From contig QMIW01000030.1 of NCBI GenBank assembly GCA_024434165.1, forward strand, positions 1 to 44,970: a stretch of DNA of 44,970 bases, read 5' to 3'. The stretch is from Chloroflexota bacterium. GTDB taxonomy: Bacteria; Chloroflexota; Anaerolineae; Anaerolineales; Villigracilaceae. Of the stretch, positions 1 to 44,970 are shown in pieces. Each line of letters begins with the position of its first letter. Position 1 is the first letter of the stretch. A program made the position numbers and the translations under genes. Under the pieces are notes generated by a model. The model saw nothing but the letters and a program-made list of their open reading frames with translations, had not been told where the DNA came from and did not search any database.

Positions 1-1078
1 TCAAAACCTGCGTCTGGCCGCGTTTGAACAACCCCGACCCATGAACGCGCGGGATGATGCCCACTTCGGCTGCCAGCGGTCGAATCGTCCGGTAGTCGCG
101 GCCATCCGGGCGAACGCCATCCTCCAAGATGCGGCGGCGCACTTCTTCCTTCCTCACTTTTTCCAGCGCCTCGCTCACATGGTTCAGCGGAACCTGAGCC
201 GACGGGTCGGCTGCCGCAGCGTTGGCGGCTTCATATTCGGCCAGCAGTTCGTCGCGCAGGGCATCCATCGCCTCGCTGCGCCCGTCGCGGTCGGTTTTTT
301 CGGTGATGATCTGCCGCACGCGGTCGCGGGTTTTGGCGGCCACTTCGTCCAGCAGCGCCTCGCTGACGGCAAAACTGCGGTATTCCGCCTTCGGCTTGCC
401 GATTTCCTCGCGGATGCGCTTCTGGAGCGCGATCACGCCCTGGATGGATTCGTGCGCCAGCAGCAGCGCCCGCAGCATGGTTTCCTCATCCACTTCGGCC
501 GCGCCGCACTCCACCAGGTTAATCGCGTCCTGCGTGCCGGCCACCCGCAGATCAAGCAGGCTGTTTTCCATCTGCGAAATGGTCGGGTTCACCACCAGCT
601 CGCCGTCAATCAGGCCGATGCGTACCGCGCCGACCGGCCCATCCCAGGGGATGTTGGAGATCATCAGGGCGGTGCTGGCGGCGATGATACCCAGCATATC
701 TACCTGGTGTTCCTGGTCGTGGCTGAAGGCCGTCAGGATGATCTGCACTTCGTTGCGTAAATCCTTCGGGAACAGCGGGCGCAGCGGGCGATCTACCACG
801 CGCCCAACCAGAATAGCTTGGTCGGAGGGTTTGCCCTCGCGGCGGAAGAAACTGCCCGGAATACGCCCGGCGGCATACAGCTTTTCTTCGTAGTCCACGC
901 TCAACGGGAAGAAGTCAATGCCTTCGCGCACATCGCCCATGGTGGCGGAGGCGAACACAATGGCATCATTAATGCCGAGCGTAAGCGCACCGCCAGCCTG
1001 ACCGGCGAGACGCCCCGTCTCGATGGTGACTGTCTTGTCTCCCACGGCAGTCGAGTATTTCTTTCCTTCGTAATTCAT
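1..1078 (-). CDS. pnp: Polyribonucleotide nucleotidyltransferase (PNPase), N-terminal part, cut by the window edge
   Basis: PNPase degrades RNA 3' to 5' by phosphorolysis. The reverse strand reads from an ATG at 1078 as MNYEGKKYSTAVGDKTV and stays open to the window edge, giving about 359 residues. I see the first RNase PH core (PGSFFRREGKPSD, GRVVDRPLRPLFP), the central helical linker, and the beginning of the second RNase PH core (PRVHGSGLFKRGQTQVL). The KH and S1 RNA-binding domains must lie outside the window. The start is preceded by AGGAGACAAA, a good ribosome-binding site. It follows rpsO on the same strand, the classical bacterial rpsO-pnp order, with a palindromic terminator-like element between them. 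Confidence 0.97.
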   Translation of the reverse strand, partial: MNYEGKKYSTAVGDKTVTIETGRLAGQAGGALTLGINDAIVFASATMGDVREGIDFFPLSVDYEEKLYAAGRIPGSFFRREGKPSDQAILVGRVVDRPLRPLFPKDLRNEVQIILTAFSHDQEHQVDMLGIIAASTALMISNIPWDGPVGAVRIGLIDGELVVNPTISQMENSLLDLRVAGTQDAINLVECGAAEVDEETMLRALLLAHESIQGVIALQKRIREEIGKPKAEYRSFAVSEALLDEVAAKTRDRVRQIITEKTDRDGRSEAMDALRDELLAEYEAANAAAADPSAQVPLNHVSEALEKVRKEEVRRRILEDGVRPDGRDYRTIRPLAAEVGIIPRVHGSGLFKRGQTQVL

Positions 1079-1230
1079 TTTGTCTCCTATTTCTTCTCCA
1101 CAGGTCGCGCGAATTTCCATCGTGAAATTCGTGACCTTCGTGGATTCTTGCCCGCCTCGGTCAGGGACTGAAGAGTGGGAATGACGCAGGGCGTCATTCG
1201 CGCTGTTCAATTCCTGACTGCGGGCTAATA

Positions 1231-1264
1231 AAGACCCTAAAGGTCTCGAAGACCTTTAGGGTCT
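1231..1264 (-). terminator. Palindrome after rpsO, likely intrinsic terminator, member of a repeated family
   Basis: Arms AGACCCTAAAGGTC and GACCTTTAGGGTCT flank a 5-base loop. On the minus strand the hairpin lies directly after the rpsO stop and is followed by TTATTAG. A near-identical hairpin follows uvrB at 44553-44585. It could terminate or attenuate transcription between rpsO and pnp. Confidence 0.7.
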
Positions 1265-1271
1265 GATACTC

Positions 1272-1544
1272 TTACTTGCGGCGCAATTGCAAACGGTCGG
1301 TCACACTAAGGTACGCCTGGTAGTTGCTCTGGCGCAAATAGGTGAGCAGGCGGCGGCGCTGTCCGACCAGCTTCAACAGACCCCGGCGGCAGGATTGATC
1401 CTGCTTGTTCTTGCGCAAATGCTCGGTCAGTTGATTGATGCGGTTGGTCAGAATGGCGACTTGAACTTCAGGCGAGCCGGTATCCTTCTCGTGGCGGTGA
1501 AAGTCCTCGATCGCTTTTGCCTTAACTTCCTTTGCGAGCGGCAT
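1272..1544 (-). CDS. rpsO: 30S ribosomal protein S15
   Basis: S15 binds 16S rRNA helices early in assembly of the small subunit platform. The product is 90 residues from MPLAKEVKAKAIEDF, almost the same length as E. coli S15 (89). Family hallmarks are visible: DTGSPEVQVAILTNRIN, LTEHLRKNKQD, and the C-terminal RRRLLTYLRQ followed by a basic tail. A longer open frame begins at 1613, but the start at 1544 is preceded by AAAGGAGACG and matches the family N terminus, so I chose it. It is followed by pnp on the same strand. Confidence 0.97.
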   Translation of the reverse strand: MPLAKEVKAKAIEDFHRHEKDTGSPEVQVAILTNRINQLTEHLRKNKQDQSCRRGLLKLVGQRRRLLTYLRQSNYQAYLSVTDRLQLRRK

Positions 1545-1643
1545 GACGTGTGCGTCTCCTTTCTTGACAGGATGGTGCAGGTCTCCATGTCCACAGCGGG
1601 CTCTCCAGGGCATACCGTAGGACAGGACCAGTCACGGGATGGG

Positions 1644-1652
1644 ATTATACCA
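1644..1652 (-). promoter_or_regulatory. Extended -10 promoter element for rpsO
   Basis: The minus strand reads TGGTATAAT, a consensus -10 with an extended TG, about 100 bases upstream of the rpsO start. No good -35 hexamer is visible at the usual distance, as is common for extended -10 promoters. The long leader between it and rpsO could carry S15 autoregulation, but I see no specific structure. Confidence 0.5.
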
Positions 1653-1693
1653 GAGAATCTTCTTTGCTCCCTTCGCCGTCCTCGGCGAAGGAG

Positions 1694-2227
1694 TTATTCA
1701 CGACGCGCCGCCGCGGACGGCGGCTTTGAGCTTATATTCAACTGCTTCTCATGCTCCTCAAAATGCCCGGTCACGTAACGGAAAAGACGTTCGACGCTGA
1801 CTTCACCCTTCAGATCAGACACATAATCAAGCGGATACACGGCTATTTTGCCCAAATCCTCTTCCCGCGTCCGCCTCAACCTGGACTTTATGACCGCGTG
1901 CGCCTTCCCGTAAGCCTTGAGCAAATCCTGACGGCTGACTCGCCGACTCCGTCCGCGCCCGAACCAGGCGTTGACCGAGTTAAAGAAACGCGAGGGGAAA
2001 TGCCGCATCAGGAAGTTATACAGCCCATTGGCATGGATTGTCATCCAGACTTCCAATGCCAGCGCCCGCGGACCGAGCGTAATGTGAAAGAGGATGTCTC
2101 CCACCGTCCAGGCAGGATTATCCGTAGGAAGTGAGTAATCGGATTCAGGGATCGCCTCCACCAGCGCTGTGAAGCGGCGGTGAGTCTCATCCAATTCCCG
2201 TTCCAGTTCTTCTCGAATATCTGTCAT
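1694..2227 (-). CDS. DinB-like / maleylpyruvate isomerase-like four-helix protein
   Basis: The 177-residue product resembles the DinB/YfiT superfamily of metal-binding four-helix bundles, many of which are thiol-dependent transferases. The N-terminal helix carries an ELDETHRRFTALVEAIPE pattern, followed by WTVGDILFHIT with His48, and near the C terminus GHFEEHEKQL with His155 and His159. These three histidines match the metal-binding triad of the superfamily. The start codon overlaps the stop of the upstream ABC permease by four bases (ATGA), so the two are translationally coupled. This suggests a link with the exporter, for example in handling a thiol-conjugated or toxic compound, but the substrate is unknown. 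A GC-rich hairpin (1667-1693) abuts the stop. Confidence 0.72.
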   Translation of the reverse strand: MTDIREELERELDETHRRFTALVEAIPESDYSLPTDNPAWTVGDILFHITLGPRALALEVWMTIHANGLYNFLMRHFPSRFFNSVNAWFGRGRSRRVSRQDLLKAYGKAHAVIKSRLRRTREEDLGKIAVYPLDYVSDLKGEVSVERLFRYVTGHFEEHEKQLNISSKPPSAAARRE

Positions 2228-3006
2228 ACTTCCACCTGAATCGCGCTCCCGGATTCATACCGCCTCAACCCGGCGCGGAAAATGACCGCCGCAAGGACGA
2301 GGAAGACCAGCGCACCGGCAAATAGCTGCAGAAGACTGGTCCATGTAAACGCGCGTACAAACTCCGCCGGGACGGTTCCCACCAGCGCGGCAGGGACGAC
2401 GGTCAGCAGGACGAATTTTGTCGCTGAATTGAACAGTGCGCTTGGGTAAAGGGAGAAGGTCAGCAAGGCGCTCAAAGCGACCTGGCTCAACGCCGCCGTG
2501 TTGCCCAGCCAGAAAGACAGACTTTGAATGATGGTGAGGAATGAAATGAAAATGCACACCCCGATCAGGACGCCGAACAGATAGCGCAAGACCCCGGCGG
2601 GCGTCAGGTAGCCGGAAAGCAGGAAACTGCCGATGCCGTAAAGAATGTCACCCATGCCGCTGCCGATGCTTCTGGATGCCAGCACGTGCAAAAGCACCGG
2701 CTTGGGCAGCGAGAGATAGTAGTCCAGCCTGCCGTTGGCGATGACCTCGCCCAATGTGGCGAAATGACCGAAGAAATACGCCGCGAATCCCCAGGCGGTG
2801 GCGGCGATACCGAACAACAACATCATATCGTTGATGGTCCAGCCGCGCACCTGTTCGAATTTATCGAAGTAGAGCACCCAGAAGACGAAGTACGCGCCGT
2901 TGTTGACCATCATGAAAACGACCTGGGTCAGGAAGGCGGAGCGGAACTCCATTGCCGCCTGCAGGTTGGCTTTCCAAAGGGCGAAGAGGAATTTCAGGTT
3001 TTTCAT
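2224..3006 (-). CDS. ABC-2 type exporter permease (DUF990-like), second of pair
   Basis: A 260-residue hydrophobic protein with about six membrane segments. It begins MKNLKFLFALWKANLQAAMEFR, a typical start of the ABC2_membrane_6 (DUF990) family, and ends with the short cytoplasmic RRYESGSAIQVEV tail. The stop overlaps the DinB-like gene start by four bases. It lies 102 bases after the first permease of the same operon; that gap is GC-rich with no evident structure. With the ATPase at 3891-4880 and the permease at 3109-3894 it would form a heteromeric ABC-2 exporter. The exported compound cannot be told from sequence. Confidence 0.85.
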   Translation of the reverse strand: MKNLKFLFALWKANLQAAMEFRSAFLTQVVFMMVNNGAYFVFWVLYFDKFEQVRGWTINDMMLLFGIAATAWGFAAYFFGHFATLGEVIANGRLDYYLSLPKPVLLHVLASRSIGSGMGDILYGIGSFLLSGYLTPAGVLRYLFGVLIGVCIFISFLTIIQSLSFWLGNTAALSQVALSALLTFSLYPSALFNSATKFVLLTVVPAALVGTVPAEFVRAFTWTSLLQLFAGALVFLVLAAVIFRAGLRRYESGSAIQVEV

Positions 3007-3108
3007 GATGACTTTGCTCCAGGCGGCGTCCCCGCCGCCGAGGATTTATGCCCCGAATGGGTACTGCGTCTCACCTGCACCCATCGGCGAACGGCTGCGG
3101 CGGTCGCG

Positions 3109-3894
3109 TTATCCGCCGTTCACCGTCAGCGTTTTTTCACTTCCGCGATACGCCAGCGCAAGGAGGAAGACCAGCGCCGCCACCCACAACCACTGACCGG
3201 CGAGCATCTGCCAGAAAAGAGCAAAGTCCGGTTTGACGAACAGGCGGGCGGGGGCGTACATCATGTAGGGGAAGGGGAGCGCACGCGCGATGGTTTGCAG
3301 CCATGGCGGGAACATATCCAGCGGCAGGAGCATCCCGCCGAGGATGAAGACCGCTTTTTGGTAGATGAGTTCGAAGGAATTGGTTTCCTCCACCACGAAC
3401 GCCGCCAGCCCGATCAGCGCCATCATGCAGAAGTGCAAAATCCATGCGCCGGCCATGGTGACCAGCGCCATGCCCCAGCCGGCGAGCGAAGGCGGCGGAC
3501 CCGCCAGAATCCACGCCGCCAGCAGCCCAACCGGGATGTTGATTGCAATTCTCATCAAGCCGTCGCCCAGCCCAAACGCGAAATGGTAGAGAACGAAGTT
3601 GTACGGCTTGCTCAGGATATACGCCACCTCGCCGTTCTTGACCTGTTCGGAGATGATGCGGTTGGTGCGCGGTCTGCCCAGTTCGATGGTTTCCGCCATC
3701 ATCAAATACCACATCATGTTGGCGAAGGTCAGCCCGTTAATGATGTCCGTCCCGACGATGGCGAAGGTCGTCTTCCACAGCCCGGCGAAGATGAACAGGA
3801 AGACCCCAATGCTGACCGAGCGACCGATAAAATCGCCGGGGTAGGCAATGTTGTTGATGATTTGCATCTGGACGATGGCGAGATATTTTTTCAT
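3109..3894 (-). CDS. ABC-2 type exporter permease (DUF990-like), first of pair
   Basis: A 261-residue membrane protein starting MKKYLAIVQMQIINNIAYPG. The frame is open further upstream, but that part lies in the ATPase gene, and the ATG at 3894 overlaps the ATPase stop by four bases, which fixes the start. The six or so hydrophobic segments and the FEL-type motif near residue 175 (EETNSFELIYQKAVFILGG) fit ABC-2 permeases of the same family as the next gene. The two permeases share topology but are clearly divergent, suggesting a heterodimer. Confidence 0.85.
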   Translation of the reverse strand: MKKYLAIVQMQIINNIAYPGDFIGRSVSIGVFLFIFAGLWKTTFAIVGTDIINGLTFANMMWYLMMAETIELGRPRTNRIISEQVKNGEVAYILSKPYNFVLYHFAFGLGDGLMRIAINIPVGLLAAWILAGPPPSLAGWGMALVTMAGAWILHFCMMALIGLAAFVVEETNSFELIYQKAVFILGGMLLPLDMFPPWLQTIARALPFPYMMYAPARLFVKPDFALFWQMLAGQWLWVAALVFLLALAYRGSEKTLTVNGG

Positions 3895-4880
3895 GCCGCC
3901 GGCGCTTCCTTGTAAATCTTCGCGATCACTTCCTCCAGCGGCGGATCGGAGATGGTGATATCCACGAGGCTGCCCGCTTCGGAGAGATGCGCCAGGACGG
4001 AGTCCACAGCCGTCCGGTCGGTATCGAAGCGCAGTTTCACGCCGTAACGACCGACCTTGAGGATTTCCACGCCGTCGAGTCGAAAACCGGCAGGCACTTC
4101 CTCGGCATAGCGCACTTCGACCAGTTTGGTGGTCAGGTGTTTGCGCTTCAGGTTCGAGACCTTGTCCTCGTACACGATCTGTCCGTGATTGACGATGATG
4201 ACGCGCTTGCATAAGGCTTCCAGATCGCCCGCATCGTGAGAGGTGAGCAATACACCCACGCCTTCTTCCTGATTCATCCTGCGAATCGCATCCCGGATGT
4301 GCTGCTTGGCGACCACATCCAGCCCAATTGAAGGCTCATCGAGCAGAAGCAGTTTCGGGCGGTGAAGAAGCGAGGCGGCAACTTCGCAGCGCATCCGCTG
4401 ACCCAGCGAAAGCTTGCGGACGGGCGTCTCCAGCAAATCCCGAATCTCGAATGCCTCGGAGAGGAAATCAATCCGCTTCTTTGTCTCGCGTTCGTCCAGT
4501 TCGTAGATTTTGCCGAACAGCATGAAGGTATCCACGGCGGGCAGGTGATACCACAACTGCGGGCGTTGACCGAAAACCGTGCCGATGTGATAGGCAAGTT
4601 TCTGGCGTTCCTTCCACGGCACAAGACCCAGCACGCCTGCCTCGCCGCTGGTGGGGTGCAAAATCCCTGTGAGCATTTTGATGGTGGTGGATTTTCCCGC
4701 GCCGTTCGGACCGATGAAACCGAGCAGTTCGCCCGCCTCCATGCGGAACGAGATTCCGCGCACGGCTTCGACGGTGCTGTATTCCGGTTTGAAGAGCGCG
4801 CGCGTGGAGGCAGCCAGCCCGGCGGCTTTGCGTTTGGATTGAAAGATTTTTCGCAGGCGGCTTACTTCGATGGCAGTCAT
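3891..4880 (-). CDS. ABC-2 exporter ATP-binding protein
   Basis: ATPase of the exporter encoded with 3109-3894 and 2224-3006. Visible motifs: Walker A GPNGAGKST (residues 57-65), Q-loop near Gln105 (VFGQRPQLW), signature LSLGQ (157-161, with Leu replacing the usual Gly), Walker B LLLLDEPSIGLD (177-188) and switch His215 in TSHD. About 100 residues follow the nucleotide-binding domain, as in drug and lipid exporters of this type. The insertion before Walker A (KAAGLAASTRALFKPEYSTV) is typical of NatA-like or DUF990-linked ATPases. It is first in the four-gene operon. A TATAAT on the minus strand near 4914-4919 could be its promoter. Confidence 0.92.
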   Translation of the reverse strand: MTAIEVSRLRKIFQSKRKAAGLAASTRALFKPEYSTVEAVRGISFRMEAGELLGFIGPNGAGKSTTIKMLTGILHPTSGEAGVLGLVPWKERQKLAYHIGTVFGQRPQLWYHLPAVDTFMLFGKIYELDERETKKRIDFLSEAFEIRDLLETPVRKLSLGQRMRCEVAASLLHRPKLLLLDEPSIGLDVVAKQHIRDAIRRMNQEEGVGVLLTSHDAGDLEALCKRVIIVNHGQIVYEDKVSNLKRKHLTTKLVEVRYAEEVPAGFRLDGVEILKVGRYGVKLRFDTDRTAVDSVLAHLSEAGSLVDITISDPPLEEVIAKIYKEAPAA

Positions 4881-4936
4881 AATATTGTAAAATCAAGGGA
4901 TTGGAATTCATAGTATTATAGCGTGAAGAGGATGAT

Positions 4937-5644
4937 ATGCGTAAGTTCTCCGTTGTGCTGGCGCTGGCATTTTTATTGCAGGCATGTTCGTTGGGCGATG
5001 TTTTCTTTCCGCCTGCCGCCACGCCCGTCCCCAGCCTCACCCCGTTTATCACCTACACGCCCATTGACACACCCGGACCGACGAAGACGCCGATTCCATC
5101 CCCTTCGCCGACCATCATTCGCATCCCCACCCAGGACCCGAATGTAACGCCCGCCACTTTTGCGCCCATCCCGATCATCGTGGATGGAAATACCGCCACG
5201 GCTGCCGCATCCTCCACGCCGTTCAAGCCGGGAGCGGGGTTCGATTCGGTTACCGTCTCCGCAAGCAAAATCTACTGGGGCGGGTGCAAACACAACGAAG
5301 CGACCATCACTGCGGTTGTCAACGACCCGGAGGAAGTGACAAGCGTAATCATCTTTACGCGCGTCAAATCCGCCGAAAAGGAAGATTCCACACCCTGGAC
5401 CTCCGGTAACGTGATGCTCGATCACGGGAACGGCACATTCACCTACCGGATGATCGGAAGCGAAGTGGAAGGACACAACCATTACCTGCGCTCATGGGTG
5501 CATTTCCAACTGGTGGCGACCAACGTCGAAGGCGAGGAAGTGGGACGCACACGTGTTTTCACCGATATGATCTCGCTCTTTCCCTGCCTGTGCCTCGACC
5601 CCACCACCGGCTGCCCGCCGACCGTCAAACCCGCCAACCCATGA
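4937..5644 (+). CDS. Secreted lipoprotein with Thr/Pro-rich spacer, paralog of the next gene
   Basis: I do not recognise a named function. The 235-residue product has a signal peptide ending in the lipobox LLQAC, so Cys17 should be lipidated. A spacer of about 65 residues rich in Thr and Pro (PTKTPIPSPSPT) follows, then a compact domain of about 130 residues beginning TVSASKIYWGGCKHNEATI and ending TRVFTDMISLFPC. The C-terminal domain aligns with that of the next gene, including a Cys near each end that may pair. The fold looks Ig-like, which is inference. The stop overlaps the next start by four bases. The gene is divergent from the ABC exporter operon. Confidence 0.8.
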   Translation: MRKFSVVLALAFLLQACSLGDVFFPPAATPVPSLTPFITYTPIDTPGPTKTPIPSPSPTIIRIPTQDPNVTPATFAPIPIIVDGNTATAAASSTPFKPGAGFDSVTVSASKIYWGGCKHNEATITAVVNDPEEVTSVIIFTRVKSAEKEDSTPWTSGNVMLDHGNGTFTYRMIGSEVEGHNHYLRSWVHFQLVATNVEGEEVGRTRVFTDMISLFPCLCLDPTTGCPPTVKPANP

Positions 5645-6327
5645 AGAAAATCCAATTTTTCCTCCTTCTTGTCCTCTTGTCCGTTTCCTGTTCGCTGGGG
5701 CAGTTTGTTCCGGCGGCTCCCACAGCCACAGCCACCCTTACGAATACCGTCACTTTCACCCCGCTGCCGACCGCCACGCCGGTCACGCCGACGTTGACGT
5801 TCACGCCAAGTCCCACGCTGATCGGCTTCAAGACCGCCACGCCCACGCCCTCGATCACCGATACGCCCTTAGCCAGCGATACCCCAACGCCGCCCGTCAC
5901 TCCCGATACCGCCACGCCCACCGTGCAAATGAAAGGCTTTCTCTTTGTCACCGTCTCGCTGCCGGAATTTTACAAAGGCACAAAGTGCGAGCCTTCGAAA
6001 GTGAAGATCACCGCGCAGGTGCTGGACCGCGATAACGTGAAGTACGTCCTTTTGTTTGCCCGCTTCAAAAGCCTGACCTCACAGCGCACCGGCAAATGGA
6101 CCAACATTCCCATGGAGACCATCGGCGCGGGGACGTACCTCCACGACCTCTCCAGCGATGAGATCCTCGAAGACGCCTTCTTCCAATCCGCGTGGGTCGA
6201 GTTTCAAATCGTGGCGACCAGCCAATCTGGCAGGGAACTTGGACGCACAGACATCTTCAAGGAAAAACTCAAAATGCTGGAATGTGTCCCGACCCCCACG
6301 CCCACCTCGGCGAACGTGAGACCGTGA
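5641..6327 (+). CDS. Secreted lipoprotein with Thr/Pro-rich spacer, paralog of the previous gene
   Basis: The 228-residue product starts MKKIQFFLLLVLLSVSCSLG with lipobox SVSC, followed by a spacer with repeated TPT and TAT units. The C-terminal domain (FVTVSLPEFYKGTKCEPSKV to IFKEKLKMLEC) parallels the previous protein: both have a beta-rich domain, a Phe-x-Arg-[FV]-Lys-Ser motif (LFARFKS here, FTRVKS there), a W-x-x-Phe-Gln-[IL]-Val-Ala-Thr motif, and Cys residues at each end. The frame is open upstream, but the ATG at 5641 follows the ATGA overlap and starts a clean signal peptide. Its stop overlaps the sirtuin start (TGATG), so three genes are coupled. Function unknown; a cell-surface binding role is plausible. 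Confidence 0.8.
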   Translation: MKKIQFFLLLVLLSVSCSLGQFVPAAPTATATLTNTVTFTPLPTATPVTPTLTFTPSPTLIGFKTATPTPSITDTPLASDTPTPPVTPDTATPTVQMKGFLFVTVSLPEFYKGTKCEPSKVKITAQVLDRDNVKYVLLFARFKSLTSQRTGKWTNIPMETIGAGTYLHDLSSDEILEDAFFQSAWVEFQIVATSQSGRELGRTDIFKEKLKMLECVPTPTPTSANVRP

Positions 6328-7064
6328 TGGATTTTCCCTCCGATCTCATCCGCTTTTTGACATCCGCCGCGCGCGTCGTTGTCCTGACCGGAGCGGGAGT
6401 CTCCCAGGAGAGCGGACTGCGCACGTTCCGAGACGCTCAAACCGGACTTTGGGCGCAGTACAAGCCCGAAGATTTAGCCTCCCCCGAAGCCTTTGCCCGC
6501 GACCCCAAACTCGTGTGGGACTGGTATGCCTGGCGCAGGGAAGCGATCAAGGGCGTGCGCCCCAACCCCGGACATTACGCGCTGGTCGAAATGGAAAAGC
6601 GCATCCCCGAATTTACGCTCATCACCCAAAACGTGGACGGACTGCATCGCTTTGCGGGCAGCAAAAACGTGTACGAACTGCACGGCAACATTCAGCGCGT
6701 ACGCTGTTCGCAGTGCGGGACGTTCACCGAAACCTGGGGCGACGACAATGAAACTGTGCCGGCGTGCGAAAAATGCGGCGGCTTGTTGAGACCCGATGTG
6801 GTCTGGTTTGGCGAGACGCTTCCGCGCGAGGAGTTGGAAGCCGCCGTCAGAGCCTCGCGCGCCTGCCAGGTCTTCTTCTCCATCGGCACGTCCGGCGTGG
6901 TTCAGCCTGCCGCTTCGCTGGCTCATGCCGCGCGGAACAACGGTTCGGTAATCGTGGAGATCAACGCCGAGCCGACGCCGCTCACGCCCAAGACCGATTT
7001 CGCCTTTCACGGCAAATCCGGCGAGATATTGCCGGATTTGGTAAAGGCAGTATGGGGAGTGTAG
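6327..7064 (+). CDS. cobB: NAD-dependent protein deacylase, Sir2 family
   Basis: Sirtuins remove acyl groups from lysine using NAD+. The 245-residue product shows GAGVSQESGLRTFRD (residues 22-36), the NAD-binding TQNVDGLH (100-107), catalytic His119 in YELHG, and four zinc ligands Cys127, Cys130, Cys147 and Cys150. Tyr67 and Arg70 in WDWYAWRREAI reproduce the Y-x-x-R pair that in SIRT5 and CobB favours succinyl and malonyl lysine, so desuccinylase activity is predicted. The start at 6327 overlaps the upstream stop. Coupling of a cytoplasmic sirtuin to two lipoprotein genes is unexplained and may be only compact packing. The stop lies inside a palindrome shared with the convergent VOC gene. 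Confidence 0.93.
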   Translation: MDFPSDLIRFLTSAARVVVLTGAGVSQESGLRTFRDAQTGLWAQYKPEDLASPEAFARDPKLVWDWYAWRREAIKGVRPNPGHYALVEMEKRIPEFTLITQNVDGLHRFAGSKNVYELHGNIQRVRCSQCGTFTETWGDDNETVPACEKCGGLLRPDVVWFGETLPREELEAAVRASRACQVFFSIGTSGVVQPAASLAHAARNNGSVIVEINAEPTPLTPKTDFAFHGKSGEILPDLVKAVWGV

Positions 7065-7087
7065 GGCAATTTTCCAAATTGCCCTAC
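7061..7087. terminator. Bidirectional hairpin covering both stop codons of convergent genes
   Basis: GTAGGGCAATTT and AAATTGCCCTAC form a perfect 12-bp stem with a 3-base loop. The TAG at 7062-7064 ends the sirtuin and the CTA at 7084-7086 is the TAG stop of the VOC gene on the other strand. It probably ends transcription from both sides, though U-tracts are short. Confidence 0.65.
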
Positions 7088-7494
7088 GAATTACCAGGCG
7101 CCTGAAACAACGTAATTTGCATCCCATCCGGGTCTTGCAGACGGACGTTGATATCGCCCCAGGGAGTGGTCACCGGTTCGTGGACGAGCGTCGCACCGTT
7201 GGCGAGCATCCGCTCCATGGCGGCTTTCAAATCCGGCACTTGCAGGGCGAACCGGATCTGCCCGCTGATGCGTTTGCCTGCTTCGAGTTCGTCAATCACC
7301 TGCGCCTGCCGTTCATCGAAGATTTCCAATGTGGCGCTGCCCATGTTGAGCATCAATGCCTTGCCGCCGTCGTTGTTCCAGATGGCGGCGGGTTCGATGC
7401 CCAACCCGGCGCAATAAAACCGGACCAGTCGTTCATAATCCTGGGTGGTCACTGCCACGCGCAGTTCGAAGATGGGGGAGTTCGAGGTGGACAT
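7084..7494 (-). CDS. VOC (glyoxalase/bleomycin-resistance fold) family protein
   Basis: A 136-residue protein with the two-module VOC fold: an N-terminal ELRVAVTTQDYERLVRFYC strand-helix, ATLEIFDERQAQ in the middle, and the ending GDINVRLQDPDGMQITLFQ typical of dioxygenase-like VOC proteins (DPDG turn, Glu replaced by Gln before the last strand). The frame is open back to 7554, but the ATG at 7494 gives the family N terminus and has AGAAAGG upstream. Substrate unknown. It is 47 bases downstream of the giant membrane protein gene, possibly cotranscribed. Confidence 0.85.
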   Translation of the reverse strand: MSTSNSPIFELRVAVTTQDYERLVRFYCAGLGIEPAAIWNNDGGKALMLNMGSATLEIFDERQAQVIDELEAGKRISGQIRFALQVPDLKAAMERMLANGATLVHEPVTTPWGDINVRLQDPDGMQITLFQAPGNS

Positions 7495-7541
7495 AAAAAA
7501 ACCTTTCTGAATGAATTTGGATTGAGATTGTGGATCGGTCG

Positions 7542-10500
7542 TTACGCCCGCCACTCGCTGAGCGTTTCACCGAGTTTGGCGATCCGCTCGCGGAGCAGGA
7601 CGGCAATCACGCCCAGCATGAGCAGGATGATGCCCGTACAGCCGATGAGGAAGATCGAGCCGATGTCCTTCAGCGCGCTGTAGACCACCGTCACCACGCC
7701 CAGCACCACGAAGCCGATGGGGAAGAACGTCAGACTGCGCGAACGGACAATAATGCCGTACGTCAGCACCGCCAGCGATTGCAGGAAGAGCGCAAAGAAA
7801 TACAGCAGTTCGTTTTTGCCGACCATTTCGATGTAGGTCGTACCGAGCAGGACAAATTGCGAGAACATGCCCATGATGAACGCGCCCGTCCTGCCGCCCG
7901 CGCGCGTCAGCAGATAATGCTGAATCAACCCGAAGAGCGCCGTGCCAATCGAAAAGAACTGCGGTTCGGTCACATCCAGTTCGAAGAGGATGATGAAATA
8001 CGCCAGCAGGTACAAGCCGTTGGCGGGGAACGCCAGCCAGGCGCTGCGCTTTGCGTAGGCTTCGACCGCCCACAGCGTGGCGGCGGCTGCAACCGGCAGC
8101 GACGCATCCAACCCGCCGAGAATGGGTGCGCCTGCCGAAACAACGACGCCCAACCCGAGACCGCTCCGCATCAGCACGGCGTCCCAGCCTGCGGCGCGTC
8201 CGCGTTTTTGCAGGACGAAGCCCGCCGCGTAGTGGAAAGCGGCAGCGGCGATGACCGGATGAATCCACTGCGTTACGTCGAAGGAGCGGAAGAGGAACGC
8301 CGCAAACAGCGGCAGGGTCAAGGTAAAGGTGTAGAACAAATTCGGCTGACGGTAGAGCAGGCTCACGGTCAGGAAAAGAAGCGAATAGACGGCAAAGCCG
8401 GATGCGCCCACGGCGGCGTCCTTGTCAAAGAAGAGGAATCCGTAATTGGCGAGGGCGAGCGATCCGCCGGCGATGCGGACCGCCCAGTTGAGCGGGCGCG
8501 GGTTCGTGAAGGTCAGGTGAGCGAGCAGGTCGGCGAGGATCCACAGCAGGCTGTAGGCGAGCAGGTGAAAGGCGGGACACTGCACGTTGAAATCGCGCAG
8601 GATGAGAAACGCGCCAACGGTGAACAGGATGGGCGCGCCGGCTTCGAACCAGCCGTTTTTGCGAAGGTACATCTCGGCAATGAAGAGCAGTCCGATTGCC
8701 AGCGCATACCAGCCGCCGGTTTCTTCGAGAGCGATCAGCGCTGCAAACGCTGTGATGGCGCCGAGGACCAGGGCGCTGTTTCGGAGCATGAGCGACCAGC
8801 CCTCCCTCGCGCGAACTGCCATGCCCGCCAGGAAATATCCGATTGCCAGCGCGGTCAGGGTGGGGAGCCAGGCATCCACGCTGAAATATTCGAGTATGAA
8901 GATACTCGTGAGTGCAAGGCTTGCCGCAGGAACGTATCCTAAAAGGGGCAGGCGGTACGCCAGGGCGTAAACCGTGAACACGATGGTGTAAACCCCGCAG
9001 CAAATGGCGGCTTCTGATGCAGGAGCCAGCGCCGGGATGAGCACGAAGTTGACGCCCGTCAGCGCCGCGCCGATGCCGCGCACGATCGGGTTCAGCGGGC
9101 GCGGGTTCGTAAAGGTGAGATGGGCGAGCAGGTCGGCGAGGACCCACAACAGGCTGTAGGCGAGCAGGTGATAGTTCGTGGATGAAACGTCGAAGCCGCG
9201 CAGGATGAGGAATGCCCCCGCGGTGAATAAAATGGGCGCGCCGATTTCAAACCAACCGTTTTTGCGCAGGTACATTTCCACGGCAAAGAGCAAACCGGCT
9301 GCCAGCGCGTACCAGCCGCCGGTTTCCTTGAGGGCGATGAGCGCTGCAATCGAAACGATGGAACCGAGGATCAACGCGCTGTTGCGAAGCATGAATGCCC
9401 AGCCTTCCCTCGCGCGGATCCCCAGCCCGGCAAGCAGGTAGAGAACGGCGAGCGCCGTCAATGCCGGGAGCCAGGCGTCCATTTCAAGGGCGTCGAGCGC
9501 AAAGAGAATTGCAAGCGGCAGGGCGGCGGCTGGGATGTAGCCAAGCAGCGGTTTGGAGTACGCCAGCGCATAGACGGCAAAGAAGACGGCGTAGATTCCA
9601 TAACAGATTGCCGAACCGGTCGAATCGAATGGAAAGAGCAGGAAGAGCAGGTTGCAGGCGGCGAAGAGCGCGCCCGCGATGCGCGGCGGCAGACGCCATT
9701 CGGGGTCTGCCTGCCAATCCTTTTTCAGCAGAAGGTCGGGGAGCAGGAACAACAGACTCATGCCGAGCAGTTGATAGCCGAAGAAAACATCCAGCGCCTG
9801 CATGAAATCGAGCAGGAAAAAACTGAAATAGGCGGCGATGAAATTGAGCAGCGCCAGCGACCACAACCACCAGCGCAGGCGGAACGTGTGCAGGGCGGTG
9901 AAGAGCATTGCCGTGACGAGCGCGGCGAGCATCCCCAGCCAGGTCTCGAACACAATGCCAGCCATGAACGCCAGCGCCAGGCTGGGCATGGATGCCAGCA
10001 AAACGGGCAGGCTGAACGTTCGGGCGCGTTCGATTCTGTGCAGCGCTTCGCTGGCAGAAGCCAGCATGAATCCCCACCCGAAGAAGAGCATGGATGAACC
10101 GAGGCTTTCGAGATCGAAAGCGGCGGCGAGGAACCAGGGCATGGGAATGAGCGCTCCCGCCGCCAGCCAGGGGAAGGCAAAGAACGGTCGCAGCCCGTTC
10201 GAGAAAGTGTAGAAGATGCCCGCCAAACCCCACGTCAGGAAACCCGCCAGGTGCCAGAGATTCGGGTTGGATGGGTCGAATACATGGGCGCCAAAGATGG
10301 AAATCGAAACAACCAGCGCCGCGACCTGCAATGCCTGCGCGGCAAGGAAGAGCGGCAGGGCAAATTTCGCGTCCCGCCAGCGTGTGAGCAGGCTCGCGCC
10401 CGTCAGCCCGGCAAGGGCGGCGATGCCTTCCATGAGGATGTGGAATTCAGCCTGCGCGTCGAATACGCCTCCAGCCCGGTACATCGCAAGCGCAAGCGAG

Positions 10501-12125
10501 CCGAAGGCTGTGATGCTGAACAGGCGCGATTCATACAGCCATGTCCCGCCGCTCCAGATGACGGACATGATGAGGAAGACGATCACCCAATATCCAGCCG
10601 TCATCGGCTTGCCATACTCGAACGCGAACCGCAGGGATTGTTCGAGGCTGTTGGCGGTGATGACCAACAGGAAGGAAAAAACAATGAACAGTGCAAAACT
10701 TGGCTGGGGCAACCGCTTCTTGATGAGGACCGCCAGCCCGCCGAAGATGAATGTGCCGAGAATCAGAATCGGCAGGCGCAGTTCCGGCACAACCGCGCCC
10801 AGGATGGCGGCGGCGGCAATCACAAAGAACGCGCCGAGATAAAGATAAATCTTGATGCTGGCTTCGCTGGTCAGCGTTTGCAGGAGGGTGGGGCGCGGCT
10901 CGGGCGGCGTGACCGGCGTGGGGGCGGGCGCAGGAGTCGCTTTCGGCGCGGGCGCGGCTGGCTGGATGGGAGCAGGCTTGGGCGGAGTCTGAGGCGCGGC
11001 TTTGGGCTGGGGGGCAATGTCAAAATCGTAGCGCCGGCGGAGCACATCGCCGGTCTGGTTGTTGATCAAATTGCTCTTCACCCAGGCGTCAATTTCCCCC
11101 AGAATCAAATTGCGGACTCCCCAACTCAGCCGGTCGCCGGCGACCTGCCGGCGCACCGCGCGGTTGGCGGAGGTATCCAACGCGGCGAGCGCTTCAGCGC
11201 GGACCTCGGGGCTGCTGCCATGCAAACTGAGTTTTTCCAGCTGGCTGCGAATCGCTTCGCTGCTGTACGGCAGTGTTTTCATGGAAGCAATGGCTCGCAG
11301 GATTACGGCTTCGTCCGTGCTTTGCAGTCTCTGATGAATCTGCGCGACAATCTCTTGTGGCGATTGGGCGGCGTTCGCCGGGGTTTGCGCGTCTGTGCCG
11401 GCTGCGTTGATGGAGGGTTCGGCTCCCCGCAGGCGGTCCAGCGCAATCCGCGCATCCATGCGGATGTCCATGTTGTCGTCTTCACCGGCGCAAATTTCGA
11501 GTTCTCTCAATATTGCTTTTTCGAGGATGTCGTCGTCAATGCGGTCGAACACTGCGAGCTTTTCGATGGCGAGCAGCACCGTCACATCGTCGCCGCTTTG
11601 CAAGTCCTCCAGGATCTGACGCAGAATTTCCCTGGCTTGTTCGGGCGTGTACATGGTTTCCTCCATTTGGGCTGCGAGCGTTTCTTCCTGCTCCATTTCC
11701 ATTTTGATCTGTTTGAGTCCCGTTCGGCTTTGAGTTGCCCATAAAACGACCAGCACGATGACAGCCAGGCAGGAGAAGACTTCGGTGCCGCCAAGGACGG
11801 CAAGGAAAGCGCCTATCAACGCCACCGCCGTGCGGACGCCTGCGTAACCGAGCGCCTGCCTGCCATGTTTGCGGACGAATTCGCTGCCCTTGTAATTTAC
11901 ATACTGAAGGAGGAATAAATGCCAAAGCGCCGAACCGAGCACGGCTGTGACGGCGGTCAATGCCTCTGCGATTTCAAAACCACATGCCGGGCAGATTGCC
12001 TCGACTGCCGTGTACCCAAGTCCGCTCGACGCAAAGAAGAAAAGCGTGGGAACGGTCAACAACGGCGAGAGCTGCAGCCAGTTGTAAGCCGCTTTGGCGC
12101 GCTTTTCCTCGGTTGGTCTTTGCAT
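7542..12125 (-). CDS. Giant multi-membrane protein with HEAT-like region and duplicated membrane module (1527 aa)
   Basis: No named function is recognised. In order: an N-terminal membrane region (about residues 15-140) with CPACGFEIAEA in a loop; a helical region with HEAT-like repeats (about 155-345); a Pro/Ala linker (about 375-425); then about 1100 residues of consecutive hydrophobic segments. The start of this part (SEASIKIYLYLGAFFVIAAA) recalls the DUF2157/DUF2339 type. Within it, a module of 201 residues is repeated nearly exactly (about 815-1015 and 1016-1216), with motifs MLRNSAL, EMYLRKNGWFE, GAPILFT and HLTFTNPRPLN in both. A third, diverged copy follows (about 1217-1400: LMRSGLG, EAYAKRSAWLA). 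Such proteins may act as envelope scaffolds or polymer transporters, but this is speculation. It is monocistronic or paired with the VOC gene. Confidence 0.85.
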   Translation of the reverse strand: MQRPTEEKRAKAAYNWLQLSPLLTVPTLFFFASSGLGYTAVEAICPACGFEIAEALTAVTAVLGSALWHLFLLQYVNYKGSEFVRKHGRQALGYAGVRTAVALIGAFLAVLGGTEVFSCLAVIVLVVLWATQSRTGLKQIKMEMEQEETLAAQMEETMYTPEQAREILRQILEDLQSGDDVTVLLAIEKLAVFDRIDDDILEKAILRELEICAGEDDNMDIRMDARIALDRLRGAEPSINAAGTDAQTPANAAQSPQEIVAQIHQRLQSTDEAVILRAIASMKTLPYSSEAIRSQLEKLSLHGSSPEVRAEALAALDTSANRAVRRQVAGDRLSWGVRNLILGEIDAWVKSNLINNQTGDVLRRRYDFDIAPQPKAAPQTPPKPAPIQPAAPAPKATPAPAPTPVTPPEPRPTLLQTLTSEASIKIYLYLGAFFVIAAAAILGAVVPELRLPILILGTFIFGGLAVLIKKRLPQPSFALFIVFSFLLVITANSLEQSLRFAFEYGKPMTAGYWVIVFLIMSVIWSGGTWLYESRLFSITAFGSLALAMYRAGGVFDAQAEFHILMEGIAALAGLTGASLLTRWRDAKFALPLFLAAQALQVAALVVSISIFGAHVFDPSNPNLWHLAGFLTWGLAGIFYTFSNGLRPFFAFPWLAAGALIPMPWFLAAAFDLESLGSSMLFFGWGFMLASASEALHRIERARTFSLPVLLASMPSLALAFMAGIVFETWLGMLAALVTAMLFTALHTFRLRWWLWSLALLNFIAAYFSFFLLDFMQALDVFFGYQLLGMSLLFLLPDLLLKKDWQADPEWRLPPRIAGALFAACNLLFLLFPFDSTGSAICYGIYAVFFAVYALAYSKPLLGYIPAAALPLAILFALDALEMDAWLPALTALAVLYLLAGLGIRAREGWAFMLRNSALILGSIVSIAALIALKETGGWYALAAGLLFAVEMYLRKNGWFEIGAPILFTAGAFLILRGFDVSSTNYHLLAYSLLWVLADLLAHLTFTNPRPLNPIVRGIGAALTGVNFVLIPALAPASEAAICCGVYTIVFTVYALAYRLPLLGYVPAASLALTSIFILEYFSVDAWLPTLTALAIGYFLAGMAVRAREGWSLMLRNSALVLGAITAFAALIALEETGGWYALAIGLLFIAEMYLRKNGWFEAGAPILFTVGAFLILRDFNVQCPAFHLLAYSLLWILADLLAHLTFTNPRPLNWAVRIAGGSLALANYGFLFFDKDAAVGASGFAVYSLLFLTVSLLYRQPNLFYTFTLTLPLFAAFLFRSFDVTQWIHPVIAAAAFHYAAGFVLQKRGRAAGWDAVLMRSGLGLGVVVSAGAPILGGLDASLPVAAAATLWAVEAYAKRSAWLAFPANGLYLLAYFIILFELDVTEPQFFSIGTALFGLIQHYLLTRAGGRTGAFIMGMFSQFVLLGTTYIEMVGKNELLYFFALFLQSLAVLTYGIIVRSRSLTFFPIGFVVLGVVTVVYSALKDIGSIFLIGCTGIILLMLGVIAVLLRERIAKLGETLSEWRA
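8464..9669. repeat. Two tandem copies of a 603-bp unit inside the giant membrane protein gene
   Basis: Matching stretches sit exactly 603 bases apart: the block beginning AGCGGGCGCGGGTTCGT at 8491 recurs at 9094, and the TACGCC anchor at 8956 recurs at 9559. The offset equals 201 codons, so the frame is kept. DNA identity is high in the parts I compared by eye, so the duplication is recent or is kept alike by gene conversion. Outer limits are approximate. Confidence 0.88.
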
Positions 12126-12315
12126 GATTTCTTATCCTTTCGCGCGGCGGGAATGAAAAACCAGCTTTCTTGCTCATTCAATTATTGCACAAAACCGCAA
12201 AAAATGCCGCCAAAAAGTGTCGTTTTGGGGTAATTTGTGATAACCCGGCGGGAACAATCGTCTGACTGATTCCGGCAGGCTGCTCTTCCGCGTGGGTGAG
12301 TTTGAACTTGGGTTG

Positions 12316-12356
12316 AAAAGCAAGCCGCCCGGAGCGGACTTCGAGCGGCTTGCTTT
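12316..12356 (-). terminator. Intrinsic terminator after the cytoplasmic GH13 gene
   Basis: Reading the minus strand, AAAGCAAGCCGC pairs with GCGGCTTGCTTTT around a 16-base loop, ending in a short U-tract. It lies 30 bases past the stop at 12386 and closes the sugar operon. The rest of the 260-base gap up to the giant-protein gene (12126-12385) holds nothing else I can identify. Confidence 0.8.
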
Positions 12357-12385
12357 GAATTCAGGGAGGGATATTGCGCGCAGGT

Positions 12386-13849
12386 TTACTTGAGGACAAC
12401 CCCGCTGCGCGGCGGAACAGTCACCTGGCTGCCTGCAATCTCCGGCGACCCAAAGAGAGTCTTCGGCGGGTGGGGGAGGTTCAACATGAAAGTTCTGGAA
12501 GAGGCGGAGGCGTTGAACGCCACCGTCACCGTCTCGTCCTTGCAGGTGCGGGCGAAAACCATCAGATCGTCCTCGGTGTGGATGCGCCTGTACTCGCCGC
12601 GCCGCAATGCTTTTTGTCCCTTGCGCAGGGCGATGCACGCCCTGACATAGTTGAACAAATCCTTATCCCATTTTGATTCATCCCATGGGAAGGATTTTCG
12701 GCAATCGGGGTCGTGACCGCCATCCACGCCGACCTCATCGCCGTAGTAGATGCACGGCGCGCCGGGCATGGTGAAGAGGAACAACCACGCCAGTTTGAGC
12801 GAATTCTTGTCGCCGCTGGCGCACGAAAGGAAGCGCGGCATGTCATGACTGTCGAGCAGGTTGAGCTGCGCGAACGTGATGTCGGTTGGGTACAAATGCA
12901 GGATGCGCTCCACCTCATCGGCAAACGCCTTTGCGTGCATACGGTGGATGCGGTCCTTGATTCCGCCCGCATGCTGGATTATTTCCATATTCAGATGCGT
13001 GCCCGCAAAGAAATTCAACGCCGCCGCCGTGAAGAGATAATTCATCACCGCATCGAACTGATCGCCCTGCAGCCATCTTTGTGCCTCGTGCCAGATCTCG
13101 CCCACGATATACGCCTCCGGGTTGACCGCCCGCACGCGGCGGCGGAACTCGCGCCAGAATTCGTCGTCGTCAATTTCGCCCGGCACGTCCAGCCGCCAGC
13201 CGTCAATGCCGAAATTCACCCAATGTTCCGCCGCGCCGAACAAAAACTCGCGCACGGCGGGCGTGTTCGTATTGAACTTCGGCAGCGCGGGCAAATTCCA
13301 CCACGCGCGGTAGCCGATGGCGGTCAGGCTGTCTTCCTGTCCGAGCAGTTTCTGCTCGTGCGCCGAAGGGTATGCGCCCCAGTGTTTGCGTCCTCTCAGG
13401 CGCTCTTCATCGAAGTGAAACCAATCCTTGTAAGGCGAAGCGGCGCCGGTCTCCAGCACGTGATGGAACTGCCAGAACCCGCGCGATGCGTGGTTGAAAA
13501 CGCCGTCCAGCACCACGCGCATGCCGCGCTTGTGCGCCGCCTTCAATAATTTCTTCAACACTTCGTTGCCGCCCAACAGCGGGTCCACGTTGTAATAATC
13601 GTATGTGTGGTAGCGGTGATTCGAAGCCGAAGCAAAGATCGGGTTGAAATAGATCGCAGTGATTCCCAAATCCTGCAAATAATCCAGTTTTTCGATCACG
13701 CCGTACAGGTCGCCGCCCTTGAAACCATGGTGGGTCGGCGGGCTGTCCCATGTCTCGAACCCGAGGTCGGGCATGTGCCTGCCGCGCGCAAAACGATCGG
13801 GGAAGATTTGATAAAAAACCGCGTCCTTCACCCAGTTTGGTGTGGTCAT
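12386..13849 (-). CDS. Cytoplasmic GH13 alpha-glucosidase / maltodextrin-hydrolysing enzyme
   Basis: A glycoside hydrolase family 13 enzyme of 487 residues with no signal peptide, so it acts on imported oligosaccharides. The (beta/alpha)8 signature regions are present: DGVFNH (115-120), GIDGWRLDV with nucleophile Asp221, IVGEIWHEA with acid/base Glu251, and LLDSHD with Asp336. The opening NWVKDAVFYQIFPDRFARG is typical of the cyclomaltodextrinase/neopullulanase group, but the N-terminal CBM34 domain of that group is missing. A C-terminal beta domain ends with PRSGVVLK. The ATG at 13849 has GAGGAAAC upstream and was preferred over the start at 13882. It is the last gene of the maltodextrin operon. 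Confidence 0.93.
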   Translation of the reverse strand: MTTPNWVKDAVFYQIFPDRFARGRHMPDLGFETWDSPPTHHGFKGGDLYGVIEKLDYLQDLGITAIYFNPIFASASNHRYHTYDYYNVDPLLGGNEVLKKLLKAAHKRGMRVVLDGVFNHASRGFWQFHHVLETGAASPYKDWFHFDEERLRGRKHWGAYPSAHEQKLLGQEDSLTAIGYRAWWNLPALPKFNTNTPAVREFLFGAAEHWVNFGIDGWRLDVPGEIDDDEFWREFRRRVRAVNPEAYIVGEIWHEAQRWLQGDQFDAVMNYLFTAAALNFFAGTHLNMEIIQHAGGIKDRIHRMHAKAFADEVERILHLYPTDITFAQLNLLDSHDMPRFLSCASGDKNSLKLAWLFLFTMPGAPCIYYGDEVGVDGGHDPDCRKSFPWDESKWDKDLFNYVRACIALRKGQKALRRGEYRRIHTEDDLMVFARTCKDETVTVAFNASASSRTFMLNLPHPPKTLFGSPEIAGSQVTVPPRSGVVLK

Positions 13850-13877
13850 GTTTCCTCGTTGTGTTGAAATTTTGTGC

Positions 13878-13920
13878 CGCAAGATTTATCTTGCGATGAT
13901 GGGTGCGAAATGAATTTCGC
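13878..13920. repeat. Two small adjacent palindromes between the GH13 genes
   Basis: CGCAAGAT/ATCTTGCG (13878-13895) and GCGAAAT/ATTTCGC (13905-13920) sit side by side in the 72-base gap. They look like small dispersed intergenic palindromes and may also slow transcription between the two genes. Confidence 0.55.
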
Positions 13921-13921
13921 G

Positions 13922-15520
13922 TTACGGGTTGATTTTCAAAACAACCATCGCGTACGGATTCAGACTCTCGAACGGCTTATACGGCTGAAACGTCCCTCCG
14001 CTTCTCTCTGGACCTCGAGCCTGCCCCTCGCCAAAAAGCGTCTCCACGCTGACGATGGATTCCGCCAGCCCCGCCTCGTTGAGGTCAAGCGCATACTCGC
14101 CGATGGGTTCGCCGGTCAGGTTTGCCAGAACGAGATAAGCGCCGTCCGCATCCATGCGCAGGGTGACAAAGATACCAGAGTTTCCCGCATCCAGAAGCAG
14201 GATGTCAGCGGTTTGTAATGTGGGGTGGTCTTTCCGCAGACGAATCAACGTCCGGTAATGCTCCAGCAGGGAAGCGGGGTCGCCCGTCTGCGCCTCGACA
14301 TTAACTTGCGTGTAGTCACTATGAGGAGCGCGCCACGGCGCAGCAGTGGAAAAGCCTGCGAACTCAGCATCATTCCATTGCATCGGCAGGCGGATGTCCT
14401 CATCGGGTTTTTTGCCCTGCATCCCGATCTCTTCGCCGTAGTAAATGTAGGGCGTGCCGGGCGAGGTCAGCATCAAAAAGGAAGCCAGTTTCGCCTTGTT
14501 CATATCCCCGTTGAAGACCGACATGACGCGGTTCTGGTCGTGGTTGGCGAGGAAGATGGCGTAGTCGAAATCGGGCATGTCCATCCGGGCGAATTTGATC
14601 GCGCTGACGATGCCCGAGTTCGCGCCGCCGTTGACGCTGTTCATGAATCCGCTGGACATTTCAAAGTTGAAGATCTGGTCGAGTTCATCGCCCGAATACA
14701 TATTGACCACCGAGGCGCCCGCTCCGAATACTTCGCCCACGGTATACGCCTGCGGGGCTTGCGCCTTGTACGCTTTGTAAAAGTCCTTGAGCCAGGTGTG
14801 CGTGGCGGGGGTGTTTTCCACTTTGCCGCCCTCTTCGATGAGGTGCTTCACGGCGTCCACGCGGAAGCCGTCCACGCCGATTTCGTTCAGCCAGAACTCG
14901 CTTATGGCGAGCATGGCTTCGGTCACGGCGGGATTGGTGTAATTCAAATCGGGCATGCCTTCCCAGAAGTAGCCGTAGTAATAACCGTTCTCTCCTTTGT
15001 GCCAGTTGCCTGCGCCCGGCTCCTCCGCCCAGAGATAAAAATCGCGGTACGGCGAATCGGGGTTGGCGTTCGCGTCCACGAACCAGGGGTGCCGGCTCGA
15101 AGTGTGGTTGATGACGAAGTCAATGATGATGCGGATGTCTCGTCTGTGCGCTTCATTCAGCAGGTTCTTGAAATCGTTCATCGTGCCGTATTCAGGGTTG
15201 ACCGCGTAATAGTCGGTCACATCATAGCCATGATAGGAGGGCGAGGGATGAATCGGCATGAGCCAGATGGCGTTGACGCCGAGCGCTTCGAGGTAATCCA
15301 GTTTTTGGGCAATGCCGTTGAAATCGCCGATGCCGTCGCCGTCTGTATCGTAGAAGGAACGGACGAATATCTCGTAGAAGACTGCTGTCCGCCACCAGTC
15401 AACAGGATCCGCTGGCGGGGCGGCGGGGGCTGGGGGCGTGGGAACAACTGCCGGCGGGGGAGAAGCGCAAGCCGATAGAACAGCGAACAGCAAAAGGACG
15501 CAGAAAATTCTTTTGGACAT
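13922..15520 (-). CDS. Secreted GH13 alpha-amylase-like lipoprotein
   Basis: A GH13 hydrolase anchored outside the cell: signal peptide with lipobox LSAC (Cys18), a Pro/Ala spacer to about residue 40, then the catalytic barrel. Residues seen: calcium-type loop DTDGDGIGD (58-66), DFVINH (134-139), GFRVDAVKH with nucleophile Asp222, YTVGEV with acid/base Glu263, and ANHDQNR with Asp328. It probably cuts starch or maltodextrins for the MalE/F/G transporter just upstream. Near the C terminus, residues about 497-508 (GEGQARGPERSG) are encoded by a copy of a dispersed repeat also seen at 26961-26993. No clear ribosome-binding site precedes the ATG at 15520. Confidence 0.93.
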   Translation of the reverse strand: MSKRIFCVLLLFAVLSACASPPPAVVPTPPAPAAPPADPVDWWRTAVFYEIFVRSFYDTDGDGIGDFNGIAQKLDYLEALGVNAIWLMPIHPSPSYHGYDVTDYYAVNPEYGTMNDFKNLLNEAHRRDIRIIIDFVINHTSSRHPWFVDANANPDSPYRDFYLWAEEPGAGNWHKGENGYYYGYFWEGMPDLNYTNPAVTEAMLAISEFWLNEIGVDGFRVDAVKHLIEEGGKVENTPATHTWLKDFYKAYKAQAPQAYTVGEVFGAGASVVNMYSGDELDQIFNFEMSSGFMNSVNGGANSGIVSAIKFARMDMPDFDYAIFLANHDQNRVMSVFNGDMNKAKLASFLMLTSPGTPYIYYGEEIGMQGKKPDEDIRLPMQWNDAEFAGFSTAAPWRAPHSDYTQVNVEAQTGDPASLLEHYRTLIRLRKDHPTLQTADILLLDAGNSGIFVTLRMDADGAYLVLANLTGEPIGEYALDLNEAGLAESIVSVETLFGEGQARGPERSGGTFQPYKPFESLNPYAMVVLKINP

Positions 15521-15588
15521 GATGAGTCTGAGGGTAAAAAATTCGGCGGCGGGTCTGCGTCATTTATTTTGACCCATCACCAAAAATT

Positions 15589-15617
15589 CCTCTCTCTTCT
15601 GTGAAAGAAGAAAGAGG
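15589..15617 (-). terminator. Hairpin after the malG-like gene
   Basis: On the minus strand CCTCTTTCTTCT pairs with AGAAGAGAGAGG across a 5-base loop and is followed by AATTTTTGG. It lies between the malG-like gene and the GH13 lipoprotein and could reduce readthrough into the enzyme genes. Confidence 0.65.
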
Positions 15618-15640
15618 AAACGGGTGAAGCCGGGGTCAGT

Positions 15641-16654
15641 TCAGCCTTTGACGCTGCCCGCGGTAAGACCGCCGACGATCTGTTTTTGCAGGGCGATGTA
15701 CACGACGGCGACCGGGAGCGCCACGATGACCGCCATTGCCGCAAAGCGGTTCCACGGGATGCTGTTGGCGTATTGACCGGTCATGTTGTAGAGCGTCATG
15801 GCGAGCGTGTAGTCCTTCGGCTGGGATAAGAACAGCCACGTGAGCACGAACTCCTGCCAGTGCCCGATGAACCCGAGGAAGAAGGTGACCGCCAGCTGCG
15901 GCATGGCAAGCGGGATGACGATCTGCCAGAAGGTCTGGTTGGCGTTTGCGCCGTCTATGGCGGCGGCTTCCTCCAGTTCGCGCGGTATGGTGTCGAGGTA
16001 GCCTTTGAGGTTCCAGACGGCAAAAGGCAGGGCGGAGGCGGTCATGGCGATGCCGACGCCCAGCAGGGAATCGCGCAGGTTGAATTGCAGTTTGCCTTTG
16101 CTGCCATCGCTGCATTCTGTGAACGGCAGGATGGCGGTTTCGCCGCTTTTACATTCCTTGACCTGCACCTGGTTCAATAACAGGTAGAGCGGGGTGCTCA
16201 AACCCACCGCCGGCATGAGCAGCGGGATGAAGACCAGAATCATCAGCACTTCGCGCAGTTTGAACTTGAAACGCGAGAAGGCGTACGCGGCGGTCACGGC
16301 GACGGCAAGCGCCGCGGCGCCAACGCCCATCGAAAGCATGAAACTGTTGCGGAGCAGTTCGATGAACGTGACGGGGTTGCCGGTGGGTTTATCGAGCACC
16401 TGTTTGTACGCGACGAACGAGATTTCCCTTGGAATGAGTTCCAGTTGGGAAGGGCGGGTGGTCTTTGAACTGAACGACAGCGTGACGATGTACATGATGG
16501 GGAACATCACGGAAACCAGGATGGCAAGCGCCGCCAGCTGCAGCAGCAGCTGCTTCCAAAGCGGCAGGCTGCGCCCGCCGGTCTGCCCGGAGGTGTTCAT
16601 GTTGAGGAAGCGAATGAACGGGTTTTTGCCTTTTTCGGAATTGATTGCCGTCAT
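15641..16654 (-). CDS. Maltodextrin ABC permease, MalG-like
   Basis: Inner-membrane subunit of a carbohydrate (CUT1) ABC importer, 337 residues with six membrane segments. The ATPase-contacting EAA loop is seen as ELEEAAAIDGANANQTFWQIVIP, and the C terminus GGLTAGSVKG is typical of MalG-type permeases. An external loop (about residues 168-200, VKECKSGE and TECSDGSKGK) carries two Cys and is longer than usual. The start follows the malF-like stop by one base (TGATATG), so the pair is coupled. Maltodextrin is inferred from the flanking GH13 genes. Confidence 0.9.
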   Translation of the reverse strand: MTAINSEKGKNPFIRFLNMNTSGQTGGRSLPLWKQLLLQLAALAILVSVMFPIMYIVTLSFSSKTTRPSQLELIPREISFVAYKQVLDKPTGNPVTFIELLRNSFMLSMGVGAAALAVAVTAAYAFSRFKFKLREVLMILVFIPLLMPAVGLSTPLYLLLNQVQVKECKSGETAILPFTECSDGSKGKLQFNLRDSLLGVGIAMTASALPFAVWNLKGYLDTIPRELEEAAAIDGANANQTFWQIVIPLAMPQLAVTFFLGFIGHWQEFVLTWLFLSQPKDYTLAMTLYNMTGQYANSIPWNRFAAMAVIVALPVAVVYIALQKQIVGGLTAGSVKG

Positions 16655-16655
16655 A

Positions 16656-17675
16656 TCAAGCCTCCAGATAGTTTTGGGTGGCGCGGGTGATGCGGTTGGT
16701 GATAAGGAAGACGATCAACGCCACGCCGAAGATGATGACCGCGAACGCCGCCGCCACGCCGTACCAGCGCAGGTTGCGGACGAGGTTATAGGCGAATGTA
16801 ACCAGCAGTTCCGTGGACCGCGCCGGACCCCCGCCCGACATGAAGAAGACGAAGTTGAACAGGTTGAATGAAAGCGTAAAGCCGTACACGGCGGCGGGAA
16901 TCATGGCGGGACGCAGCAGCGGGACGGTGATGCCCCAGAACTGCTGGGCGGGGGTCGCGCCGTCAATGGAGGCGGCTTCGTACAAGTCTTTGGGGATGCT
17001 TTGCAGCGCGCCCGTCGCCACGACCGACATGAAGGGCCAGCCCAGCCAGAAGTTGGCGACCATCATGGCATAGTAGGCGAGGGTGAGCGGCGCACCCGGC
17101 AGGAAGCCCGGAATGGGCGGTTTGACATCCTCGAACCAACGGATGTAGATCGGGTCGGTTCCGCCGAAGAAAGCCGCCGAGATGTTCGTCAAAAGCTGGT
17201 TCATCGCGCCGTAGCGTTCGTCGAAGATGTTCGTCCACACTGTGGCAACCACGAGCGGGGGCACGACCACGGGAAGAATGTAAACCGCACGGTAGATGCG
17301 CTTGAGCCACAAGCCTTCGGTATTAAGCAGGGTGGCGATCAACACACCGGCTGGCACATGCAGGATGACGTTGCTCAACGCCCACCAGATATTGAATTCC
17401 AGCACGCGGAAGAAATTGAAGTTTTCAACCGGCAGCGCCGCCGTAAAAATATCGAGGTAATTCTTGATGCCAATGAACTCCAGCTCCGGCGATTTGAGAC
17501 CCAGAAGCAGGTGTTTGGACTCGAAGTTTGTGAACGAAATGACGACCTGGTAGATGAGCGGATAAAACGTGATCACTCCCATGATCAGAAATGCGGGCAA
17601 CAGATAAAGATATGGCAGGACCGCGTTTTTTGTTTTGGGTTTTTTAAGGGAAGGTGATTTTGCAACTGCTGCCAT
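16656..17675 (-). CDS. Maltodextrin ABC permease, MalF-like
   Basis: Partner permease of 339 residues. After a short basic N terminus it opens with LPYLYLLPAFLIMGVITFYPLIY, the usual MalF/UgpA first membrane segment. The EAA loop reads DLYEAASIDGATPAQQFWGITVP. A loop of about 35 residues (about 175-205, GGTDPIYIRWFEDV) is inserted between membrane segments and may contact the binding protein. GAGGAGAC precedes the ATG. An 83-base gap with a strong hairpin separates it from the binding-protein gene upstream. Confidence 0.9.
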   Translation of the reverse strand: MAAVAKSPSLKKPKTKNAVLPYLYLLPAFLIMGVITFYPLIYQVVISFTNFESKHLLLGLKSPELEFIGIKNYLDIFTAALPVENFNFFRVLEFNIWWALSNVILHVPAGVLIATLLNTEGLWLKRIYRAVYILPVVVPPLVVATVWTNIFDERYGAMNQLLTNISAAFFGGTDPIYIRWFEDVKPPIPGFLPGAPLTLAYYAMMVANFWLGWPFMSVVATGALQSIPKDLYEAASIDGATPAQQFWGITVPLLRPAMIPAAVYGFTLSFNLFNFVFFMSGGGPARSTELLVTFAYNLVRNLRWYGVAAAFAVIIFGVALIVFLITNRITRATQNYLEA

Positions 17676-17707
17676 GGGAAGTCTCCTCGTTAAACCGTTT
17701 CTAATGA

Positions 17708-17740
17708 GGGAGAGCGGACAAGTTTCCTTGTCCGCTCCCT
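17708..17740 (-). terminator. Hairpin between malE-like and malF-like genes
   Basis: GGGAGAGCGGACAAG and CTTGTCCGCTCCCT form a strong stem with a 4-base loop. There is no real U-tract, so it is likelier a 3' mRNA stabiliser or attenuator that raises binding-protein levels over the permeases, a common design in sugar ABC operons. Confidence 0.65.
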
Positions 17741-17758
17741 TGTTGCGAAAAGCCTGAC

Positions 17759-19006
17759 TTACTTGGTTGCGCCTTCGAAGGCGGCTTTGACCCAGTCGGC
17801 AGCCGGGGTTCCGGCATCGAAGACCTGGTCGGTACCGCAGAAGTTGCCCCAGTAGTTGCCCATGGCTTCCACCTGCGGGCGGAAGTAGGCGGTGGCGAAC
17901 GCGTCGAGCAGACCCTGGATGAGCGGGTCGGTCACTTCGACGGTGGTGTTCGCGGGAACGTGACCGGCTTCGTCCATCATCAACTGTTGGGCGGCGGTGT
18001 TGGTGAGGTAGAGCGCCACCTCGATGGCGGCTTCGGTATTCTCACTGTTCGGGTTGAAGTACCAGCCGTCCACGCCGAGGAGCGGGTTGGAAGGACCGCC
18101 CGGTCCGGCGGGAATCGGAGCCACGGCGAGTTTGTCGCCGAGAGCCTTGCGGTAGTCGCCCATTGCCCAGTTGCCGTTCGTGATCGCGGCGACGGAGCCT
18201 TCGGTGAAGGGCGCGAGACCGTCGCTGTCGTTGCGGGGCCAGCCGTTCTCAACGGAGATCTGGTACAGGTCGTTGAGGTAGGACATCGCATCCGCAACCT
18301 TGGCCTGGTTGGCTTCATCGGCGACGAAATTGAACTGGTCGTCGAAGATCTGACCGCCGAAGGAGCCGAAGAAGCCCCAGTGGTGGTAGCAGCCGAAGGA
18401 GATGGCGACCGGTGTGCCGCCTTCCATCAACGCCTTGAGGTCGTCGGTGGTGGCGGGCGCTTCGGGAAGCAGTTCAGTGTTGTACCAGAACGCAACAGCC
18501 TTCATGGACTCGGGGATGCCGTACATGCGGCCCTCGTACATCATGCCGCCCTGCGAGAGTTCGCTGTAATCGCCAAGTTTGCCGGCAACCAGATCGGTAA
18601 TGTCGGCGATGGTTCCAGAGCGGGCCTGACCGCCGAGGTTGTCGTTCGGGGCGATGAACATGTCGGGACCGCCGCCGGCAGCGACATCGGTGTCATACTT
18701 GTTGAAGATGTCGTTGAAAGGCACCTGGAGCACATTGATCTTGTACTGCGGGAGATCCACGGCGGCTTGTTCGAGCAGTTTCGCCAGGGCGATCTCTTCC
18801 GCAGAACCGGTGCCGTAGGCGTGCCAGAAGGTGATTTCAGTAACTTCGGCGGGCGCTTCTTCCGTAGCGGCGGGGGCTTCTTCCGTAGCGGCGGGCGCTT
18901 CCTCGGTGGCGGCGGGCGCTTCTTCGGTGGCAGGGGTGCCGCATGCGGCGAGCGCAAGTGACAGAATCACCAATACGCTCAGTAAAGCGAGCAAATTCTT
19001 TTTCAT
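17759..19006 (-). CDS. Maltodextrin-binding lipoprotein, MalE-like
   Basis: Extracellular solute-binding protein family 1, 415 residues. The signal peptide ends in LALAAC (Cys22). A linker of four tandem ATEEAPA heptapeptides follows, encoded by 21-bp DNA repeats at about 18848-18932. The mature domain begins EITFWHAYGTGSAEE and has GGPDMFIAPND, NGNWAMGDYR and GVDGWYFNPNSEN, common in maltose/maltodextrin-binding proteins. AAGGAG precedes the ATG. It is followed by its permease genes and preceded by the ATPase gene, so the full importer is encoded in a row. Confidence 0.92.
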   Translation of the reverse strand: MKKNLLALLSVLVILSLALAACGTPATEEAPAATEEAPAATEEAPAATEEAPAEVTEITFWHAYGTGSAEEIALAKLLEQAAVDLPQYKINVLQVPFNDIFNKYDTDVAAGGGPDMFIAPNDNLGGQARSGTIADITDLVAGKLGDYSELSQGGMMYEGRMYGIPESMKAVAFWYNTELLPEAPATTDDLKALMEGGTPVAISFGCYHHWGFFGSFGGQIFDDQFNFVADEANQAKVADAMSYLNDLYQISVENGWPRNDSDGLAPFTEGSVAAITNGNWAMGDYRKALGDKLAVAPIPAGPGGPSNPLLGVDGWYFNPNSENTEAAIEVALYLTNTAAQQLMMDEAGHVPANTTVEVTDPLIQGLLDAFATAYFRPQVEAMGNYWGNFCGTDQVFDAGTPAADWVKAAFEGATK

Positions 19007-19107
19007 TCTCTTTTACTCCTTGAAATTTGTTGAAAATGCACGTTCTTATAGGCAGTATAGATGTGGCTGTTTCTTTCCGCTTCCCGAAACCACCTCCTTT
19101 ACAGGGG

Positions 19108-20208
<1,101 letters not shown>

Positions 20209-20245
20209 GATATTTTGCCTCCAGTCTTGGGAATATGGTACTTTT

Positions 20246-20251
20246 ATTATA
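20246..20251 (-). promoter_or_regulatory. -10 element upstream of the MsmX-type ATPase gene
   Basis: TATAAT on the minus strand, about 40 bases before the ATPase start. The -35 region is weak. It suggests that the maltodextrin genes can be transcribed apart from the ROK-led genes upstream. Confidence 0.4.
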
Positions 20252-20303
20252 ATCACAAGCCCGTTTTTGACCTATGATTTTGAAGACTGAGTTAGTTGTA
20301 TGG

Positions 20304-21299
20304 TCAAACAAAAATGCCTGGTAAAACGAAACTTCTGCCCGTTTGCGCGGATTCCAGCAATCCCAAAATCGCAGCGATGTTCCCGCGGCTGTCTGTGAGC
20401 GAAACACGCGGCGGTTTTCCGTTCAGGATGGCGTCGCACATATCCTCCACCTCGCCCGAATACAATTCCTGCCCTTTAATCTTTATGGTTTGCGTTTCAT
20501 CCCCGCGCGTGAGTTGAATTTCGCTCTTGATGCCGGGCTTGAACGGATTGGAAATATTCAGAACGCCCTCCGTTCCAACGATCTCGATGTACGAGCGGTA
20601 ATGCGACTTGAACCCGCAATCGAATTGGGCGTGGACTCCGCCCCCAAACCGCAGTTCCCCGAAGAACGATTCATCGGTTCCGCCCGGACCTTCGACCTGC
20701 CAGCCGAACACTTCGAGCGGTTCCTCCCCGACGATCATCCGCGCGAACGAAATGGGATAGCAGCCCACATCCCAAAGACTGCCGCCGCCCATTTCCTTGA
20801 CGGTGCGGTAATTCCCTTCGCGGGTGAGGGTAAAGGTGAACGCCCCTTTAATCAATCGAAGTTCTCCGAGTGCGCCGCCGTCAACGATCTCCCTGGCTTT
20901 CAATGTCTGCGGGTGATGGCGGTACATGAAGGCTTCCGCCAGCACCCTGCCGGTCTCCTGCGCGGCGGCGGACATCGCATCCACTTCGGCGAGGGAGAGC
21001 GCAAGCGGTTTTTCGCACAGCACGTGCTTCCCGGCGCGCAGGGCTTTGATCGTCCATTCGGCGTGCAGGTGGTTGGGCAGGGAGTTGTAGACCACGTCAA
21101 TCTCCGGGTCGGCGAGCATGGCTTCATAACTCCCGTATGCACGTGGAATCTCCCACTCGCGGGCGTAGGCTTCGGCGGCAGCCAGACTCCTCGAAGCGGC
21201 GCCCAGCAACCGGGTCCGTTTTGAGGCGCGCAGGGGTTTGATCAAAGCCCGGTTGATTTTCGCAGTCGAGAGCAGTCCCCAGTTAAGCGCTTTGTCCAT
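20304..21299 (-). CDS. Gfo/Idh/MocA family NAD(P)-dependent sugar oxidoreductase
   Basis: A 331-residue oxidoreductase with an N-terminal Rossmann fold (WGLLSTAKINRALIKPL) and the family hallmark CEKPLALS (about 95-102), whose Lys is part of the active site. The C-terminal domain has GGGSLWDVGCYPI with the Asp and Tyr region used in catalysis. Closest in style to glucose-fructose oxidoreductase or D-xylose/dihydrodiol dehydrogenase-like members, but substrate cannot be fixed from sequence. Its first 17 bases overlap the end of the MFS gene, so the two are cotranscribed. Together with the XylR-like operator it hints at pentose or modified-sugar oxidation. Confidence 0.88.
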   Translation of the reverse strand: MDKALNWGLLSTAKINRALIKPLRASKRTRLLGAASRSLAAAEAYAREWEIPRAYGSYEAMLADPEIDVVYNSLPNHLHAEWTIKALRAGKHVLCEKPLALSLAEVDAMSAAAQETGRVLAEAFMYRHHPQTLKAREIVDGGALGELRLIKGAFTFTLTREGNYRTVKEMGGGSLWDVGCYPISFARMIVGEEPLEVFGWQVEGPGGTDESFFGELRFGGGVHAQFDCGFKSHYRSYIEIVGTEGVLNISNPFKPGIKSEIQLTRGDETQTIKIKGQELYSGEVEDMCDAILNGKPPRVSLTDSRGNIAAILGLLESAQTGRSFVLPGIFV

Positions 21300-22449
21300 G
21301 TCGGTTCATCCTGAAAAGAAGAAGCGTAAAGAGAAGCGTGAGCGCGGCGAGGAGGAGCGTTGCCATGAAGCCGATCCTCAAGCCGAACAGGTCGCCTGCC
21401 CATGCCACCAGCCAGGGACCGAGCATTCCGCCCAGCCCCGAAAAGGTAAACAGCACACCCAGAATGGTGTTGAGATTTTTGTGATGTTCATCGGAAACCG
21501 CTGCCGTGAGGGTGGGGAAAATGATGGAAAAGAAAAAGCCCGCGACGGGAATGAATATGAACATCTCTGTGAAGATGCCAGCCGCAAGGCTGAGGACAGC
21601 CAGCAGTGCGGCGAGGAGGATCGAATGGAGGTAGCCCAGCTGGTGGACGACAAACCCGCCCAGCAGACGGCCCGCCATGAGCATCCCGAAAAAGAGCGCC
21701 AGCGCCTGATTGCTGGTTGAGACGGAAACGGCGCGGGCATCCTGAAGGTACACGACGAGCCACGAAGCCAGACCGATCTCCGCGGCGACATAACAGGTCA
21801 TGGCAGCGTAAAACAAAGGCAGGCGCTCTCCGAATGCCGCCTGTGGGACGGCGCGGAAATCGAGCGAACTTTTCTCCTCCGGTTTTGGAAAACGCAGGAT
21901 CAGCGTGGACAGCAGAAGAATGCCGATGGGCAAAAAGTCCCAGCGGTACACCTCCCGCCAGCTGACGCCCAGCCCGAAGAGCCAGTCTGCGAAGAGCGGC
22001 GCAAGCATGGAGCCCAGCCCGTGCATGACCGCCATCAGGTTGAGATAGAGTCCTTTTTGTTCGTGATACAGGCTGACGATAATGGCATTGGGACCGAGTT
22101 CGAATGCGCCCAGCCCCATTCCAATCACAAAGAGCGAAGCGCCGAGCAGGGCGGCAGTGCCCAGACCGCTATATCCGCCCACACCGAGGAAGAGAAAAAC
22201 GGCTGCGAGCGCCATTACGACCTTCAGCCCGAAGCGGTCGGCGAGGATGCCGGTGATGAGCGTGGCGATCAGGAAACCGAGATATTCGCCGAAGAAGATG
22301 TTTCCGCCCGTGCCGTAGTCAATGTTCAATTCCGCGATCATGGGCGGCAGGGTGGGACCTTTGAGGTTGTCGGTGAAGCCGAAGATGAAGAACGCGAAGA
22401 AGCAGATCACGGTCAGGAGGAGGATATTAAGTTTGGAAGTTTTTTGCAT
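21283..22449 (-). CDS. MFS transporter, FucP-like sugar:cation symporter type
   Basis: A 388-residue major facilitator with twelve hydrophobic segments. It begins MQKTSKLNILLLTVICFFAF, and the loop GILADRFGLKVVM after the second segment matches the MFS motif G-x-x-x-D-R-x-G. The general look (FGFTDNLKGPTLPP, ELGPNAIIVSLY, SAVSDEHHKN-like central loops) recalls the fucose permease group, so a sugar is the likely cargo. The open frame extends to 22665 inside the preceding permease gene; the ATG at 22449 gives the natural N terminus. Having both ABC and MFS uptake in one operon is unusual. Confidence 0.85.
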   Translation of the reverse strand: MQKTSKLNILLLTVICFFAFFIFGFTDNLKGPTLPPMIAELNIDYGTGGNIFFGEYLGFLIATLITGILADRFGLKVVMALAAVFLFLGVGGYSGLGTAALLGASLFVIGMGLGAFELGPNAIIVSLYHEQKGLYLNLMAVMHGLGSMLAPLFADWLFGLGVSWREVYRWDFLPIGILLLSTLILRFPKPEEKSSLDFRAVPQAAFGERLPLFYAAMTCYVAAEIGLASWLVVYLQDARAVSVSTSNQALALFFGMLMAGRLLGGFVVHQLGYLHSILLAALLAVLSLAAGIFTEMFIFIPVAGFFFSIIFPTLTAAVSDEHHKNLNTILGVLFTFSGLGGMLGPWLVAWAGDLFGLRIGFMATLLLAALTLLFTLLLFRMNRHGQSA

Positions 22450-22461
22450 TGGGAAGGGGCG

Positions 22462-22488
22462 GGGCTGGCTTTTCAAGCAAACCAGCCC
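22462..22488 (-). terminator. Hairpin between ABC permease and MFS genes
   Basis: GGGCTGG and CCAGCCC pair around a 13-base loop in the 50-base gap. No U-tract follows on the minus strand, so it may tune rather than stop transcription. Confidence 0.4.
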
Positions 22489-22499
22489 TGTCTGTGAAT

Positions 22500-23321
22500 T
22501 TAGCCTTTGAGCGAACCGGCAAGGAGACCGCGCAGGAAGTACCTGCCGAGGAAGATATACACCAACAGAGTGGGCAGCGCCGCCAGCAGGGAGCCCGCCA
22601 TTTGCACGTTCCAGGCGATGATCTGACTGCCCGCCATGTTGTTGAGCGCCACAGTGATGGGCCATTCTTCGTTGCCGGTCAGCACGACCGCAAAGAGAAA
22701 GTCATTCCACGCCGAGGTGAACTGCCAGATCAGCACCACCACAAAACTGGGCAGGGAAATGGGCAGGAGAATGTAACGGTAAATTCCAAGCATGTCCGCG
22801 CCGTCCATCTTTGCGGCTTCGAGCAGTTCCTGCGGCAGGCTGGCGTAGTAATTGCGGAACGTGAGTGTGGTAATGGGAATGCCGTAAATGATGTGCGCCA
22901 GCGCCAGCCCGGGCAGACCCGTAATTCCCATCGCGTTCATGAATTGGACGAGCGGGATCAGGATGCTTTGATAGGGGATGAACATGCCGAACAGGATGAA
23001 CGGGAAGATGACGTCTGCGCCTCGGAACTTCCATTTGGCGAGGACGAACCCATTGAGCGAGCCCAACGCCGACGAAATCAACGCGGCGGGAATCACCATC
23101 ATGAAACTGTTGAGCAGGGAGGGGGAGAGTTTCGTCCACGCCTCGATATAGTTGATGAAAGCGATTCCCCTGGGGAGCGCCCACATGGTTTTCAGGTCAA
23201 TCTCTTCAAAACTTTTGAAGCCCGTTACCAGCATGACGTACATCGGCAGGAGGTAAAAGACAGCCATCAACACCAGGGGGATGTAAAGCCAGTACTTGCC
23301 GAGACGGAGTTTGGTTCTCAT
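22500..23321 (-). CDS. Sugar ABC permease, MalG/AraQ-like
   Basis: A 273-residue CUT1 permease. The EAA loop reads ELLEAAKMDGADMLGIYRYILLP and the C terminus GRYFLRGLLAGSLKG is typical of the MalG/LacG side. The start ATG at 23321 overlaps the stop of the partner permease by four bases, which excludes the longer frame from 23447. It would pair with 23318-24208 and the binding protein at 24281-25570; the ATPase is probably the MsmX-type one at 19108-20208. Confidence 0.9.
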   Translation of the reverse strand: MRTKLRLGKYWLYIPLVLMAVFYLLPMYVMLVTGFKSFEEIDLKTMWALPRGIAFINYIEAWTKLSPSLLNSFMMVIPAALISSALGSLNGFVLAKWKFRGADVIFPFILFGMFIPYQSILIPLVQFMNAMGITGLPGLALAHIIYGIPITTLTFRNYYASLPQELLEAAKMDGADMLGIYRYILLPISLPSFVVVLIWQFTSAWNDFLFAVVLTGNEEWPITVALNNMAGSQIIAWNVQMAGSLLAALPTLLVYIFLGRYFLRGLLAGSLKG

Positions 23322-24208
23322 TGCTGCGCCTCCGTCCTTAACGTATAGCGGATGTACGGGATGATGAGGACCGCCACGCTGATAAGCAGAATGATGCCAA
23401 TGGCGGCGCCCTTGCCGTAGAACAGCCCGTCGAAAGTCACCTGCCACATGTAAATGGCGGGGACGTCCAACGGCAGCTGCTTCCCGGCGACGGCGACGAT
23501 CAGATCGAACACTTTCAACGACATGTGCCCGAGAATGATGAGTGCGGAAAGAGTGACGGGCGCCAGCAGGGGGAGCATGATGTGACGATAAATCTGGAAT
23601 TCGTTCGCCCCGTCAATTTGAGCCGCCTCGCGCAGTTCCTGCGGAATCGCCCTCAGCCCTGCCAGGTAAAGCGCCATCGTGTAGCCGGACATCTGCCAGA
23701 TCGCCGCCAGCGCAATGGACGCCATGCCCCATGTCGGGGTGTTGTACCAGGTGTTGGCGAGGAAATCCAACCCCAGGTTTTGGAAAAGGATATTGAAACC
23801 GGTCACGCGCGAGCCGGTCATGGCGGGATTCATCAGCCAGCGCCAGACGACGCCGGTCACAATGTACGAGATCGCCATCGGGAAGAGGAAGAGACTGCGA
23901 AAGAAACCCTCGCCTTTGAGCCCCTGGTCCAGCATGACCGCCAGCAAAAACCCCAGCAGGATACTGCCAATGACAAATACGCCCGTGAAGATCAGCGTGT
24001 TGCGAATGTCCACGTGGAAGCGCGGGTCGGCGAAAAGCTCCAGGTAATTATTGATGCTGTTCCATGTGTAATCCGCGGTCAGCCCCTTCCACTTGCTGAG
24101 CGAAACTCGCGCAGACCAGCCGATAAAGGCGTAAACAAAAATAAACACAGCCAGGATTGACGGCAGCACCAGCAGGATGTTCAGAAAGCGGTCTTTGTCT
24201 CTTCGCAT
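23318..24208 (-). CDS. Sugar ABC permease, MalF/LacF-like
   Basis: A 296-residue CUT1 permease with six membrane segments. It opens MRRDKDRFLNILLVLPSIL and the EAA loop is ELREAAQIDGANEFQIYRHIMLP. GGAAAGGCG before the ATG at 24208 decides the start over the frame opening at 24277. A terminator-like hairpin separates it from the binding-protein gene, which should keep permease levels below binding-protein levels. Confidence 0.9.
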   Translation of the reverse strand: MRRDKDRFLNILLVLPSILAVFIFVYAFIGWSARVSLSKWKGLTADYTWNSINNYLELFADPRFHVDIRNTLIFTGVFVIGSILLGFLLAVMLDQGLKGEGFFRSLFLFPMAISYIVTGVVWRWLMNPAMTGSRVTGFNILFQNLGLDFLANTWYNTPTWGMASIALAAIWQMSGYTMALYLAGLRAIPQELREAAQIDGANEFQIYRHIMLPLLAPVTLSALIILGHMSLKVFDLIVAVAGKQLPLDVPAIYMWQVTFDGLFYGKGAAIGIILLISVAVLIIPYIRYTLRTEAQQ

Positions 24209-24234
24209 GGAACGCCTTTCCACTAAAACAAAAA

Positions 24235-24265
24235 TGGTTGAGGCTCCTGAAAAGAGCCTCAACCA
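24235..24265 (-). terminator. Hairpin with U-tract between binding-protein and permease genes
   Basis: TGGTTGAGGCTC and GAGCCTCAACCA form a perfect 12-bp stem with a 7-base loop; the minus strand continues TTTTTGTTTT. It has full intrinsic-terminator form inside an operon, so partial readthrough is expected. Confidence 0.8.
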
Positions 24266-24280
24266 TTCTAACACCAAGCC

Positions 24281-25570
24281 TTACTTGCAGGGACCGCTGC
24301 TGGCGCAGGCGGCGACCAGAGCGGACTGGAAGGTTTCAATATTGCCGTCGGCGATGAACAAACCGAGGGCGGTGTCAATTTCGGTCTTCCAGGAGTCGTT
24401 GGCGACCACGCCGTGAGTCAGCGAACCGACGACGGTATTGGTAGCCCAGTCTTCCATGGCGGACTGCAGGTATTCCCCGAAGAGGGATTTATCGCAGTCG
24501 GTGCGGGCGCAGATGGAACCCTTCACAGGGTTGAACGCTTCCTGTCCTTCCTTGGAGCCGGCGGTCTTCAGCCAGGCAATCGCCGCATCGCGGTGCGGGG
24601 CGCCGACCGCAAGCACGAAGGAGTCGGAAAGGAATTGGAAGACGCCGCCGGAACCGGGCGTGGCAGCCCAACCGTAATCGGTGTTGGGGGTCTTGCCGAG
24701 TTCGCGGAAGTAACCTTCAGCCCAGTCGCCCATCACGTTGAACGCCGCATCGCCGTTGACGACGAGTTGGGCGGCGTCCTGCCATGAGAGCGAGGCGGAA
24801 TCTTCATTGGCGTAGGTCAGCACCTTGGCATAGTTCTCGAGGGCGGCGGTCACTTCGGGGCTGCCCCAGTCGGTCTCGCCGGTCCACAAACCGTTGTAGG
24901 CATCGGGTCCGAGCGAACCAAGCAGGACGGTCTCCAGCAGGTGCATCTTGGTCCACTGCTCACCGAGCGCAAGCGGCTGAACGCCGGCGGCTTTGAGCGT
25001 ATCCATCGCGGCGAACCATTCATCCATCGTGGTGGGAACTTCCACGCCGTTGGCTTCGAGCAAGCCGGGGTTGTACCACAGCACGTTGGCGCGGTGGATG
25101 TTGACCGGCACGGAATAGATGTTGCCATCCTGCGAGATCAGCGGGATGAGGGTTTCAGGCATGACCTCGAGCCAGCCTTCGGATTCATAGAGGTCGTTCA
25201 GCGGCTCGATCTGGCTCGCGGCGACGTAGGTTCCGATCAGTTCCTGACCGGCATGACCCTGCCAGCTATCGGGCGGATCGCCAGCCTGCAAGCGGGTGGC
25301 GAGCACGGCGCGGGCGTTCGTCCCGGCGCCGCCAGCGACTGCGGCATTCACGAATTCAATGTCGGGGTTGGATGCTGCGAAAACCTTCTGCATGGCTTCG
25401 AGCCCTGCGGCTTCACCGCCGCCGGTCCACCAGGAGAACACTTCCACCTGGCTGGCGGCTGGGGCTTCTTCCGTCGCGGCTGCTTCGGTGGCGGCGGGGG
25501 TGCCGCATGCGGCAAGCGCGAGGGACGCGATCACCAGCAGGTTCAAAAGGGCAAACAACTTTTTATTCAT
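24281..25570 (-). CDS. Sugar-binding lipoprotein, extracellular family 1
   Basis: A 429-residue solute-binding protein with signal peptide and lipobox LALAAC (Cys21), a short linker with ATEEAPA-like units, then a mature domain starting QVEVFSWWTGGGEAAGLEAM. The motifs GDPPDSWQGHAGQEL, GLWTGETDWGSPEV and NVMGDWAEGYFREL resemble glucose/mannose- or aldose-binding CUT1 proteins. Two Cys near residues 358 and 363 (SICARTDCDKS) and two at the end (ACASSGPCK) may form disulfides. TAAGGAG precedes the ATG. It is next after the ROK regulator (74-base gap). Confidence 0.9.
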   Translation of the reverse strand: MNKKLFALLNLLVIASLALAACGTPAATEAAATEEAPAASQVEVFSWWTGGGEAAGLEAMQKVFAASNPDIEFVNAAVAGGAGTNARAVLATRLQAGDPPDSWQGHAGQELIGTYVAASQIEPLNDLYESEGWLEVMPETLIPLISQDGNIYSVPVNIHRANVLWYNPGLLEANGVEVPTTMDEWFAAMDTLKAAGVQPLALGEQWTKMHLLETVLLGSLGPDAYNGLWTGETDWGSPEVTAALENYAKVLTYANEDSASLSWQDAAQLVVNGDAAFNVMGDWAEGYFRELGKTPNTDYGWAATPGSGGVFQFLSDSFVLAVGAPHRDAAIAWLKTAGSKEGQEAFNPVKGSICARTDCDKSLFGEYLQSAMEDWATNTVVGSLTHGVVANDSWKTEIDTALGLFIADGNIETFQSALVAACASSGPCK

Positions 25571-25644
25571 TCTTCTCTCCTTACAGAATTAGGGGTTGAG
25601 ATACAGGTAAGCCGAAATACGGGGGATGATTTTGGAAAAGCGTA

Positions 25645-26883
25645 TCACCTCCTTTCAATGGTTACAGGATGCGAAAGCGCATCGTCAACCACGATGGCGA
25701 TGGCGCCGATCAGACTCGCATCGGGACCAAAGGTGGAGAGTTGCACCTCCACCTGTTGACCGATTTCCTGCAGGGAATGCCGTGCAACCGTCTCTTTGAT
25801 GGCGGGCAATAAATATTCCCCGGCGGTGCTCAACGGACCGCCCAGTATCACTTTTTCCGGGTTGAAGATGTTGATCAGCCCCGCAAACCCCTGCCCCATG
25901 GCGTGACCGGCTTCGGTAAACGAATCAATGGCTTCCACGTCCCCCGCATCCGCCGCCTGCTTGATGAGCGGAATGTTCAGCGGGGAGTTCTGTTCCACCA
26001 TCAGTTTCGGGATAATGCTGGTGCGTTTCACTTCCAGCCGCGCCTGCATGCGCTGAATGATGGAATACTGGTTGGCGTAGGTTTCCCAACAGCCGCGGTT
26101 CCCGCAGTGACACACGTTCTGCGAAGGTTCCGCCATGATGGGGGAGTGTCCGATCTCGCCGGCGTATCCGTTCTTGCCGCGGTACAACTTCCCGTTCAGG
26201 AAAAGCCCGCCGCCGATGCCCACACCGGCAAACACAAAAATGAAATCGTGACACTGCCGCGCCGCGCCGAACAGGTGCTCCGCAATCGCCGCTGCGTTGG
26301 CATCGTTTTCGACGAACACTCTTAACCGGGTCTGCTCGGAAAAGATCTTTACAAACGGAACGTTGCGCCAATGCAGGTTGGGCGCAAAGATCAAAACCCC
26401 TTTGTTCAAGTCCACCGTCCCGGGTGTGGCGAGTCCCAGCCCCAGGAAGTGATAATTCTTTCGCTTCCCGGTTGTCATTGCTTCTTTCACGATTCGCAAT
26501 GTCTGGTTGATCATTTTTTCCTGGTCTTCCGAAGGGTCGGCGTCTTCGCGCCTGCGCCAGACGATGTTGCCAAGAAAATCCGTCACCGCCACCGAGACGA
26601 AATCCACGCCCAGTTCCACGCCGATGATATATCCCGCCTGCGGGTTGATCTCAAGCAATGTGGCGGGCCGCCCCGCGCCGCCTGTATTGCTTCCGGTTTC
26701 ATGCACAAGATTGCGCTCCAATAATTCATCCACAATGCTCGATACCGTGGACTTGTTCAACCCCGTAATGGCTGCCAACTGCGCGCGCGAAACCGGCGCC
26801 TGATTGTGGATCAGCCGTAGAACCAGCGAGAGATTTGTCTCGCGAACAAAAGCCTGGTCAGCCGTGTTCCTCGGTTCCGTCAT
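25645..26883 (-). CDS. ROK family transcriptional repressor, XylR/NagC type
   Basis: A 412-residue sugar-responsive repressor. The winged helix-turn-helix is at about residues 15-65 (SRAQLAAITGLNKSTVSSIVDELL). The ROK sugar-kinase-like domain follows, with VENDANAAA (191-199), His246 in GEIGH and the zinc motif CHCGNRGCWE (Cys258, Cys260, Cys265). Its promoter and start codon overlap a 31-bp palindrome whose core matches Bacillus XylR operators, so autorepression is likely. It leads the operon for the ABC importer, MFS transporter and oxidoreductase, and is the obvious candidate regulator of them. The effector is inferred to be xylose or a similar sugar, which is not proven. Confidence 0.92.
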   Translation of the reverse strand: MTEPRNTADQAFVRETNLSLVLRLIHNQAPVSRAQLAAITGLNKSTVSSIVDELLERNLVHETGSNTGGAGRPATLLEINPQAGYIIGVELGVDFVSVAVTDFLGNIVWRRREDADPSEDQEKMINQTLRIVKEAMTTGKRKNYHFLGLGLATPGTVDLNKGVLIFAPNLHWRNVPFVKIFSEQTRLRVFVENDANAAAIAEHLFGAARQCHDFIFVFAGVGIGGGLFLNGKLYRGKNGYAGEIGHSPIMAEPSQNVCHCGNRGCWETYANQYSIIQRMQARLEVKRTSIIPKLMVEQNSPLNIPLIKQAADAGDVEAIDSFTEAGHAMGQGFAGLINIFNPEKVILGGPLSTAGEYLLPAIKETVARHSLQEIGQQVEVQLSTFGPDASLIGAIAIVVDDALSHPVTIERR

Positions 26884-26913
26884 AATTAGTATGTTGGAGC
26901 AACAAACTAATTA
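26883..26913. promoter_or_regulatory. XylR-like operator palindrome overlapping the ROK gene start
   Basis: Half-sites TAATTAGTATGTTG and CAACAAACTAATTA are inverted repeats with 13 of 14 matching positions around a 3-base centre. The core TTAGTTTGTTG / CAACAAACTAA is the known Bacillus XylR operator pattern. It covers the space from the -10 hexamer to the ATG. Confidence 0.85.
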
Positions 26914-26937
26914 TAACCATTTCAAAGACTTTGTCAA
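26910..26937 (-). promoter_or_regulatory. Consensus promoter of the ROK gene
   Basis: On the minus strand TTGACA (26937-26932), a 16-base spacer, then TATAAT (26915-26910), both perfect hexamers. The predicted mRNA start falls within the operator and leaves a leader of only about 20 bases with no clear ribosome-binding site. Confidence 0.85.
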
Positions 26938-26949
26938 CTTAAAAAAATT

Positions 26950-26989
26950 GCAGGCTCGCTTTCCGCTTCCTCCGGGACCTGGAGCCTGC
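26950..26989. repeat. 40-bp inverted-end element, relative of the insert in the GH13 lipoprotein gene
   Basis: Ends GCAGGCTC and GAGCCTGC are perfect 8-bp inverted repeats. The segment 26961-26993 matches 13996-14028 at 26 of 33 positions by my count, the latter lying inside a coding region. Confidence 0.6.
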
Positions 26990-27017
26990 CTCTGTTTCTT
27001 TGAGCGTATCTCCGCCG

Positions 27018-27055
27018 AAAAAAAGAGGCTGCCACCTCTCAGGCGGCAGCCTCTT
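27018..27055 (-). terminator. Intrinsic terminator of enolase
   Basis: On the minus strand AAGAGGCTGCC pairs with GGCAGCCTCTT across a short loop and is followed by seven T. It is immediately after the eno stop. Confidence 0.92.
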
Positions 27056-27061
27056 CATGGC

Positions 27062-28375
<1,314 letters not shown>

Positions 28376-28454
28376 TTATTATCGTTGTGTGTCTTCGCAA
28401 TCATCGCTTGTGTGCCGAGCGCAAGTATAACCCCAAAAATCGGGAGATGTCGTC

Positions 28455-29138
28455 GTGACGGAAATCATGTTCCGCGACCCGCGCGATAAACTTCATTTTG
28501 CCTTTCACGCCACGCCCTTCCGCAAATTCGTCGTCTTCCTGCTTGGCGCCTTGTTCAAACCCATCATGAAACTCGATGTGCGGGGCGCCGAAAACCTGCC
28601 CGCCGACGGGGCGGTGGTGCTGGCGGCGAATCACGTCACCAACTTCGACGTGATTCCCATGCAGTTGAGCGTCCCGCGTCCGATCTTTTTCATGGGCAAA
28701 GCCAGCCTGTTCAAGATCCCCGTTTTCGAAGCCGCCATCCGCGATCTGGGCGCGTTCCCCGTCCATCGCGGCGAGAAGGATGAATGGGCGCTTCGCCATG
28801 CCGCGCGCGTCCTGGAGCATGGACAGGTCCTCGGCATGTTCCCCGAAGGGACGCGCTCCAAAGGAAAAGGACTCAGCGTCGCCAAAACCGGCTCCGCCCG
28901 CCTCGCGCTCGACGCAAACTGTCCCATCGTCCCCATGGCTGTCATCGGCACCGACGGCTTTTTCAAACACTTTCCGCGCCGCAACCTTGTTACCGTCAAA
29001 ATCCTCCCGCCGATTCTCCCCAAGCCCGGCGAGACTGCCCTCTCCCTGACCGACCGCGTCATGTTTGCCCTTGCCCGCGAACTCCCCGCCGATATGCGCG
29101 GAGTCTATGCCGAAGCGCCGAAAGGTTTTGGAGGATAA
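28455..29138 (+). CDS. plsC: 1-acyl-sn-glycerol-3-phosphate acyltransferase family protein
   Basis: Acylates lysophosphatidate in phospholipid synthesis, at the membrane. The 227-residue product has the acyltransferase motifs NHVTNFD (catalytic His and Asp of the NHx4D block), FMGKASLFKIP, FPEGTRSKGKG and VPMAVIGTDGFF in the standard order. The predicted start is GTG at 28455 with GGGAG upstream; an ATG at 28467 is an alternative. One hydrophobic segment near residues 22-38 could anchor it. Confidence 0.92.
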   Translation: MTEIMFRDPRDKLHFAFHATPFRKFVVFLLGALFKPIMKLDVRGAENLPADGAVVLAANHVTNFDVIPMQLSVPRPIFFMGKASLFKIPVFEAAIRDLGAFPVHRGEKDEWALRHAARVLEHGQVLGMFPEGTRSKGKGLSVAKTGSARLALDANCPIVPMAVIGTDGFFKHFPRRNLVTVKILPPILPKPGETALSLTDRVMFALARELPADMRGVYAEAPKGFGG

Positions 29139-29139
29139 A

Positions 29140-29300
29140 GGATTTTTGGCTCTACCGTTTTTAACGGGAATCTTTTTTTCAACCACCCAGGAGACAAAGG
29201 GGCACAAAGGGAAAAAGCCAAAAAAACATCCTTTGTGTGCCTTTGTGACCCTTCGTGGTAAGGGTTTTCCCGCCAGAAACGGAAGAGCCGGATTTTTTTC
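29140..29300. repeat. Foldback (MITE-like) element of about 160 bp
   Basis: The left part (29145-29215) and the reverse complement of the right part (29228-29300) align over most of their length: GGCTCTACCGTTTTTAACGG with GGCTCTTCCGTTTCTGGCGG, then ACAAAGGGGCACAAAGG with TCACAAAGGCACACAAAGG. No gene lies within. It occupies most of the 264-base gap between plsC and the next gene. Confidence 0.65.
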
Positions 29301-29356
29301 TTCCGAAAACGGAACGGGCGGAGCCCCCGAACTTTATCCGGGCCGCTTTTTCCTTT

Positions 29357-29362
29357 TATAAT
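29357..29362 (+). promoter_or_regulatory. -10 element for the NBR1-Ig lipoprotein gene
   Basis: TATAAT lies 41 bases before the ATG at 29403. No good -35 is visible. Confidence 0.4.
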
Positions 29363-29402
29363 GAACCTCTGCACTGTCAAACAGAATAGCGAGGTTTCCT
29401 GA

Positions 29403-30107
29403 ATGAAATTCAATCCAAAATCCCTGACGATCCTTTTTCTCCTGATCGCCATCCTCTCCGCATGCGGCGGGACGCAGCCGGAGGAGCAGCTTACCACAGA
29501 TGACGCCGTGTTGACGCTTGCCGTTGGCACGATGGTGGCTGGTTTCTTCGGCACGCAGACCGCCATGGTCACGCCCACGCCGCCGAACACGAACACGCCC
29601 CCTCCCACCAATACATTCCTGCCAACGCCCACCCCATATAACACCCTGCCTCCTCCCGCCACGTGGACGCCAACCTTTATTTTCTACACGTTCACTCCAG
29701 TCCCCGTCCTCCTCACACCTTCAGTGACCGGGACCCTGCCAACTGCCACCGTCAATGCGGGTTCGCTGGCGCATGGCTGCAACAACCTTGCCTTCGTCCG
29801 CGATGTCAATTATCCGCCCGGCACCGAAGTCGCTCCGCGGGAGAATTTCGTCAAGACCTGGAAGGTCGAGAACACCGGCACATGCGAATGGAAAGGTCAT
29901 TACACCCTCAGCATCGTCAAGGATGATTTCTTCGATTCCTCCTGGAACCCCCTGGGCCGCGTGGTGCAGCCGGGGCAGTGGGCGGAACTCTCCGTCATTG
30001 TGGATGCCCCCAAGACCGCCGGCACCTACACTTCCTACTGGCGCTTCACCGACGGCGCAAATGCCTTCGGCGCGACGCTTGGCTTGACTGTGGTCGTGAA
30101 GGAATAG
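29403..30107 (+). CDS. Lipoprotein with C-terminal NBR1-Ig-like domain
   Basis: The 234-residue product has a signal peptide with lipobox LSAC (Cys21), a Thr/Pro-rich spacer (about 55-120, PTPPNTNTPPPTNTFLPTPT), then a domain matching the Ig-like domain of NBR1: FVRDVNYPPGTEVAP, FVKTWKVENTGTCEWKG, VVQPGQWAELSVIVDAP and GTYTSYWRFTDG. In eukaryotes this domain belongs to the autophagy receptor NBR1; bacterial versions are mostly cell-surface and of unknown ligand. Here lipid anchor plus spacer indicates display outside the membrane. It converges on the large secreted protein gene with a shared terminator. Confidence 0.88.
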   Translation: MKFNPKSLTILFLLIAILSACGGTQPEEQLTTDDAVLTLAVGTMVAGFFGTQTAMVTPTPPNTNTPPPTNTFLPTPTPYNTLPPPATWTPTFIFYTFTPVPVLLTPSVTGTLPTATVNAGSLAHGCNNLAFVRDVNYPPGTEVAPRENFVKTWKVENTGTCEWKGHYTLSIVKDDFFDSSWNPLGRVVQPGQWAELSVIVDAPKTAGTYTSYWRFTDGANAFGATLGLTVVVKE

Positions 30108-30127
30108 ACAACTCCTGTGCCGTTCAA

Positions 30128-30161
30128 AACACGACCCGGCAGCCATTTGCCGGGTCGTGTT
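30128..30161. terminator. Bidirectional terminator between convergent genes
   Basis: AACACGACCCGGCA and TGCCGGGTCGTGTT form a perfect 14-bp stem with a 6-base loop. It serves the NBR1-Ig gene on the plus strand and the beta-helix protein gene on the minus strand. Confidence 0.85.
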
Positions 30162-30178
30162 GGTCTTACCGTATTGGT

Positions 30179-32824
30179 TTATTTTTCAGGTTCGATCTCG
30201 AAGAAGTTGAAGGGAGTCTCCAAAGCCGGGATGGGCGCGAACGATGGAATGTCTCCCATATCCACCTTGATGGTTGGCTGGCTGCTGTCGGTCCAGTCTG
30301 CGCTCCAACTGAAGGGACCGCCGGTGATATAGCCGCAGCCAGGGATGAAGAAGCTCCGAAAGCCAACGGATCCACTCGCTCGTTTCGGCGTGGGAAAGGT
30401 GCCGTTGGCATAGTAACTGCCGGTAAAGGAGAACGTCCTGCCTTGTAATGCGATCTGGGGGTCACGAGTGATCGTATATCCGCCGCATCCATAGACGTAG
30501 ATATTGACCGCAAAATTATCTACCTTGGGAGCGCCTTTGGTCACATAGAACTGAAGCGCCCTGCCGTTCCACCGGCCAGCTTTGGCAGCGGAAACCTTGA
30601 AAGGCAGGTTGGGGCTGTACTCTTTCCATTCTCCATTGACCTCAGCGCGCACCTTCCACGTGTAGTTGTTGCCGAACGCCAGCACCGTGGTGGGAGTATT
30701 GGAACAGGCGGCGGTATTACATACGCTGGCGGCGACAGTTTTGGTGTAGACGATTTTGGTACCTCTCTTGAGTTGGTATTGATACCGTGTTGCGCCGTTG
30801 ATATTTGACCACTTGAAGGTGGGAGTGGTATCAGTCGTGACCCCTGTGGGAGAGAGGGCGACAGGAATGTTGGAAAGGGTATAGATCTGTCCACTGGTGA
30901 AGTCGCCATTGCCGGCTCCGGTCCCGCCGAGTGGATTGTTCAGCGAATCCAGGATGCTGTCATCGTCCACGACATCGAGGCGGATGGTTGCGCCTTCGCT
31001 CCAGGTGCCGGTGCTAACCGTGACGGTATAGGTATCGCCGGAACCGCTGACCCCTGTGATGGCGGCATCGGTCACGCCGGTGGTGGTGAGGGCAAAGTCG
31101 CTGAAAGGCTCAGTGAGGTCAACGCCCGTCACAGCATCGGTGAAAGTGACTTCAAAATTCACGCTTGATGCATTCGTGGGATTGGAATCCAGGCGGTTTA
31201 TGGATGCGACTGAAGTAACGCTTAATGAGTATGCTTGTCCACTGGTAAAGTCGCCGTTGCCGGTTCTTGCCCCGCCGAGTGGATTATTGGATTGATCCAG
31301 AATGCTGTCATCGTCCACGACGTCGAGGCGGATGGTCGCGCCTTCGCTCCAGGTGTCGGTGCTAACCGTGACGGTATAGGTATCGCCGGAGCCGCTGACC
31401 CCCGTGATGGCAGCACCGGTCACGCCGGTGGTGGTGAGGATAAAGTCGCTGAAGGGTTCGGTGAGGTCAACGCCCGTCACAGCTTCGGAAAATACGACTT
31501 CGAAGTCCAAGCTTGCCGCATGAATGGGGCTGGGATCAAGGCGGTTAATGGATTTCACCACGGTGACATATCCTTCAAATGCACCAATATCACAAGCGCT
31601 TCCTGCTGGGCGGGCGATTCCACGCTGGTCGGTTGCCAGACAGGCGCCGCCGCCGCTGCCCGGTACAGCAGGGTTGCCGGCATCCAGCGCCGGGCTGCCA
31701 GAGGTTAGAGCGTGCGTGAACGTTGGTCCACCGTTATCTTGCAGCGGGGTCAACTTGGGGTCAATTGGATTTGCGCTTGTTCCCACTTGATCTCCGACGG
31801 CCGGAGTGAATAAACAATATGTCCCATTCCCAATCAGGTTGTAACCCTGGCTGGTAACACTACCGTTGTATGATGAGTTTTTATAACAATCGCCGCCAGC
31901 GCCATTCCCAGCGATGACCGTATTTTGCAGGATTAAATTGCCAGCCGTAATTAAAACGCCGCGAGATTCGTTCTTTGTAATGGTACTGTTATTAAGAATA
32001 ACAGTACCAGTGAATGTATAAATACCACTGCCATCTTTGCCTGTGTTGCCGCTTACAGTGCTGTTATTTAAAGTGACTGTACCATGGACAAATATCCCAC
32101 TGCCCTGAAAACTGCCGAGAAGTTTATTGTTGCCTATCGTGCTATTGTTTATGGTAGCCGTACCATAACTGGAGATGCCGCCACCTCCTCCGCCGCCAGA
32201 ACAACAAGGGTTGCCACCGCTGTTCCCGCTGATGGTAGTGTTGTTAATGGTCAGGGTTCCAGAGTTATAGACTCCGCCGCCCATCCATTCGCTAACATTG
32301 CCGCTGACGATGCTATTGTTCAATGTCAGGGTGCCTGAATAATTATAGATTCCTCCGCCTTGATTTCTATGGAACCCATTCTGAATTGTAAAATATTCCA
32401 CGGTGACTGTGACGGCAGTATTTATCGCAATCCCCCTCCTCACCCCTCCGCCGTCAATCGTTGACCTTCCCTCCTGCGTCGTAAACGTCTCATCCCAGCC
32501 GCCGGAGAGGGTGATGCTTTTGTTGATCAACACCACCTCGTTGCCGGAGGCAACGGTGTAGGTGCCAACCGCAACCTTGATCGTATCGCCGGAAGCGGCT
32601 TGGCTGATTGCGTGGTTGATCGTGAGACAGGGCGTTTCCGGTGCGGTGCAGGCGTTGGGTCCATCATCCGAACCCAGCGCGCTGACATAACGGGTGACCT
32701 CGCCTTCCGCATTGACCTGTGCAGAGACCGGCTGGACCAGCGCCAGTGAAAGCGCCATGCTGAAAACCAGAATGAAATTGGTCAGGGCGAAACGCGCCTG
32801 ACGGGAATGAAATTTGAGATTCAT
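30179..32824 (-). CDS. Large secreted protein with beta-helix (choice-of-anchor Q) and tandem Ig-like repeats
   Basis: An 881-residue exported protein. After a signal peptide (ending near VQPVSAQ) there is RYVSALGSDDGPNACTAPE and a parallel beta-helix region with many GGGIYN, LNNS and ISGN rungs (about 60-345). Then comes the choice-of-anchor Q block (LTPLQDNGGPTFTHAL, DQRGIARPAGSACDIGAFE). Two nearly identical Ig-like repeats of 116 residues follow (INRLDPSP/INRLDSNP, TEPFSDF, VSGSGDTYTVTVST). A fibronectin-like segment (TPTFKWSNINGATRYQYQL) and a Cys-containing C-terminal domain end it. Probably a surface or extracellular carbohydrate-binding or adhesion protein. The frame opens at 32866, but ATG 32824 with GGAGG upstream gives the signal peptide. 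Confidence 0.88.
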   Translation of the reverse strand: MNLKFHSRQARFALTNFILVFSMALSLALVQPVSAQVNAEGEVTRYVSALGSDDGPNACTAPETPCLTINHAISQAASGDTIKVAVGTYTVASGNEVVLINKSITLSGGWDETFTTQEGRSTIDGGGVRRGIAINTAVTVTVEYFTIQNGFHRNQGGGIYNYSGTLTLNNSIVSGNVSEWMGGGVYNSGTLTINNTTISGNSGGNPCCSGGGGGGGISSYGTATINNSTIGNNKLLGSFQGSGIFVHGTVTLNNSTVSGNTGKDGSGIYTFTGTVILNNSTITKNESRGVLITAGNLILQNTVIAGNGAGGDCYKNSSYNGSVTSQGYNLIGNGTYCLFTPAVGDQVGTSANPIDPKLTPLQDNGGPTFTHALTSGSPALDAGNPAVPGSGGGACLATDQRGIARPAGSACDIGAFEGYVTVVKSINRLDPSPIHAASLDFEVVFSEAVTGVDLTEPFSDFILTTTGVTGAAITGVSGSGDTYTVTVSTDTWSEGATIRLDVVDDDSILDQSNNPLGGARTGNGDFTSGQAYSLSVTSVASINRLDSNPTNASSVNFEVTFTDAVTGVDLTEPFSDFALTTTGVTDAAITGVSGSGDTYTVTVSTGTWSEGATIRLDVVDDDSILDSLNNPLGGTGAGNGDFTSGQIYTLSNIPVALSPTGVTTDTTPTFKWSNINGATRYQYQLKRGTKIVYTKTVAASVCNTAACSNTPTTVLAFGNNYTWKVRAEVNGEWKEYSPNLPFKVSAAKAGRWNGRALQFYVTKGAPKVDNFAVNIYVYGCGGYTITRDPQIALQGRTFSFTGSYYANGTFPTPKRASGSVGFRSFFIPGCGYITGGPFSWSADWTDSSQPTIKVDMGDIPSFAPIPALETPFNFFEIEPEK
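30891..31560. repeat. Tandem 348-bp coding repeat (two Ig-like domains)
   Basis: CCACTGGTGAAGTCGCC at 30891 recurs as CCACTGGTAAAGTCGCC at 31239, an offset of 348 bases (116 codons). Most of both copies match at the DNA level, pointing to a recent domain duplication. Confidence 0.85.
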
Positions 32825-32940
32825 GCAATACCTCCTTGTGTTATGAATGACGTTGAATTCCAGCATGGGCTGGAATTTTGATAAGATTTGGGACAGGGCG
32901 GGTACTTGTGAACACTTCCCTCCTGAAACGACTTGTGAAG

Positions 32941-32969
32941 ATTATAAATGGAGTAAGTTAGTTTTGCAA
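32941..32969 (-). promoter_or_regulatory. Promoter of the beta-helix protein gene
   Basis: On the minus strand TTGCAA (32969-32964), a 17-base spacer, then TATAAT (32946-32941). The leader downstream holds a perfect 9-bp hairpin (AATTCCAGC / GCTGGAATT, 32856-32877) before the ribosome-binding site. Confidence 0.65.
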
Positions 32970-32992
32970 TAGCATGTATATGGCATGGAAGC

Positions 32993-33028
32993 AAAAAACT
33001 TCGGAAGTTTACCCAAAACCTCCGAAGT
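32993..33028 (-). terminator. Intrinsic terminator of pyrG
   Basis: On the minus strand ACTTCGGAGG pairs with CTTCCGAAGT (one mismatch), followed by six T. It lies after the pyrG stop and the heptamer array. Confidence 0.85.
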
Positions 33029-33033
33029 CTCTC

Positions 33034-33068
33034 TCACTGATCACTAATCACTGACAACTGATCACTGA
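33034..33068. repeat. Heptamer repeat array, 5 units, touching the pyrG stop
   Basis: Consecutive 7-mers TCACTGA, TCACTAA, TCACTGA, CAACTGA, TCACTGA end two bases before the pyrG stop codon. Confidence 0.85.
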
Positions 33069-33069
33069 C

Positions 33070-34677
<1,608 letters not shown>

Positions 34678-34692
34678 TTATCTCCATTCTAC

Positions 34693-34744
34693 GTCATTGC
34701 GGGGGCGGCGCTTTTCCGCGACCGCTGCGCAGTCTCGCAATGAC
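34693..34744. repeat. REP-like palindrome with GTCATTGC ends
   Basis: The 52-bp segment begins GTCATTGC and ends GCAATGAC (perfect 8-bp inverted ends) with GC-rich, partly complementary interior. Elements with the same ends are scattered in many bacterial genomes. Confidence 0.7.
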
Positions 34745-34756
34745 AAAAACAAAAGA

Positions 34757-34787
34757 GAATGGGGAGGGTGTTTAGCCCTCCCCATTC
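34757..34787 (-). terminator. Intrinsic terminator of the Roadblock gene
   Basis: GAATGGGGAGGG and CCCTCCCCATTC form a 12-bp stem with a 7-base loop; the minus strand continues TCTTTTGTTTTTG. Confidence 0.9.
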
Positions 34788-34826
34788 CGGGGTTACTTTA
34801 TCGTGGGTGAAAGGATTTCCTTCGTT

Positions 34827-35201
34827 TCATCCTACCAGTTTCTGCAAATCCTCGGCGGCGCGCCTCATTTCGAGGAAGACCATGCCGAGTTTCGCCTCGT
34901 GCCGCGCCATTGCCGTCAGCACCGCTTCCTCGCCGATGGCGGTCAGCACGATTGCGCCCTTGTCGCCTTTGATGTAGACCTGTTCCAGCACGCCGCGCCC
35001 CAACTCGCCGGAAATGCGTTCGCCCAGACTCAGCATCGCCGCAGACATCGCAGACACGCGGTCCTCTTCCACGCCCTGCTGCAGGGCGGAAGCCATAATC
35101 AGCCCATCCACCGAAACGACAGCCGAGGCTTCGATATCGGGTGCGGCTGCTTGCATATTGCGGAGTCGTTCCACGAGTTGTTCAGCGCGGGATGGTGCCA
35201 T
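34827..35201 (-). CDS. Roadblock/LC7 domain protein
   Basis: A 124-residue single-domain Roadblock/LC7 protein (related to MglB and longin-type GTPase regulators). The pattern SAVVSVDGLIMASALQQGVEEDRVSAMSA, split across strands and helix, and GAIVLTAIGEEAVLTAMAR are typical. Such proteins usually bind small Ras-like GTPases, but no GTPase gene is in this window. ATG 35201 is 8 bases from AGGAG, so it is preferred to the TTG two codons upstream, which would be too close. Confidence 0.9.
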   Translation of the reverse strand: MAPSRAEQLVERLRNMQAAAPDIEASAVVSVDGLIMASALQQGVEEDRVSAMSAAMLSLGERISGELGRGVLEQVYIKGDKGAIVLTAIGEEAVLTAMARHEAKLGMVFLEMRRAAEDLQKLVG

Positions 35202-35348
35202 AGCCAAGTCTCCTAGATGCAGGTTCGTAATGTTGGACGGCTAGAGTTTACCAGAAAAACCCTCATTCGAGAATTGCCCGCACATTTCAAAACAAAAATG
35301 ATTTCAATTTGACCCCGCCCTTCCTTCATAGTAAACTTAACGGTTGCC

Positions 35349-35960
35349 ATGCTCAAGGGATTGTTGATTCTTCTTCTGCTGTTTCAGGATTCCCCGCCTG
35401 CCCTCACCTCCCCGCAGCCCAATGCAGTTTTGCGCGGACAGGTGGAGATTCAAGGCAGGATGGACGTCCCGAATTTTGCCTCTGCGGAGCTGGCTTTCAC
35501 CTTCGATGCAGACGCCTCCGACCCCGGCGCGAGCTGGTTCGTCATCCAAACCTTTCCCCAGCCGACGGCGGGTCCCTCCCTTGCCGTATGGGATACCGCC
35601 TCCGTCACCGACGGCGACTACGCCCTGCGCCTGCGCGCCTTCCTCCAGGATGGCGCGTTCCAGGACGCCCTCATCACCGGCTTGAAAATCCGCAACGACG
35701 AACCGCCGCCCACGATCACGCCCACCCAGACGGAACCGGTCTTCGATTTCCAGCCGCTCAACCAAACCCCTGGTGCGCCCGCCCCGCTCGAACAGACGCC
35801 GATCCCGGCTGTCGTCTTCCTTCCCACCTCCACGCCTTTGCCGCCCAACCCCGCCTCATTGACTGTCGCTTCCATTCTCTCCATCTTCGGCAAAAGCGCT
35901 TTCGCCGTCCTCATCCTCTTCGCTTTTTTCTCCCTCCTCCTCCGCCTGCAGAAGAATTGA
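35349..35960 (+). CDS. Exported, C-terminally membrane-anchored protein of unknown function
   Basis: The 203-residue product has a short N-terminal signal (MLKGLLILLLLF), an Ig-like domain (about 18-115: SPQPNAVLRGQVEIQG, SAELAFTFD, GDYALRLRAFLQDG), a Thr/Pro-rich spacer (about 116-165) and one C-terminal membrane segment (FAVLILFAFFSLLL) with a basic end. The topology puts the Ig-like domain outside. I do not recognise a family name. The next gene, pth, is separated by a heptamer array. Confidence 0.75.
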   Translation: MLKGLLILLLLFQDSPPALTSPQPNAVLRGQVEIQGRMDVPNFASAELAFTFDADASDPGASWFVIQTFPQPTAGPSLAVWDTASVTDGDYALRLRAFLQDGAFQDALITGLKIRNDEPPPTITPTQTEPVFDFQPLNQTPGAPAPLEQTPIPAVVFLPTSTPLPPNPASLTVASILSIFGKSAFAVLILFAFFSLLLRLQKN

Positions 35961-36072
35961 CCAATCGCCATTCCCCAATTACCCAATTACCAATACCCAA
36001 TTACCCCTCACACCCGAAACCTTCAACCTTCAACTTTCAACCTGCCACCTTCAACCTGCCACCTGGAACCTG
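35961..36072. repeat. Heptamer repeat array filling the gap before pth
   Basis: Almost the whole gap reads as degenerate 7-mers: CCAATCG, CCATTCC, CCAATTA, CCCAATT, ACCAATA, CCCAATT, ACCCCTC, then CAACCTT, CAACTTT, CAACCTG, CCACCTT, CAACCTG, CCACCTG, GAACCTG. It ends four bases before the pth start, leaving no ordinary ribosome-binding site. Confidence 0.88.
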
Positions 36073-36076
36073 ACAC

Positions 36077-36658
36077 ATGACAACCTCCTACCTCCTCATC
36101 GGTCTCGGCAACCCGGGGCGCGAATATAAAGATACCCGTCACAACATCGGCTTCATGATGATTGACGTTCTCGCCGAGCGGCTGGGCGCGCGCGGGATGA
36201 AATTGCAATCCAAAGCCATCGTCACCTCCGCGATGCACGAAGAGCGGAAACTCATCCTCGCCAAGCCGCAGACCTACATGAATCTGTCGGGTCATTCTGT
36301 GCAGGGCTTGCTGCATTTCTACAAGATTCCGCATTCCCACCTGCTTGTGGCGCACGACGACATGGACATTCCCTTCGGCACGCTCCGCATCCGTCCCACT
36401 GGCGGACCGGGCGGTCAGCGCGGCATGGCGTCCACCATCGAACTGCTCGGCACAAAGGACTTTCCGCGCCTGCGGCTGGGTATCGGTCGTCCGCCCGGGC
36501 GCATGAACCCGAAAGATTACGTCCTGCAAAATTTCTCGAAGGATGAACTGAAAATCCTGCCCGAGGTCCTCTCCCGCGCTGCCGACGCCGCCCTTGAATT
36601 TGTGATGAACGGATTGAACGCGGCGATGAATAAGTACAACGGGGATATTAGGGAATAG
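36077..36658 (+). CDS. pth: Peptidyl-tRNA hydrolase
   Basis: Recycles peptidyl-tRNA by cutting the ester bond. The 193-residue product has LIGLGNPGREY (Asn12), the catalytic TRHNIGF (His22), KPQTYMNLSGHSV and HDDMDIPFG, all expected. The next conserved block, usually GGHNG, reads GPGGQRGM here, so His and Asn are replaced by Gln and Arg. The ATG at 36077 follows directly on a heptamer array. The gene end also merges into a second array. Confidence 0.95.
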   Translation: MTTSYLLIGLGNPGREYKDTRHNIGFMMIDVLAERLGARGMKLQSKAIVTSAMHEERKLILAKPQTYMNLSGHSVQGLLHFYKIPHSHLLVAHDDMDIPFGTLRIRPTGGPGGQRGMASTIELLGTKDFPRLRLGIGRPPGRMNPKDYVLQNFSKDELKILPEVLSRAADAALEFVMNGLNAAMNKYNGDIRE

Positions 36659-36750
36659 ATTGTGGGGAATAGTGAATGGGTGGAGAGTTTTCCCTATTCA
36701 CCGTTCCCTATCCCCTATTCACTATCCCCTATTCACCGTTCCTATTCACA
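36646..36750. repeat. Heptamer repeat array with foldback, between pth and mfd
   Basis: The right half reads in 7-mers CCCTATT, CACCGTT, CCCTATC, CCCTATT, CACTATC, CCCTATT, CACCGTT, CCTATTC. The left half (GGGAATAG, GGGGAATAGTGAATGGG) is roughly the reverse complement, so the array can fold into a hairpin. It starts at the pth stop and ends six bases before mfd. Confidence 0.85.
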
Positions 36751-36755
36751 AGATT

Positions 36756-39700
36756 ATGCAGCCTCTCCTCTCCAACCTCCGTACCACCCCACCCTACCAG
36801 CGCCTGCTGGGAGATCTGAACGCTCGTAAAGCAGTCGTCGGGCTGGGTTTGCCGCGTTCTGCACGGCTGCCCGTCCTTGCCGCGCTCCATGCGGATGTGA
36901 ATCAGCCCATCCTGCTCATCACCGACCGCGCCGACCATGCGCTCTCGATGTTCGATGAACTGGGGTTTTGGGTCAAGTCGCCGCGCTATTTGTTCGCGGA
37001 ACCGAACCCGCTCTTTTACGAAGATGCCGCCTGGGGTGTGACCACGCGCCGCGAGAGATTGCAAACGCTCACCGCCCTCTCCAATTACCATTTACCATTT
37101 ACCAAAAAACCAGAGACCCCGCCCATCGTTATTACCTCCGTGCGTTCGCTGATGACGCGCACCCTGCCGCGGCGGGATTTTCTCAAAGCGTGTAAAAAAC
37201 TCTCCTTAGGGCAGACCAGCCAGCCCGACGTCCTGATGCGCGAGTGGGTGCGGATCGGCTACCAGCGCGTGAACACCGTCCTCGAGCCGGGTCAATTCTC
37301 GCATCGCGGCGGCATCCTCGATGTCTGGGCGCCGACGGAACTGAATCCCGTGCGCCTGGATTTCTTCGGCGATGAAATTGAAACCATCCGCAGTTTCGAC
37401 CCCGCCACCCAGCGCACGCTCGCAAAACTGGAGACCATTCTTATCACTCCCGCGCGCGAGTTTTTGGTGGACACAACCCAGGCGGATACACCGTGTTCGG
37501 AATTTCATATTCCGCTCCTGCACAAACAACCCGCATCGCTGCTCGATTATCTGCCGCCGAAAACGCTGGCGCTGGTGGACGACCTCAGCCTGATCGAAGC
37601 GATGGCGAACGAGGTGGAGGAGCAGGCGGTCAAGTTTCGGCAGGAGAGCATCGCCGAAGGCACGCTCCCGCCCGATTTCCCCGTGCCGTACATGCCGTGG
37701 TCGGAACTGCACGATGAGCTGCTGGGACAATCCATCCTGGAGTTGGGGTATTCGACCGCAGAACAAAATTTAGAGATTGGAGGATCGGAGGATTCTTTAG
37801 CGTCTTGCTTTGGGCATGATGAAAGATTTGGCGGAAGGCTGAAACCTTTTGTTGAGTACCTCGCCTCCATCGTGGAACGAGGCGAAAGCGTCGTGATTGT
37901 ATCGCGTCAGTCTTCGCGCCTGCGGGAACTCTGGCTTGAGCATCAGGAAGCGGCGGGGATCGAAACCGCTTCAATCGAATTCATCGAAGCCTCGCTCTCC
38001 GAAGGATTCGTCCTCAACCCACAGTCTCCAGTCTCCAATCCTCAATCACCAATTACTGATCACCAACTTCCCCTCCACCTCATCACCGATTCCGAAATCT
38101 TCGGCTGGGAACGCCCGCAGCCGCGCGCACGCCAGCGGCGGGCGGCAGATACGCCCGAGTCGCTCTACGCGGACTTGCAGGCGGGCGATTACGTCGTCCA
38201 TGTGGATCACGGCATCGGACGCTTCGCGGGTCTGACGCGGCGGCTGTTGGAAGGTCACGAGCGGGAATATCTCACCGTGGAGTATGAACGGGGCGACATT
38301 CTCTATGTCCCCGTCCACCAGGCGGACCGCCTCACGCGCTACGTGGGGGCGGATGGCGGCAAACCGTCGCTGGATCATCTCGGCGGGCAGGCGTGGGCAG
38401 AGACCCGCACGCGAGTCAAAGAGGCGGTGCAAAAAGTCGCTGAGGATCTGCTCGACCTGTACGCGCGCCGTCAGGTGGTGGAGGGATTTGCCTTTGCGCC
38501 CGATACCCCGTGGCAAAAGGAACTCGAAGACAGTTTTCCGTACGTGGAAACCGAAGACCAGAAACGCGCGCTGACGGAGATCAAACGCGACATGGAACAC
38601 CCGCGCCCGATGGACCGCCTGCTGTGCGGCGATGTAGGCTACGGCAAAACCGAGGTCGCTTTGCGGGCGGCGTTCAAAGCCGTGATGAGCGGCAAGCAGG
38701 TGGCTGTGCTGGTGCCGACGACCGTCCTGGCGCAGCAGCATTATGAAACCTTCATGCAGCGCCTCGCCGCCTTTCCCATCAAAGTGGAAATGCTCTCGCG
38801 CTTCCGCACCCCGCGCGAGCAGACCGAAATCCTGTTTCAACTTGCCGGCGGCGAAATTGATATCATCGTCGGCACGCACCGCCTCATCTCTTCGGATGTG
38901 CAATTCAAAGACCTGGGCTTGGTGGTCGTTGACGAAGAGCAGCGCTTCGGCGTAACGCACAAGGAGCATCTCAAAAAACTGCGCACCGAAGTGGACGTGC
39001 TGACGCTCACCGCCACGCCGATTCCGCGCACGCTGTACATGGCGTTGACAGGTGTCCGCGACATCTCCAACCTCAATACGCCGCCCGAAGAACGCCTGCC
39101 CATCGTCACCCACGTCGGACCGTATTCGCCGCGTCTGGTGCGTCAAGCCATCCTGCGCGAACTGGAACGCGGCGGGCAGGTCTTCTTCGTTCACAACCGC
39201 GTGCAAACCATCGAGGCGATGAAAACGCATTTGGAGAAACTCGTCCCCGAAGCGCGCATTGACATCGGTCACGGACAGATGCCCGAAGGTCAACTCTCCG
39301 AGGTGATGCACCGCTTCACAGCGGGCGAAATTGACATCCTGCTCTCCACCACCATTATCGAATCAGGCTTGGATATTCCCAACGCCAACACGCTGATCGT
39401 GGATCGCGCCGATACGTTCGGTCTCGCGCAACTTTATCAACTGCGCGGACGAGTCGGGCGTGGAGCGATGCGCGCGTACGCGTACTTCTTCCGCCACAAG
39501 AAACTCACGCCCACGCTCGAAGGTCAGCAGCGGCTCGAAGTCATCGCCGAGAACACACAGCTTGGGGCGGGCTATTCGATTGCGATGCGTGACCTCGAAA
39601 TCCGCGGCGCGGGCGAACTGCTCGGCACGCGCCAGCATGGTTACATCCAAGCCGTCGGCTTTCATCTTTACACAAGAATGCTCGCGGACGCCGTGCGGCG

Positions 39701-40247
39701 GCTGCGTATTTTGGCGAAGGATAACCTCGATATGGATGTTTCATTCATCCCTCATCCTTCATCCCTTCGGCTTCGCTCAGGACAAGCCTTCAGCCTTCCC
39801 TTGTCCATGCCCGTCAACGTGGACCTTCCCCTCGCCGTCGGCATCCCCGCCGATTACATCCCCGACCAGGACTTGCGCCTGCGCCTCTACCGCCGCATCG
39901 CCGACCTGCGCGACGAAACCGAACTCGATGCGCTCGGCTCCGAATTCCGCGACCGCTTCGGTCAACTGCCCGAGATGGTGCAAAACCTGTTTTATCAGAT
40001 GCGCGTCAAACTCCGCGCCGAGAAGGCGGGCTTGTCCTCGGTCAGTTGGGAATCGGGGCAGATCCTGCTCAAATATCCCGCACCAGCCGACGGGTCCGAA
40101 GCGAAGCGCCTGCCCGACTTGCCGAACGGCGTGAGGGGTGGAAAATCCCAATACTGGATCACGTTAGCAAAAGAAGAAGTCTGGACGGCAAAACTGCTGG
40201 AAGTGCTTCACCAACTCAACGGCGCACCATCCCGACCCGAAGCCTGA
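36756..40247 (+). CDS. mfd: Transcription-repair coupling factor Mfd
   Basis: Removes stalled RNA polymerase and recruits UvrA. The 1163-residue product has the UvrB-like N-terminal part, the CarD-like polymerase-interaction domain ([28 protein letters not shown]), the helicase motor (Walker [15 protein letters not shown] near 624-636, [11 protein letters not shown] near 725, [38 protein letters not shown]) and the C-terminal TRCF domain ([19 protein letters not shown]). Low-complexity peptides sit at three places (about 109-116, 422-438, 995-1011), encoded by heptamer arrays and one dispersed 26-mer. The start at 36756 follows the array; the upstream open frame is repeat-derived and has no family similarity. 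Confidence 0.96.
37081..37103. repeat. Heptamer array inside mfd (first)
   Basis: Reads CCAATTA, CCATTTA, CCATTTA, CC within codons for NYHLPFT, a stretch without family conservation. Confidence 0.8.
38022..38070. repeat. Heptamer array inside mfd (second)
   Basis: Seven consecutive 7-mers: CAGTCTC, CAGTCTC, CAATCCT, CAATCAC, CAATTAC, TGATCAC, CAACTTC. It encodes the peptide [16 protein letters not shown] just before the CarD-like domain. Confidence 0.88.
39740..39788. repeat. Heptamers plus dispersed 26-mer inside mfd (third)
   Basis: TTCATTC, ATCCCTC, ATCCTTC, ATCCCTT is followed by a 26-mer (39763-39788, CCCTTCGGCTTCGCTCAGGA then CAAGCC), a motif well known to me as scattered in many bacterial genomes. 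It encodes [12 protein letters not shown] inserted before the C-terminal TRCF domain. Confidence 0.8.
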
Positions 40248-40269
40248 TTCTGTTTTCTGAAAAATTTTC

Positions 40270-40306
40270 GCCCCGACGAATCCATCCGTCGGGGCGGTTT
40301 GTTTTT
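40270..40306 (+). terminator. Intrinsic terminator of mfd
   Basis: GCCCCGACG and CGTCGGGGC pair around an 8-base loop, followed by GGTTTGTTTTTATT. It abuts the stop of the convergent gene. Confidence 0.88.
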
Positions 40307-42359
40307 ATTGGGTTGAACTGCAATTCAGGTCTTCTTTGAGGCTTTGGATCGTCTCATCCCGTTCCTGCGATTCCGGCGCGGATTCCGCCAGCCTGTCCAT
40401 CGCGCTGCACAGACTGGGCTCAAGCCCGGACGTGACGCGCTTTGCGAACTTCGTCATTTCCCGCACCTGCTCCCAATCGCCTGTGTGACCGAAGCCTTCG
40501 ATGAACGGGATGTACTCGAAGCCGTTATCGGGTCGTTCGCCCGCCGCTTGCGCCTCCTCCCAAAGCAGCGCGATTCTCTCCCATTCCCCGAACTGGCGGG
40601 CAAGGTCCGCTTTTTGGAAGAAGTAACACCATTGCCGGGTGTTCTGTTTTCCGTAAATCTCTTCGGGGATGCCGGCTTCGAGAGCGGGCGATTTGATAAG
40701 CGAAACATCCGAAGCCGCCGCCAGTTTACGCACATCGTCGCTGACGAGGCGCAGGTTCGCGTCCTGCGGCTGGAGAACCCACAGACAGCGTTTCATTTCG
40801 GGGTTGAAATCCACCAATAACATTCGGCTGCTGTTCCCGTTGAACGTCATGCTCAGTTTGACATACTCCAGCGGCGCGCCCGCCAAAAGGTCGTCCACGT
40901 TTGGGTTGGTGTAGTAAAACGGGAAATACCAGTACGGCGGCGTGTTTCCAAAATCCCTTACCTGATAACTGGTGTTGATGGAGAACGAAACGGCGTATTC
41001 GCCCATCATGCCCATGATCTCCTGGTCGGTCAAAATGGACGTGCCGGGTTCGATCTGCGGCGCGCGCCAGAGGAGCTGCTGGGCGAAGCGTTCCTGTTTC
41101 TCCCACGAATATTGGAACTCGCGCGTATTGTCGAGATGGAAGTTGATCGCCAGCGCCAGCAGGAAGGCAAGGAAGATGTTCTTTTTGTTTCTATCGGAGA
41201 TGAAATAATCGGCGAGGAGAAAGGTCAAAAGCGCCGCGCCAAACATCGCCGGAATCCCGAAGCGCGAAGCGGAAAGCAGGTTCTTGCTCTCGACGATGGA
41301 ACGCCCGATGAACCAGATGGGCAGTCCGCCCGTCATCAGGGCGGCAAGCGCGAGAGTGGCTGTTTCCCGCCGCCAGCGCTTTTCGTCCGTCTCGCGCGGA
41401 TGGGGGAGCAGGGCGCGCAGGTAGGTCACTGCCAGCGCAAAACCGACCGCACAGACGAAGATTTTGAATTGGACGAACGGCGAGGAAAGATCCAGCAGGC
41501 TTGCATCGGCTGCCCTGCCCCAGCCGATGGTCAGCACGGAGACGGCATCGGTAATGAAAGCGGTGAAGAGGAAGCCGATTGCCTTAACCGGCTCGCTCAG
41601 CAATTGCGTGAGAATGACCGGCTCGTTGCGCGTCACGCCTTCGGGGTTCTGGTACACCACGACCCGCCAGTAAAAGAACGCGCCGAGCACAAGCAGGTAA
41701 GGCAGCCAGTTCAGGAAGAGACGCGCAAGTTTTTTCGATGGACCCGCTTCGGCGCGGGAGAGTAAAATCCACAGGACGACAACCCGCATCAACTCCAGCC
41801 CTGCGAAGTATTCGCTGGTGAAAAGATGCGCCGCGGCGAGGACCAGGGCAAGTCCCGTGTAAAGCCATTTTCGCGGCGTCGGGTCCTGGAATGCCAGCGT
41901 CATCAAAATGAGCGACGTGTTGAACGCGAGAAATCCAAACCAGTGGTGCGTGGAGCCCACCGCAAACGGTTGCAGCATGAAAAATGGAAAGACGGCAAAC
42001 AGCAGGGAAACGATCACCGCCTCCCTTCTTTGCTCGCGCCACATCAACCGCAGGAACAGCCAGAATGTGACGACGGTTGCGAAACGCATCAGCAGGGCTG
42101 CGATGTGCCACGCCGCCGGGCTGAAACCGAGCAGACGAAACCCAAGCATGTACAGCCAGGCGGCATTTGGGCGGCTGTCGTAGATCAGCATCTCGCGCAG
42201 GCTTTCGATGCCTTTGAGTTTTGCGTAAAATACATAGGGCCAGTCGTCCATGTAAAAGCCGAGGTTGGGGATGAGCAGCCCGAAACTGAGGATGCACAGT
42301 GCGAGGAACGCCGCAGGCGCGCTGGTTTCGTTTTGCAGGAATGATCTGACCTTGTTCAT
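40305..42359 (-). CDS. Polytopic membrane protein, GT-C glycosyltransferase-like
   Basis: A 684-residue protein with about ten membrane segments over residues 15-415, then a soluble C-terminal domain of about 270 residues. Early in the sequence NLGFYMDDWPYVFY has the paired acidic residues in the first external loop seen in GT-C enzymes (PMT/ArnT-like, lipid-phosphate-sugar donors). The soluble part contains QWCYFFQKADLARQFGEWE and helical repeats resembling TPR. A transferase acting on envelope glycans or protein O-glycosylation is plausible; donor and acceptor are unknown. A minus-strand TATAAT (42370-42375) lies 11 bases before the ATG, too close unless the mRNA is nearly leaderless. Confidence 0.75.
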   Translation of the reverse strand: MNKVRSFLQNETSAPAAFLALCILSFGLLIPNLGFYMDDWPYVFYAKLKGIESLREMLIYDSRPNAAWLYMLGFRLLGFSPAAWHIAALLMRFATVVTFWLFLRLMWREQRREAVIVSLLFAVFPFFMLQPFAVGSTHHWFGFLAFNTSLILMTLAFQDPTPRKWLYTGLALVLAAAHLFTSEYFAGLELMRVVVLWILLSRAEAGPSKKLARLFLNWLPYLLVLGAFFYWRVVVYQNPEGVTRNEPVILTQLLSEPVKAIGFLFTAFITDAVSVLTIGWGRAADASLLDLSSPFVQFKIFVCAVGFALAVTYLRALLPHPRETDEKRWRRETATLALAALMTGGLPIWFIGRSIVESKNLLSASRFGIPAMFGAALLTFLLADYFISDRNKKNIFLAFLLALAINFHLDNTREFQYSWEKQERFAQQLLWRAPQIEPGTSILTDQEIMGMMGEYAVSFSINTSYQVRDFGNTPPYWYFPFYYTNPNVDDLLAGAPLEYVKLSMTFNGNSSRMLLVDFNPEMKRCLWVLQPQDANLRLVSDDVRKLAAASDVSLIKSPALEAGIPEEIYGKQNTRQWCYFFQKADLARQFGEWERIALLWEEAQAAGERPDNGFEYIPFIEGFGHTGDWEQVREMTKFAKRVTSGLEPSLCSAMDRLAESAPESQERDETIQSLKEDLNCSSTQ

Positions 42360-42466
42360 ATCGTCCGTGATTATACCCTCGACAAAATCCGCGCCTCCTT
42401 CTGGATTTTTGCCTGTTTCTGTTTCCTGACGATTTTTCCCACGCCTTGAGATGTTGGAGTAAAATA

Positions 42467-42478
42467 GAACACACGTTC
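42467..42478. promoter_or_regulatory. LexA (SOS) box upstream of uvrB
   Basis: GAACACACGTTC fits the Gram-positive-type LexA consensus GAAC-RNRY-GTTC exactly. It ends 24 bases before the uvrB ATG and abuts a possible -10 (TAAAAT, 42460-42465), well placed for repression. Confidence 0.8.
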
Positions 42479-42502
42479 CCTAATTCAGCGAAAAGACAAA
42501 CC

Positions 42503-44542
42503 ATGGAATTCAAACTCAGAGCCCCCTTTCAACCGATGGGCGACCAGCCCGAAGCCATCCGCGGACTTGTGGACGGCGTGAAAAAAGGATACAAGCACCA
42601 GGTTTTGCTCGGAGCGACAGGCACGGGAAAGACCTACACTGTGGCGAGTGTCATTCAGAAATTGCAGAAACCCGCGCTCATCATGGCGCACAACAAGACG
42701 CTGGCGGCGCAGTTGTACGCCGAGTTCAAGGAGTTCTTCCCGGAGAACGCGGTATCTTATTTCGTCTCGTACTACGATTACTATCAGCCGGAGGCGTACG
42801 TCCCCCGCCACGACCTCTTCATCGAAAAGGAGACCGAGATCAACGAAGAGATCGAACGCCTGCGGCTCGCGGCAACGACGGCGCTCATCTCGCGGCGGGA
42901 CGTCATCATCGTCGCTTCGGTCTCGTGTATCTACGGTTTGGGCTCGCCGGAGGAGTTCGGCAAAGGGACGGTTACGCTGCAGGTCGGCGAGATTTACCGC
43001 CGCAACGCCCTGCTCCGTCAATTGATCGAGAGCCAGTACCAGCGCAACGATATGGAACTGCGTCCCGGCACCTTCCGCGTGCGCGGCGATACGCTGGAGA
43101 TCGTCCCTGCATACGAGGAGAAGCGCGGATACAAAATCACTTTCTTCGGCGATGAAGTGGAGCGCATCATGCAGTTCAGCCCGCTCACGGGCGAAATCTT
43201 CGATGAGCCGAAGGAGGTGGCGATCTATCCCGCCAAGCAATACCTGACCGACTCAGACCGCATGAAGGAAGCCGTCGGCAACATCGAAAGGGAACTGGAG
43301 GAGCGCCTGGCGTTGTTCAAAAGCGAAGGCAAACTCCTTGAAGCCCAGCGGTTGGAACAGCGCACCCGCTACGATCTGGAGATGTTGAAGGAAGTGGGCT
43401 ACTGCTCCGGCATCGAGAACTACTCGCGCCACCTCGATGGGCGCGCGCCCGGCACCCATCCCTGGACGCTGATTGACTTCCTGCCGAGCGATTACCTGCT
43501 GGTCATTGACGAGAGTCACATGACTGTGCCGCAAATCCGCGGCATGTACAACGGAGACCGTTCCCGCAAGGAGACGCTGGTGGAGTACGGTTTCCGCCTT
43601 CCATCCGCGTTGGATAACCGCCCGCTCAAGTTCGAGGAATTCGAGCAGGTGATGGGCTCGACCATCTACACTTCCGCCACACCCGGACCGTATGAGATGG
43701 ACCGCGCGGAACAAATCGTCGAGCAGATCATCCGCCCGACGGGTCTGGTGGACCCCGAAGTGGTGGTGCGCCCGGTCAAGGGGCAGGTGGATGACCTGGT
43801 CGCAGAGATCAAGCAAAGGGTGGAAAGAGGCGAGCGCGTCCTCGTTACGACCCTCACCAAGCGTATGGCGGAGGATTTGACGAAATATATGCAGGAGCTG
43901 GGCGTCAAGGTTCAATACCTGCATTCGGAAGTGGAGACGCTGGAGCGCGTCGGAATCCTGCGCGACCTGCGCCTCGGCAATTTCGACGTGCTGGTGGGCA
44001 TCAACCTCCTGCGCGAAGGCTTGGACCTGCCCGAAGTGTCGCTGGTGGCGATTTTGGATGCGGACAAGGAGGGCTTCCTGCGTTCGGATACGGCGTTGAT
44101 TCAGACCATCGGGCGCGCGGCTCGCAATGTGAACGGGCGCGTCATCATGTATGCCGACAAGATGACCGACTCGATGAAGCGCGCGATTGACGAGACCAAC
44201 CGCCGCCGCGCCAAGCAGACGAAGTTCAACGAGGAGAACGGCATCATCCCGTTCAGCATTCACAAGGCGATCCACGACCTGACCGAGGAAGTGGCTTCGA
44301 TGTCGGTGAGCGAGGCGAAGGGCGAGTACCGGGTCAAAGGCGCCGGCGGACTGCCGCGCAATGAACTGCGCCAGATCATCCACGAGATGGAAAAGCAGAT
44401 GAAGGAAGCCGCGAAGAATCTTGAGTTCGAGAAGGCGGCGGCGCTGCGCGACGAGTTGTACGAATTGAAGAGCCTGCTGGCGGAGGATGAAAGCCTGAAG
44501 CCGTGGGAGCGAATCAAGTTGCTTTCCGGCGAGGAAGAGTAG
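42503..44542 (+). CDS. uvrB: Excinuclease ABC subunit B
   Basis: Damage-verifying helicase of nucleotide excision repair. The 679-residue product has Walker A GATGTGKT (37-44), the beta-hairpin [12 protein letters not shown] (about 90-101) that probes damage, DESH as Walker [10 protein letters not shown], the helicase motif [27 protein letters not shown], and the C-terminal UVR motif [18 protein letters not shown] that binds UvrC. The ATG at 42503 gives the usual N terminus [19 protein letters not shown]; an upstream in-frame start at 42446 lies before the LexA box. SOS control is likely. Confidence 0.98.
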
Positions 44543-44552
44543 CAGGATGATC

Positions 44553-44590
44553 AGACCCTAAAGGTTTCGCAAACCTTTAGGGTCTTTATT
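44553..44590 (+). terminator. Terminator palindrome after uvrB, same family as the one after rpsO
   Basis: AGACCCTAAAGGTTT and AAACCTTTAGGGTCT form a perfect 15-bp stem with a 3-base loop, followed by TTATTT. The arms match those at 1231-1264. Confidence 0.85.
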
Positions 44591-44603
44591 TGAGGAGAAT
44601 ATC

Positions 44604-44870
44604 ATGCAAACAGATCCCGCCTCCCTTGACCCCGAAGAGCGGATGAACAAATTCTATGCGCTCATGTCCGCGGCGCTGGGTGTGTTGAGTCTATGTGTCG
44701 GATTGGCTCCCATTGCCGGGACGGCGCTTGGAATCGCGGGGATCATCCTGGGAATCCTGGGGCGGCGTTCGGAGAGTAAACGCATGGCAACGGCGGGAAT
44801 CGTGCTGTCCATTATCGGGGTGCTGACGGCGATTATTTTTTCGATTTTGCTGTATATGGAAAGATATTAA
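44604..44870 (+). CDS. Small two-segment membrane protein, DUF4190-like
   Basis: An 88-residue protein with a short cytoplasmic N terminus and two hydrophobic hairpin segments. The glycine-rich LGIAGIILGILGRRSESKRMA followed by TAGIVLSIIGVLTAII is the pattern of DUF4190 domain proteins, whose function is unknown. GAGGAG lies 7 bases before the ATG. It is downstream of uvrB, but the terminator between suggests separate transcription. Confidence 0.8.
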   Translation: MQTDPASLDPEERMNKFYALMSAALGVLSLCVGLAPIAGTALGIAGIILGILGRRSESKRMATAGIVLSIIGVLTAIIFSILLYMERY

Positions 44871-44909
44871 CTTAACCCGAGTTGCTGCCTTGGTTTCAAG
44901 AGGCTTCCC

Positions 44910-44968
44910 TCATCCCAAACAAGGTTATATCTTCTGGGATGACTTCCCCCTCTCCCGATGGGAGAGGG
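44910..44968. repeat. Two intergenic palindromes at the window end
   Basis: TCATCCCA/TGGGATGA (44910-44942) and CCCTCTCCC/GGGAGAGGG (44948-44968, perfect 9-bp stem, 3-base loop). The second is of a type common as dispersed repeats. No gene is visible from 44871 to the window end. Confidence 0.6.
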
Positions 44969-44970
44969 CA

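Follow-up and report, generated by a model that had tools for sequence, protein, structure and literature searches.

The window considered here is a stretch of 44,970 nucleotides (contig QMIW01000030.1, positions 1 to 44,970) from an Anaerolineales bacterium of the Villigracilaceae. On its minus strand, positions 7542..12125 hold an open reading frame encoding a giant membrane protein of 1,527 amino acids, with an AAAGGA stretch located 5' of the ATG. With the whole protein as query, matches were obtained in 33 of 61 genomes, and with the second of its repeated modules (module 2) in 72 of the 150 genomes of the family, the window's own genome being counted in both cases.

The gene can be divided into several regions, all on the minus strand and given here from the N-terminus onwards. 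Residues 1-145 (11691..12125) form an N-terminal membrane domain, which was delineated with an HMM of relatives, is missing from many relatives, and shows a weak match to Pfam DUF4870 below the cut-off (15 bits vs 25). This is followed by a HEAT-like helical domain, predicted to be cytoplasmic (approximately residues 179-345, 11091..11591; 173 bits with an HMM of relatives), and by a Pro-rich linker that was read from the sequence (approximately residues 372-411, 10893..11012). Then come a fixed membrane part, TMa and TMb, defined by HMM matches in relatives (residues 412-812, 9690..10892), middle module 1 (residues 813-1013, 9087..9689), middle module 2 (residues 1014-1214, 8484..9086), a last, fixed module that has its own clade in the module tree (residues 1215-1415, 7881..8483), and a C-terminal tail (residues 1416-1527, 7545..7880). 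A preliminary description of this DNA had listed a HEAT-like region, a Pro-rich linker and about 1,100 membrane residues; all three are present, but the HEAT assignment stays below the Pfam cut-off. In this segment HEAT_2 scores 18.0 of the 27.7 bits required and is outranked by NUP160_helical (21 of 27.5 bits); a distant relative (G047) exceeds the cut-offs of both HEAT_2 (29.6 vs 27.7 bits) and HEAT. The giant polytopic protein consists of a fixed start (HEAT-like domain, linker and about 400 membrane residues), 0-3 variable modules of about 201 residues each, alike among themselves, and a fixed end made of the last module and the tail.

Pfam searches with the whole window protein returned only sub-threshold matches (HEAT_2, NUP160_helical and Adaptin_N), Pfam and NCBIfam gave no match to an enzyme, transporter or channel family, and the family profile reached a best E-value of 0.63 against solved structures. 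The similarity to flippases or polymerases that had been suggested earlier finds no sequence support in the window protein.

The surroundings of the gene are partly conserved. Of the 56 loci with enough flanking sequence, 43 have a GH13 gene on the same strand no more than 600 nt upstream, and 28 of 49 loci have a SIR2 gene on the opposite strand no more than 2,500 nt downstream. Together with the sugar-type ABC genes found further upstream in the window, the GH13 gene would be compatible with movement of an envelope or storage glycan by a transporter, flippase or export channel whose modules act as transport units. We consider this reading unlikely: besides the missing transporter family match, a terminator-like hairpin parts the GH13 gene from the giant gene in 29 of 42 loci, against a mean of 1.2 and a maximum of 4 after shuffling. 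In the window, the corresponding hairpin with its T-run (12317..12356, minus strand; -27.4 kcal/mol, z -5.4) is likely an intrinsic terminator; a generic terminator scan of the region, with 2 found where 1.1 were expected, was not convincing on its own. The giant gene is probably its own transcription unit. An operon with the amylases is unlikely, as the terminator-like hairpin intervenes, and the amylase link, more likely positional than operonic, was given little weight for function because of the terminators between the genes.

Age of the repeated modules

The open reading frame contains a direct repeat, in frame, with a start-to-start distance of exactly 603 nt. At this offset the best 300-nt self-match reaches 79.7% identity, compared with no more than 44% when the codons of the gene were shuffled 200 times, and the longest exact run common to both copies is 22 nt. 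A third, diverged copy (7881..8483) is best matched at 32% over 100 aa at an offset of 402 aa, and is also scored by a module HMM that was itself built from these three copies. Self-match and module scoring thus confirm the in-frame 603-bp tandem repeat with a diverged third module reported in the preliminary description, whose interval (8464-9669) does span 2 x 603 nt but is shifted by 20 nt relative to the module boundaries chosen here. The two modules had also been called almost identical, which does not hold: across the whole module they share 67.5% DNA identity, which climbs from 43% at its beginning to 88% at its end, and the best 600-nt DNA self-identity of the gene is 68.3%. At the protein level, the first halves are 49% identical and the second halves 80%. 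The second halves are also 76-78% identical to modules of several other species, and their high identity in part reflects general conservation.

The closest genome found (G017), a separate genome made up of two contigs, carries both modules. Orthologues in the two genomes are 88% (module 1) and 90% (module 2) identical, whereas the paralogues within one genome share 67.5% in the window and 69.7% in G017. Between orthologous segments of the two genomes, dS ranges from 0.06 to 0.48; between modules 1 and 2, the second half gives 0.75 for the window and 0.71 for G017, and dS of the first half is saturated in the window and 1.05 in G017. Because each G017 copy is closer to its counterpart than to its neighbour, the duplication is older than the split between the two genomes, and the orthologue/paralogue comparison and dS together rule out the recent event that had been proposed for the window. 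The common ancestor of the second halves is younger than that of the first halves, a mosaic for which gene conversion or a second, offset duplication may be responsible.

The preliminary description had further raised the concern of an assembly artefact, with one module collapsed or doubled, and the genome is indeed a draft in 173 contigs. The probability of such an artefact is negligible: the copies differ at about one third of positions, the separate genome G017 has the same two-module layout with both copies, and, in other species, a genome in 4 contigs (G032) has two modules and two single-contig genomes (G021 and G026) have one each.

Module number across the family

Relatives were split by profile searches into the fixed start (TMa, TMb), middle modules, last module and tail, and counting required that TMa, TMb, last module and tail all be detected in a gene, so that these parts are fixed by selection. 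Of the 72 genomes with a module match, 69 were analysed (G375, G384 and G400 were left out), and the addition of G297, from another family of the class, brought the total to 70. Broken, frame-shifted or contig-cut genes were dropped (G017, G015, G018, G006, G002, G028 and G369), leaving 63 genes, 62 of which come from the window's Anaerolineales family; pieces of some of the dropped genes remain in the module tree and in the half-identity and loop-charge rows. Three of these loci, L051 (G015), L052 (G018) and L025 (G006), have the giant gene broken up into several reading frames, which suggests decay or sequence errors.

Middle modules number 0 in 6 genes, 1 in 33, 2 in 17 and 3 in 7. The distance from TMb to the last module follows the same steps, with 0-13, 199-218, 401-411 and 607-651 residues in these 6, 33, 17 and 7 genes, respectively, and the window gene, with 402 residues, falls in the two-module class. 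The longest distance, 651 residues, belongs to G169, which has about 40 extra residues and a first module that was split in two by the profile, and which was counted as having three modules. On a tree of the fixed parts, module number changes at least 19 times (20 with weak branches collapsed). The preliminary description, which had called for a comparison of module number among homologues, is upheld by these stepped counts and repeated changes in its view that the protein grows by whole modules. Shuffled labels gave a mean of 26.7 changes, and never fewer than 21 in 1,000 shuffles; since the observed changes are fewer, module number is inherited but labile. With one genome per species, the same count was found in 7 of 7 pairs at a fixed-part identity of at least 80%, in 33 of 36 at 70-80% and in 103 of 206 at 60-70%, and module number looks stable over short times. 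No description of a variable module number in this protein family was found in the open-licence literature searched.

The module tree, with 63 rows, groups the last modules (24 rows) in a single clade with support 100/100. Another clade unites the middle modules of G012 and G024; in it both modules of G024 are sisters, as are two of the three in G012. In G012, G024 and G169, adjacent copies within a gene resemble each other more than they do those of any other genome, for both halves; in G315 such closeness was seen for one half of two pairs. The best 600-nt DNA self-identity is 93% in G169 (offset 639), 84.5% in G012, 77.5% in G024 and 76.2% in G315, and the truly recent duplication is that of G169, a relative, and not that of the window gene. 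The most diverged intragenic pair noted, in G324, shares about 21-28% identity in protein, and the family thereby offers age-graded intragenic duplications from the 93% DNA identity of G169 down to this level. Modules are gained through in-frame tandem duplication, gains and losses not being told apart here. In four close pairs, dN/dS is at most 0.51 in every segment, this highest value belonging to one HEAT segment.

Predicted module anatomy

We infer that each module probably comprises eight membrane helices, with both ends inside. A first structure prediction based on four sequences (mean pLDDT 39.5) placed eight helices in each of three modules and an estimated 42 or so membrane-length helices in residues 412-1527; a second, based on ten modules (mean pLDDT 53.7), had seven helices, not eight, in one module, and a Foldseek search with it returned nothing at E <= 0.001 (best E 3.1). 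Loop charges were counted in 93 middle and 67 last modules. Lysine and arginine number 1.42-2.84 per loop in loops 2-3, 4-5, 6-7 and 8-1, as against 0.24-1.14 in loops 1-2, 3-4, 5-6 and 7-8, a pattern in keeping with eight helices per module and with the predicted placing of both ends inside. Acidic residues alternate less cleanly, which counts against the proposed topology: in loop 6-7 of middle modules, D+E (2.19) exceeds K+R (1.71). An even helix count would let modules come or go without inverting the rest of the protein.

Profile comparisons indicate an internal likeness within modules. In the middle module, the two halves can be aligned with each other in register (P 1.4e-4, probability 53%); its second half also matches the opening half of the last module (P 2.7e-5, 75%), and the two halves of the last module resemble each other more weakly (P 9.1e-4, 23%). 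Each module is probably built from two similar four-helix halves, and these comparisons suggest an ancestral unit of four helices and 100 residues. As whole stretches, TMa and TMb were not supported as further module copies by profile comparison; the end of TMb gave one weak hint of likeness to the second half of the module (P 3.4e-5), and the tail had no significant match to module halves.

Residues common to both module types include W73, W97, S104 and E138. Of these, E138 occurs in 96% of the middle modules and in 99% of the last ones, and H186 is present in 67 of 67 last modules. Such strongly conserved polar residues would also fit a specific transporter, and in this respect they favour the glycan transporter considered above and speak against the lipid-handling array proposed below. 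Against this reading of the protein as a transporter, such proteins are not known to accept 0-3 additional eight-helix units.

Distant relatives and possible function

By its membrane region, the protein could be related to SCO7613-like giants. NCBIfam SCO7613_CTERM (NF047321) matches residues 1346-1506 of the window protein, covering the end of the last module and part of the tail, at 22.7 bits, under the curated cut-off of 45; the best family member seen (G206) reaches 42.0 bits. Of 22 relatives, 13 match the SCO7613 C-terminal domain at E <= 0.01, the lowest E-value being 6.7e-8. Two Pfam families, TgpA_N (3.5e-4) and CBP_BcsF (0.092), appeared at E <= 0.1 in one of 22 relatives each; TgpA_N is the membrane domain of an enzyme family, and this single match weighs against a lipid-handling array. 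A family profile, built from 33 one-module relatives, was compared with the SCO7613-like proteins of G019 and G036 (same genus) and of G039 and G041 (same order), giving a probability of 98.3% (P 1.5e-14, 722 columns), and with a second SCO7613-like set from the class (G188, G098, G176 and G122), giving 79.3%; the control values with two unrelated membrane proteins of the window, used as single sequences, were 0.1-0.2%. At the level of profiles, the protein is thus a distant relative of the SCO7613-like giants, with homology in the membrane region, and an Anaerolineales protein is now linked to these poorly understood proteins. The two kinds differ in their beginnings. SCO7613-like giants of G039, G098, G176, G188 and G195 start with a CxxC motif (zinc-ribbon-like by eye, with no Pfam match), two of the five being without any Pfam match, whereas in the window protein a membrane domain and then a HEAT-like domain come first. 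Also unlike these giants, the window family has clean 201-residue modules in varying number.

SCO7613 itself has been proposed as a PHA synthase in Streptomyces, and a role of the present protein in polymer storage might be considered by comparison. Deletion of SCO7613 is reported to have lowered PHA by 41.2% in a spectrophotometric assay and was complemented, but the drop was smaller by gas chromatography (124 to 104 mg/L), and the authors, who could identify no catalytic triad in SCO7613, consider an indirect effect (PMC8313934). In the window protein, no PHA synthase or alpha-beta hydrolase domain was matched in Pfam or NCBIfam at E <= 1, and the SCO7613_CTERM similarity lies below the curated cut-off. 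A polymer-storage factor is accordingly a very improbable explanation.

Two loci, L049 (G019) and L050 (G036), combine both architectures. Their heads are of the window type, with 138 and 141 bits for the membrane domain and 134 and 147 bits for the HEAT-like domain, and their membrane part is much longer, SCO7613-like, and 47-48% identical over about 900 residues to the CxxC-start protein of G039. When the neighbours of relatives were compared with the window's own genes, SIR2 was found in common in G019 and GH13 in G036. The membrane array was likely exchanged behind a constant head, the linker being the likely point of exchange. That the HEAT-like domain is conserved along with the membrane part, and is retained in these two loci where the membrane part differs, would suit an envelope-stress sensor or scaffold, in which the array senses the state of the membrane and the HEAT-like domain signals to cytoplasmic partners. 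Multi-helix sensory domains have been described for LiaI/LiaF, and the DUF2157 of such envelope-stress proteins is a four-helix unit, as each module half probably is (PMC11237479). However, DUF2157 was not matched in Pfam by the window protein at E <= 1, and no obvious signalling partner was seen among the scanned neighbour genes of the window, so that a sensor or scaffold is not a very likely reading.

By architecture, the most similar characterised kind among those met is, by analogy, Arc3A of the DUF2339 family. Arc3A is reported to have 35 predicted helices, with a helix number varying in the family, and to prevent the accumulation of lysophospholipids, which the authors suggest its helices may sequester (PMC8926400); a later study confirmed that Arc3A protects against lipase effectors (PMC12663445). 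The likeness lies in a massive polytopic protein of varying helix number, and would be one of working. DUF2339 (PF10101) gave no Pfam match in the window protein at E <= 1 and none in its own genome, and direct membership is not supported by the profile comparison of the family with seven Chloroflexota DUF2339 genes (4.5%). Among 61 genomes belonging to the window's family, none has a DUF2339 gene over the Pfam cut-off, although such a gene is present in 8 of the 151 genomes drawn from across the phylum; at L184 (G330), a single sub-threshold match of 25.7 bits is interrupted by a stop. DUF2339 is matched by short stretches of the SCO7613-like sets (62 columns at 87.1% and 37 at 77.9%, with DUF2339 controls at 0.1%), a hint of a very remote link to DUF2339, short and indirect, by way of these sets.

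Taken as a whole, the observations are best explained by a modular membrane array that handles lipids, to which we give a probability of about 35%. Counting against it, module 2 as query had matches in no more than 72 of the 150 family genomes. That this membrane-embedded helix array works like Arc3A is a tentative proposal, the lipid role drawing on analogy and on the short hint obtained through the SCO7613-like giants. The array would provide a lipid-binding surface or reservoir within the membrane and would take up or pass on abnormal lipids such as lysophospholipids, while the HEAT-like domain would serve as a cytoplasmic docking site. Since genes without a middle module keep the conserved core, more modules would bring more capacity and not a new activity. 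It is more doubtful that the protein is a device of adjustable capacity, a solenoid whose length is set by eight-helix cassettes, with the linker as the swap point of the array and module number tuning the lipid held; if true, module number would set how much lipid, or which lipid, the protein holds. Membrane protein families generally conserve the number of helices among their members. Here, cassettes of probably eight helices are gained and lost between fixed ends and in a constant frame, providing a natural series for the role of extra helices.

Tandem repeats were also observed elsewhere in the window. A 348-bp repeat of 1.9 copies (30888-31553; 85% matches) lies inside an open reading frame of 895 residues (30179-32866, minus strand), and short tandem repeats with periods of 7-22 bp occur at 33034-33074, 35955-36072 and 36692-36736. 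In the gene of a solute-binding protein, a 21-bp repeat of 3.8 copies (18847-18925) encodes a repeated Ala/Glu/Pro/Thr-rich stretch after a signal-like start.
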